Position numbers and translations under genes: made by a program. Of a DNA stretch of 48,522 nt, positions 1 to 48,522 are shown one piece after another (the first letter of the stretch is position 1; every line of letters begins with the position of its first letter). Source of the DNA: an uncultured Colwellia sp. GTDB taxonomy: Bacteria > Pseudomonadota > Gammaproteobacteria > Enterobacterales > Alteromonadaceae. Under the pieces are notes generated by a model. The model searched no databases, had not been told where the DNA came from, and saw only the letters and a list, made by a program, of their open reading frames with translations. Location: the NCBI GenBank assembly GCA_913057925.1, contig CAJXPG010000010.1, forward strand, positions 1 through 48,522, given 5' to 3'.

Positions 1-638
1 GAACCTAAACCTAATTGTGGGATTGGGTTACCGGTAAGTTGTAATGAAATAAATACCGCTGGAATGGTGTATGCAAAAATCATCACTACGTATTGTGCGA
101 TTTGCGTATAAGTAATACCTTTCATACCACCAAGTACTGCGTATACCCAAACAACAACCATACCGATAACTAGACCTAAGTCATAATCAACTTCTAGGAA
201 GCGAGAGAAAGCAACACCAACACCTTTCATTTGACCGATAACGTAAGTTACCGAAGCAATGATTAAACAAACAACCGCAACAATACGTGCAGTTTTTGAG
301 TAGTAACGATCAGAGATGAACTCAGGTACAGTAAACTTGCCGTGTTTACGCATGTATGGCGCTAAAAGCATAGCTAGTAGTACATAACCACCGGTCCAAC
401 CCATTAAGAAAACTGAACCACCGTAACCTAAGAAAGCAATTAAACCCGCCATTGAGATGAATGACGCTGCAGACATCCAATCGGCACCAATTGCCATACC
501 GTTTTGCAATGGCGTAATACCACCACCTGCTACGTAGAAATCACTCGTTGAACCCGCACGAGCCCACCAAGCAATGGCAAAATATAAAGCGAACGTGCCA
601 AATACTGCGATGTAAGTGTATAGTTTTAACTCATCCAT
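1..638 (-). CDS. Sodium:solute symporter, large subunit (VC_2705/ActP-like), 3' end outside the window
   Basis: Reading leftwards from an ATG at 638-636, the frame stays open to base 1, giving about 212 residues without a stop. The protein begins MDELKLYTYIAVFGTF and shows several hydrophobic helices, with the motif ADWMSAASFISMAG and the phrase YVIGQMKGVGVAF typical of the SSS family branch that pairs with a DUF4212 protein (VC_2705 type). Members carry acetate or other small organic acids into the cell with sodium. A GGAGGG ribosome-binding sequence lies inside the last codons of the upstream DUF4212 gene, and only three bases separate that gene's stop from this ATG, so the two are translationally coupled. 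The substrate cannot be read from sequence; acetate is inferred from the family. The C-terminal half is missing because the window starts here. Confidence 0.9.
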   Translation of the reverse strand, partial: MDELKLYTYIAVFGTFALYFAIAWWARAGSTSDFYVAGGGITPLQNGMAIGADWMSAASFISMAGLIAFLGYGGSVFLMGWTGGYVLLAMLLAPYMRKHGKFTVPEFISDRYYSKTARIVAVVCLIIASVTYVIGQMKGVGVAFSRFLEVDYDLGLVIGMVVVWVYAVLGGMKGITYTQIAQYVVMIFAYTIPAVFISLQLTGNPIPQLGLG

Positions 639-641
639 GCC

Positions 642-890
642 TTAGCCCTCCGCGTGATATTTTTTATCAAGCTTGTTCATTTTGGCACCGTACCAAAAAA
701 TCAAACCTAAAAATGAATAAATTGAACCTTGCTGTGCAAACCAAAAACCAAGTTTGTACCCACCTAGACGAATTGCATTTAGTGGCTCTACTAGCAGTAG
801 ACCTAAACCAAATGAAACCGCAAACCAGATTGCAAGACAGATAAAGATCAAGCGCAGATTTTCCTGCCAATATGCTTCTTTATTTTCCAC
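642..890 (-). CDS. DUF4212 small membrane subunit of the sodium:solute symporter
   Basis: This 82-residue protein has two hydrophobic helices (roughly residues 13-35 and 48-68) and the family phrases YWQENLRLI near the N-terminus and FWFAQQGSIYSF before helix 2. Length and pattern match the DUF4212 (TIGR03647) family, whose genes almost always precede a VC_2705-type symporter, as here. It is thought to be an accessory subunit of the transporter in the inner membrane; its exact role is unknown. It is the first gene of the leftward operon, and its promoter must lie in the 891-1353 gap. The ATG at 890 is preceded on the minus strand by a weak AGGAG-like sequence. Confidence 0.93.
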   Translation of the reverse strand: MENKEAYWQENLRLIFICLAIWFAVSFGLGLLLVEPLNAIRLGGYKLGFWFAQQGSIYSFLGLIFWYGAKMNKLDKKYHAEG

Positions 891-1117
891 AATAGTCTCC
901 TAGCGACGTAGCGTTTTTTAGCGATTTATTTTTTTATTTCGCTTTATTACGCTTTTACTTATAAGAAAGTTAGTAATAATTTTTTCAATGTTGCAGTAAA
1001 AGTATGGATATAGATTTATGTCAAAACTTACCGATAAATGGCGAATAGTGGCAAAAATCCATATTCAACTTTAACTGTCAATTAAGTTACCAAGCTTTTT
1101 TTGGGGCGGATATTAGC

Positions 1118-1177
1118 CTTTAGTCTAGATTGCTAAAAAAGACTGCAAGCAAGGTGAAACCTGAGTAAATAGTCTAA
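1118..1177. promoter_or_regulatory. Candidate activator sites upstream of the symporter operon
   Basis: CTTTAGTCTAG lies at 1118-1128 and a second TAGTCTAA at 1170-1177, about 230-290 bp upstream of the DUF4212 start. Almost the same string, ACTTTAGTCTAGG, lies upstream of the DUF294 gene at 4836-4848, and palindromic relatives lie upstream of the porin at 13428-13473. In Vibrio and Pseudomonas the acetate-uptake genes are activated by the CrbS/CrbR two-component system, so a CrbR-like LuxR-family regulator is a plausible binder. That link is inference. Confidence 0.45.
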
Positions 1178-1260
1178 TTCTAAATTTAGTTATGTATATT
1201 TTTTGCTACTTGGTTTTACTGCTTTTAGGGGAAGGGAAATAAGAGGTGATAAGCGCAACA

Positions 1261-1301
1261 TAATCTAAAATCAAAAACTAAGGTTTGTTGATTTTAGATT
1301 A
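1261..1301. repeat. Perfect 14-bp inverted repeat, 13-base loop
   Basis: TAATCTAAAATCAA at 1261-1274 is matched exactly by its reverse complement at 1288-1301. Neither strand has a run of T directly after the stem, so it is not a standard rho-independent terminator, though it lies 53-93 bases beyond the stop of the leftward PepSY gene. It may be an mRNA 3' stabiliser, a weak terminator or an operator. Confidence 0.6.
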
Positions 1302-1353
1302 GAGGTGGTTGGTGATATTTGATTTTGGCACTCTACCAAAGAAGTCTGATCAT

Positions 1354-2490
1354 TTATGAGTACGCAACTTTATTCACTTTTACTCGCCTAGAGTTTCTCC
1401 AACGCTGCCAAGAAAGTAGCACGCCAGTATAAACCAATAAACAAGCAAGTAATGAAGCAAACCCTACAATGGTTTGCCCCCAAAGGCCGTATATTTCACC
1501 GGTATGAAGAAAGCGTATATAACTTCGCATTTTGCGGTATGTTGATAAGTCAGCAAAACCCTGCTCTTGAATAATGGCACCCGAAATTGTATCTATAGCG
1601 ATAGTAATCCGCTTTAACGGTTCACCACCATTTCCCTGATTCACTTGATAGTGTTGTGTGCTCTTAGGGCTAGAATCTAACCCAAATTTAATGGTTTGCC
1701 ACTGCGGATACTGTTTATTTATTATGGTTAATTGCTGTGCTATTGGTATTTGTAACGCTTCTTGGTTTAAAGCTAGTTCAGCAGGTTCCGTCAGTTGTAT
1801 CATTTCTGTTGATACCAAGGTTTTTAATGTTTTACCCGGCCATTTAAACGAAAAGAAGACAGCTGTAATAACCACAACCAATAAAATAGGTGCCATGTAA
1901 AAACCAAAAACATGGTGCCAATTGTAATTTCTAGCACTTTTGTTTGGGTAAGTTCTGGCTAACTGCAAACCCTTTTTTAAAGATCGCAGATTCATCCGCT
2001 TTGGTAACCAAAGGTAGATACCTGAAATGATAAGGGCAATAAAAATTAGATTCGCGATACCATTAACTAATCGGCCCGACTCACTAAATTTTCCATCAAG
2101 CGTTAACCAACGATGAAAGGCACGAAGCTTTTTAAAAAATGTTTTAGTACCACTACCTGGAGTCGCCATTTTTTCACCCGTATAAGGGTTTAAATAAGCC
2201 AATGTTTTTCGACCCTCTTTCATGATAACAGGTGCACCTTCAATATTTTCTACTATGTAAGAAGGTGTATTTTGGCCAGTATATTGTTTTGATTTTTCAA
2301 GTAACTCATCAAGCTCAAGCAAAGGCGTATTTTGAGCAGCTGGACTCGGATAATCACTGATCTCAGCCATCTTTATCATTTGTCGTTCATAGGTTAATGC
2401 AACCCCGGTCAATGACATTAAAAAAATAAACGCTGCAGCAAAGCAACCAATAATAAGGTGGAGCCAAAAGAGAGGCTTTCTTAAATTCAT
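1354..2490 (-). CDS. PepSY-associated TM helix protein (iron-uptake associated, PiuB-like)
   Basis: This 378-residue inner-membrane protein starts with a long hydrophobic helix (about residues 9-33, ending SLTGVALTYERQ), has a PepSY-like periplasmic stretch with YLNPYTGEKMA near residues 99-109, two middle helices (about 143-162 and 195-217, the second in the NWHHVFGFYMAP region) and a last helix near 340-362. This layout is typical of the PepSY_TM family (PF03929), often found beside siderophore receptors and proposed to help reduce or release ferric siderophores at the inner membrane. It follows the TonB-dependent receptor in the same direction, 94 bases downstream, but a terminator hairpin lies between them, so its expression may depend on read-through or its own promoter. 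The family assignment is firm; the biochemical role is not. Confidence 0.85.
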   Translation of the reverse strand: MNLRKPLFWLHLIIGCFAAAFIFLMSLTGVALTYERQMIKMAEISDYPSPAAQNTPLLELDELLEKSKQYTGQNTPSYIVENIEGAPVIMKEGRKTLAYLNPYTGEKMATPGSGTKTFFKKLRAFHRWLTLDGKFSESGRLVNGIANLIFIALIISGIYLWLPKRMNLRSLKKGLQLARTYPNKSARNYNWHHVFGFYMAPILLVVVITAVFFSFKWPGKTLKTLVSTEMIQLTEPAELALNQEALQIPIAQQLTIINKQYPQWQTIKFGLDSSPKSTQHYQVNQGNGGEPLKRITIAIDTISGAIIQEQGFADLSTYRKMRSYIRFLHTGEIYGLWGQTIVGFASLLACLLVYTGVLLSWQRWRNSRRVKVNKVAYS

Positions 2491-2529
2491 GAAGGTAGAA
2501 GAATCCAGTATAGAAGGGGCTTAAAAAAG

Positions 2530-2554
2530 CTAAGCAGGCGATTTGCCTGCTTAG
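2530..2554 (-). terminator. Terminator after the siderophore receptor gene
   Basis: CTAAGCAGGC (2530-2539), a 5-base loop and GCCTGCTTAG (2545-2554) form a perfect 10-bp GC-rich stem. On the minus strand it is followed by CTTTTTTAAG, so it terminates leftward transcripts coming from the receptor gene, before the PepSY gene. Confidence 0.85.
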
Positions 2555-2584
2555 GGGTTAATAATCAGTACTATTTAAGTAACC

Positions 2585-4657
2585 TTAAAAAGATGCCTTA
2601 ACTTCCATACGAGCCATACGTTCTCCGCCTATTGTTACATTATTTACGCCTCCGCCAGCTAAATAATCTGTATCAAATAGGTTCTCAACATTTAACCTGA
2701 AATCAACATTAACATCAGAGAAAACAGTACTGTAAGTTGCGCCAAAATCAATCCGAGTATAAGCATCTTTTATCACAGTATTTTGGCTATCAGCAAAACG
2801 CTCGCCTTGATAAAAAGCCCCTGCATTTAAAGCGAGTTGCTCTGTTAATTCATATCGAGTCCAGAGAGAAGCTGACCAATCTGGTGCATCTGCAGGTGTA
2901 TTACCTTCATACTTATTATCTTTTTCATAAACAGCATCAAGATACATAGTTGAAGCCATTAAGAATAATCGATCCGTTATAGCTCCTTGTGCTGATAACT
3001 CTATACCTTTGTGTCTTTGGAGGCCTGCTTGAGTGGTGATTGATTCATAATCAGGATCATTATCTATTGACTCCTTGATTAAAGCGCCACTTTTTTCAAT
3101 ATCAAAAATAGCAGTTTCAAGCATTAATCTATCTGATACTTGCCATTTTCCGCCAATTTCAATTTGAGTAGAAATAACTGCATCAATCTCCATACCATGA
3201 TTTTTATCTGTTTCATCATTTAATGTTTCGCTGCTTTGTGGTTCAAATCCTTCAGAATAATTCACATAAACCGTCGCATTATCGATAGGGTGATATAAAA
3301 CGCCAAGCTTTGGTATAAATGATTCGCTATTAGCGTTTTCTTTATTTTGCTGATCAAAACGCCCACCAAAAACCATTTGCCACTGATCATTAAAAGTCAC
3401 TAAATCTTGAAAATAGATACCGTAATAATCGTATTCACTTGTGTACAAGCTATCATCTGTGGAGTAACTAATATCTGGCTTTTCTGGCTCTGTTTGGCCT
3501 GGGATATAGTCGACCGGACTTGCCTTGGTTCGTAATTGGCCATAATAATAATCTAAGCTATTAACCCCCAACAAAATTTGATGTTGGGTATTCGCGATTG
3601 AGACTTCACCGATTAAGTCAATAAAGGCTGTTTTAAATTGCCAATCATCAAACCTATCATACGGCTTAGAGGTATAACTATCTCCCAACTGGTAATCAGC
3701 AGGCTTTTTAGGTGCAGACTCAAAACGTTGACGCTCGAACGTCTGCTGGTTATAACCTAGCTTTAATGACCATTGTGAATTAAAAAAGTAACTGACATTA
3801 CCCCCAATGTTATTCACGGTAATATCAGTAAAAGCCCATGAGAAATCATAAATAGTTTTATCTGAACCAATCACTTCACCATCAGCATCTAACCAAGCAC
3901 CAGTATCTAGTCCCGCCTTATCATTAGTTTGGTCATAATATACATTCACCAAAAGGTTATCGGTTACATGATAATCTAATGCCAATGACCCCAAAAAGCG
4001 GTCGCGCTCTCTTTCTTCATCATTTTGATATTCTCGATCAAATTTCACATCTTGTTTTACCAAGATTCCACGATAGTTTAAATCTTCTACAATACTACCT
4101 CCGGCATCAAGCATAAGGCGAGTTGAACCGTTTTGGTCTGTATCAACGCCAAAATCAAATAACCTATTCTCTGTTGGCTTTTTGGTTACCATGTTAATTA
4201 AACCACCCGGTGCTGACTTACCATAGAGCAAGCTAGAAGGCCCTTTAATAACCTCAACACGTGATAACGTTTCAATCGGTTGTTGGTAATGAGACCAGTG
4301 CTGGTGACCATCCCTTAAGTAGCCTGTTGAAGAGCTTAACGAAAATCCTCTAGAACTAAATACTTCTCTGTTTCTTTGTTTTGAACCTGGCGACAAACTT
4401 GCGTCATTTAAAAGTACTTTGCCTAAGGTAGTGGCTAATTGTTCATCAATAATAGTTTCAGGAATAACAGTGACAGCTTGCGCTGTTTCTAGCAGTGAAG
4501 CATTAGTACGCATAGCGCCTGAAGCATTATCAACTTTATAGTCATTGAAATAACTTCCTCTTACTTCAATCACTTCAATTTTGTCATTGGCTATTGCTTG
4601 TTGAGTCAGAGAAAGAATAGCAAGGGAGATAGCCGTAGTTAGGTAGTTTCGTTTCAT
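2585..4657 (-). CDS. TonB-dependent siderophore receptor
   Basis: A 690-residue outer-membrane receptor. Residues 1-23 are a signal peptide ending TQQAIA. The plug domain follows (about 50-160), with the characteristic ETLSRVEVIKGPSSLLYGK and APGGLINMVTKKP phrases. The rest is a beta-barrel closing with NLFDTDYLAG and the terminal phenylalanine VKASF recognised by the Bam machinery. It fits the TIGR01783 ferric-siderophore receptor class (FhuE/FpvA-like). It imports a ferric siderophore using TonB-ExbB-ExbD energy. I see no siderophore synthesis genes nearby, so it may use siderophores made by other cells. The start is the ATG at 4657, 65 bases inside a region with a partial Fur-box match (4722-4736), in keeping with iron repression. 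The particular siderophore cannot be deduced. Confidence 0.95.
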   Translation of the reverse strand: MKRNYLTTAISLAILSLTQQAIANDKIEVIEVRGSYFNDYKVDNASGAMRTNASLLETAQAVTVIPETIIDEQLATTLGKVLLNDASLSPGSKQRNREVFSSRGFSLSSSTGYLRDGHQHWSHYQQPIETLSRVEVIKGPSSLLYGKSAPGGLINMVTKKPTENRLFDFGVDTDQNGSTRLMLDAGGSIVEDLNYRGILVKQDVKFDREYQNDEERERDRFLGSLALDYHVTDNLLVNVYYDQTNDKAGLDTGAWLDADGEVIGSDKTIYDFSWAFTDITVNNIGGNVSYFFNSQWSLKLGYNQQTFERQRFESAPKKPADYQLGDSYTSKPYDRFDDWQFKTAFIDLIGEVSIANTQHQILLGVNSLDYYYGQLRTKASPVDYIPGQTEPEKPDISYSTDDSLYTSEYDYYGIYFQDLVTFNDQWQMVFGGRFDQQNKENANSESFIPKLGVLYHPIDNATVYVNYSEGFEPQSSETLNDETDKNHGMEIDAVISTQIEIGGKWQVSDRLMLETAIFDIEKSGALIKESIDNDPDYESITTQAGLQRHKGIELSAQGAITDRLFLMASTMYLDAVYEKDNKYEGNTPADAPDWSASLWTRYELTEQLALNAGAFYQGERFADSQNTVIKDAYTRIDFGATYSTVFSDVNVDFRLNVENLFDTDYLAGGGVNNVTIGGERMARMEVKASF

Positions 4658-4721
4658 GTTATTACCGCATTAATTATTAGATACAAATTTTGGCGATGAT
4701 TTTACACAACAACACAATTAA

Positions 4722-4736
4722 TGCAACTAATTATCA
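4722..4736 (-). promoter_or_regulatory. Weak Fur-box-like site upstream of the siderophore receptor
   Basis: On the minus strand the bases read TGATAATTAGTTGCA, against the Fur 7-1-7 consensus TGATAATnATTATCA. The left half matches fully and the right half matches 4 of 7. It lies 65-79 bases upstream of the receptor start codon. Iron repression of such receptors by Fur is well established; binding at this site is inferred. Confidence 0.45.
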
Positions 4737-4835
4737 TTTAGATTCGCAATAACAACTCCGCTTTTGATTTAAAATAAGTTTTATTAAGATACTTCCATTT
4801 AGCTAGCCAAATTTCCTGTAAAAAGTCCGCACTAA

Positions 4836-4890
4836 ACTTTAGTCTAGGTTTGAGTAATAACACTTGTTTATAAGACAACAAGACTCTAAA
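4836..4890. promoter_or_regulatory. CTTTAGTCTAG element upstream of the CBS/DUF294 gene
   Basis: ACTTTAGTCTAGG lies at 4836-4848, nearly identical to the element at 1118-1128 upstream of the symporter operon. A looser inverted half-site, AGACTCTAAA, follows at 4881-4890. The sites end 56 bases before the start codon, a normal place for an activator of this gene. The 288-bp gap 4658-4945 otherwise holds only the divergent receptor promoter region. Confidence 0.45.
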
Positions 4891-4945
4891 TTAACTTCAT
4901 TAGGCAAATATTTGCATTAGCTGCGCCAAAGGCCAGAGGTCAGCC

Positions 4946-6811
4946 ATGGATACTGAACTTTCAGAAATCAGCACATTTATTCACAACATTCCGCCATTTG
5001 ATAGTTTGCCTAAACAAGTGCTCGCTCATTTAGTGCGTGAATTAACGATCAACTACATAAGAAAAGATGACAGCCTGCCGCCAAAAGGCATATCCGAGCC
5101 TAGGTTATATATCATTAGAAAAGGTGCACTGAGTTGTAGATCAAATGACGGCGAGTTGATTAATCGTCTTGGCGAAAGTGACTTATGCGATGCTTTTTAC
5201 CATAGCAATGGTATTGAGGCGCTTAGTGAAAACTCTGAGCAATGTAAGGTTTATACCGACGAAGATAGCCTTATCTACAGTGTTGATGTCAGCATCCTCA
5301 ATGATATTGGAGAACGCTTCCCCAGTATTAGTGACTACTTTAGCCAAAACTCAGCTCAACGTTTAAAAAGTAAAATGAATAAGGTTAATGAAGAAGCCAT
5401 TCTTTCTTCAACGCTGATGAACACCTCTGTCAGCAATTTTTACCATTCTCCAGTAGCAAGTATTAGTGTCGAATTAAGTATTCAAGAAGCCGCGATGCAG
5501 ATGAATGAGCAAGGATACTCTTGTTTAGTGATCGTTGATGGCGACTCTCCAGTTGGCATTGTCACCGATAAAGATATTCGCAGGCGCTGCGTGGCAACAG
5601 GCCTAGCAACCAGTGAAAGTATTAGCCAAATTATGACCACCGACATGAGCACAATCGACATCAAAAGTAATGCTTATGATGCGTTAATGACCATGACCGC
5701 AAAGCACATTCATCACCTCCCCGTCACTAAACATGGTAACTTGGTTGGCATGGTAACGGTCACTGATCTTATTAATAATGAAGGTCATAATGCGATTAAT
5801 TTATCTAGCATTATTCATAAAGCTGATACGTTAGAGGAACTAAAAGAAATCAGCCAATTGCTACCAAAATTGCAAATTCGTTTAGCCAAATTAGGTAGCA
5901 GTGCCGATCATGTTGGTAAAAGTGTTAGTGCTATCACGATGGCATTCACCAAGCGCCTTATCGAAATGGCTGAATATAAATATGGTCAAGCTCCGGTACC
6001 GTATGCATGGCTAGCCGCTGGTTCACAAGCTAGGCAAGAACAACTTGCTCATTCGGATCAAGATAACGCCATTATTATTTGCGATTCGATGAAGCCTTAT
6101 GACGATGCCTGGTTTGAAAACCTCGCCAACTTTGTTTGTGATGGCTTAGCTGAATGTGGCTTTATTTATTGCCCCGGTGACATCATGGCCACTAACCCTA
6201 AGTGGCGACAACCGCAAAAAGTTTGGCATAACTATTTCACCAACTGGGTGGAAACCCCAAGTCCAAAAGCATTACTAAATAGCAGTGTATTTTTTGATTT
6301 AGAAACCATCTATGGCGATGCTTCATTGTTGAATGAAGTCAGAAAACAACTATTAAGTAAAACCCAAAATAATACCTTATTCATTGCCCATTTATCTAAG
6401 AACGCCTTGAATTTACGACCACCTTTGGGCTTCTTTCGTGATTTCGTGTTAAAGCAAAATGGTAAGCATAAAGCCACATTAGACTTAAAGCACAATGGTA
6501 TTGCACCTGTAGTAGATTTAGCCCGAATTTACGCGTTATCTGAAGGCATTAGCGCGGTTAATACTATCGAGCGAATTCAACAAGCTGCTGGCACGCCATC
6601 ATTAACCAAGGCTTCAGCAGAGAACTTAATTGATGCCTATGAATTTTTAGGTATGTTACGCGTTGAGCATCAAGCCAAAGAACTGATCAGTGGAGAAAGC
6701 CCTAATAACTACCTGTCGCCAAAGGAAATTTCTAAATTAGAGCGCGAACATCTTAAAGATGCCTTTAAGGTGATTAAAAGCTTACAAGATGCTCGGCAGT
6801 CGAACTACTAA
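4946..6811 (+). CDS. Cyclic-nucleotide-binding-like / CBS / DUF294 nucleotidyltransferase-like protein
   Basis: This 621-residue cytoplasmic protein has three parts. Residues about 10-130 resemble a cNMP-binding (cap) domain, including LYIIRKGALSCR. Residues about 165-280 hold two CBS motifs, with PVGIVTDKDIRRRC and NLVGMVTVTDLI. Residues about 310-460 are a DUF294 putative nucleotidyltransferase, with the motif GSQARQEQLAHSDQDNAII carrying the GS and DxD-like metal-binding residues, followed by a DUF294_C helical domain. Such proteins are commonly encoded next to VC_2705-type symporters and are thought to be nucleotide-sensing regulators of organic acid use; the target is unknown. Its stop shares one base with the start of the exonuclease gene, so the two are coupled. 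The ATG at 4946 follows an AGAGGTC ribosome-binding sequence. Confidence 0.88.
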   Translation: MDTELSEISTFIHNIPPFDSLPKQVLAHLVRELTINYIRKDDSLPPKGISEPRLYIIRKGALSCRSNDGELINRLGESDLCDAFYHSNGIEALSENSEQCKVYTDEDSLIYSVDVSILNDIGERFPSISDYFSQNSAQRLKSKMNKVNEEAILSSTLMNTSVSNFYHSPVASISVELSIQEAAMQMNEQGYSCLVIVDGDSPVGIVTDKDIRRRCVATGLATSESISQIMTTDMSTIDIKSNAYDALMTMTAKHIHHLPVTKHGNLVGMVTVTDLINNEGHNAINLSSIIHKADTLEELKEISQLLPKLQIRLAKLGSSADHVGKSVSAITMAFTKRLIEMAEYKYGQAPVPYAWLAAGSQARQEQLAHSDQDNAIIICDSMKPYDDAWFENLANFVCDGLAECGFIYCPGDIMATNPKWRQPQKVWHNYFTNWVETPSPKALLNSSVFFDLETIYGDASLLNEVRKQLLSKTQNNTLFIAHLSKNALNLRPPLGFFRDFVLKQNGKHKATLDLKHNGIAPVVDLARIYALSEGISAVNTIERIQQAAGTPSLTKASAENLIDAYEFLGMLRVEHQAKELISGESPNNYLSPKEISKLEREHLKDAFKVIKSLQDARQSNY

Positions 6812-7527
6812 TGCCTAGTTCAACATTAACTAATTCACCTTTGCTAAGCTGGCTTGTTGGCTATGAAAGCAAGCGCAAGCAGTTATTAAAAAAAGCACCT
6901 GAAGGTGCTTTACGTGATTTTCTATCAGTGCCATTGCCCGATCTGAAAACCCCCATCGATAAGGTGAACATTTTAGCCGTAGATTTCGAAACCACCGGTC
7001 TTGACGCTAAACAGGACAAATTACTCAGTGTCGGCTTTGTCGCGTTAAAACAGCAGCAAATATCACTCAACTCAAGTTATCACCAAATTATTAAAACCAA
7101 AGAGCAACTTCAAGAGAGTAATGTCATCATTCATCACATTACTGATAGCCAAAAGGAGCAAGGTAAAGCGTTAGCCACCGTAGTAGAAACCTTGCTACAA
7201 GCGTTAGCAGGTAAGGTGATGCTGGTGCATTTTGCCCGAATAGAAAAGCAATTCTTAACACAAGCCTGTCTCGAGCTATATGGTATGGCACCTGTTTTTC
7301 CGATGATAGATACTCTGGCTCTAGCAAAGCGCCGCCTTGATAAACGTGATGTCGCTTACGATCCCTCTGAACTACGCCTAACTAATTTACGTCAAAACTT
7401 TAAACTACCTGATCATCATGCGCATAATGCTTTAAATGATGCTATTGCCACCGCTGAGTTATTTATGGCGCAAATGAGCAAAGCCAATAAAGACGGAAAA
7501 GTAATCTTAAAGGACGTTTTACTGTAA
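6811..7527 (+). CDS. DnaQ-like 3'-5' exonuclease (DNA polymerase III epsilon family)
   Basis: A 238-residue DEDDh exonuclease. The first catalytic motif AVDFETTGLDA (about residues 49-59) carries the D-x-E pair, the middle part holds VHFARIEKQFL in the position of ExoII, and HHAHNALNDAIATAELF near residue 195 is the ExoIII motif with H and D. It lacks polymerase or helicase domains. The start overlaps the preceding stop (TAATG), showing translational coupling with the CBS/DUF294 protein, an arrangement seen next to acetate-type symporters in other gammaproteobacteria. The substrate could be DNA, RNA or a signalling nucleotide; sequence alone does not decide. Confidence 0.88.
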   Translation: MPSSTLTNSPLLSWLVGYESKRKQLLKKAPEGALRDFLSVPLPDLKTPIDKVNILAVDFETTGLDAKQDKLLSVGFVALKQQQISLNSSYHQIIKTKEQLQESNVIIHHITDSQKEQGKALATVVETLLQALAGKVMLVHFARIEKQFLTQACLELYGMAPVFPMIDTLALAKRRLDKRDVAYDPSELRLTNLRQNFKLPDHHAHNALNDAIATAELFMAQMSKANKDGKVILKDVLL

Positions 7528-7697
7528 AGGTAAGCATCGTCACCCCTCTGAAATAAAGTAAGCTCTGGAAAAATCTCCTGATAAAGTACCTTCAGCCAAA
7601 GACTTCAGCCAATCTCATTTACGAAACTTATCGTATATTATATTTGACACTACGTAACTCTTCGTACATAGTGAATAAATGTTCGAATTTCATACTA

Positions 7698-7857
7698 ACT
7701 AACCTGAACTATGGGTAATGAGTGCTTGATGTTTAAGTAAGAACAACAACTTAGAATGTTTTGATTAAAACTTACAATATTTAATCACAATAAACGCTGA
7801 GAATGGGACAAAGGGGAATATTGAGCAAGTGCTGCTTATCCAGAGTTCAGGTTAACT
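7698..7857. repeat. MITE-like element with imperfect terminal inverted repeats
   Basis: TAACCTGAACT at 7700-7710 is matched exactly by the reverse complement of AGTTCAGGTTA at 7844-7854. The similarity continues inwards for about 31 bases in total (pattern TAACCTGAACT-TGG-TAA-AG-CTTG), roughly 70 percent identical. The enclosed 160 bp have no coding frame. The rest of the 7528-7882 gap holds no gene. The shape suits a small non-autonomous mobile element or dispersed repeat, but only one copy is visible here. Confidence 0.45.
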
Positions 7858-7882
7858 AAAAAACACATATAAGGGAATAACT

Positions 7883-8278
7883 ATGTCAGCAAGAAAATCA
7901 CGTATAGAAAATACTGCCGCAGAAGCCGATATGACACCAATGTTAGATATTGTATTTATTTTATTAATCTTTTTCATTGTTACCACCTCATTCGTTAAAG
8001 AAGAAGGCATTATGGTTAACCGACCAAAAATGAATAAGTCACAAAACCAGTCTGCGCCAGCCATGCTGATAAAGATCAGTGATACCGGTATAGTCACTTT
8101 TAATGGTAAGCCTGTCGATATTGAACGTGTGCCAGCACGAATCGAAAATTTTATCGCTACCAATGACAGTAGCTCAGTAATTGTTATACCGAGTTACGAT
8201 ACCCGTCATGAAGATGTTGTCAGTGTCTTAGATAGTGTAAAGGCATTTGGCGGCTTAACCATCTCAATTGGTAAATAA
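7883..8278 (+). CDS. ExbD/TolR-family biopolymer transport protein (orphan)
   Basis: A 131-residue protein with a short cytoplasmic N-terminus, one membrane helix (about residues 22-42) and a periplasmic domain. The motif DMTPMLDIVFILLIFFIV contains the conserved helix aspartate used for proton-driven energy coupling in ExbD and TolR. These proteins work with an ExbB/TolQ channel and TonB/TolA to power outer-membrane transport. No exbB or tonB gene is adjacent; the neighbours are an exonuclease and an aminopeptidase, so it must borrow partners encoded elsewhere. The start ATG at 7883 follows AAGGGAATAACT, a good ribosome-binding site. It lies just downstream of a MITE-like repeat and is followed by a long hairpin. 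Confidence 0.92.
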   Translation: MSARKSRIENTAAEADMTPMLDIVFILLIFFIVTTSFVKEEGIMVNRPKMNKSQNQSAPAMLIKISDTGIVTFNGKPVDIERVPARIENFIATNDSSSVIVIPSYDTRHEDVVSVLDSVKAFGGLTISIGK

Positions 8279-8280
8279 GT

Positions 8281-8340
8281 TCATTTCTCGATCTATTTAT
8301 CGCTCAAACAACAATTGAGCGAAAATAGATAAAGAAATGA
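8281..8340. repeat. 60-bp hairpin after the ExbD gene
   Basis: The segment folds on itself almost completely: TCATTTCT (8281-8288) pairs with 8333-8340, ATCTATTT (8291-8298) with 8323-8330 and CGCTCAA (8301-8307) with 8315-8321, leaving small internal loops. There is no T run after it on either strand, so it is a long stem-loop that could protect the mRNA end or act as a factor-independent pause, rather than a textbook terminator. Confidence 0.7.
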
Positions 8341-8422
8341 TCCTTTAGCGCTTTTTCTCTTGTCTTCTTAGGTTACAATTAACTCATTACTATCAGTACG
8401 CCAATAGCTCTAAAGGATGCTC

Positions 8423-9784
8423 ATGAACAATTTATTGAATGCAGAAAACAGCGGCACACCGTTAATTATTATCGAAAAATCAAGTTATTCTGCTTGGTTT
8501 GAAAGTCAAACCAAGCAGCAGCAAACTTGGTTGGAAAACACCCAATATAAAGCACAAGGCTTAGCACTTATTCCAAATAGCGAAGGTGTGCTTAGCCAAG
8601 CATTATTTGTCGTCACTGATGCCAGTGACTTCTTTGCTTGTGGCGACTTAATCAAGCAATTACCACAAGGCCAATATTTATTACAGGCAGATGCTCAGTA
8701 CATCGAAGCTATTAGCTTTGGTTGGTTAGTGGGTGCTTACCAATACGATAGATATATCAGCAAAAAATCAACTAAAGCATTAGCTAGCTTAGCCATCAAC
8801 AATAAAGACATTGTTGAAAAAGCGATAAAGTTTGCTCAAGCTACGGCGTTAACTCGTGACTTAGTTAACACACCAGCCGCTGATATGATGCCGGTAGATA
8901 TTGCGCAAGCAGCAGAAGAGTTAGCTGAACAATTTGGCGGTAATGTGACACAAGTTATTGGTGATCAGCTACTCGTTCAGAATTACCCAACTATCCACGC
9001 TGTTGGTCGTGCCAGTGTTCATACACCACGTCTAGTTGATTTAACTTGGGGTGATGAGAAAAATCCACAGGTAACGCTAGTAGGTAAAGGTGTCTGTTTT
9101 GATAGTGGCGGTTTAGACATGAAGCCAGCTGCCGGTATGCGTAATATGAAAAAAGATATGGGTGGCGCTGCCCATGTTTTAGGTCTTGCACAATTAATCA
9201 TGGCGCATAACTTACCGATTAATTTACGTGTGCTAATTCCTGCGGTAGAAAATGCAGTATCGAGCAATGCTTTACGCCCAGGCGATGTAGTCACTACTCG
9301 TAAAGGTTTAACGGTAGAGATTCATAATACTGATGCCGAAGGTCGTTTAGTGTTATGTGATGCTTTAGCAGAAGCTGAAAATGATGAGCCAGAACTAATC
9401 ATCGACTTTGCTACCTTAACCGGTGCTATGCGTGTCGCTTTAGGTACTGAATTACCGGGATTCTTCTCTACGAACGATCAAGTTGCGGCGGATATTACCG
9501 CTGCCGGTCTGAAAAACAGCGATCCTGTTTGGCGCATGCCACTGCACCGTCCTTATGATAACTTATTCGACAGCACTATTGCTGATATGACCAACTGTCC
9601 TACACAGCCATTTGGCGCTGCAATTGCCGCCGCTTTGTACTTAGAGCGCTTTGTTGAAAAAACTGATTGGGTACACTTTGACGTAATGGCATTTAATGTT
9701 CGCCATCTGCCTGGTCGTCCATTAGGTGGTGAAGCTTTTGGTATTCGCTCAGTATTTGATTACTTAGCTACTAGGTATAAATAA
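8423..9784 (+). CDS. Leucyl aminopeptidase family protein (peptidase M17)
   Basis: A 453-residue cytoplasmic metallo-aminopeptidase. The M17 signature NTDAEGRLVLCDAL lies in the C-terminal catalytic half, with upstream metal and substrate residues in GKGVCFDSGGLDMK and KKDMGGAAHV. It removes N-terminal residues from peptides using two metal ions, normally zinc or manganese. It resembles the shorter M17 branch more than E. coli PepA (503 residues). I choose the ATG at 8423 rather than the one six bases earlier because the AAAGGA ribosome-binding sequence overlaps the earlier ATG. It is preceded by a TACAAT -10-like hexamer at 8374-8379. The gene's 3' end is partly duplicated just downstream (9811-9872). 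Confidence 0.93.
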   Translation: MNNLLNAENSGTPLIIIEKSSYSAWFESQTKQQQTWLENTQYKAQGLALIPNSEGVLSQALFVVTDASDFFACGDLIKQLPQGQYLLQADAQYIEAISFGWLVGAYQYDRYISKKSTKALASLAINNKDIVEKAIKFAQATALTRDLVNTPAADMMPVDIAQAAEELAEQFGGNVTQVIGDQLLVQNYPTIHAVGRASVHTPRLVDLTWGDEKNPQVTLVGKGVCFDSGGLDMKPAAGMRNMKKDMGGAAHVLGLAQLIMAHNLPINLRVLIPAVENAVSSNALRPGDVVTTRKGLTVEIHNTDAEGRLVLCDALAEAENDEPELIIDFATLTGAMRVALGTELPGFFSTNDQVAADITAAGLKNSDPVWRMPLHRPYDNLFDSTIADMTNCPTQPFGAAIAAALYLERFVEKTDWVHFDVMAFNVRHLPGRPLGGEAFGIRSVFDYLATRYK

Positions 9785-9810
9785 GTGTCGAACAAATAAA
9801 ATTTCGCCAA

Positions 9811-9872
9811 CTCATTTAACACGGTGCCGTCCATTGGGTGGTGAAGCTTTTGGTATTAGCTTAGTATTTGAT
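9811..9872 (+). pseudogene. Decayed duplicate of the aminopeptidase 3' end
   Basis: Bases 9828-9872 repeat 9716-9760 of the aminopeptidase gene with only four mismatches in 45 bases (both hold CCATT-GGTGGTGAAGC and GTATTTGAT). The similarity is weaker and gapped back to about 9811. The copy is 112 bp downstream, out of frame with the gene and has no start, so it is a leftover of a short tandem duplication rather than a gene. Confidence 0.8.
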
Positions 9873-9901
9873 AAGTGATCATCCGCTAAGTATTTAACAA
9901 C

Positions 9902-9927
9902 AAACACCCTATTTTCAGGGTGTTTTT
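9902..9927 (+). terminator. Rho-independent terminator of the aminopeptidase gene
   Basis: AAACACCCT pairs with AGGGTGTTT around an ATTTTC loop, followed by a run of seven T. It lies after the decayed duplicate, so the transcript includes that relic. Confidence 0.88.
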
Positions 9928-9967
9928 TTATTCACTAAATAAAGCGATATTCTGACTGAAATTATGA

Positions 9968-10729
9968 CTAGATGCCTTGCATTTCAATTTGGTACTTCGC
10001 ATAGATTTTATCAATAGTGCCATCTTGCTTAAGGTCTTTTATCACTACGTTTACCGCGTCTCTTAAATCACTATCTTTAAAAGCCATATGAGAATAAACA
10101 TCTGGCCACAAGCGATGAATAGTAAAGTCACTTTTCTGCATCTGTAATTGATCATGATAAAACTTGTCTTGTAAGTCATGCCAAAAGATATGGATATCAC
10201 CAACCCTCACATCTTTCTTACCTGATGCCATTAAATACGTAGTATCTTTTGGCTGGGAGTGCTCTGAATAGCGAGCATTCGCCACAGCCATGTCTTTATA
10301 TGCTTTTCCTAACAAGTCTTTCGCACCTTGATAGGCGGCTACAGAATATGAGTGTAAATCTGCGATAGAACTTAACTCAACACTTTTATTCTTTTTACTC
10401 ACAGCAACATCGGTATAACGAAAAACAGCCTCAGATAAATAGCCATTAACTTCTGATCCTGAAAAGATGTTACAAGCCACATCAATAATTTTGCCGCTAT
10501 TAATTTCATGTAACAGTCTATTATTACTCATGAAAATATATTTAACGTCATAGTCTGGTAATTGTTGAAAAATTTCTCGGGTGATATCAAGAAATATCCC
10601 AGTATTGCTTTTTTCAATAAAGAAAGGAGGGAAATTGCCTACACCAATACGCAACTCCTGTTTGGCCAGCAGCAAAGTTGGAAAAAGTAAAACAAAAACA
10701 ATAAACATCCGTTGTAAGGTTTTAAACAT
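9968..10729 (-). CDS. Periplasmic solute-binding protein, SBP_bac_3 family
   Basis: About 253 residues with an N-terminal signal peptide (FIVFVLLFPTLLLA) and the type-3 solute-binding start LRIGVGNFPPFF, followed by GIFLDITREIFQQL and, near the end, the phrase KDLKQDGTIDKIYAKY characteristic of the second lobe. The family binds amino acids or related polar molecules in the periplasm. No ABC permease or ATPase gene lies next to it, so it is either an orphan receptor for a distant transporter or a sensor-type protein. A TTG nine bases further upstream is also in frame; I prefer the ATG at 10729. No clear ribosome-binding site is seen for either, so the start is uncertain; a second ATG seven codons in is also possible. 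Confidence 0.82.
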   Translation of the reverse strand: MFKTLQRMFIVFVLLFPTLLLAKQELRIGVGNFPPFFIEKSNTGIFLDITREIFQQLPDYDVKYIFMSNNRLLHEINSGKIIDVACNIFSGSEVNGYLSEAVFRYTDVAVSKKNKSVELSSIADLHSYSVAAYQGAKDLLGKAYKDMAVANARYSEHSQPKDTTYLMASGKKDVRVGDIHIFWHDLQDKFYHDQLQMQKSDFTIHRLWPDVYSHMAFKDSDLRDAVNVVIKDLKQDGTIDKIYAKYQIEMQGI

Positions 10730-11224
10730 GAAGAACAAATTGTTAGCTACATTTAAATTCAGTATAAACCAAATAGTTTATCAATTTAAACTGCCTATTT
10801 TGACTAGGATCACAACAGGGCTAAATATATGGCGATGATTGAGTTTTCTCCATGAAGCCTATACCTAACCTATAAAGCCAAAAACATAAGCTTCAACTAT
10901 AATCCTGCACCGTTTACGCCTTTAAAACTCTCAGGAAAACAATATCAGCATTTGATTTCGATACCTTTATTTATTGTTGCCCCCGTGGTCATCTCACCCC
11001 TTCTGGTAATGGATGAACTACATATTGTTACCTTATTTTTATTGCCAAATAAGACTAATCAATAAAATTGGCAAAATATTCCGAAGCAACCTCTATTTAA
11101 TCTCATTTTTTACTCTATTTAACGAATTTAATACACTTTTAATTGGTTTAACGCTCAAAAAAACATAAACTCAGAGTGTGAAAACTCTCGCTTTCTTTTT
11201 TCAAATAGACCTTTAGGACTAGAA
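10730..11224. other. Non-coding gap upstream of the S9 peptidase gene
   Basis: These 495 bp hold the divergent promoters of the solute-binding protein and the S9 peptidase. A plus-strand frame is open for roughly 65 codons up to a stop at 11063-11065 and encodes a hydrophobic stretch, but it has only a TTG start at 10952 and no ribosome-binding site, so I do not call it a gene. No strong hairpin or operator was seen. Confidence 0.6.
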
Positions 11225-13297
11225 ATGAAACTAAAAATAAATTCTTTAAAGCAAGCCCTAGCGATTAGCTTAGGTTTGTTAACTTGTTCAGTGGCAACCG
11301 CTGAACAAGCAAGTAAGGTAATTACTGCTGAAAACTTAGCAACTCTACAAGCTGTTAGCCAAGCGCAAGTTAGCCCAAGTGGTGAATTTGTTGCTTATAC
11401 TCGTTCAGTGCCGCGTGAAATATATGTAGAAAAAGATGGTAAAAACTGGGGTGAGTTATACCTAGTAAATGATAAAGGCGTTGAACGTCCATTTATTACC
11501 GGCAAAGTTAATGTTCACAATATTCAATGGTCTGCTGACGGTTCATTAATCTTTTTCTTAGCAAAAATGAATGCTGACAAGTACACCACGCTTTACCAAA
11601 TTCCAGCAAACGGCGGCCAAGCTCAAAAAGCAGTGGTATTAAAAGACACTAGCATCAGTAAGTACGCACTAAGCTCTGATAACAAAAGCATCGCCATTTT
11701 AGCGAAAAAAGCTAAAGCCAAATCAGACACAAAACTTAAAGAATTAGGCTTTAAAGCTGAAATTTTTGAAGAGCAGTTAACCAATCAGTTTTTATACGTA
11801 ACTGATTTTGCGCAATCTGACAAAGCAATAACACCTGAAGCCTGGAATATCAAAGGCTATGTGTCTGACGTTCATTTCTCGCCAACGGGTAAAGATTTAT
11901 TAGTTAAAACTCAACCTACTGCTTTAATTGATGACAAATACATGAAGTCTCAATGGCACATTGTTGATATTGCTAAAAAAGCTGTTAAAACATCTTTCGC
12001 AACAGAAGGTAAGTTAGGCGCAGCTGAGTTTTCATATGATGGCAGCTACGTAGCACTGCATGGTGCACAAGATAAGCATGACCCAGCAAACGGTCGTTTA
12101 TTTCTTGCTGAAGTAAAATCAGGCAAGGTAACTAACTGGTTACCAAACTTTAAAGGTCATGTAAGTGACTTTGAATGGTCTAACAAGCGTAATGAGTTAT
12201 ATTTCACTGCCAATATCAACACTGATACGGTTGTCGCTAAAATTAAGCCTGGCTCAAACGATTACAAAACAGTTGTTAAAGCGGGGAAATTCATCGCTGG
12301 TAACATCAGTATTTCAGATTCAGACAAATCAGTGGTTGTTAAAGCAAACAGCTCACAACACCCTAACGAAGTATTCATGTTACGCGGTAAAAAACAAACC
12401 CGTTTAACTGATTCAAACACTTGGTTAAATGATGTTGCGCTGGCAAAACAAGAAAGCATTACCATTAAAGCCCGTGACGGCGTAGAAGTTGGTGGTGTAC
12501 TTGTTTACCCACTAAACCACAAGAAAGGTCAACGCTACCCGTTAATCATGTCTGTACACGGTGGACCTGAAAGTCACGATAAAGATGGTTGGGTAACTAA
12601 CTACTCTCGTCCTGGACAACTAGCGGCAGCACAAGGCTACGCAGTCTTTTACCCGAACTACCGAGGTAGTACAGGTAAAGGCGTAGATTACTCTAAATTA
12701 GGTCAAAATGATTACGCTGGTAAAGAATTTGATGATCTAGTAGATCTTAAAAACCATCTAGTAAACATGGGTTTAGTTAACGAGAAAAAAGTTGGTATCA
12801 CAGGTGGTTCTTACGGTGGTTATGCTTCAGCTTGGGGCGCAACTAAATTAACTAAGCATTTCGCAGCAAGTGTGATGTTTGTTGGTATCTCTAACCAGTT
12901 ATCAAAGTTTGGTACTACCGATATTTCTAACGAAATGCACCTAGTACATGCGCGTTCATACCCTTGGGATAAATGGCAATGGTACTTAGAACGTAGCCCT
13001 ATTTACTGGGTTGAACAGTCTGAAACACCATTATTAATTATGCACGGTAAAGCTGATCCACGTGTTCACCCTGCACAATCAATGGAAATGTACCGTTATA
13101 TGAAGGTACGTGGTAAAACAGTTCGTTTAGTTTACTACCCAGGTGAAGGTCACGGTAACAAACGTGCTGCCGCTAAGTATGATTACACCTTACGTTTAAT
13201 GCGTTGGATGGATAACTACCTTAAGCATGACAATAAGCCAATGCCTGCGCATGACTTACCACATGCAGCTAACTTAAAAGCTCAAAAAGAGTCATAA
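11225..13297 (+). CDS. S9 family prolyl oligopeptidase / acylaminoacyl-peptidase-like, exported
   Basis: A 690-residue protein with a signal peptide (residues 1-26, ending SVATA), a beta-propeller N-terminal half containing WD40-like repeats (for example VQWSADGSLIF-type strands), and a C-terminal alpha/beta hydrolase domain. The catalytic serine lies in GGSYGGYAS (about residue 528), the aspartate in GKADPRVHP (about 609) and the histidine in GEGHGN (about 643), so the triad is complete. It cleaves short peptides in the periplasm or outside the cell, suiting a protein-degrading marine life style. It is transcribed alone: its own upstream gap and a strong terminator at 13324-13353. The ATG at 11225 follows AGGACTAGAA. 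Confidence 0.93.
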   Translation: MKLKINSLKQALAISLGLLTCSVATAEQASKVITAENLATLQAVSQAQVSPSGEFVAYTRSVPREIYVEKDGKNWGELYLVNDKGVERPFITGKVNVHNIQWSADGSLIFFLAKMNADKYTTLYQIPANGGQAQKAVVLKDTSISKYALSSDNKSIAILAKKAKAKSDTKLKELGFKAEIFEEQLTNQFLYVTDFAQSDKAITPEAWNIKGYVSDVHFSPTGKDLLVKTQPTALIDDKYMKSQWHIVDIAKKAVKTSFATEGKLGAAEFSYDGSYVALHGAQDKHDPANGRLFLAEVKSGKVTNWLPNFKGHVSDFEWSNKRNELYFTANINTDTVVAKIKPGSNDYKTVVKAGKFIAGNISISDSDKSVVVKANSSQHPNEVFMLRGKKQTRLTDSNTWLNDVALAKQESITIKARDGVEVGGVLVYPLNHKKGQRYPLIMSVHGGPESHDKDGWVTNYSRPGQLAAAQGYAVFYPNYRGSTGKGVDYSKLGQNDYAGKEFDDLVDLKNHLVNMGLVNEKKVGITGGSYGGYASAWGATKLTKHFAASVMFVGISNQLSKFGTTDISNEMHLVHARSYPWDKWQWYLERSPIYWVEQSETPLLIMHGKADPRVHPAQSMEMYRYMKVRGKTVRLVYYPGEGHGNKRAAAKYDYTLRLMRWMDNYLKHDNKPMPAHDLPHAANLKAQKES

Positions 13298-13323
13298 GCA
13301 CATAGTGGTTCAAACGTGTTAAC

Positions 13324-13353
13324 AAAAAGGTCAGCAAATTGCTGACCTTTTTT
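13324..13353 (+). terminator. Rho-independent terminator of the S9 peptidase gene
   Basis: AAGGTCAGC and GCTGACCTT form a stem around AAATT, followed by a run of six T. Confidence 0.92.
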
Positions 13354-13427
13354 ATTTATCTAACCCTACTCAATTTTATTTCAGTAAAGCTAACTTCGCT
13401 TGAATGATGTTTAGTTTATTAAAAATC

Positions 13428-13473
13428 GACTAAAGTCTAAGTAGTTTTTTAGCCAATGTAGACTTAGGTCTAA
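13428..13473. promoter_or_regulatory. Tandem palindromic operator-like sites upstream of the porin
   Basis: GACTAAAGTCTAAG (13428-13441) and TAGACTTAGGTCTAA (13459-13473) are each nearly palindromic, with centres about 32 bp (three helical turns) apart. Both are related to the CTTTAGTCTAG elements upstream of the symporter and DUF294 genes. A third imperfect inverted repeat (GAGAC...GTCTC, about 13550-13561) lies nearer the gene. The porin's 5' region (13354-13636) holds no gene. The regulator is unknown; a dimeric response regulator such as a CrbR-type LuxR protein is one candidate. Confidence 0.5.
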
Positions 13474-13636
13474 TTCCTTTTGTTCACTTTACACTCTAAC
13501 TTATTATTCGATAACAAAAAGTAACAACTAAATAAAATCTAAAGAGACAGTTAAAGTCTCAACAAATTAGAAGTTTGAAACACATACATTACAATAAATT
13601 AGAGCAAATAAGTAAAAACAAAAAATGGGGAATAGC

Positions 13637-14713
13637 ATGTTTAAGAATTCATTATTTAGGGTTAAAAAAATTGCTTTGGCGACAAGTTTACTCGCTGTAA
13701 CCACTGCTGCAAATGCCGGTTACACCATCAAGCTAGATGACGGTGACAGCATCACATTTGGTGGTTATGTTAAAGCTGATGTCCGTTATGTTAGTGGTGA
13801 CATTGCCGCTACAGATTACTGGTACGGTGGTGGTACGGTATTACCAGAAAGCCAATCAAACTTTGGTATCTCAGTGAACGAATCACGATTAACTACAAAG
13901 TGGGTTCATGGTGATGTAACTGGTTACATTGGCATGGATTTTTATGGCGGTGCTGTTAGTGGCGGCGGTAATGAAGTAATTTCTAATTCATCAGGTCTAC
14001 GTCTACGTCAAGCTTTCCTTAAATACAAAAATGTTTTAGTCGGTCAAGCATGGACTACCTTCCAGAATACTAGCGCACTGGCTGAAGCGGCTGATTTTGG
14101 TGGCCCTTTGGTAGCATCAGCCTTTATTCGCCAAGGTCAAGTACGTTATACCAATGGTGGCTTACAGCTATCTATTGAAAACCCAGAGTCTTACGGCGGA
14201 TATCGCGGTGACAGCGGAAAACGTGATGATAATGTGCCTGACTTTATCGGTAAATATACCTTCAAAGGTGACTGGGGTAATGTTTCAGTTTCTGGCTTAG
14301 CACGTCAATTAAAAACGGCTAGTAACGAAAGTGAGACTGGCGTAGGTTTTGGTGTCGCTGGTCGCATTAAAACCTTTGGTAAAGATGATGTTCGTTTCCA
14401 AGTACATGGTGGTAATGTGGGTCGTTATGTTGGTGTAACAGCATCAACTGATATTGTTGGTGAAGAAGTTGAAGAAACAACGTCAGTTATGGTCGCTTAC
14501 CGTCACTTTTGGACCGATAGCATGCGTAGTTCAGTGTTTGTTGGTAACACCACAACTGACTTAACAGACAGAGATCGTACTCACTGGGGCGTTAACTTAT
14601 TTGAAAATGTCACTAAGCAGTTATCGTTTGGTGTAGAAGTAGGTAACTTTGAAATGGCAGAGTCGAATGCTGACTCAATGTATGTTCAATTTTCAACCAA
14701 GTTCGTATTATAA
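13637..14713 (+). CDS. DcaP-like outer-membrane porin
   Basis: About 358 residues: signal peptide (ending TTAANA), then GYTIKLDDGDSITFGGYVKADVRY-type opening strands and a barrel of alternating strands ending in phenylalanine-rich YVQFSTKFVL. The opening and length fit the DcaP family of trimeric porins, which let small organic acids through the outer membrane; a coiled-coil N-terminal segment seen in Acinetobacter DcaP is not obvious here. I take the ATG at 13637, preceded by GGGGA seven bases upstream, over the ATG at 13625 which overlaps that ribosome-binding sequence. Its regulatory sites resemble those of the symporter, suggesting both serve uptake of the same kind of substrate. Substrate is inferred. 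Confidence 0.82.
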   Translation: MFKNSLFRVKKIALATSLLAVTTAANAGYTIKLDDGDSITFGGYVKADVRYVSGDIAATDYWYGGGTVLPESQSNFGISVNESRLTTKWVHGDVTGYIGMDFYGGAVSGGGNEVISNSSGLRLRQAFLKYKNVLVGQAWTTFQNTSALAEAADFGGPLVASAFIRQGQVRYTNGGLQLSIENPESYGGYRGDSGKRDDNVPDFIGKYTFKGDWGNVSVSGLARQLKTASNESETGVGFGVAGRIKTFGKDDVRFQVHGGNVGRYVGVTASTDIVGEEVEETTSVMVAYRHFWTDSMRSSVFVGNTTTDLTDRDRTHWGVNLFENVTKQLSFGVEVGNFEMAESNADSMYVQFSTKFVL

Positions 14714-14795
14714 GTTTACCGCTTACACACAGATAAACCAATACCGTTTGGTATAACAATCTTGCGTTAGTTAACCTCATTTGAGGTTATTTTAT

Positions 14796-14821
14796 AGGGA
14801 AGCATTTGCTTCCCTTTTTTT
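14796..14821 (+). terminator. Terminator of the porin gene
   Basis: AGGGAAGC and GCTTCCCT pair around ATTT, followed by seven T. A weaker hairpin (AACCTCATTTGAGGTT) lies just before it. Confidence 0.92.
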
Positions 14822-14953
14822 ATGCTGAAACAAAATTTTTACTGGCATTCTTAAGTATTTTCATTGGCGGAATTAAATTTTTCATCACCTTAGGTATAAG
14901 AAATTTATTCGTCTAAACTGATAAGTACAACTACAAATTCAAGTGAGAAGTTT

Positions 14954-16588
14954 ATGGATTTTTTACGAAAACTCACCATCCAACAAAGATTAGCCATGTT
15001 GGTGGCGTTAATCATTATCGGCTTAACAACACTTGATGGTCTTAACTTATTTGAAGAGTATAAATCACTGGTTTCGCAAAAAAAATCAACCACAAGCGAG
15101 CTAGTTAACTCAACTTACGGAATTATTGAGCACCACTATGATTTGCAACAAAAAGGTGAACTAACAAAAGAGCAAGCACAACAAAAGTCACTCAAAATAA
15201 TCTCAAACCTTCGCTACGATACCAATAACTACTTTTGGGTAAATGACTACACGCCAAATATGATCATGCATCCAATCAAGCCACAACTTAACGGTAAGAG
15301 TGTTGCCAATGTAAAGGATCCAGATGGTAAAAATCTTTTTGTTGATATGGTTAATATTACCAGGTCAAAGGGCAAAGGCTTTGTCTATTACAAATGGGCT
15401 AAGCCCGGTTTTGATGAACCTGTTGATAAGATCGGTTTTGTAAGAGGTTTTACACCATGGCAATGGATAATTGGCACTGGTACTTATCTAGACGATATTG
15501 ATGCAACCTTTGCCGAACAACGCAACAGGGTGATTCTAGATAGCATTGTTATTGCACTAATCATCGTCGGTTTAAGTTATATTATTGGTAATAGTATTTT
15601 ACTGCCAACTCGTTCAGCAGCAAACCTCATGAAGGATATTGCTCAAGGAGAAGGCGACTTAACTAATTCTCTTGATAATAGTGGTCAAGATGAAATTTCT
15701 CGATTATCTACCTACTTCAATGACTTTACTGAAAAAATGCGTCAATCATTACAAGATGTCTCGAAAAATACCGCGCAAGTATTAGAACATTCAGAAGCCG
15801 TTGCTGGTGCTAGCGACACCACTCAATCATTAATCCAAAGTCAAAATGATATTACTGCGCAAGTCGCCACGGCAATGGAACAGATGACCTCTCAAATCAA
15901 AGAAGTAAGTGACAATGCCAGCTCAGCAGAACAAGCAGCAAACGATGCCAGAAATAACACCTCTGATGGTAAACAAATCATTTCTCACACCATTACCCAA
16001 ATGCAGTCGTTATCAACAAATATTGATGATGTCAGTAACGTTGTCGCAAGCTTAGCCTCAGAAAGTGACAATATAGGCTCAGTACTCGATGTTATTCGCG
16101 GTATTGCCGAACAAACTAACTTATTGGCTCTTAATGCTGCCATTGAAGCTGCTCGCGCAGGTGAACAAGGTCGAGGTTTTGCCGTAGTTGCTGATGAAGT
16201 ACGCACACTAGCCAATAGAACAGAACAAAGCACTAATGAAATTCAACAAATGATCCAAAAATTGCAAACAGGTGCTCAAGAAGCAGTTTCAGCGGTAAAA
16301 GTCAGCCAAGATATTTCAGTTAAAACGGTTGAACAAACTACCAAAGCCGATGATTCACTTTCAGAGATTGACCGTTTGATGGAAGTGATCTCTGATATGA
16401 GCACCCAAATTGCTCGAGCTACCGAACAACAAAGCCAAGCTGCAGATGAGGTAAATCTACGTATTAATGACTTAGCAGGGATGACCGATGAGTCTTTAGC
16501 GACCACTGAGCAATTAAGTGAAACCAGTCAGAAACTGAAAGTGAGTAGTAACGGAATGTCTGAAGTTGTCGGTCGTTTTAAAATATAG
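14954..16588 (+). CDS. Methyl-accepting chemotaxis protein with single Cache domain
   Basis: A 544-residue transmembrane receptor. Helix 1 is about residues 13-30. The periplasmic domain (about 35-185) has the sCache_2 phrases [16 protein letters not shown] and [17 protein letters not shown]. Helix 2 is about 193-213, then a HAMP linker ([16 protein letters not shown]), then the signalling domain with the conserved hairpin tip [20 protein letters not shown]. It senses a small periplasmic ligand, often a carboxylic acid for this Cache class, and controls CheA and so swimming. No C-terminal CheR-binding pentapeptide is present (it ends VVGRFKI). It stands alone, with no che genes nearby. The ATG at 14954 follows GTGAGAAG. 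Confidence 0.95.
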
Positions 16589-16611
16589 CTTTCTCAACAA
16601 CAAGCAGACAT

Positions 16612-16651
16612 AAAAAAACCAGTAACACTTTCATCGAGAGTGTTACTGGTT
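16612..16651 (-). terminator. Rho-independent terminator of the candidate small RNA
   Basis: AACCAGTAACACT (16617-16629) pairs with AGTGTTACTGGTT (16639-16651). On the minus strand the stem runs into seven T (16618-16612); on the plus strand it is followed by AAACCATC with no T run. It therefore terminates leftward transcription and is not simply the chemoreceptor's terminator. Confidence 0.88.
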
Positions 16652-16826
16652 AAACCATCAAAAATTTTAAAGTCGAATAGATTCCTTAGAACCTCAAAGC
16701 ACTTACCACCCCTTAACTGCAATATCAGAGTGGTACTTAGTGGTTATGTGTCCTGGAGCATAACCACTAAGTTCCGTGCTTTGCTATTGCTTATTTAGTG
16801 AGAGAGCATTCACTGCCTAAGCAACG
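16612..16826 (-). ncRNA. Candidate Fur-controlled structured small RNA, about 215 nt
   Basis: A minus-strand unit with its own promoter and terminator and no reading frame longer than a few codons. From the 5' end the RNA can form: a hairpin (TTGCTTA/TAAGCAA with inner AGTGA/TCACT, 16787-16824 region); a three-way junction closed by CAAAGCAC/GTGCTTTG (16776-16783 with 16695-16702) enclosing a perfect 14-bp hairpin (16759-16772 with 16735-16748, loop containing CTCC and AGGA) and an 8-bp hairpin (16728-16735 with 16704-16711); a U-rich stretch; and a terminator with seven T. The -10 box sits inside a near-perfect Fur box. By analogy with RyhB, PrrF and NrrF it would be made when iron is scarce and repress iron-using proteins. 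It could be a highly diverged RyhB; the only shared string is AAAGCACG, which is too short to argue homology. Confidence 0.68.
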
Positions 16827-16832
16827 AAACAA

Positions 16833-16861
16833 ATGATAATCATTCTCATTACGATAGTCAA
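16833..16861 (-). promoter_or_regulatory. Sigma-70 promoter overlapped by a near-consensus Fur box
   Basis: On the minus strand TTGACT (16861-16856) and TATCAT (16838-16833) are separated by exactly 17 bases. The plus strand at 16834-16848 reads TGATAATCATTCTCA, matching the Fur consensus TGATAATnATTATCA at all but one base. The operator covers the -10 box and most of the spacer, the classic layout for iron repression. Expected start of transcription is near 16826. The tex gene upstream ends at 16896, only 35 bases before the -35 box. Confidence 0.8.
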
Positions 16862-16895
16862 CACTATTTTTACAATTAATTTAAATAATTTATTT

Positions 16896-19259
16896 TTATT
16901 TCTTCAATTTGGCAAAAGCGTCAGCAAAAGCGTTACCCATAGCGGCATTTTCATGCGGTTTTTTATTCGCTTTCTTTGGCTTCCCTGCAGTTTTAGCTTG
17001 ATGAGCTTTGTTATTATTAGCCTTGGTAGACCTTTCACTAGTATTGCTTTGCTGTTGCTTATTAGTCTTAGCTGATACTTGCTCTTCTAACCGCATTGTT
17101 AAGCTAATACGTTTACGAGCAACATCAACTTCTAACACTTTAACTTTAACAATATCGCCGGCTTTGACTATTTCACGAGGATCACTAACAAACTTATCTG
17201 TGATAGAAGAAATATGCACTAAACCATCTTGATGAACACCGATATCAACAAAAGCACCAAAATTAGCAACATTAGAGACAACGCCTTCCAATATCATGCC
17301 TAGCTCTAAATCGGCCATGGTATTTACACCATCAGCAAAACTGGCGGTTTTAAATTCCGGACGAGGATCTCGGCTAGGTTTAGCTAACTCATTAATAATA
17401 TCTTTAATGGTCACTTCACCAATCGTGTCATTTATCAGTGAATTAATATTCAATGCGTTAAGTTGTTCGGCATTATTAAGCACCTGATTAACATCAAGTT
17501 TCAGTTGACTGATGATCTGCTCAACTATCGGATAACTTTCAGGATGAACAGCTGATTGATCTAATGGGTTGTCACCATCAGTAATACGCAAAAACCCTGC
17601 AGCTTGTTCAAACGCTTTAGGTCCTAAACGTGCGACTTTCTTCAGTTGTTTTCTATTACTAAAGCGTCCCTGCTCATCTCTGAAAGAGACAATATTATTT
17701 GCCATGGTTTTGTTTAGCCCTGACACGCGAGTTAACAAAGCTGCTGAAGCACTATTTAAATCAACACCTACCGCATTTACACAGTCTTCCACCACATCAT
17801 CTAGGGTTTTGCTTAGCTGACTTTGACTAACATCATGCTGATATTGGCCAACCCCAATCGCTTTCGGGTCAATTTTCACTAACTCAGCTAAAGGATCTTG
17901 TAACCGTCTGGCAATAGAGACTGCACCACGTAAAGAAACATCTAAATCAGGAAATTCATTGGCAGCAAATTCAGAAGCAGAATAAACCGAAGCGCCAGCT
18001 TCACTCACCGTCACCTTGGCTAATTGAAATTTGTCTTCCGCTGAATTTAAGCTAGTAATAAGCTCGGCAACTAACTTGTCACTTTCTCGAGAGCCTGTGC
18101 CATTGCCTATCGCAATGAGTTCAACTTTATACTGGCGTGAAATATTAGCCAAAGTTCTAATGGATTTTTCCCAATGGTTTTGTGGTGCGTGTGGGAAAAT
18201 GGTCGTGGTATGCAATAACTTACCAGTACCATCAACTATGGCAATTTTACAGCCCGTTCTAAGGCCGGGATCTAAACCTAACGTTACTTGAGGACCTGCT
18301 GGGGCAGCCATCAATACGTCTGCAAGATTATTTGAGAAGACGTCAATGGCCTGAGTTTCAGCTTGCTCGCGTAAACTAGTCAATAATTCGGTAGTTAAAC
18401 TAACATTTAGCTTGGCTTTCCAAGTTAATTGCACCACCTTTGTTAAAAACTCAGCTGCCGCTTGCTTGGTTAACCTCAAGGTTAAATGTTCACTTATAAT
18501 TTGTTCTGCACTGCTATGGCTATTACTTTCTTGCCCAGGATCGACATCAATTGATAACTGTAAGAAGCCTTCATTTCTACCGCGAAGCATTGCAAGCATT
18601 CGGTGGGAGGGGACAGATTTTAATTTTTCACTATGGTCAAAATAATCACGGTATTTTGCCGCCGCCTTATCTTGGTTTTTTACCAACTTACTAGTTAAGT
18701 GTGCTTGCTTTAATAAGTGACGGCGTAATTTTGCTAATAAATTAGCATCTTCACTAAAACGCTCAGCAAGAATATAACTAGCACCTTCAAGTACCAGCTT
18801 ACTATCAGAAAATCCCGCAGAGTCATTGATATACGCTTTCGCTTCACTTTCAGGTGATAGTTGCCAGTTATTAAACAGCTTATTAGCTAACGGTTCAATA
18901 CCTGCTTCAATGGCAATTTTACCCTTAGTTCGACGTTTGGGTTTATAAGGTAAATATAAATCTTCTAGGCGAGTTTTGTTGTCTGCTTGCAAGATAGACT
19001 GCTCTAATTCTTTAGAGAGTTTATTTTGCTGCTTAATATTCGTTAGGATAACTTGTCGGCGATCTTCTAATTCACGTAAGTAGCCCAAACGCTGCGATAA
19101 GTGTCTTAGATGATTATCATCAAGTCCTTGGGTCGCTTCTTTACGATAACGCGCGATAAAAGGCACGGTTGCGCCATCATCAAGGAGGGTAATGGCGGCA
19201 TCAATTTGTGCCAGGTTAACATTAAGTTCTTGAGCGATTTGCTCGGCAATGATTGACAT
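16896..19259 (-). CDS. tex: Tex family transcription accessory protein (YhgF)
   Basis: A 787-residue cytoplasmic nucleic-acid-binding protein. It starts with the Tex_N helical domain ([17 protein letters not shown] near residue 34), has the YqgF-like RNase H fold ([13 protein letters not shown] about residue 329), helix-hairpin-helix motifs ([17 protein letters not shown] about 508) and a C-terminal S1 RNA-binding domain ([22 protein letters not shown] about 654). A Lys/Gln/Asn-rich low-complexity tail of about 60 residues follows. Tex proteins act on transcription and ribosomes in an imperfectly known way; the Pseudomonas and Bordetella proteins are required for normal toxin gene expression. 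It lies 67 bases downstream of a diguanylate cyclase gene in the same direction and may be co-transcribed with it. Confidence 0.96.
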
Positions 19260-19326
19260 GAAAAAGCTGTTCCAACAGAGATAGTATATGGTTCCGCATA
19301 ATAACAGAAATTACTTACAACAAAAA

Positions 19327-20634
19327 TTATAGCGCGATTTGTTCTGTACTATCATCCACACTGCACACAGTATTACCGCCTTTCGCTTTTGCTTGATAAG
19401 CTGCCTGATCTGCTAAATCAAATAGTGCTTTATAGTTAAAACTGCCTTGCTCTGTGGAACTAACACCAAAACTTGCCGCGGCAACTACTTCAGCATGAGT
19501 TGCTTTGATGGCATGAACCTTAGCACAAAGAATATTGGCCTTTTTGATTGCTTCAGACTCAGGACAGTGAGGCAACACAACAAGAAATTCATCACCACCT
19601 AAACGTACTGCAATATCTTCTAATCGACAATTCTTCTGTAATACCGCCGAAATTTCCACCAAGATTTCATCGCCTTGTTTATGTCCATAGTTATCATTAA
19701 TAAATTTAAACTTATCAAGATCAATCATAATTAGACTTAAAGGGTATTTCTGACGTTTGGCTAAACTAAGCGCCTTTTCAATGAAGTTATTTAAGAAATA
19801 ACGGTTATACAGTCCCGTTAATTGATCTGTCATAGCCAACTGCTCTAAAGCTTGTTGTTGATTAATTATCTTCAAGTGTAACTGTCTTGCGATGATCAAA
19901 TTTTTAGCCCTTACTGCAAGCTCTGCTTGTAATACTGGTTTAATAATAAAATCATTAGCGCCCACTTGCAGCGCTCTAATACGCTCACTCGCTTTAGAAG
20001 TACCAGATAGAGCTAAAATGGGAATCAAGTTTTTTTCATCATTACGAGCTCTAATATCACTTATCATTTCTATGCCGTCTTTCTCACCGGGCAAGACAAT
20101 ATCTAATAGCACTAAGTCGTAGCTATTTGATTCAAAAAATTTTATCCCCTTATCTGCCGAGGTAACATGATCAAAGGTTAGTCCCATTTGGGTTAAAATA
20201 TCCATGGTCATGTTTGCAAGGGTAAGGTGATCTTCTATATAAAGAATATGACCAGACACTTCGCTAATTGATACGTCATCACGTGTTAACTTAGTTAATA
20301 TATCCTTTAATTGTGCTAACTCATTTCGCTGACAAATATGATTAACCGCTGCGGTTTTCATTTGTTGCAACTTACTTTCGTCACTTTCCGTTGTCATAAT
20401 AACAATGACACTGTTAGCTAGCGCTGGTTGTGCCTTAATTTGATTTGCTAGAGTGGTCGCCAAGGTATCAGATAGGTTCATCGCTATGATGATAAGTTCC
20501 ACAGGCTCTTTGGCTAACTCTACAAGCGCTTCTTCTCCCGTGGTCACTACTTCATGACTAATTGAAAAGCCATTGAGGAATTCTTTTAATAACAATTGAT
20601 ACATTTTTGACGGTTCAATAACCAAGGCTTTCAT
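19327..20634 (-). CDS. PleD-like diguanylate cyclase response regulator (REC-REC-GGDEF)
   Basis: A 435-residue cytoplasmic protein with two receiver domains and a GGDEF domain. The first receiver (residues 1-120) has ELIIIAMNLSD where the phosphorylated aspartate is expected, so that acidic residue is missing and the domain is probably a dimerisation adaptor. The second (about 129-245) keeps the aspartate in DLVLLDIVLPGE and a conserved lysine in IIKP. The cyclase domain (about 270-430) has DQLTGLYNRYFL, the active-site RLGGDEF and an upstream RLED that fits the inhibitory RxxD site. It should make cyclic di-GMP when phosphorylated; the partner kinase is not nearby. Its start ATG is at 20634. 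Confidence 0.95.
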   Translation of the reverse strand: MKALVIEPSKMYQLLLKEFLNGFSISHEVVTTGEEALVELAKEPVELIIIAMNLSDTLATTLANQIKAQPALANSVIVIMTTESDESKLQQMKTAAVNHICQRNELAQLKDILTKLTRDDVSISEVSGHILYIEDHLTLANMTMDILTQMGLTFDHVTSADKGIKFFESNSYDLVLLDIVLPGEKDGIEMISDIRARNDEKNLIPILALSGTSKASERIRALQVGANDFIIKPVLQAELAVRAKNLIIARQLHLKIINQQQALEQLAMTDQLTGLYNRYFLNNFIEKALSLAKRQKYPLSLIMIDLDKFKFINDNYGHKQGDEILVEISAVLQKNCRLEDIAVRLGGDEFLVVLPHCPESEAIKKANILCAKVHAIKATHAEVVAAASFGVSSTEQGSFNYKALFDLADQAAYQAKAKGGNTVCSVDDSTEQIAL

Positions 20635-20813
20635 CTAGACAATCTCAGGAATATATACGTCTTTTCAGTATGTTAGCTGATCTTTATGAATACCAATTTG
20701 CAGTGTTATTTTCTTTCAGGACTTTCTCCTTACATAAATTATTACTGTGGCTTTGTCTGTTAGTAAATATTTTTGGTATGATCAAATGAGCTTTATTAAA
20801 TAAAAACCTTTCA

Positions 20814-21293
20814 ATGAAAAAATCAAATTACATTACGCGTGCTGGCTGGGATCGCTTAGACCAAGAATTAAAGTTTCTCTGGAAAGATGAACGGCCTAAG
20901 ATCACCCGCTCTGTTAGTGAAGCAGCGGCACAAGGCGATCGCAGTGAAAACGCGGAGTATATTTACGGCAAAAAGCGTTTACGTGAAATAGATCGTCGAG
21001 TACGCTTTTTAGTCAAACGCACTGAAGAACTCAATATTATTTACCCCGACCCTCAGCAAGAAGGCCGAGTATTCTTTGGTGCTTGGGTAACATTAGTGAA
21101 CGAAGATGACCAAGAAGTCATTTATCGCTTAGTTGGACCCGATGAATGGGATGTAAAACGTGGAGAAATCAGTATCGACTCACCGATGGCGCGTGCTTTG
21201 TTAGGCAAGGCCATAGATGACGAAGTCGTTGTGCAAACACCCGAAGGTGAACGAGTTTTTGATGTGATTGCTATTCGCTATAAACCGGAATAG
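20814..21293 (+). CDS. greB: Transcript cleavage factor GreB
   Basis: A 159-residue protein of the GreA/GreB family. The N-terminal coiled coil carries GDRSENAEYIYGKKRLREID, including the acidic tip residues (D and E) that promote RNA cleavage by stalled RNA polymerase. The C-terminal FKBP-like domain ends with SPMARALLGKAIDDEVVV. The sequence begins KKSNYITRAGWDRLDQELKFLW, which is GreB- rather than GreA-like. It is a single gene divergent from the diguanylate cyclase and convergent with the TraF-like gene; only 20 bases lie between their stops. Confidence 0.97.
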   Translation: MKKSNYITRAGWDRLDQELKFLWKDERPKITRSVSEAAAQGDRSENAEYIYGKKRLREIDRRVRFLVKRTEELNIIYPDPQQEGRVFFGAWVTLVNEDDQEVIYRLVGPDEWDVKRGEISIDSPMARALLGKAIDDEVVVQTPEGERVFDVIAIRYKPE

Positions 21294-21313
21294 AGACCAG
21301 TTTCCAAAGGGGG

Positions 21314-22786
21314 CTAATAATCAAACTGAACGCCTAGACGAATACTTGCCCCACGCATCACTTCAATACCATCTATATGTACTTTATCCAAGGTTGTTGC
21401 CACATCAAGGTTAAAAAACTTCATAAAAGTAACACCTGCATTTAAATAACCTAGCTTTGTACCTGCTAAGTTTCTACTCATACCAAAACGAGCACTAGGT
21501 AACCACCAACTGTCTGCAGCGTACCCTGCTGTAAGCGTAAACCACTGGTACCTATCACGCATAGGATCTTCAACTGGGTTTGCATCTAACTCTGCATGTA
21601 AACTCCAATCTCGATTGGCAGTAAATATTCCTGCTTCAAGCTTTACCTGTCGTTGCATGGTGAATTCTTCATGAAAGTTAAGCTTTCGAAGAATTTCACT
21701 GGAAGAAACATTGGTTCGATCAAGTTCTGGGTATTTATAGGTTCGCTCAATTACATTAGTCAATGAAGCGCCTAATTGATAGTGAGGTGCTGCCCAAACC
21801 AAGCCGACGTCAAAATCAAAACCATTTCTATAAATAAAATTTGAGTCCTTTATATCCTGAAATAGTGCTTCAGAATCTGTCACCTGACCTAAACGAGCAT
21901 TCAAGTTTGTTAAACCAACACGGTATAATGATGGCTTAACGCCCCAATAAAGCTCTCCTTGCTCAAGATCGAGTGCTTGTTTACTGTAAGACATAGAGAA
22001 TTGCGATATTTTGGTTGCTTTCACTAATAAAAAACTATCGTTTTCAATAGAGAGTTTAAATTTTTTATTCGCAGGATTATAATAAAGCGTCATCCCACCA
22101 GACAGGTCTAACTCTTGAACAGGCTCAGTTTCTGGAATATGCGGAATGGTCCTTAATGCCTCTTTTGCCTGTTCCGAATTAAAATCGATAACATCAAAAA
22201 GACCTACGGTTTTTGCATTTCCTTTAAATGCCATTCCTAGCAATAATGTACCACCGTATAAATCTTCATTAAGCACAAAACTAGCATTAGTCGTTGCTTC
22301 TGCTTTGCCATAACCCTCAGCAGCGATTAAAGCAATCAGTGCTGCCGCATCAACAGCCCTATCTTTAATAATATCTAATCGATCTTCTAACTCAGGATAT
22401 TTTTGAAATAAATCTTCCCAAATGTAATCTCTAACAGGGTTTTCCGGGCTAGGTGGCTTTTCTATTCCGTCATCATCGTCATCTGGCGGTCTATGCTCTA
22501 AAGCAAATTCATTGATTAGCTCAAACAACTCGTCTAAATCGCCGTATTCTAAACCTCCTCCAACTTCAACGGCCCCCCCTGTCATTACATGTGGATCTTT
22601 TCGCTTTATGGTCAATGCAGCAGAAGCAGGGTTACCAGCATTAGATAATGATTTTTGGGAATAATTCAGACTTGCACTTCGCGGTTGAATGTCAGCCAAA
22701 GCATAACTACTTGCTGCAGATAGGCCAACAATTACAAGGGTTTTAATGACGTTTTGAACACGAAAATGTAATAAATGAAATAACAA
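21314..22786 (-). CDS. TraF-like (TraF_2) outer-membrane protein
   Basis: A protein of up to 490 residues with a signal-peptide-like N-terminus (about residues 12-32, ending ASSYALA), an acidic linker (DDDDDGIEKPPSPENP near residue 100), and a long C-terminal series of amphipathic beta strands ending GVQFDY, as in outer-membrane barrels. It fits the family named after conjugal transfer protein TraF (PF13729), but no other transfer genes are present; in marine Alteromonadales these are often chromosomal single genes of unknown job. No ATG is available near the 5' end: the first in-frame candidate is a TTG at 22786, upstream of which a stop occurs within 30 bases. The real start may therefore be TTG or another rare codon. 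Confidence 0.72.
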   Translation of the reverse strand: MLFHLLHFRVQNVIKTLVIVGLSAASSYALADIQPRSASLNYSQKSLSNAGNPASAALTIKRKDPHVMTGGAVEVGGGLEYGDLDELFELINEFALEHRPPDDDDDGIEKPPSPENPVRDYIWEDLFQKYPELEDRLDIIKDRAVDAAALIALIAAEGYGKAEATTNASFVLNEDLYGGTLLLGMAFKGNAKTVGLFDVIDFNSEQAKEALRTIPHIPETEPVQELDLSGGMTLYYNPANKKFKLSIENDSFLLVKATKISQFSMSYSKQALDLEQGELYWGVKPSLYRVGLTNLNARLGQVTDSEALFQDIKDSNFIYRNGFDFDVGLVWAAPHYQLGASLTNVIERTYKYPELDRTNVSSSEILRKLNFHEEFTMQRQVKLEAGIFTANRDWSLHAELDANPVEDPMRDRYQWFTLTAGYAADSWWLPSARFGMSRNLAGTKLGYLNAGVTFMKFFNLDVATTLDKVHIDGIEVMRGASIRLGVQFDY

Positions 22787-22935
22787 AATAACGACTCTAG
22801 AGTGTGCTTTTTAAAATATGTATTATTAATAAGCAATATTAACATGCTGATAATGTGCTAGCACCTATTAACAAAGCAAATTACAAAGTCATAACAACTT
22901 AGCACCACTTTAATACACTATGGTAATAGCGTTTA

Positions 22936-23808
22936 TCACTTAACTCGGCGAGTTCGAATGGGGATCTGGCAAACATCGAGCACTGGCGGCGGCTTTTTGT
23001 AGAAGAAAGCATTATCTCGCTTGCGTCGTTTAACAACGCGTTCGGCAAACTGACTAGACTCAGTATTTTCAACTTCTAAATGTATTTGCTCAGCCTTAGG
23101 TACATCACTCATCAACTGCATGCTAATAATCTTGGTAAAATCGCGATGATCGACCGCATAGTCACCTTCTACCACTTCAGTTCTTTGAATAGCTTGAACA
23201 TGCTGCATACCGTAAACCACACGACCAAATATTGACATAATGCCATCTAAATATCGCGGAGCCTGACCAATAACAAAATAAAAATGGCTCGAAGCTGAAT
23301 CAGCCTCATTACCTCTTGCCATGGCTAAAGTACCCGGACAATGCGTTAACCAGCCTTTACCTTGACCAGCCTTAGCGTCAGCTTGATAAGCCAAAGCGAA
23401 GCCGTCTTTAAAACCAGTTTGCTGGGCAAATAAGTCTTGCTTTTGTATTGGGGTAAATGACCAATTTTTATCGGTTTGCCATGCTGACTCCATTGCTAAT
23501 AATGCAACCGATTTGTCTTTTGCACTGCCATCTTTTGGGCCTGCTTGAGCGACAAAGCCATCAATAACACGATAGAATTTAGTGCCATTATAAAAGCCTT
23601 GTTGAGTTAACTCGGTAAATTGTGCGACATGTTTTGGTGAAAACTGGGGGGCTAGTTCAATAACGACTTTGCCGTGAGGTAGCGTTAACAATACCGTGTT
23701 ATTCAAGGCTAATTTACGCCAAACATAATCCGTAGCGTTATCTGCGCCGCAGGCATTAATAAAAAGTAGACTAGTCAGAGTTAGTAACGTTTTGGCTATG
23801 GCTTTCAT
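22936..23808 (-). CDS. Cyclophilin-type peptidyl-prolyl isomerase, lipoprotein
   Basis: A 290-residue protein with an N-terminal signal and lipobox (LLFINAC, cysteine about residue 20), so it is probably anchored to a membrane facing the periplasm. The cyclophilin fold follows: FYNGTKFYRVIDGFVAQAG is the active-site strand with the catalytic arginine, then LAMARGNEADSASSHFYF and GRVVYGMQHV. It catalyses cis-trans isomerisation of proline bonds and may assist folding of exported proteins. A basic C-terminal tail (RVVKRRKRDN, about 258-267) extends beyond the usual family end. It is divergent from the DUF445 gene with about 100 bases between the two starts. Confidence 0.92.
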   Translation of the reverse strand: MKAIAKTLLTLTSLLFINACGADNATDYVWRKLALNNTVLLTLPHGKVVIELAPQFSPKHVAQFTELTQQGFYNGTKFYRVIDGFVAQAGPKDGSAKDKSVALLAMESAWQTDKNWSFTPIQKQDLFAQQTGFKDGFALAYQADAKAGQGKGWLTHCPGTLAMARGNEADSASSHFYFVIGQAPRYLDGIMSIFGRVVYGMQHVQAIQRTEVVEGDYAVDHRDFTKIISMQLMSDVPKAEQIHLEVENTESSQFAERVVKRRKRDNAFFYKKPPPVLDVCQIPIRTRRVK

Positions 23809-23910
23809 CGGTGGCTTTATCTATTTTCAAGGCAAGTAAATTAAATGCTATCATAGCCGTCTTCAGATTTTACACCTATTTATTTTATTAACTTTGGATT
23901 GGAGTTTTTC

Positions 23911-24621
23911 GTGAATAAGAGCCTTATCACTAACTTTATCGCTTTAGCTTGTACATTGGCGGGTTATGTTAGCGAGCAACATATTCTATTTACCCTCGGG
24001 CTTTTTGCACTTTCCGGTGCAATAACCAATTGGCTTGCCGTTCATATGCTCTTTGAAAAGGTTCCGTTGCTTTACGGTTCAGGCGTTATTCCTGCTCGCT
24101 TTGAGGAATTTAAGATAGCTATTAAACACCTTATGATGGAACAATTTTTTACTGAAGATAATATTGACCGTTTTCTTTCTGATAGCTCAGGAAAAGCCAG
24201 TACCATTAATTTATCACCCGTGATTGATAAAGTTGACTTGTCTCCCGCGTTCGACAGCCTGGTTTCTGTTATCGAAAACTCTTCTTTTGGCGGTATGTTG
24301 GCAATGGTTGGTGGTAGTGAAGCCCTACAACCAATGCGCGAGCCTTTCATTGAAAAAATGAAACTCTCAGTTCAAGAAATCACCGAAAGTGAACAATTCA
24401 ATACTTTGCTACGTGAAGAGTTAGAACAACCCGATATAATTTCCGGCATGCGAAATAAAGTCAGCGATATTATTGAAAAGCGTTTGAATGAATTAACCCC
24501 ACAATTAGTGAAAGAAATTGTCCAAGAGATGATTAAAAAGCACTTAGGTTGGTTAGTTGTCTGGGGTGGAATTTTTGGTGGCGCTATAGGCGTTATTGCT
24601 GCACTTACTAATAATTTCTAA
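23911..24621 (+). CDS. DUF445 family membrane protein
   Basis: About 236 residues starting with GTG at 23911. There are hydrophobic helices near the N-terminus (FIALACTLAGYVSEQHILFTLG, shown in two adjoining pieces: residues about 8-20 and 25-40), the family motif GAITNWLAVHMLFEKVP, and a final helix (about 213-232). The middle is a soluble helical region. The family (YheB/YjiN-like) is of unknown function; in Bacillus related proteins are envelope associated. The GTG is chosen because TTGGAG, a good ribosome-binding site, lies nine bases before it; a TTG four codons upstream falls within that site. Confidence 0.82.
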   Translation: MNKSLITNFIALACTLAGYVSEQHILFTLGLFALSGAITNWLAVHMLFEKVPLLYGSGVIPARFEEFKIAIKHLMMEQFFTEDNIDRFLSDSSGKASTINLSPVIDKVDLSPAFDSLVSVIENSSFGGMLAMVGGSEALQPMREPFIEKMKLSVQEITESEQFNTLLREELEQPDIISGMRNKVSDIIEKRLNELTPQLVKEIVQEMIKKHLGWLVVWGGIFGGAIGVIAALTNNF

Positions 24622-24734
24622 GTAGAAATTTTATCGTAAATAAATTTAGAATTTAATTTTTTGTAAATTTTTTAATACTTATAAAGTAAACACTAAAATA
24701 CAAACAAATTATTCTTAGCTTTGCCACGATATGG

Positions 24735-24752
24735 TGTAAAAATCACTTTAAT
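24735..24752 (+). promoter_or_regulatory. TyrR-box-like site upstream of the aminotransferase
   Basis: TGTAAA-AATCAC-TTTAAT matches the TyrR consensus TGTAAA-N6-TTTACA at 10 of 12 specified positions, including the central spacing. It lies 117-134 bases upstream of the aminotransferase start. TyrR repression of aromatic aminotransferase genes is established in enteric bacteria; presence of TyrR in this organism is assumed. Confidence 0.5.
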
Positions 24753-24868
24753 TTCGCCTTGCGCATAGGTTATGCTTGGGTATCTAAAAATATTAGAGCA
24801 TTTAGGTTAATAAGCGCGATGATGCCTTATCTGCCAAGCTCTGTTTTAACATAAGGTAGACTTCTGTC

Positions 24869-26059
24869 ATGTTTGGTAGTTTAAAGGCTTTGCCTGCCGA
24901 TCCTATTCTTGGATTAGCAGCTAAATACAAAAAAGATAGCAACCCAAAGAAAATCGACTTAGGTGTTGGCGTATATAAGAACGAAGCTGGACAAACCACA
25001 GTACTTAATTGTGTAAAAAAAGCTGAGCTTCATCGTCAAACCACAGAAGAAAGTAAAGTTTATATTGGCCCTACAGGTTCAGATTTATTTAACTCTGAAA
25101 TGGCTAAGCTTATTTTTGGTAGTGAGCACAAGGTACTTGCTGAAAATCGTGCTCGCACTATTTCAACTCCTGGTGGTACTGGCGCGTTACGTGTTGCCGC
25201 TGAATTTATTAAATCTTGTAAAGCTGGCGCTACTATTTGGGTAAGTAACCCAACTTGGGCAAACCACAACGGTGTATTTGAAGCTGCTGGCTTAAATGTT
25301 AAAACTTACCCATATTATGACTACGAAAATAAGAGCTTAGACTTTGACGGTATGTTAAATGCCCTTAAAGAAGTAAGCAGTGATGATGTGGTATTACTTC
25401 ATGCTTGTTGTCATAACCCAAGTGGTATGGATTTAAACAAAGAACAATGGCAACAAGTTGCTGATGTTGCAAAAACAGTTGGCTTTACCCCACTAATTGA
25501 TATGGCTTACCAAGGTTTTGGTGTTGGCTTAGAAGAAGATGCCTACGGTTTACGTTTAATGGCTGACACTGTTAAAGAGATGATCATCTGTAGTTCATGT
25601 TCTAAAAACTTCGGTTTATACCGTGAACGTATTGGTGCTTGTACTATCATTGGAGAGTCTAGCACTGCGGTTGATATTGCAAACTCAGTATTACTTTACG
25701 TTGTACGTGTTATCTACTCAATGCCGCCAGCACATGGTGCAGCTCTTGTTGAAACCATTTTAACTTCTGATGAGTTACGTAACGAATGGTACCGTGAATT
25801 AGCTGAAATGCGCGACCGCATTAATGACAACCGCAAGATCATTGTTGATAAGCTAGTTGAAAATGGCGTTACTCAAGATTTCAGCCATATCAGCCGTCAA
25901 ATGGGTATGTTCTCGTTCTTAGGTCTTTCTCCCGAACAAGTTCAACAGCTGCAAGATGATTACAGCATCTACTTAGTTGGCTCAAGCCGTATGAGTATTG
26001 CTGGTATTTCTCAAGCCAATGTTGATTATCTAGCAAGTTCTATCGCTAAAGTACTATAA
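24869..26059 (+). CDS. Aromatic amino acid / aspartate aminotransferase
   Basis: A 396-residue cytoplasmic PLP enzyme of aminotransferase class I, subgroup Ia (TyrB/AspC). The PLP-binding lysine lies in SCSKNFGLYRERIGA (about residue 249), the family opening is ADPILGLAAKYKKD and IDLGVGVYKNE, and the substrate-carboxylate arginine is in SSRMSIAG near the end. It interconverts aspartate, tyrosine or phenylalanine with their keto acids using glutamate/2-oxoglutarate. The TyrR-like site upstream leans towards an aromatic role, but the sequence motif alone cannot separate TyrB from AspC. It is transcribed alone, ending in a hairpin at 26094-26143. The ATG at 24869 follows TAAGGT. Confidence 0.93.
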   Translation: MFGSLKALPADPILGLAAKYKKDSNPKKIDLGVGVYKNEAGQTTVLNCVKKAELHRQTTEESKVYIGPTGSDLFNSEMAKLIFGSEHKVLAENRARTISTPGGTGALRVAAEFIKSCKAGATIWVSNPTWANHNGVFEAAGLNVKTYPYYDYENKSLDFDGMLNALKEVSSDDVVLLHACCHNPSGMDLNKEQWQQVADVAKTVGFTPLIDMAYQGFGVGLEEDAYGLRLMADTVKEMIICSSCSKNFGLYRERIGACTIIGESSTAVDIANSVLLYVVRVIYSMPPAHGAALVETILTSDELRNEWYRELAEMRDRINDNRKIIVDKLVENGVTQDFSHISRQMGMFSFLGLSPEQVQQLQDDYSIYLVGSSRMSIAGISQANVDYLASSIAKVL

Positions 26060-26093
26060 GCTGATAACACCAACTTATAGCAAAGCAAAATCT

Positions 26094-26143
26094 GGCTGAG
26101 CTTTTTTTATTCTAATAGAGTAAAATAAGGTTCAGCCTTTTTT
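26094..26143 (+). terminator. Terminator of the aminotransferase gene
   Basis: GGCTGA pairs with TCAGCC across an AT-rich inner stem (TTTTATTCT with AGAGTAAAA), followed by a run of six T. Confidence 0.85.
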
Positions 26144-26209
26144 ATTGGCTTCGATTTAACACCAAGTGGCTTAATATTTATTAGTCAGATGTAACTCAAG
26201 GAATCTCCC

Positions 26210-26866
26210 GTGACTGTTCCCGGAAATTTATTTATTCTTTCAGCACCTAGTGGCGCTGGAAAATCGAGCTTGATCAATGCGTTGCTTAAACAAGACAATC
26301 AAGCGTCTGCAAGACCTATGCAGGTTTCTGTTTCTCATACTACTCGTGATATCCGCCCAGGCGAAAACAATGGCGAGCATTATCACTTCGTTGATGTCAG
26401 TGAATTTAAACAATTAATCAGTCAAAATGCTTTTTATGAATATGCCGAAGTTTTCGGTAATTACTACGGTACTTCTGAAGCGGCAATTGATGCTCAACTT
26501 GCCCTAGGCATTGATGTTTTTCTCGATATTGACTGGCAAGGTGCACAACAAGTTCGCATGAAAAAGCCAAGTGTCACCACAGTATTTATTAGCCCACCTT
26601 CAAAAGAAGAACTAGAAAAGCGTTTACGTGGCCGTGGTCAAGACAGTGATGAAATCATTGCTGGTCGTATGGCAGCTGCGCAAGCGGAATGTTCGCATTA
26701 CAACGAGTTTGATTACGTTATTGTTAACGATGATTTTAATCAGGCACTAGTAGACTTGACCACTATCGTGAATAATCAGCGATTGAAGTGTCGTCAGCAA
26801 GCTATCGCGCAACAAGCATTATTTAGTAAGTTATTGGCTAATAATGAAGTTGAAGCGGCAGAATAA
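26210..26866 (+). CDS. gmk: Guanylate kinase
   Basis: A 218-residue enzyme that phosphorylates GMP to GDP with ATP. The P-loop is in [12 protein letters not shown] (about residue 14), the GMP-binding region has [20 protein letters not shown], and [12 protein letters not shown] follows, all classic. The start is GTG at 26210, preceded by AAGGA about nine bases upstream. It begins the gmk-rpoZ-spoT-ridA-trmH-recG series, as in E. coli and Vibrio, where it supplies GDP for nucleotide and (p)ppGpp pools. Confidence 0.97.
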
Positions 26867-26984
26867 GTTAAAATCGTAAGATATTTCCCCTAGTTGCGCG
26901 GCTATTACTTGCTTAATTAGTAAGTGGGCAGTAAACTACGCAGCTATTATTTTGTAAGATCGTTTATTTAGTTGGAGTGACCAC

Positions 26985-27272
26985 ATGGCTCGCGTTACTG
27001 TTGAAGATGCCGTAGAAAAAATCGGTAATCGTTTTGATTTGGTGTTAGTAGCATCACGTCGTGCTCGTCAAATTGCAACGGGCGGGAAAGATCCATTGGT
27101 TGAAGTCGAAAATGACAAACCAACGGTAATTGCTTTACGTGAAATCGAAGCAAACCTAATTACTACAGAAATTATGAACACTTCTGATCGTCAAGAGCAA
27201 ATTCAGCAAGATACTGCTGAGTTAGATGCTGTTGCTGCGATTGTTGGTGGTCAACAAGACGAATTAAGCTAA
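26985..27272 (+). CDS. rpoZ: RNA polymerase omega subunit
   Basis: This 95-residue protein starts [20 protein letters not shown] and continues with ASRRARQI, the signature of omega, which helps assemble beta-prime and forms part of a (p)ppGpp-binding site. The neighbour spoT makes and degrades that nucleotide, so the order is functionally apt. TTGGAG precedes the ATG. Length is typical (about 91 in E. coli). Confidence 0.98.
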
Positions 27273-27313
27273 GTTAATTCCTTCAACATAGAAGGCTTTA
27301 ATTTCAGTTCTTT

Positions 27314-27365
27314 AAAACGCGTACCTCATTCTGCTTAAACTCAGAAAATAGGTTACGCGTTTTTT
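27314..27365 (+). terminator. Terminator-like hairpin between rpoZ and spoT
   Basis: AAAACGCGTA pairs with TACGCGTTTT over a loop of about 30 bases, followed by a T run. It probably ends or attenuates the gmk-rpoZ transcript, so spoT may have its own promoter in 27366-27479. Confidence 0.8.
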
Positions 27366-27479
27366 ATTGCTCAGATTTAATTTTTCCTTGTCAATTGCGC
27401 GTATTGCCGCGTATGCTATTTATATTAGAGTATATATACTCAACTACCCCCCTTATTTCTTCTCAGTTTGGAGTATTAG

Positions 27480-29588
27480 GTGTACCTATTTGAACCTTTA
27501 AAAGAACTTAGCTCTACCTACCTATCAAAAGTACAAATTGACTTGCTAAAGCACGCCTATATTGTTGCGCGTGATGCCCATGACGGACAAATGCGATCGA
27601 GTGGTGATCCTTACATCACTCACCCTGTTGCAGTAGCCATTAACTTAGCGCAAATGCATTTAGATCATGAAACGCTGATGGCCGCTTTATTACATGATGT
27701 TATTGAAGATACTGAAGTTACCAAAGACGAACTGGCTGAGCTATTTGGTCATACCGTTGCAGAGCTGGTTGAAGGTGTAAGTAAGTTAGACAAGCTAAAG
27801 TTTGATAACAAAGAAGAAATGCAAGCGGAAAACTTCCGTAAAATGGTGCTTGCCATGGTGCAAGATATACGTGTTATCTTAATCAAACTCGCTGACCGCA
27901 CGCACAACATGCGCACCCTTGGCTCACTGCGCCCAGATAAGCGCCGTAGAATAGCCCGAGAAACCTTAGAGATCTACGCACCAATTGCTAACCGACTTGG
28001 TATTCATGATATTAAAAATGAATTAGAGCTATTAGGCTTTGAAGCACTTTATCCAATGCGTTCTCGTGCACTAAAGTCAGCGGTAAAAAGTGCGCGTGGT
28101 AACCGTAAGGCTATTGTTGATAATATTGAAAAAGAAATTGCCGCACGTCTTGAAGAAAGTGGTATTGAAGCGAAAATCATGGGTAGAGAAAAACATCTTT
28201 ATTCTATTTATCGCAAGATGCTCAATAAAGAATTAATGTTCAATGAAGTAATGGACATTTATGCATTTCGCGTTATTGTCAGTGAGAAAATTGACAATTG
28301 TTACCGTGCCTTAGGTGCGATGCACAATTTATTCAAACCTATTGAAACCCGCTTTAAAGATTATATCGCCATTCCAAAAACTAATGGTTATCAATCTCTG
28401 CATACGTCACTCATTGGGCCGCATGGTATACCGGTAGAAATTCAAATCCGTACCCACGATATGGATCAAATGGCAGATAAAGGTGTTGCTGCGCATTGGC
28501 TTTATAAGCAAGATGGCGATAACACTGGCACTACCGCACAAATGAAAGCACGTCGTTGGATGCAAAGCTTATTAGAGTTGCAACAAAGCGCAGGTAGTTC
28601 ATTTGAATTTATTGAAAACGTTAAATCAGACTTATTCCCTGAAGAGATTTACGTATTCACCCCTGATGGCCGTATTATTGAATTACCCATGGGCGCGACT
28701 GCGATTGATTTTGCTTATGCTGTTCATACCGATGTCGGTAATTCATGTGTTGGGGTAAAAGTAGATCGCAAACCTTACCCGATGAGTCAGCCAATAGACT
28801 CCGGACAAACTATCGAAGTAATCACCTCAGCCGCTGCACGACCAAACGCGACTTGGTTAAATTTTGTAGTAACCGCGAAAGCTCGCTTACAAATTAGAAC
28901 TTACTTAAGAAGCTGTGAGAAAGATGAGTCTCATGCTTTAGGTGTCCGTCTTTTAAGTCACGCCTTAGGTAAAACCAAGCTTGAAGATATTGCACAAGAT
29001 AAAATTGATGAAGTAGTACAACAAAGTGGTAATGAAAACTTTGATGAATTACTTACCAATATTGGCTTAGGTAACGCGCTAAGTATTGGTATTGCTAGAC
29101 AACTTACCGACGGTTTTACTGAAGATGCAGAACTTGCCCCTACTAGCGCTAAAACCAAAATGCCGATTAAAGGCACTGAAGGTATGTTGGTGAGTTATGG
29201 TAAGTGTTGTCGACCGATTCCAGGTGATGCCATTTTGGCGTATTTAAGCCCAGGTAAAGGCTTGATGGTGCATCAGCAAGGTTGTCGAAACATCAAAGGC
29301 CATGAGCAAGGTAGTTTATTCCCAGTTAAGTGGGACAATGAAATTGAAAAAGAGTTTATCGCAAAACTACGCGTAGAAATAGTTAACCATCAAGGTGCAT
29401 TAGCATTACTCACCAATGTTGTGGCAAAATGTGGCTCTAATGTACATAGCTTAAACTCGGGTGAAAAAGATGCCGGCTTATACGTCATCGACATGGAAAT
29501 TACCTGTCGAGATCGTATCCACTTAGCCGATATCATCCGTAAGATTAAAGTAATGATTGATGTGCAACGAGTTATCCGAAACAAATAA
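27480..29588 (+). CDS. spoT: Bifunctional (p)ppGpp synthetase/hydrolase SpoT
   Basis: A 702-residue protein. The HD hydrolase domain is intact (ALLHDVIEDTE near residue 69, with further metal residues in LADRTHNMRTL). The synthetase domain has YAFRVIVSEKIDNCYRALG and FKDYIAIPKTNGYQSLHT. Then come TGS (EEIYVFTPDGRIIELPMGAT), a helical segment and a C-terminal ACT domain. SpoT sets (p)ppGpp levels in response to starvation. The start is GTG at 27480 (VYLFEPLKEL, matching E. coli SpoT MYLFESLNQL), with a TTGGAG ribosome-binding site. Synthetase activity of SpoT enzymes is usually weak; this cannot be judged from sequence. Confidence 0.98.
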   Translation: MYLFEPLKELSSTYLSKVQIDLLKHAYIVARDAHDGQMRSSGDPYITHPVAVAINLAQMHLDHETLMAALLHDVIEDTEVTKDELAELFGHTVAELVEGVSKLDKLKFDNKEEMQAENFRKMVLAMVQDIRVILIKLADRTHNMRTLGSLRPDKRRRIARETLEIYAPIANRLGIHDIKNELELLGFEALYPMRSRALKSAVKSARGNRKAIVDNIEKEIAARLEESGIEAKIMGREKHLYSIYRKMLNKELMFNEVMDIYAFRVIVSEKIDNCYRALGAMHNLFKPIETRFKDYIAIPKTNGYQSLHTSLIGPHGIPVEIQIRTHDMDQMADKGVAAHWLYKQDGDNTGTTAQMKARRWMQSLLELQQSAGSSFEFIENVKSDLFPEEIYVFTPDGRIIELPMGATAIDFAYAVHTDVGNSCVGVKVDRKPYPMSQPIDSGQTIEVITSAAARPNATWLNFVVTAKARLQIRTYLRSCEKDESHALGVRLLSHALGKTKLEDIAQDKIDEVVQQSGNENFDELLTNIGLGNALSIGIARQLTDGFTEDAELAPTSAKTKMPIKGTEGMLVSYGKCCRPIPGDAILAYLSPGKGLMVHQQGCRNIKGHEQGSLFPVKWDNEIEKEFIAKLRVEIVNHQGALALLTNVVAKCGSNVHSLNSGEKDAGLYVIDMEITCRDRIHLADIIRKIKVMIDVQRVIRNK

Positions 29589-29649
29589 GCACAGCAGATA
29601 TATATTGAATATAGAGCTTTGAGCTCACGTAGTAACTAAAGGAACTATT

Positions 29650-30039
29650 ATGAAAAGCATTATCAGTACAGACAAAGCACCTAGCGCGATTGGCACTTAC
29701 AGCCAAGCGGTAAAAGTAAACAACACGGTTTATTTATCAGGTCAAATTCCATTAATTCCAGAGACAATGGAAGTAATTGAAGGTGATTTCGCGAGCCAAG
29801 CAGAGCAAGTATTTAAAAACCTAGTGGCGGTTTGTGAAGCGGCGGGCGGCGAAATTAATAACATGGTAAAAGTTAATATCTTCCTAACTGATTTAAGTAA
29901 CTTTGCCACGGTAAACGAAGTGATGAGTAAGTACTTTAGTCAACCATACCCAGCGCGCGCTGCGGTACAAGTTTCAAGGCTACCTAAAGATGTTGCCATT
30001 GAAATTGATGGAGTAATGGAACTTCCTAGCGTTAATTAG
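29650..30039 (+). CDS. ridA: RidA family reactive intermediate deaminase
   Basis: A 129-residue enzyme that hydrolyses reactive enamine/imine intermediates made by PLP enzymes such as threonine dehydratase. The family phrases [17 protein letters not shown] and [21 protein letters not shown] are present, the latter with the substrate-binding arginine. AAGGAACTATT precedes the ATG. It sits between spoT and trmH, as in many gammaproteobacteria but not E. coli. Confidence 0.97.
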
Positions 30040-30048
30040 AACTTGTTT

Positions 30049-30130
30049 AAGTTGAGCTATTTCGAGCATTATTACGCAAAATCACTGTAAATATGTCCCT
30101 ATAAGCTCAACTTATTCATCCATGAATAAG
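30049..30130. repeat. REP-like compound palindromic element after ridA
   Basis: AAGTTGAGCT (30049-30058) is matched by AGCTCAACTT (30104-30113), and CTTATTCAT (30111-30119) by ATGAATAAG (30122-30130) around CC. The region contains ATGTCCCTATAAGCTC, which resembles a dispersed intergenic repeat I recall from other Alteromonadales; this recollection is unverified. No gene lies in the 184-bp gap. Confidence 0.5.
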
Positions 30131-30223
30131 ATGTTTTGCTCCATAAAACTCTTCATAGCACTTATATCCTACAATAGAGTTAGCAATAACTTGATTCCTT
30201 GGATAATTTAAAAGATAGAAAGC

Positions 30224-30931
30224 ATGACTCCAGAAAGATTAGCACGTATTAACACTATGTTAGATAAACGCCAGCCAGACTTAACTGTATGTATGGAAGG
30301 TGTGCATAAAACCCATAATTTAGCTGCTGTAGTGCGTACTTGTGATGCCATTGGTGTGAGTGATGTGCATGCTGTTTGGAAAAGTGAAGAAGCAGAGGTA
30401 CGTGGCGGTAGTGCTGCAGGCAGTCAAAATTGGATTGACGTTCACAGTCATCATAAAACAGCTGACGCAATTGCTGAGCTTAAAGCTCAAGGCATGCAAG
30501 TATTAGTGACTAACTTGTCTGATACTGCCGTTGATTTTAGAGAAATTGATTACACTAAACCAACTGCGATTATTTTAGGACAAGAGAAATTTGGCGCATC
30601 AGATGTCGCCTTAGAACTCGCCGATCAAGATATCGTTATTCCTATGGTTGGCATGGTGCAATCGCTAAATGTCTCTGTTGCCTGTTCTGTGGTGCTTTAT
30701 GAAGCACAACGTCAACGTGTTGCCGCTGGCATGTATGATAAGCCACGCTTAAATAATGAGCGTCGCCAACGCACCTTGTTTGAAGGTGGTCATCCGATAT
30801 TTGCTGAAGCTTGTCAGCGTAAAGGACTACCTTACCCAGAAATTGATGAAGCAGGTCAAATTGTTGCTGATGAAGATTGGTGGCAAAAAATGCAAATGGA
30901 CAAAAGTGCTTGGCAACATATTGATGATTAG
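30224..30931 (+). CDS. trmH: tRNA (guanosine(18)-2'-O)-methyltransferase
   Basis: A 235-residue SPOUT-class enzyme that methylates the ribose of G18 in the D-loop of tRNAs with S-adenosylmethionine. The knot motifs IILGQEKFGAS and IPMVGMVQSLNVSVA are present, and the opening RQPDLTVCMEGVHKTHNLAAVVRT contains the catalytic arginine region. Its position between spoT and recG is the same as in E. coli. Only 18 bases separate it from recG, so they are probably co-transcribed. Confidence 0.97.
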   Translation: MTPERLARINTMLDKRQPDLTVCMEGVHKTHNLAAVVRTCDAIGVSDVHAVWKSEEAEVRGGSAAGSQNWIDVHSHHKTADAIAELKAQGMQVLVTNLSDTAVDFREIDYTKPTAIILGQEKFGASDVALELADQDIVIPMVGMVQSLNVSVACSVVLYEAQRQRVAAGMYDKPRLNNERRQRTLFEGGHPIFAEACQRKGLPYPEIDEAGQIVADEDWWQKMQMDKSAWQHIDD

Positions 30932-30949
30932 GCACTAGAGTAAAGCTTA

Positions 30950-33043
30950 ATGGCATTGGAAGCACTCACCAAATTATCTCAAATTCCACTCAGCACCTTC
31001 AAAGGTGTTGGGCCAAGCCTTGCTGAAAAACTCGAAAAAATTGGCTTAATATCAGTTCAAGATATTCTCTTTCATTTACCGCTTCGCTATGAAGATAAAA
31101 CCCGTATCACCACAGTACGTGATCTATTAATTGGCACTTCTACCAATATCGTTGGTGAAATTACCAATAACCAAATTACCCACGGCAAACGCCGTATGAT
31201 GGTGGTTACCCTCAACGATGGTACAGGCACTATTCAGCTGTGCTTCTTTAGCTTTTCTGCTAGTCAAAAGAATAGTTTAGCTATCGGCAAAACCATCCGT
31301 TGCTATGGTGAAATAAAGCGTGGTCCTCGTGGTTTTCAAATTGTACACCCAGAATACAAAGCGCTTGATGACGATAGAGTATTAACGCCCGTTGAAGAAA
31401 CCTTAACGCCGGTTTACCCCACTACCGATGGTTTAAGACAAATATCACTACGCAGTTTAACTGAACAGGCACTAATCCGCTTACAACGAGGCCAAGTTGA
31501 AGAGTTACTGCCAAATAACATCTTTAATGAGCAATACTCCTTGAGTGAAGCACTTGCCATTATTCATCGACCGCCACCTGATGTTTCTGTTGAACAATTA
31601 GAGCAGGGCCGTCACCCAGCACAACAACGTTTAATCAAAGAAGAGTTACTGGCCCAAAACTTGAGTATGTTAAAGCTCAGACAAAACAGTGATGTTCATG
31701 ATGCTATTGCTTTAATAGGTGATGAAAAAGTAAATCAAACTTTTCTTAAGTCACTACCTTTTTCACCGACAAACGCACAAGCTCGCGTGGTTGATGAAAT
31801 CAAAACAGACCTTGCTAAGCCATTACCTATGATGCGTTTGGTACAAGGTGATGTTGGCTCAGGTAAAACGCTGGTAGCCGCTTTAGCTGCATTAACCGCG
31901 ATTAGTCAGGGCTACCAAGTCGCTTTAATGGCGCCCACTGAAATATTAGCTGAGCAACACGCCATTAACTTCGCCAAGTGGTTTGAACCACTTCAGATCA
32001 ACGTTGGTTGGCTTGCCGGTAAAACCAAGGCTAAAGCTAAGCGTTTAGCATTAGAGCAAATTGCCAGTGGCGAAATGCAAATGGTCATTGGTACCCATGC
32101 ACTCTTTCAAGCCGATGTAGCGTTTAAAAACTTAGTGCTAGTTATTATTGATGAGCAGCATAAATTTGGTGTTCAACAACGCCTAACGCTGAGAGAAAAA
32201 GGTGTTTTCGATAATAAATATCCGCACCAGTTAATTATGACAGCAACGCCAATACCACGTACGTTATCAATGACCGCTTACGCCGACTTAGATACCTCAA
32301 TTATTGACGAGCTTCCTCCGGGCAGAACACCGATTAACACTGTGGCATTGCCTGATTCTCGCCGCAGCGACGTTATCGAGCGAATTCGCCAAGGATGTGT
32401 TAATGATGGCAGACAAGCTTATTGGGTTTGTACTCTGATAGAAGAATCTGAAGTACTACAATGCCAAGCCGCTGAAGATACTGCTGTTGCACTACAAGCT
32501 CAGCTTCCTGAACTGAACATAGGTTTAGTACATGGCAGAATGAAAGCCGTTGAAAAACAGGAAATAATGGATAGCTTTAAAGCCGGTGATTTACATCTAC
32601 TGATTGCGACTACAGTAATCGAAGTCGGGGTTGATGTACCCAACTCAAGTTTGATGGTGATTGAAAACCCAGAACGCCTTGGTTTAGCACAACTTCATCA
32701 ATTACGTGGTCGAGTTGGCCGTGGCTCTGTCGCCTCTTTTTGCGTGCTTATGTATAAAGCACCACTATCGAAAACGGCCACTAAGCGTTTAGCGGTATTA
32801 CGCGAGAGCAATGATGGCTTTGTTATAGCCGAGAAAGATCTGGAAATTCGTGGTCCAGGTGAATTGCTCGGCACAAGACAAACAGGACTAGCAGACCTTA
32901 AAATTGCCGATTTAGTTCGCGATGGTTACTTAATTCCAGAAATTAAACAACAAGCCTACTTATTATCACAACAATCGCCTGATTGCGCTCAAGCTCTGAT
33001 ACAGCGTTGGTTAGGTAATAAAGAACGCTACTCAAACGCCTAA
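30950..33043 (+). CDS. recG: ATP-dependent DNA helicase RecG
   Basis: A 697-residue helicase that reverses stalled replication forks and branch-migrates Holliday junctions. An N-terminal wedge/OB domain (about residues 60-150) precedes the helicase core with Walker A GDVGSGKT (about 300), the DExH-type box IIDEQHKFG, motif III TATPIPRT, and motif VI QLRGRVGRG. A TRG motif-like sequence follows. The ATG at 30950 is chosen from the start of homologous protein phrases; the ribosome-binding site (TAAAG) is weak, in keeping with coupling to trmH. Confidence 0.97.
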   Translation: MALEALTKLSQIPLSTFKGVGPSLAEKLEKIGLISVQDILFHLPLRYEDKTRITTVRDLLIGTSTNIVGEITNNQITHGKRRMMVVTLNDGTGTIQLCFFSFSASQKNSLAIGKTIRCYGEIKRGPRGFQIVHPEYKALDDDRVLTPVEETLTPVYPTTDGLRQISLRSLTEQALIRLQRGQVEELLPNNIFNEQYSLSEALAIIHRPPPDVSVEQLEQGRHPAQQRLIKEELLAQNLSMLKLRQNSDVHDAIALIGDEKVNQTFLKSLPFSPTNAQARVVDEIKTDLAKPLPMMRLVQGDVGSGKTLVAALAALTAISQGYQVALMAPTEILAEQHAINFAKWFEPLQINVGWLAGKTKAKAKRLALEQIASGEMQMVIGTHALFQADVAFKNLVLVIIDEQHKFGVQQRLTLREKGVFDNKYPHQLIMTATPIPRTLSMTAYADLDTSIIDELPPGRTPINTVALPDSRRSDVIERIRQGCVNDGRQAYWVCTLIEESEVLQCQAAEDTAVALQAQLPELNIGLVHGRMKAVEKQEIMDSFKAGDLHLLIATTVIEVGVDVPNSSLMVIENPERLGLAQLHQLRGRVGRGSVASFCVLMYKAPLSKTATKRLAVLRESNDGFVIAEKDLEIRGPGELLGTRQTGLADLKIADLVRDGYLIPEIKQQAYLLSQQSPDCAQALIQRWLGNKERYSNA

Positions 33044-33157
33044 AAATAGTATTTAATAGCTCAAGCTCGTTAAAAGCAGCTATGAATAGAACAAACAACT
33101 AAAAACAATAAAAGCAGCATCATTGCCTGCTACTAAATAATAGAGTTTGCTACGAAT

Positions 33158-34534
33158 ATGAAAATTACTCGCCAACATTTTATCCCATTAGGGCCTCTGC
33201 TCGCTTTTGCCTTTTATTTATTGCTTGGACAACTTGGCTTAGCTGATAAGCCTGCAATAGCTGCTGCCATTACTTTACTGACAGTAATATGGTGGGTAAC
33301 TGAAGCTATCCCAATCCCGGCAACATCATTAGTCCCTTTTGCTTTACTGCCGTTATTTGGCATTGTTGATCATAAGACTGTCGCCTCCTCGTTAGGCAGT
33401 CATGTTATTTTATTACTCATGGGCGCGTTTATGCTCTCAACGGCGCTAGTGAAAAGCGGTGCACATGAACGTATGGCAGTATATATGGTGCGCCTTGTAG
33501 GTGTTTCTAGTGGCAGACGCCTAGTGTTTGGTTTTATGTTAGCGACCGCCATTTTGAGTATGTGGATATCCAATACCGCGTCGACCTTAATCATGTTACC
33601 TATTGCGCTGGCGATTTTAAGTCATGTAGATAATAGAAAACTTAAGGTCGCACTTATCTTGGGTATTGCTTACTCCGCCTCTGTTGGTGGTATTGGTACG
33701 CCAATTGGTACACCGCCAAATGTTATCTTTATGGGTATCTACGAAGAAACCACCGGCAGCGAGTATGGTTTTTTACAGTGGATGAAAATAGGTGTGCCTG
33801 TGGTACTTATTTCTATTCCGCTAATGGCCTTATGGTTAACTCGCTCAATTAAACTCGAAGATAAAATTCAATTACCATCTCTGCCTGCATGGCGAGCTGA
33901 AGAAAAGCGCACCTTAATTATCTTCGGTTTAACAGCGTTAGCTTGGATTACTCGAGGTGCACCATTTGGTGGTTGGAGTGAGTTATTTGATGTGTCGATT
34001 GCCGGTGATAGCACAGTGGCTCTTGCCGCTGTTGTTATCATGTTTATGACGCCTAACGGTAAGGGTGGCCGCATTCTTGATTGGGACACCGCCAAAGAAA
34101 TTCCTTGGGGTATGTTACTGCTTTTCGCGGGCGGTATCGCTATCGCCAAAGGTTTTAGTGCATCAGGCTTAAGCGTGATGCTAGGTGATTGGTTATCTTC
34201 ATTAGCAAATTTACCTATGATCGCCATGGTGCTCACTATTTGTTTAGTGGTGACCTATGTAACCGAGATAACCAGTAACACTGCAACAGCGACTTTATTG
34301 ATGCCTATTTTAGCGATAGTCGGTGTCAGCTCAGGAGTTGATCCGGCTATATTTATGATCCCTGCCGCTATGGCTGCCAGTTGTGCTTTTATGTTACCTG
34401 TCGCCACGGCGCCAAACGCAATTGCTTATGGTACTGGTGAAATTGCCATTAAAGATATGGTTATTGAAGGGGCGCTATTAAGCTTTTTAGTGTCTTGTAT
34501 TGTCGCCATAGTGACTTATAGTTTACTTCATTAA
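33158..34534 (+). CDS. DASS/SLC13-family sodium:anion symporter
   Basis: A 458-residue inner-membrane transporter with about eleven helices. Both SNT motifs that bind sodium and substrate carboxylate are present: WISNTASTLIMLP (about residue 130) and EITSNTATATLLMP (about 370). It belongs with VcINDY-type C4-dicarboxylate/tricarboxylate:sodium symporters, and the ending VATAPNAIAYGTGEI is family-typical. Transported substrate probably succinate-like; that is inferred. It has its own promoter region (33044-33157). Confidence 0.94.
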   Translation: MKITRQHFIPLGPLLAFAFYLLLGQLGLADKPAIAAAITLLTVIWWVTEAIPIPATSLVPFALLPLFGIVDHKTVASSLGSHVILLLMGAFMLSTALVKSGAHERMAVYMVRLVGVSSGRRLVFGFMLATAILSMWISNTASTLIMLPIALAILSHVDNRKLKVALILGIAYSASVGGIGTPIGTPPNVIFMGIYEETTGSEYGFLQWMKIGVPVVLISIPLMALWLTRSIKLEDKIQLPSLPAWRAEEKRTLIIFGLTALAWITRGAPFGGWSELFDVSIAGDSTVALAAVVIMFMTPNGKGGRILDWDTAKEIPWGMLLLFAGGIAIAKGFSASGLSVMLGDWLSSLANLPMIAMVLTICLVVTYVTEITSNTATATLLMPILAIVGVSSGVDPAIFMIPAAMAASCAFMLPVATAPNAIAYGTGEIAIKDMVIEGALLSFLVSCIVAIVTYSLLH

Positions 34535-34621
34535 TTAATATTTATTTCCTCGTTTAGCCATATGGCATAATTTTTTCAAACGACTAAAGTTAAAGAGTAT
34601 GACGATTAATTTGGGGGCATC

Positions 34622-35560
34622 ATGAGATTTATTAGGCTATCTGCATTATCTATGATGCTCACTCTGTTAAGTTATTTCGCAACGAATGAAATAACTTACG
34701 CGGAATCGTTTGATGAAAGCCTTGCCATTCATTACTCTTCCCAGGGGAAGCAGTATACAACCCAAGGTATTAAGACTCCTCAAGGCTATCGTTTTAATGA
34801 AAGCTCTGACAAGGTACTCAATTTAGCCACCTTAAATTGGCCTCCTTACATTAGTGAAGCAGTGTGCAATAAGGGTTGGGTTTTTCAATTTACCGTTGCT
34901 TTACTGGTAAGTAAGGGTTATCAAGTCAACATACATTTTTATCCTTGGGCGAGATCGGTAATGCTCGTTGAAAAAGGCCAGATGGATATTCTTTTTCCTG
35001 AGTATTTTATCGAAAGTTCAGCGCCTTCCGATGCGATAAAAGGTAAGAAGCGACAAGAGCTGTTAGTACTGTCAAATAAGTTTGCTGGTGGCGAATTATC
35101 TTTGTTAAAGCGACAAGACTATGAATTTTCTTTAAAGCCTGACTTAAGTAATTTAAAAGGCAAGATAATTGGCGTAGTTCGCGGTTATCAAAATACTCCT
35201 GAGTTTGATGCCATGATGGACTCAAAACAGTTCGCAGTTGTTGAAGCGGTAGATGAACTACAACTAGTAAAATTATTAGTCGCTAAACGTGTAGATTTAA
35301 TTGTTGGTGATCCGAAAGTTGTCACTTACAGCGTGAATTACTCAAGTTTGTCAAATCGCAATAAACAAGCGCTACTTAATAACATTAAAGTGGTTTCGCC
35401 AGCCTTAAAATATAATCATTTATATTATGCAATAAGTAATAAATATCCACACTGGGGTCAATTACTTGAGGATTTAAATTTAGCCTTATTAGAGTTTCAA
35501 CAGAGTGGTGAAACCGCTCGCTTTATTGAAGTGGGTAGTGGCTGTACTCTGGACTTTTAA
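34622..35560 (+). CDS. Periplasmic solute-binding protein, SBP_bac_3-like
   Basis: A 312-residue exported protein: signal peptide to about residue 27 (ITYA), then a domain opening NLATLNWPPYISEA and GWVFQFTVALLVSKGYQV, followed by WARSVMLVEKGQMDILFPEY and a second lobe (GKIIGVVRGYQNTPEF). This is the type-3 solute-binding fold. No ABC transporter components are adjacent; the upstream neighbour is the DASS transporter, 87 bases away. An ATG at 34622 follows GGGGGCATC. As in the SBP at 9968, it may be a sensor partner or a free binding protein. Confidence 0.82.
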   Translation: MRFIRLSALSMMLTLLSYFATNEITYAESFDESLAIHYSSQGKQYTTQGIKTPQGYRFNESSDKVLNLATLNWPPYISEAVCNKGWVFQFTVALLVSKGYQVNIHFYPWARSVMLVEKGQMDILFPEYFIESSAPSDAIKGKKRQELLVLSNKFAGGELSLLKRQDYEFSLKPDLSNLKGKIIGVVRGYQNTPEFDAMMDSKQFAVVEAVDELQLVKLLVAKRVDLIVGDPKVVTYSVNYSSLSNRNKQALLNNIKVVSPALKYNHLYYAISNKYPHWGQLLEDLNLALLEFQQSGETARFIEVGSGCTLDF

Positions 35561-35567
35561 GACCATT

Positions 35568-35592
35568 AAAAAGGCAGCTTTTAGCTGCCTTT
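35568..35592. terminator. Bidirectional terminator between the SBP and polA genes
   Basis: AAAGGCAGCT and AGCTGCCTTT pair around TTT. The left-hand run AAAAA gives a U tail to leftward polA transcripts; the right-hand run is short. It serves convergent genes. Confidence 0.82.
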
Positions 35593-35614
35593 ATCATCTG
35601 GTTTTATAAAAAGC

Positions 35615-38410
35615 TTAGTGAGCTTCATCCCAATTATTACCAATGCCTGCTTCTGCAATTAATGGCACACTCAATTCAACTGCATCATTCATTAATTCGA
35701 CTAATTTGGCGGTGGTCTCTTCGACGATGTCTTGATGAATTTCAAAGATTAATTCATCGTGAACTTGCATAGTCATTTTGATGCGCTCATCGTTTTGCTC
35801 AAGCAACCAAGTATCAACCGCTAGCATAGCCTTTTTGATGATATCAGCTGCCGTGCCCTGCATTGGCGCATTAATCGCAGCACGTTCAGCCGCTTTTTTA
35901 CGCATGCCGTTTTTCGCATTAATATCTGGTAAAAATAAACGGCGTCCATATAAGGTTTCAACATACCCTTGCTCGCTCGCTTGCTGGCGAGTATCTTCCA
36001 TATAGGTTAAAACACCAGGATAACGCTGGAAGTATTTATCTTGATATTCTTGTGCCTGTTGGCGACCAATATTTAATTGCTTCGCTAAACCAAAGGCCGA
36101 CATACCATAAATTAAGCCAAAGTTAATGGCTTTAGCACTACGGCGTTGATCGGTGGTCACTTCATCCAACTCAACAGCAAAAATCTCAGCTGCAGTCGCG
36201 CGATGAATATCTTTACCTTCACTAAAAGCGGTAACTAAACCTTTATCGTCTGATAAATGCGCCATAATACGTAATTCAATTTGCGAGTAATCGATAGCAA
36301 CAATTTTATGATCTTTCGGGGCAATGAAAGCCTGACGAATCTTACGACCTTGCTCACTACGGATTGGAATATTCTGTAAGTTTGGATCCGTTGAAGATAG
36401 TCGCCCGGTAGCTGTTACCGCTTGATGATAAGAAGTATGTAAACGCTCTGTTTTTTCACTTACCATTAAGGGTAATTTATCGGTGTAAGTCGATTTAAGC
36501 TTACTCAAACCACGGTTTTCAAGAATGATTTTAGGTAATGGATAATCAAGTGCTAATTCTTGTAATACTTCTTCCGCTGTAGATGGTGCACCTTTTGGCG
36601 TCTTTTTGATGACCGGAATCTTCAGCTCTTCAAAAAGAATCTGCTGTAATTGCTTAGGTGAGGCAAGGTTAAAGCTTTTACCTGCAAGGTTATGCGCTTC
36701 AATTTCTAATTCGGCTAAACGCTGGCCCAAAGTCTGGCTTTGCTCAGCTAAAATATCACTATCGATTAATACACCAGTTTGCTCCATGCGGGCAAGTACC
36801 GGTAGTAATGGCATCTCAATGTCATTAAAAACAGCTAATTGCGGCGCTGATTGTGATAAAGCAGGGAAAATTGCCTGATGCAATCGCAAAGTAATATCCG
36901 CATCTTCAGCGGCATAATGGCCGGCTTTATCTATATCAATTTGGTTAAAGGTCAGCTGTTTTGCGCCTTTGCCTGCAATGTCTTCAAATTTAGTGGTTTT
37001 ATAATCAAGGTATTTGAGTGCTAACGCATCCATATTATGGCGTGTTGCGACACTGTTATAACAATAAGACTCAATCATGGTGTCGAATTCTACACCCTGT
37101 AAAGCAATATCATAATGACTTAACACATTGGCATCATACTTAAGGTTTTGACCTACTTTTTTAACCTCTGTACTCTCTAACAATGGCTTAAGTTGTGCTA
37201 GCACCCAATCACGGTCAAGTTGCTCTGGTGCATCGAGATAGTCATGAGTTAGTGGCACATAGGCGGCTTTACCTGCTTCAACAGCAAAAGAAAGCCCGAC
37301 TAATTCAGCTTTCATGTAATCAATACTGGTGGTTTCAGTATCAAAAGCAAAAGCATCACTCGCGGTTAATTTTTCAAGCCACTTACTGAACAGTGTTTTA
37401 TCAAAAATAATATCGTATTCAATCGATTCAACGTCTACTGAATTCACTTCTGCTTGTTCGTCTGCTGAACTTGCTGACTTGCTTGATGGTTTATTGGCTG
37501 TAGCCGGAGAAGAATCACCGCCATTACCTAAATCAGCGAGTAAGCGTTTTAATTCAAATTTTTGGTAAAGCTTAGTTAATGCTTCAACATCTGGTTCATT
37601 GGCTGATAATTCACCTGCTGTTTGCTCGAGTTCAACATCACACTTTATGGTAGCCAGTTGATAAGATAAAGGCAGTTGCTCTAGCGCATCACGCAAGTTT
37701 TCACCAATTTTACCTTTTACTTTATCGGCGTTTGCAATCACTTCGTCGAGGGTGCCGTGTTCAGTTAACCACTTCACGGCTGTTTTAGGACCACATTTAA
37801 CAACGCCTGGGATGTTATCAACTTTATCGCCCATTAGAGCAAGATAGTCGATGATTTGATCAGGACGAACGCCAAACTTTTCACTAACGCCAGCAACATC
37901 CATCTCAACATCTGTCATGGTATTAATTAAGCGTACATGCGGCGTTACCAACTGAGCCATATCTTTATCGCCAGTTGATATAACTGTCTCTATACCTAAC
38001 TCATCAGCTTGCTTTGCTAGGGTACCAATAACATCATCAGCTTCAACTCCCGGAACTACTAATAACGGCAATCCCATCGCAGCAATAATTTCGTGTAATG
38101 GCGCAATTTGGCTGCGCAAATCATCCGGCATTGGTGGACGGTTGGCTTTATATTCTGGATACATGTCATTACGAAAAGTTTTACCTTTAGCATCGAAAAT
38201 GGCAATAATATTGCCATTTGGGTAGTCCTTTTTCAGACTACGCAACATGTTTAACACACCCGTAATTGCTCCTGTCGGTTGGCCATCGGCCGTTGAGAGT
38301 GCTTGTAAATATGGAACATGATAAGCACGAAATAAGTACGAAGAACCATCAACTAAAATCAATGGAGTTTGCGTGCTATTAGCAGCATTGGTAGATGCAG
38401 AAGTTGTCAT
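35615..38410 (-). CDS. polA: DNA polymerase I
   Basis: A 931-residue enzyme with all three activities. The N-terminal 5'-3' exonuclease (about 1-300) has VEADDVIGTLA. The 3'-5' proofreading domain (about 330-520) keeps FAFDTETTS, QNLKYDANVL and YAAEDADITLRLH. The polymerase domain has motif A DYSQIELRIMAHLS, motif B RRSAKAINFGLIYG and motif C QVHDELIFE. It fills gaps and removes RNA primers during replication and repair. The start at 38410 (MTTSASTNAANS) may be preceded by AAGGAATATA on the minus strand's upstream side. A 557-bp gap with DnaA boxes lies upstream. Confidence 0.98.
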   Translation of the reverse strand: MTTSASTNAANSTQTPLILVDGSSYLFRAYHVPYLQALSTADGQPTGAITGVLNMLRSLKKDYPNGNIIAIFDAKGKTFRNDMYPEYKANRPPMPDDLRSQIAPLHEIIAAMGLPLLVVPGVEADDVIGTLAKQADELGIETVISTGDKDMAQLVTPHVRLINTMTDVEMDVAGVSEKFGVRPDQIIDYLALMGDKVDNIPGVVKCGPKTAVKWLTEHGTLDEVIANADKVKGKIGENLRDALEQLPLSYQLATIKCDVELEQTAGELSANEPDVEALTKLYQKFELKRLLADLGNGGDSSPATANKPSSKSASSADEQAEVNSVDVESIEYDIIFDKTLFSKWLEKLTASDAFAFDTETTSIDYMKAELVGLSFAVEAGKAAYVPLTHDYLDAPEQLDRDWVLAQLKPLLESTEVKKVGQNLKYDANVLSHYDIALQGVEFDTMIESYCYNSVATRHNMDALALKYLDYKTTKFEDIAGKGAKQLTFNQIDIDKAGHYAAEDADITLRLHQAIFPALSQSAPQLAVFNDIEMPLLPVLARMEQTGVLIDSDILAEQSQTLGQRLAELEIEAHNLAGKSFNLASPKQLQQILFEELKIPVIKKTPKGAPSTAEEVLQELALDYPLPKIILENRGLSKLKSTYTDKLPLMVSEKTERLHTSYHQAVTATGRLSSTDPNLQNIPIRSEQGRKIRQAFIAPKDHKIVAIDYSQIELRIMAHLSDDKGLVTAFSEGKDIHRATAAEIFAVELDEVTTDQRRSAKAINFGLIYGMSAFGLAKQLNIGRQQAQEYQDKYFQRYPGVLTYMEDTRQQASEQGYVETLYGRRLFLPDINAKNGMRKKAAERAAINAPMQGTAADIIKKAMLAVDTWLLEQNDERIKMTMQVHDELIFEIHQDIVEETTAKLVELMNDAVELSVPLIAEAGIGNNWDEAH

Positions 38411-38505
38411 AAGGAATATACGAAGTGACTAAAATAAGCTAAAGGTGGCTAAGCATGCCATAAAGTGCAGAAAGGCTCCACTTTATCAGTGTGCTTAATT
38501 GCTTA

Positions 38506-38674
38506 GATCCAAGATCCTCTTGTGGATAACCTTGTGATCAAGTACGAAAAATAGCCAGAGGATTGCATGAAGCAAAACTGGCCTGATGAAAATACTAGTT
38601 TGATTTCATTGAAAAAAGCAGAGTACTAAAGCCTTTTAATACGCAATGTTTTCATTTTTATATTTTGTGGATAA
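38506..38674. promoter_or_regulatory. Two perfect DnaA boxes with clustered GATC sites
   Basis: TGTGGATAA, the reverse complement of the DnaA box TTATCCACA, occurs at 38521-38529 and again at 38666-38674. Three GATC sites lie at 38506, 38513 and 38536, all within about 35 bp around the first box. The sites could let DnaA tune polA expression or act as a DnaA titration site; whether it is an origin cannot be said. Full oriC features such as multiple further boxes and neighbouring dnaA/mnmG are absent. Confidence 0.6.
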
Positions 38675-38898
38675 TTTAATTTACACGTTATTCATTAGCT
38701 GTACGAAAAATCAACTAGAGAAAAATAACGAGGTAAGAGATTATCAGAATTCACCGTGATTACCAGAGCATTATTAAACTTTTTTTACAGATTAGTGACA
38801 CTTTAAAAGAACAAAAAAACATAAGCGAGTCACAGCAACACCTAGCAACAGATTGACCAGTAAAATTTTTTTTTATGAAGTTATTTATGAAAGCTTTC

Positions 38899-38945
38899 AA
38901 AAAAAATAACGATAAATATTTCCATAAAATTGCAAATATTTATCG
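38899..38945 (-). terminator. Terminator of the metal-efflux operon
   Basis: CGATAAATATTT (38910-38921) and AAATATTTATCG (38934-38945) form a 12-bp stem. On the minus strand it is followed by TTA and then eight T. It lies 23 bases beyond the stop of the RND pump gene. Confidence 0.82.
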
Positions 38946-38967
38946 ATATCAAAACAAGCCTACAAGA

Positions 38968-41900
38968 TCACTCGTGTATTTGCGTTAACTTTCTTACAGA
39001 GAAGAAGCGATAAAGCACAGGTAATACGAATAAAGTCAGTAGCGTGGCGCTTGCTAAGCCTCCAACAATAACGGTTGCTAGCGGCTTTTGTATTTCCGCC
39101 CCAACACCTGTTGACATCAGCATTGGTAATAAGCCTAGCAAAGAAGTGAGAGCAGTCATTAACACAGGTCTTAGTCGTGCTATTGCGCCATCAAAGATAG
39201 CTTTATCTATCACAGCCCCCGTTAAGCTAGTTTTATCTAACGCCAGCTTAACCTCGTTATTTATACTTTCAACCATCACCACACCATTTAACACTGCAAC
39301 ACCAAAAAGTGTAATAAAGCCCACCGAGCTTGGTACCGATAAATACTGTTGCGAGATATACAAAGCGGCAATACCACCAATCGTTGCCAGTGGTACATTG
39401 AGTAAAATCAGCAGTGCTTGCCCTACAGAGTTAAAAGCAAAATAAAGTAATAAAGCAATCAACGCCAATGACAGTGGTACAACTAACATCAAACGTTGCT
39501 GTGCCCTTTGCTGAGATTCAAACTGCCCGCCAATTTGTACACTATAACCGCTTGGTAGTTCAACTTGTTGAGCAATAGCTTGTCGAATTTCTGCAACAAC
39601 ACTGCCCATATCTCGACCCTTAACGTTGGCTTGAATTACCACTCGCCTTTGTACATCATCACGTCTAACCTGAGGAGGTCCTGATTCAATGGCAATTTCA
39701 GCAATGTCAGCTAAACGTAGCCAAGCGCCATTTGATGCTAATACTCGAAGTTCACTTATTGCGGCAATATCTTGTCGAAATGCTTTAGCCAAACGCACAT
39801 AAATATCATAACGTTCATTACCATTTATTATTTGACCTGCCGCGCGACCACCTAGACCATCACTAACGACATTCATCACATCCGCTACCGATAAACCATA
39901 GCGAGAAAGTTGTCGACGTTTAGGCTTGATCACCAGTTGCGACTCACCAGAAATTTGCTCCATGGCGACATCTTTTGCGCCATTTACTCCCTGTACTGCC
40001 AATACTATTTGTTGCCCCTTCTCTGCAAGTACAGCTAAATCGCTACCAAACAATTTAATAGCCAATTGCGCTTTTACCCCTGAAAGTAATTCATCAACTC
40101 GGGTGGCAATAGGTTGAGAGAAATTAAACAATAGACCAGGATACTGCGCTAGCTTTTCAGCCATTTGTGCTTGTAAATCATTACGATTATTAGCACTTAC
40201 CCACTGACTCACTGGCTGTAATCCTAAGTAAATTTCTATATTATTAACTGGCTCAGGATCCCCACCAATCTCTGGGCGACCTACTCTACTCAGGGCATAA
40301 GTCACTTCAGGAAAGCTTAATAATAGTTTTTCTAATTTAGGGGCAACCGATAATGCAGTATCTAGACTAGCCGAAGGTGCTAAAGTAACCCGTAAATTAA
40401 TTGTGCCTTCTTCTAACTCTGGTACAAACTCTGTGCCTAGCTGAGGTAGCAGTAGCATAGCGAAGGTCATCAAAGATAACGCAAAGCCAACCATAGTTTT
40501 TTTCCAAACTAGCGCTTTAGACAAAGAGGTTTTATATAGCGCCAATAGCGGCTTTAAAACAGAACTTTCTCTTACCCTAACGCCATGTTTAAACAATATA
40601 CTGGCCAATGCTGGAACAATGATAATTGCCACAGTTAAGGCCGCTAACATAGCCAACATAATACTAATTGCCATCGGTTGAAATAACTTGGCTTCAACAC
40701 CTTCAAAACTAAATAGCGGCATAAATACCACTAATATAATGAATGTTGCAAAAAATATAGGTCTAACAACCGACTGAGCAGCTTGAGTAATCGTGCTTTG
40801 AATTTGCTTTGCTGTTAACTTCTGCAGCGTGCGAGTTTGCACTTGTGCTAAATGTTTAAAAATATTTTCAACCATGACCACAGCGCCATCAACTAGCATG
40901 CCAATAGCAACAGCTAAGCCACCTAACGACATTAAGTTTGCTGACAGACCCAACCATGTCATCACTAAAAGCGCTAAGCCAATAGCGATTGGGATAGAGA
41001 TCAGTACTAAGAAGGTTGCCGATAAGTTCATTAAAAACAACGCTAAAATGATGATTATCAGCACAAAAGCGATTAACAGAGCATCTACAACCGTGGTAAC
41101 TGCTTGTTCAATTAGCTCTGCTTGGTCATATAAAACAACAAACTTAACCCCTTCAGGAAGCGCCTGATTGATCATCGCTTCTCTTGCGTTAATACCATCA
41201 ATGGTGGTTTTAGTGTTCGCTCCCATGCGTTTCAAAATAATGCCGGTAACCACTTCACCAACACTTTGAATATTCCCTTGGTCATCACGGTTAGACATAG
41301 TGACCGCACCTTGGCGAATCTCACTACCTAGGCGTACTGTGGCAACATCACCAACAGTTACCACAACACCATCAATAGTTTTTAACGGTACTTGGGCAAT
41401 TTGAAGCAAAGCATTTTCACCTGATGCTAACCAACCCATACCACGAATGACAAGCTGCTCTTGACCACGGTCTAAGTACCAACCACCGGCGTTTTGGTTA
41501 TTTTGTTCAATTGCCTCAATAACCTGCTGTTGATTTAACTTATAAGCTAATAATTTGTTAGGCTCGATATTGACCTGATATTGTTTAACTTCACCACCAA
41601 ACGATAATACTTCAGTGACACCATCAATTGGCATCAGCATCAATTTGACTAGCCAATCATTAAGACTACGCAGCGTCATGATATCTATATCATAGCCGTC
41701 TTCTGTTGTTAGTAAGTACTGATATACCTGACCTAAACCAGAAGTGTTTGGGCCTATTTCGGGTGCACCTATTCCTTGAGGGATCAGCTCTTTCGCCGCT
41801 TGCAGGCGTTCAAAAACTAACTGTCGAGCAAAATAGATATCGGTACCTTCCTTAAACACCACCGTTATGCCTGAAAGTCCGGTTTTAGAAATTGAACGTA

Positions 41901-42144
41901 CTTGTTCAACATCAGGCAAGGCATACATTACCGCTTCGATAGGAAAAGTAATTAATTGCTCAACTTCTTCTGCCGCCAAACCGGGCGCTTCAGTATTGAT
42001 AACCACTTGTACATTAGTTACATCAGGAAAGGCATCAAGGTTTAGCTTAGGAAGTACCATAACGCTACTGACAATAAGGGTTAACAAGGCGATGACCACC
42101 AATAATTTATTACTGATAGCCCATTCAATTAAACGATTTAACAT
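38968..42144 (-). CDS. Heavy-metal RND efflux pump, CzcA/CusA family
   Basis: A protein of about 1058 residues starting MLNRLIEWAISNKLLVV at the ATG at 42144; an upstream ATG would overlap the adaptor gene and is rejected. It has the RND layout of a helix, a large periplasmic loop, helices 2-7, a second loop and helices 8-12. The TM4 motif reads GGLAVAIGMLVDGAVVMVEN: the VDG aspartate of proton relay is kept but the DFG aspartate of CzcA is replaced, as in CusA-like and HME3-type pumps. It exports metal cations from periplasm or cytoplasm, but the metal (zinc, cobalt, cadmium, copper, silver) cannot be settled. It is the last gene of a czcI-B-A-like operon without an outer-membrane CzcC. Confidence 0.93.
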   Translation of the reverse strand: MLNRLIEWAISNKLLVVIALLTLIVSSVMVLPKLNLDAFPDVTNVQVVINTEAPGLAAEEVEQLITFPIEAVMYALPDVEQVRSISKTGLSGITVVFKEGTDIYFARQLVFERLQAAKELIPQGIGAPEIGPNTSGLGQVYQYLLTTEDGYDIDIMTLRSLNDWLVKLMLMPIDGVTEVLSFGGEVKQYQVNIEPNKLLAYKLNQQQVIEAIEQNNQNAGGWYLDRGQEQLVIRGMGWLASGENALLQIAQVPLKTIDGVVVTVGDVATVRLGSEIRQGAVTMSNRDDQGNIQSVGEVVTGIILKRMGANTKTTIDGINAREAMINQALPEGVKFVVLYDQAELIEQAVTTVVDALLIAFVLIIIILALFLMNLSATFLVLISIPIAIGLALLVMTWLGLSANLMSLGGLAVAIGMLVDGAVVMVENIFKHLAQVQTRTLQKLTAKQIQSTITQAAQSVVRPIFFATFIILVVFMPLFSFEGVEAKLFQPMAISIMLAMLAALTVAIIIVPALASILFKHGVRVRESSVLKPLLALYKTSLSKALVWKKTMVGFALSLMTFAMLLLPQLGTEFVPELEEGTINLRVTLAPSASLDTALSVAPKLEKLLLSFPEVTYALSRVGRPEIGGDPEPVNNIEIYLGLQPVSQWVSANNRNDLQAQMAEKLAQYPGLLFNFSQPIATRVDELLSGVKAQLAIKLFGSDLAVLAEKGQQIVLAVQGVNGAKDVAMEQISGESQLVIKPKRRQLSRYGLSVADVMNVVSDGLGGRAAGQIINGNERYDIYVRLAKAFRQDIAAISELRVLASNGAWLRLADIAEIAIESGPPQVRRDDVQRRVVIQANVKGRDMGSVVAEIRQAIAQQVELPSGYSVQIGGQFESQQRAQQRLMLVVPLSLALIALLLYFAFNSVGQALLILLNVPLATIGGIAALYISQQYLSVPSSVGFITLFGVAVLNGVVMVESINNEVKLALDKTSLTGAVIDKAIFDGAIARLRPVLMTALTSLLGLLPMLMSTGVGAEIQKPLATVIVGGLASATLLTLFVLPVLYRFFSVRKLTQIHE

Positions 42145-42160
42145 GGAAATACTCGCAAAT

Positions 42161-43594
42161 TTAGTGATTATGGGCGTCAAAGCCGCTTTTAGCGCCTTGT
42201 GAAGCAATGAAGAAAGCACCTGTCATAGCAACGTGGCTATTTGCTGCTATACCGGTAACTTCTCGCCAACTTAACCACTGCTTTGTTTCCGGTGAAAACA
42301 CCCTAAATACAGCACCTAGCTGCACTTCCTGAGCAACAAAGGTTATTGGCATTGCTGAATGTTCACCATGAACATGTGATATTTCCATTTCCGCTATTTC
42401 TTCATGGCTATCCTCAGATTCATCCCCATGACCACTTTCTTCATGTTTATGGTTATGGTTTGCCATTTTCGCTTCTTCATTATGAGTATGTTCTTCAACT
42501 TTATACTTTCCTACCTCTTGGCTATTCTCTGCCCCATAGACATGAACGCCTTCTTCAATACCTTTTTCATGGCTATGAATTTCCGTTTTAGCCACATCTT
42601 GTGCTTGATTAGCTGTATCGCTCTTACGGTATACTATCCAATCGCCATCACTTGATCGCAATAGTGCCGTTTCAGGTACAACCAATACAGGTTTTGGCGT
42701 CAATAAAGAAAAATATACATCAACAAATAAGCCCGGGTGTAATTGGTGATTAGTGTTTTTTACCTTTAAACGTACAACTCGCGTACGTGTTTTAGGGTCA
42801 ATCGTGTGTGCTTGTTGAATAACTTGCGCCTGATAACTACTACTTTCACCGCTCTGACTTGCTGTCAGTATCACTTGGGCCTTAGTGCCCTTAGAAAGTG
42901 GCAGACTATTATTGGCAGCTAACCTTGCTTCAACCCATAGTTCACTTTCATCCGTCAACACCATAATACTATCGCCAGCACTTACTCGTTGGCCTTGTTG
43001 AAAATCATCTGAAAGTACAGAACCAGAGCGCTCTGCTTTTAAAGTATATTCGCCTAAAGCTGAACTATTATCTTGCGCTATCAACTCAATTGCCTGTTTA
43101 GATAAACCGTAAGCTTTTAAACGACTAAAAGCGGCGATGTAATCTGTTTCAGCTGAAAGTCGTTGGCTTTCACTGATCACATCTTTGCTTACGCTTCGTG
43201 CACGCTGCCAGTCAGCATAAGCAATTCTATATTTAGCTTGAGCTTGAGCAACATCTTCACTAAACAAGGTCACTAATGCTTGTCCTTGCTCTACATGCTC
43301 ACCCAATATGGCATGACGGCGAACAATAACAGACTCAACGCGTGGCGAAACAACATAACTGGTATAGCCATTTGCTTGCACTTCTCCTGGCGCATAAAGG
43401 CGCTTATCCATATATTTTGCTGTTATTTGGCCTACTTGAATATCTGCCATTTGCATTTGTTTAGCGCTAAAGCTCAATAATTGAGTTTCATCACTGTGGT
43501 TATCTGTCTGTGAGGTTTGAGTAGCGTTTATCTGGGTAAAAATTACTGGCAAGAATACAGCAGCCAGCAAGCTGAATGATTTAATAAAATTCAT
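42161..43594 (-). CDS. Periplasmic adaptor of the metal RND pump (CzcB/CusB-like) with His-rich insertion
   Basis: A 477-residue membrane fusion protein. The signal peptide (residues about 1-24) is followed by barrel-sandwich and coiled-coil parts: DIQVGQITAKYMDKRLYAPGEV-type opening (shorter quotes: MADIQVGQITAKYMD), then HAILGEHVEQGQALVTLFSED and the hairpin AQAQAKYRIAYADWQRA, then the beta-barrel (TRTRVVRLKVKN). Between about residues 337 and 414 lies an insertion with at least 13 histidines and many glutamates, likely to bind metal ions in the periplasm. The domain after it (EVTGIAANSHVAMTG) resumes family sequence. It links pump and outer membrane. The stop is 16 bases before the pump start. 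Confidence 0.92.
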   Translation of the reverse strand: MNFIKSFSLLAAVFLPVIFTQINATQTSQTDNHSDETQLLSFSAKQMQMADIQVGQITAKYMDKRLYAPGEVQANGYTSYVVSPRVESVIVRRHAILGEHVEQGQALVTLFSEDVAQAQAKYRIAYADWQRARSVSKDVISESQRLSAETDYIAAFSRLKAYGLSKQAIELIAQDNSSALGEYTLKAERSGSVLSDDFQQGQRVSAGDSIMVLTDESELWVEARLAANNSLPLSKGTKAQVILTASQSGESSSYQAQVIQQAHTIDPKTRTRVVRLKVKNTNHQLHPGLFVDVYFSLLTPKPVLVVPETALLRSSDGDWIVYRKSDTANQAQDVAKTEIHSHEKGIEEGVHVYGAENSQEVGKYKVEEHTHNEEAKMANHNHKHEESGHGDESEDSHEEIAEMEISHVHGEHSAMPITFVAQEVQLGAVFRVFSPETKQWLSWREVTGIAANSHVAMTGAFFIASQGAKSGFDAHNH

Positions 43595-43652
43595 AAAGAT
43601 CTCGTTTAATATTTTAAAGTCGCGAAATAATTCGCATGGGATACATTAAAAA

Positions 43653-43994
43653 TTAAACGATGGGTGGGCGCAGATCTGGACTAACGGCTAGGGAATTAAA
43701 AACCTTAGTTCTATCTAGTACTTGTTTTGCAGCCTCTATTGGCAAGTGAACTTTTGAAGAAAGCTCAAGGTACACTAGATTACTATGATGACAATGATTT
43801 GCATGACAGTCAGGATGATCGGCATCATCATTGTGCTGCTCGTTATCTTGGTGGCTATGATGGCTGTTTTCTTGTACTGAACTTACATGTGAATGTTGAT
43901 AAGGTTCTTGATGTGAGGTTTTTCCAGCCGCGATCGCACTAATTGATTGCATAGCAATCAAGATAACCGTGAGATAACAGACAAGAATTCGCAC
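43653..43994 (-). CDS. CzcI-like His-rich small periplasmic protein
   Basis: A 113-residue protein with an N-terminal signal (ILVCYLTVILIAMQSISAIA) and a His/Asp/Asn-rich middle, including SHQEPYQHSHV and HPDCHANHCHHSN, which resembles CzcI of Cupriavidus (HPDC-x-C/H-x-H). It has two cysteines set among histidines and may buffer or sense metal in the periplasm, as proposed for CzcI. It starts with GTG at 43994 and precedes the adaptor gene by 58 bases. Homology rests on composition, size and gene position, so moderate certainty. Confidence 0.72.
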   Translation of the reverse strand: MRILVCYLTVILIAMQSISAIAAGKTSHQEPYQHSHVSSVQENSHHSHQDNEQHNDDADHPDCHANHCHHSNLVYLELSSKVHLPIEAAKQVLDRTKVFNSLAVSPDLRPPIV

Positions 43995-44107
43995 AAATAA
44001 AACCTACAATGCAGTGGAAGAATGCTCAAAGAGCAAACCATACTAACAAAGCCATCTTAATATTAACAATGCTTTCATTAAAAGCTTTGATCTATCCCAA
44101 GCACTTA

Positions 44108-44136
44108 TTGACTGCTTTAACCAGTAAAGCTACTTT
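44108..44136 (+). promoter_or_regulatory. Promoter with palindrome filling the spacer, upstream of the DUF4399 gene
   Basis: TTGACT (44108-44113) is followed at once by the palindrome GCTTTAACCAGTAAAGC (44114-44130, exactly 17 bases) and then TACTTT (44131-44136), a fair -10. The dyad sits exactly between the two boxes, an operator layout used by several metal and stress repressors or activators. The gene starts 56 bases further on. The regulator is unknown. Confidence 0.5.
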
Positions 44137-44191
44137 AGTAAGCTTTAGAGAACCTAGTTAAAACAACAAACTGCAATAGGTGAGTTATATT

Positions 44192-44632
44192 ATGAAAAAA
44201 ATCCTTCCACTATCTTTATTAGCGTTCGGGCTGAGCGCTGCATTTACACCAATACAGGCTGTAAACGCGAATAGCCTGCCACAATCAGTAGCACCTAAAA
44301 GTGCCAATGTTTACATTATTTCCCCTGCTGATGGTGCAACAGTGCCAGAGACATTTACCGTTAAGTTTGGCTTAAAAGATATGGGAGTTGCACCTGCAGG
44401 TGTTGAGAAAAAACATACTGGCCATCATCATTTATTAGTCGATAAAGCCTCACTGCCTGCTTTTGATATGCCAATGGGCAGTGATGTAAAACACTTTGGT
44501 GGCGGACAAACTCAAACCACTTTAACTTTGCCTAAAGGTAAACATACTTTGCAGCTGATTATGGGCGATCATCATCATATTCCACACAAACCAGCTGTTG
44601 TATCTAAAAAAATCACCATTACGGTTGAGTAA
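44192..44632 (+). CDS. DUF4399 domain periplasmic protein
   Basis: A protein of 146 residues with a signal peptide (KKILPLSLLAFGLSAAFTP) and a compact domain beginning NVYIISPADGATVPETF, with metal-ligand-like KKHTGHHHLLVDK and a matching GDHHHIPHKPAVVSKK. The histidines suggest metal binding, but the function of DUF4399 is unknown to me. It is divergent from the metal-efflux operon, so a metal-related role is plausible. The ATG at 44192 is preferred: AGGTGA sits 9-14 bases upstream, and an in-frame GTG 12 bases earlier lies within that site. Confidence 0.82.
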   Translation: MKKILPLSLLAFGLSAAFTPIQAVNANSLPQSVAPKSANVYIISPADGATVPETFTVKFGLKDMGVAPAGVEKKHTGHHHLLVDKASLPAFDMPMGSDVKHFGGGQTQTTLTLPKGKHTLQLIMGDHHHIPHKPAVVSKKITITVE

Positions 44633-44647
44633 TAGTTCTGTTGTAAT

Positions 44648-44687
44648 AAAAAAGACGAGTACTAAAGGTGCTAGTACTCGTCTTTTT
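44648..44687. terminator. Bidirectional terminator between the DUF4399 and gor genes
   Basis: AAAAGACGAGTACT and AGTACTCGTCTTTT form a 14-bp stem with T runs on both sides, so it ends both convergent transcripts. Confidence 0.92.
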
Positions 44688-44710
44688 ATATTTGAGTTAA
44701 CCGTCAACAA

Positions 44711-46075
44711 TTATAAAGTGACAAACTCTTCTGCAGAGGTAGGGTGAATTGCAATAGTATTATCAAAATCAGCTTTAGTTGCCCCCATCTTCATGGCAAC
44801 AGCAAAACCTTGTAATAGCTCATCACTACCAAAACCAATACTGTGTAAACCAACCACTTTTTCATCTTTACCAGCACAAATTAACTTCATGCGTGTAGGA
44901 TCACGGTGATCTTCAGTAATCGCTTGATAAAGCGCAGTAAACTGCGAGTTATATACGGTGATGTTATCTTCACCATATTCACTTATGGCCTCTGCTTCAG
45001 TTAAGCCCACCGTGCCGATCACTGGATGACTAAACACTACTGTAGCAATACCTGAGTAATCTAAATGTAAGTCAGGCTTATTGTTAAATAAGCGTTCACA
45101 TAATCGACGCCCTGCTGCAACGGCAACCGGTGTTAACTGAGCACGTCCAGTATTATCACCAACCGCATAAATGCCTTCTACATTAGTATTTTGGAATTTA
45201 TCTGTGTTGATGAAACCACGGTCATTTAATTCAACGCCAGCAAGCTCGAGGTTAATATTATCAATTGCAGGCTCTCGACCAATTGCCCAAACGAGCTTTT
45301 CAACCGGACCTATGGTGTTGCCATTAGTTAAGTGCACCATTAACGTGCCATCCGCTAACTTTTCAATACGCTCAGGGGTACTATGGTTATGCAAGCTTGG
45401 TCCATGTTTGGCCATCTGCTCAACTAAGGTGTCACTCAAAATATCGTCAAAACCACGTAATGGTTTTTCTTTGCGTACTAACAGATGAGATTGTGTACCT
45501 AAGGCATGAAAAACACCCGCTAACTCAACGGCGATATAACCGGCACCAACAACTGCAACACTTTTTGGCTGCTCTGTTAGAGCAAAAAACCCATCAGAAT
45601 CGATACCAAACTCAGCCCCTTCAATACTAGGAATTGATGGTCTGCCACCTGTAGCAATGGTGATGTGATCAGCCGTAATGAGTTCACCATTAACTTCAAC
45701 GGTATTTTTATCAACAAACTTAGCAAAGCCATTAATAACGGTTACGTCATTTGCATCAAAGCCGCGTTGATAAGCTGCATGAATACGCTCAATGTAGGCT
45801 TCACGATTCGCCACCAATTTTGCCCAGTCAAATTGACTTTCGCCTTTAGTGAGGAACTGTTCAAAACCATAGTCGTGCGCATACTTTATCGCATCAGAAA
45901 TTTGTCCTGCGTACCACATAGCCTTTTTAGGTACACAGCCAACGTTGACACAAGTGCCACCAATATACTTTGCTTCAATAACGGCAGCTTTCTTGCCTAA
46001 TTTAGCTGCTCGATTAGCAGAGGCAATGCCACCACTACCACCACCAATGGCAAGATAATCAAAGTGTTGTGTCAT
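44711..46075 (-). CDS. gorA: Glutathione-disulfide reductase
   Basis: A 454-residue cytoplasmic FAD enzyme that reduces oxidised glutathione with NADPH. The FAD-binding opening [19 protein letters not shown], the redox-active [16 protein letters not shown], the NADPH-binding [12 protein letters not shown] and the C-terminal [11 protein letters not shown] (catalytic His and Glu) are all present. Residue identities in the NADPH pocket ([12 protein letters not shown]) contain the arginines that favour NADPH over NADH. It is transcribed alone. The ATG at 46075 has little visible ribosome-binding sequence. Confidence 0.97.
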
Positions 46076-46155
46076 AGTAATTAATCCTAAAGTGTCTTTT
46101 CTATAAATATGGTTATCAATGTGTAGGTATTCAAGAGGTTGTTACAAACTAACAA

Positions 46156-48522
46156 CTATTTTGTTGTGATATAAGTTTGTTTACTTGAAAGCAACCGGTC
46201 AGATACTGCTTGTGCTGAAATAGGCTTAGAGTATAAATACCCTTGAATATAATGACACTTTTTCTCTGATAAATACTGTAATTGCTCAATAGTCTCAACA
46301 CCTTCTGCAATGCAATGCATACTCAAGCGCTTCGCTAAAACTAGCGTGGTATCTACAATGGCTTCATCTGCTTCACTTTTGCCAATGCCTGAAACAAAAC
46401 TACGATCTATTTTAATCACGTCCAATGGTAGTTTTTTTAAATAGGACAAGGAAGAGTAACCCGTGCCAAAATCGTCTAGCGAAAGTTTTACTCCTTGCCT
46501 AGAAAGCGCACACATAGTATTAATTGACTTTTCAGGTTCAGAAATTAAAGCACTTTCAGTAACTTCAATCCTTAAGGCACTCGCGGGTAAATCAAACGCT
46601 GTTAATAACTCTTCAACATAGCCGGCAAAGAATTCTTTAGCAAAATGCTGAACAGCTAAATTAACAGATAAACACAAGTCTGGATTGGTCAAGCGCCATT
46701 GCTTTAATTGTTTAAAGCCTTGCTCAAGCGCCATTTCAGTTATAGGGATAATAAGCCCTAATTCTTCTGCCAATGGGATAAAGTCACCAGGCATAATAAG
46801 ACCTTCAGGTGAATCCCATCGCATAAGCACTTCAAAGCCAACAATTTCACCTTTAATAGAGTTTATAATAGGTTGGTAATAGTTAATAAACTCTTGGTTA
46901 AGAACGGCTTGTTTAAGTTTTGATTCATTACCCAAACGAGCCTGAGCTTCAATGTTCATTTGTGATGTGAAAAACTGGAAGTTATTTCTCCCAAGTTGCT
47001 TGGCATGGTACATAGCCACATCGGCATTGCGTAACAATTGGTCAGAGTCATCTGCATCGCTTGGATATAAAGCAATACCAATGCTTGCGCCAACACTAAC
47101 AACATTACTTTTTAACTTAGCAGGCTCACCAATTGCTTCAATAATCTTTTGCGCCACATGCCCAAGTTGATTGCTATTTGAAAAAGACTCAAGCAACACC
47201 ACAAACTCATCACCACCTATTCGAGCGACTGTATCATCAGAGCGTAAAGCTTTAGTTAATCGATGTGTCAGCTCTTTTAACAATAAGTCACCATAGTCAT
47301 GCCCCAACGAATCATTGACTTGTTTAAACCTGTCTAAATCAATAAAAAATAATGCAATAGGTTCATCTACTCGGTTCGCGTGTTCAATGGCGTGTTCAAT
47401 TCTATCAAGCAGCAATGAACGGTTTGGCAAACCAGTAAGGTGGTCGTAGTTTGCTAATAACCGCAATTCATTCTCAGCACTTTTCTGGGCACTTATGTCT
47501 GTCAGTACAAAAATGTAGTGCAGTTCATCACTTAGGGAATTTTTTCCGACGCTAATATTAACGATTACATGATATTCATTACCTCTAAGTGTGGTGATTA
47601 ATTCTTCACCACGCCAGTTTTCACCATAGCTTAATGAGTTGAGTAACTCAGCATAAAAAGCTTGTCTGTCTTTATCTATACCTAAAAGATCGGCCTGAAA
47701 ATCAAACTTTTCTGCCTGCCAACCAAAGACATCTCGCATTGATTGATTTACCGTTACTCTTGAAATGCTGCCGTCAATGATAAAGACCCAATCTTTGGTA
47801 TGCTTAAATGCATCACCGTAAAACTGAGCACGTTCTTCATTAGCTCGAGATTCTGTAATGTTGGTATAAGATCCGGTAATTCGTATTGGCTTTTTAGAGG
47901 AATCAACCGCAACAATTTTACCTAAATCTTTATACCACAACCAATTACCATCATTAGCTCTTAAACGGTAAGTGCAAGCAAAGTTATTATCTAAATCTGC
48001 AGCATCAATAAACAGTTGCCACTTACTAATAAACCCTTGTTTATCCAGAGGGTGAATTAAATTTATATGTTCGATAAAGGGATAAAATAACGCCTCATTT
48101 TTATAGCCTAATTCAAGTGATATACGCTTACCAAACATCAAATTATCTTCTGCTTGCCAATCCCAAACCTCACTATTACTCCCTGTTAATGCTAGTTGTA
48201 GCCGGTTTTCTCGGTATTTAACTTGTTCATGTGCCTCTATGAGTAAACGCTGTTGTTTTTTACGGTAATTAAACCACATTAAGCTTAATAACATGATGAG
48301 AACCGCATAAAACATATATGCGTAAGGAGAGAGCCAAGGAGCATAGCTAACATTAAAGTTTATATAAACAGGCTTAGAGCGTAACCCCGTTGTTGGTGAG
48401 GTGGCAATTACAGCTAAGCGGTGTTTCCCTGAAGAAAGCGTAGGAAACGTTATATAGCTCTCTTTGGTTGGTGGAGAGTCAACATCTGTTTCACCAATGA
48501 GCTTATATTCAAAAATAACATG
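46156..48522 (-). CDS. Membrane GGDEF-EAL protein with Y_Y_Y domain, 5' end outside the window
   Basis: The frame is open from 46156 to the right edge without a stop, so the ATG at 48315 is only an internal methionine. The residues before it (EYKLIGETDVDSP, FPTLSSGKHRLAV) resemble the Y_Y_Y domain that follows sensory beta-propellers in hybrid sensors; a propeller may lie beyond the edge. After a membrane helix (MFYAVLIMLLSLMWF) come two PAS-like domains (about 30-290 of the visible part), a GGDEF domain (RIGGDEF, with an RSDD inhibitory-site match) and an EAL domain reading GFEVLMRW, with DDFGTGYSSL and IAEGVET conserved. It should control cyclic di-GMP levels, with an intact EAL core suggesting phosphodiesterase activity. 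Confidence 0.9.
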   Translation of the reverse strand, partial: HVIFEYKLIGETDVDSPPTKESYITFPTLSSGKHRLAVIATSPTTGLRSKPVYINFNVSYAPWLSPYAYMFYAVLIMLLSLMWFNYRKKQQRLLIEAHEQVKYRENRLQLALTGSNSEVWDWQAEDNLMFGKRISLELGYKNEALFYPFIEHINLIHPLDKQGFISKWQLFIDAADLDNNFACTYRLRANDGNWLWYKDLGKIVAVDSSKKPIRITGSYTNITESRANEERAQFYGDAFKHTKDWVFIIDGSISRVTVNQSMRDVFGWQAEKFDFQADLLGIDKDRQAFYAELLNSLSYGENWRGEELITTLRGNEYHVIVNISVGKNSLSDELHYIFVLTDISAQKSAENELRLLANYDHLTGLPNRSLLLDRIEHAIEHANRVDEPIALFFIDLDRFKQVNDSLGHDYGDLLLKELTHRLTKALRSDDTVARIGGDEFVVLLESFSNSNQLGHVAQKIIEAIGEPAKLKSNVVSVGASIGIALYPSDADDSDQLLRNADVAMYHAKQLGRNNFQFFTSQMNIEAQARLGNESKLKQAVLNQEFINYYQPIINSIKGEIVGFEVLMRWDSPEGLIMPGDFIPLAEELGLIIPITEMALEQGFKQLKQWRLTNPDLCLSVNLAVQHFAKEFFAGYVEELLTAFDLPASALRIEVTESALISEPEKSINTMCALSRQGVKLSLDDFGTGYSSLSYLKKLPLDVIKIDRSFVSGIGKSEADEAIVDTTLVLAKRLSMHCIAEGVETIEQLQYLSEKKCHYIQGYLYSKPISAQAVSDRLLSSKQTYITTK

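Follow-up and report, generated by a model that had tools for sequence, protein, structure and literature searches.

A candidate Fur-repressed iron-sparing small RNA of Colwellia with near-invariant hairpin loops

Introduction

The Fur-repressed iron-sparing RNAs form a class of small regulators with members in unrelated groups of bacteria. RyhB (RF00057), which is found in enterobacteria and Vibrio, has a Fur box over its promoter and an intrinsic terminator, and a conserved, single-stranded core through which it pairs with its targets; these features are those used for comparison here. The Vibrio form of RyhB is similar in size to the RNA described below. According to the available part of PMC9410917, PrrF1 and PrrF2 of Pseudomonas (RF00444) are also repressed by Fur and their genes are duplicated in some species, while IsrR of the staphylococci and FsrA of Bacillus, again under Fur, direct C-rich regions that lie partly in loops against the Shine-Dalgarno sequences of iron-protein mRNAs, with nitrate respiration among their targets. 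For Colwellia, the genome of C. psychrerythraea 34H was used for comparison in a prediction of small RNAs in Shewanella, and the available part of that paper mentions no iron RNA of Colwellia (PMC5471319). No such Colwellia RNA was found in searches of the open-access literature.

In this paper, we deal with a locus in a 48,522-nucleotide stretch of DNA from an uncultured Colwellia sp.; the window, as used below, is the whole of this stretch. A first-pass annotation, made from the letters alone, had proposed an iron-responsive small RNA here, and we compare the locus with its relatives across the genus and with the families named above. The reading that we consider rather probable is of a Fur-repressed, trans-acting small RNA for the iron-sparing response, one hairpin loop of which, L1, would block the translation of iron-protein mRNAs. 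Transcription, Fur binding, pairing and targeting in the cell, and any role for Hfq are things we infer.

The locus and its signals

The predicted small RNA occupies positions 16612 to 16826 of the minus strand and would be about 215 nt long, with its +1 placed from the -10 element. It lies between tex, the upstream neighbor, which encodes an S1-domain RNA-binding protein (16896 to 19259, minus strand), and a convergent gene for a methyl-accepting chemotaxis protein (14954 to 16588, plus strand). The promoter (16833 to 16861, minus strand), of the sigma-70 type, is the one originally read from the sequence, with a -35 element TTGACT at 16861-16856 and a -10 element TATCAT at 16838-16833, spaced by 17 nt and agreeing with the consensus in 10 of 12 letters. 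TTGAC is kept in all 37 aligned copies from the genus and TATCAT in 30 of them. A scan of 1.1 kb found three promoter-like sites against a mean of 3.2 in shuffled sequence, which is the level of chance, so the promoter by itself is no evidence.

A candidate Fur box, TGATAATCATTCTCA, covers the -10 element at 16834-16848 (no strand assigned) with one mismatch, as had been claimed, to the 7-1-7 box TGATAATNATTATCA, which we take to be the consensus and used as the reference for motif scoring. It is the best Fur-type site of the 48.5-kb window, in which two further sites have two mismatches. Across the 37 copies the best box has 0, 1, 2, 3 and 4 mismatches in 2, 24, 7, 3 and 1 copies, respectively, that is, two or fewer in 33/37. 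Within the same genome, the promoter and Fur-box part of the query has a further match, which ends some 26 nt before the ORF of a TonB-dependent receptor. On the strength of these motifs, control of the RNA gene by Fur is likely.

The 3' end of the predicted RNA is T-rich and is formed by an intrinsic terminator (16612 to 16651, minus strand), a 13-bp stem followed by a T7 tail that, in keeping with the first description, is present on the minus strand only. Hairpin and T run stand at the same place in the aligned copies; as these were trimmed at their own T run, the run cannot be counted independently. In the window, the hairpin escaped the automatic terminator scan, probably because of an inner mismatch in its stem. 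The locus had also been said to lack an open frame, and indeed no ORF of at least 60 aa is present on its minus strand; stops occur in all three frames, one of which is open over the last 44 codons and into the terminator. A promoter of its own, a Fur box, a terminator and a non-coding body, which belong to the features of the Fur-repressed iron-sparing small RNAs, are thus all found, at the level of sequence.

The RNA is encoded on the same strand as tex and its inferred +1 lies just 70 nt past the tex stop, an arrangement that would also suit a 3' UTR or terminator region of tex that is processed into an RNA and has no Fur control of its own. This explanation is very unlikely, given the conservation of the -35 and -10 elements, the retention of the Fur box at two or fewer mismatches in nearly all copies, and the presence of one promoter per tandem copy in 11 loci.

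Fold and covariation

The 250 nt of the window that include promoter and RNA fold at -85.2 kcal/mol, compared with -54.8 +/- 4.7 kcal/mol for shuffled sequences (z -6.5), and the predicted 215-nt transcript folds at -77.2 kcal/mol (z -7.15). The plus strand also folds strongly (z -9.2), and the strand was therefore assigned by promoter, T run and conservation rather than by folding. With the promoter scan at chance level, the terminator scan blind to the hairpin and the other strand folding as well, the case rests on comparison.

The stems of 8, 14 and 8 bp described at first pass are all present in this strongly folded stretch, the 14-bp stem being perfect, together with the 13-bp terminator-like stem. 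Hairpin P1 (16786 to 16825, minus strand) carries the loop L1, AUGCUCUC (16802 to 16809, minus strand), which is unchanged in 42/44 copies and is the proposed seed for the Shine-Dalgarno sites of iron-protein mRNAs. Hairpin P2 (16735 to 16772, minus strand), with 14 perfect pairs in the window, carries the loop L2, CUCCAGGACA (16749 to 16758, minus strand), whose conserved stretch YYCAGGAC is found in 44/44 copies. Between P2 and the terminator lies a conserved linker, UUUAAAAUUUUUGAUGG (16655 to 16671, minus strand), in which TTTTGATG is kept in 37/37 copies and TTTTGATGG in 35/37. L1 (16802-16809) and L2 (16749-16760) both start with AUGCUC, and the L1 seed may have given rise to L2 as a diverged copy.

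The three-way-junction fold first attributed to the RNA holds for the window and not for the family. The third stem and the junction are due to an insertion of about 31 nt (16700 to 16730, minus strand; placement ambiguous by a few bases) that is absent from the 36 other aligned copies, so that the junction is seen in 1/37, the copy of the window itself. Across the family, the fold is made up of two hairpins whose loops hardly vary, another, short hairpin that is variable, and the terminator.

A covariance model, R1, was built from 10 divergent copies with the window left out, and it scores the window at 86.2 bits (E 2.5e-17). In an alignment of 44 copies (43 distinct), which was fitted to the structure, 17/29 pairs have changes on both sides; the 59 doubly changed cells compare with a mean of 14.8 in shuffles, none of 500 of which reached as high, and the share of paired cells is 93.1%, falling to 27-46% on sliding. 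Two-sided changes in the structure-fitted alignment affect 11/12 of the lower pairs of P1 and 6/14 pairs of P2, in which 99.0% of cells are paired. Of the 12 P1 pairs, two in the upper part do not form in 29 and 33 of 43 rows, owing to an internal loop in one clade, to which the window belongs. An unfitted MAFFT alignment of the 10 copies, with the structure read from those same 10 sequences, gives changes on both sides in 8/29 pairs and 14 doubly changed cells against 4.3 expected. The 37-row alignment omits seven loci that are split, cut, duplicated or lacking a clear terminator (L014, L015, L017, L018, L024, L025 and L028), five of which sit in the 44-copy set while L017 and L018 do not; five more copies (L394-L398; second loci or contig ends) were scored later and enter no count.

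This pattern of paired change indicates that the fold of the Colwellia RNA is under selection. That the locus is a conserved RNA gene is close to certain. A search for covariation in related genomes had been put forward as a check, with loss of promoter, stems and terminator named as the sign that the proposal was wrong; the check gave the compensatory changes just described, and all three elements are kept in related genomes.

Distribution, neighbors and copy number

By BLAST, the RNA is present in 33/39 genomes of the genus. In a mixed sample of relatives, the matches listed for genomes of other families were short and weak (best E 6.6e-4), and several of these fell in the Fur-box part. When the two loops were searched for as a DNA pattern, 29 stretches in named genomes were picked out, 27 from Colwellia and two from Litorilituus by title. 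A covariance model run with strict filters over 394 genomes from the order gave three hits, all in the same genus and, by the listing, in the only three genomes of that genus in the sample; no intermediate sequences turned up in this search. On these results, the RNA has so far been found only in Colwellia-type sea bacteria.

The neighborhood is shared, with tex, the chemotaxis-receptor gene or both adjoining 30/32 loci (one per genome, in 32 genomes). Tandem arrangements of two or three copies, with a promoter and a Fur-type box for every copy, occupy 11/32 loci within the fetched stretch. In the genome of the window the RNA is single-copy; the other matches are to its inverted arms, to short Fur-box stretches or due to chance. 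This bears on the suggestion, raised at the outset as a possible refutation, that the stems belong to a decayed mobile element, and on the related possibility of a palindromic repeat. The inverted repeats are indeed nested, and in two relatives the RNA is interrupted by an insertion element, but such an origin is already contradicted by the single copy, the constant neighbors, the compensatory changes and the retention of promoter and Fur box, and we give it next to no credence.

Several individual loci depart from the common arrangement. L014 (1537-1739) and L015 (1395-1595) carry the two-hairpin module more than once within one transcript, and L014 has a third UUCAGGAC hairpin. In L017 and L018 (about 1238-1503), an insert of about 260 bp with MITE-like ends, ATACCAA and TTGGTAT, splits the RNA after its first hairpin. 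A divergent paralog in genome G022 (L398, 841-945) has a Fur-type box and a terminator, and both its loops are altered (GACCGCUCUC and CCUCAGAAC). What is seen in genome G027 (L387, about 286-360) beside the end of the chemotaxis-receptor gene is the RNA's conserved linker and its terminator, and promoter and hairpins were not found in the 701-base stretch; this copy looks to have been lost.

L1 and Shine-Dalgarno sites

Two candidate targets, sdhC and sodB, were picked as classical ones ahead of inspection, whereas iscS entered only as the neighbor of iscU, and petA, nirS and ccmD were found through a search for the loop complement and so are not independent tests. The ribosome-binding site of sodB is GGAGAGYA in most genomes and complements most or all of L1. 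Of 29 readable sites in 30 loci, 15 form eight and 12 form seven contiguous pairs with L1 (G-U allowed), at least seven thus being reached in 27/29, and among 1120 orderings of the L1 letters only the real order scores that high against sodB. The median L1 duplexes are -12.8 kcal/mol for sodB, -12.3 for iscS and -12.1 for petA, which encodes the Rieske protein; against 298 background start sites, from genes in 400 kb of genome G036, these rank within the best 0.7%, 0.7% and 1.0%, respectively. When the start region is widened and 309 genes are used, the ranks are 1.0% for sodB and iscS, 1.3% for petA, 3.2% for iscU, 4.2% for petB and 28.5% for sdhC. The fit of iscU is weak (4% on the 15/30 loci that were readable, and the 3.2% just given over 30), and its site is not kept in every locus. 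As a target of L1, sdhC was rejected, since 30% of the background is equally strong on seven loci, and 28.5% over 30.

Within the background set, 7.0% of the 298 genes reach at least seven contiguous pairs with L1 and 1.3% (four genes) reach eight; reordered loops reach eight in 1.4 background genes on average and in seven at most, so that L1 matches start sites somewhat well in general. The Rieske gene offers pairing to the whole loop in 30/30 loci, 20 with GGAGAGUA and 10 with GGAGAGUG. The arrangement GGAGAGYA-N1-7-ATG occurs at 32 places in the genome of the window (two for the reversed pattern) and at 11 in G036 (none reversed), and is followed by ORFs of at least 55 aa in 22 and eight cases; the script took one ATG per site and read the two-ATG site L320 in one frame only. 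By Pfam, five of the 22 are related to iron, iron-sulphur or haem (Fe-SOD, Rieske, cytochrome cd1, NifU_N or IscU, and CcmD), as are three of the eight in G036 (Fe-SOD, Rieske and cytochrome cd1), and five gene types, including sodB, Rieske and cytochrome cd1, have the site in both genomes. The other 17/22 have no evident link to iron; the non-iron ORFs of the two genomes include CheB, RecD, an AcrB-type protein, a sigma factor, a Mur ligase and others, or belong to no family. The 17 orthologue groups of the fetched loci, a non-neutral sample since the loci were picked around iron genes, with non-Pfam names given by eye, were ranked over 300 permutations: the top six are sodB, an AhpC-like gene, iscS, petA, grxD and iscU, and ribosomal proteins, gltA, hscA, iscA and the sdh genes fall below them. 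Just behind the leading L1 candidates stand petB, grxD and the AhpC-like gene, which we do not put forward as targets.

The sites in sodB and petA coincide in part with the Shine-Dalgarno sequence, which would be conserved in any case. The target site is probably older than the RNA, because E. coli sodB has GGAGAGUA (duplex with L1, -11.5) and genomes without a detected copy keep the site: in the four of six that were readable for each gene, petA has GGAGAGU in 4/4 and sodB has GGAGAG in 4/4, with GGAGAGCA in three; G027, with its partial remnant of the RNA, is among these genomes. No compensatory change was seen in G011 and G003, in which L1 is altered and the usual sodB site is kept (L260 and L277). 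Outside the locus, exact 11-mer complements occur genus-wide at 42 places for L1 and at 86 for L2. Of those inspected, 40 for each loop, most lie within a coding region or opposite one, and they were set aside as targets; the genome of the window has no off-locus exact 11-mer complement of L1. In nearly all of the 29 sdhC loci shown, for example L224 (about 1440-1497), a mini-ORF (MSNNNKS, stop) and a near-invariant leader of about 60 nt precede the GTG start, possibly a separate form of leader regulation.

Silencing by the pairing of L1 with Shine-Dalgarno sequences is the best available mechanism, and an unproved one. In the presence of iron, Fur would cover the -10 element and the RNA would be off. 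In its absence, an RNA of about 160-215 nt would be made and would end at its own terminator, its two stable hairpins exposing the near-invariant loops. L1 could then form a kissing interaction with the Shine-Dalgarno region, GAGAGYA(U), and so block translation of sodB, petA, iscS, in part iscU, and perhaps the genes for cytochrome cd1 nitrite reductase and CcmD. The net effect would be that the cell saves iron by silencing proteins that use iron or assemble iron-sulphur centers. Pairing with ribosome-binding sites had in fact been foreseen for the RNA, but was placed in the loop of the 14-bp hairpin; the match is in L1, which had not been singled out. When the exposed loops are used for target prediction, as was then advised, L1 matches sodB, petA and iscS and not sdhC, and L2 gives no consistent best target.

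L2 and the linker

The loop on the 14-bp stem had drawn attention for its CTCC and AGGA motifs. It has proved invariant over the stretch given above, while neither pairing with ribosome sites nor binding of CsrA has gained support. Against 16 orthologue groups, L2 and the linker gave no consistent best target. In one genome (L222) a complement of L2 is found 84 nt before a ccoN-like ORF, named by eye, and in several genomes GGAGCAUA, before the AhpC-like gene near sodB, complements the start of L2.

Known CsrA sponges display many GGA motifs in hairpin loops. The Colwellia RNA could likewise be a Fur-controlled RNA that mainly binds a protein, for example CsrA through the AGGA of L2, and that links iron starvation to carbon storage or lifestyle. 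Its CAGGAC, unchanged in every one of the 44 copies and presented on a long stem, would fit such a role, as would the doubling of the hairpin module in one transcript in L014 and L015, as if loop dosage counted. However, the 37-copy alignment contains just one invariant GGA per RNA, that of L2, conservation extends past the GGA, and L1 is almost equally conserved, all of which makes protein binding as the main function unlikely. Next to the iron-sparing action of L1, a more elaborate scheme with two working loops is possible, and we advance it tentatively: in a genus-restricted and independently evolved RNA, L1 would silence iron-protein mRNAs and L2 would bind another partner, either a second class of mRNA or an RNA-binding protein, with tandem copies and, in two genomes, a duplicated module to amplify the effect.

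Comparison with known RNA families

Searched against Rfam at gathering scores, the whole window gave no match, and a permissive search at the locus gave nine hits, all far below their gathering scores, among them PrrF at 16.3 bits (gathering score 90; E 2.5). The RyhB model had no hit at the locus even at E up to 5, none above its cut-off in 39 genomes of the genus, and no sub-threshold hit at the locus among those listed for the genus, in line with the first impression that a convincing RyhB core was lacking. The choice left at that stage was between a highly diverged RyhB analogue and a new class of iron-responsive RNA. The outcome is a new family with an iron-sparing reading, and not RyhB by model. 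An extremely diverged homologue of RyhB, as opposed to an independent invention, would account for the same type of regulator, the overlap in predicted targets (sodB, isc), the size close to that of the Vibrio RNA, and the lack of any other RyhB above cut-off in the 39 genomes. Besides the silence of the model, it conflicts with the position of the two best conserved stretches, which are hairpin loops and not a single-stranded, target-pairing core, and we hold it to be improbable.

On its sequence features, the Colwellia RNA is best assigned, as a new family, to the known class of Fur-repressed iron-sparing RNAs. It resembles RyhB in the Fur box over its promoter, its intrinsic terminator and its predicted action at the start regions of sodB and isc genes, and is unlike RyhB in having its seed in a closed 8-nt hairpin loop, in that sdhC is not a predicted target, and in the tandem copies of a third of its loci (11/32). 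With PrrF it would share repression by Fur and has in common the duplication of its genes, but differs in sequence and fold. With IsrR, compared by description only, and FsrA, the likeness lies in predicted Fur repression, in loops that would meet the Shine-Dalgarno sequences of iron-protein mRNAs and in having nitrate respiration among the targets, predicted ones in the case of Colwellia; however, those RNAs belong to unrelated bacteria and have other loop sequences, whereas the loop in Colwellia is CU-rich and its match extends past the core Shine-Dalgarno sequence. The invariant loops and predicted targets are directly testable, and the tandem copies provide a natural dosage series. If the reading is true, the RNA would be a Gram-negative addition to the convergent Fur-repressed iron-sparing RNAs, in marine bacteria of which 39 genomes hold no RyhB above the Rfam cut-off.
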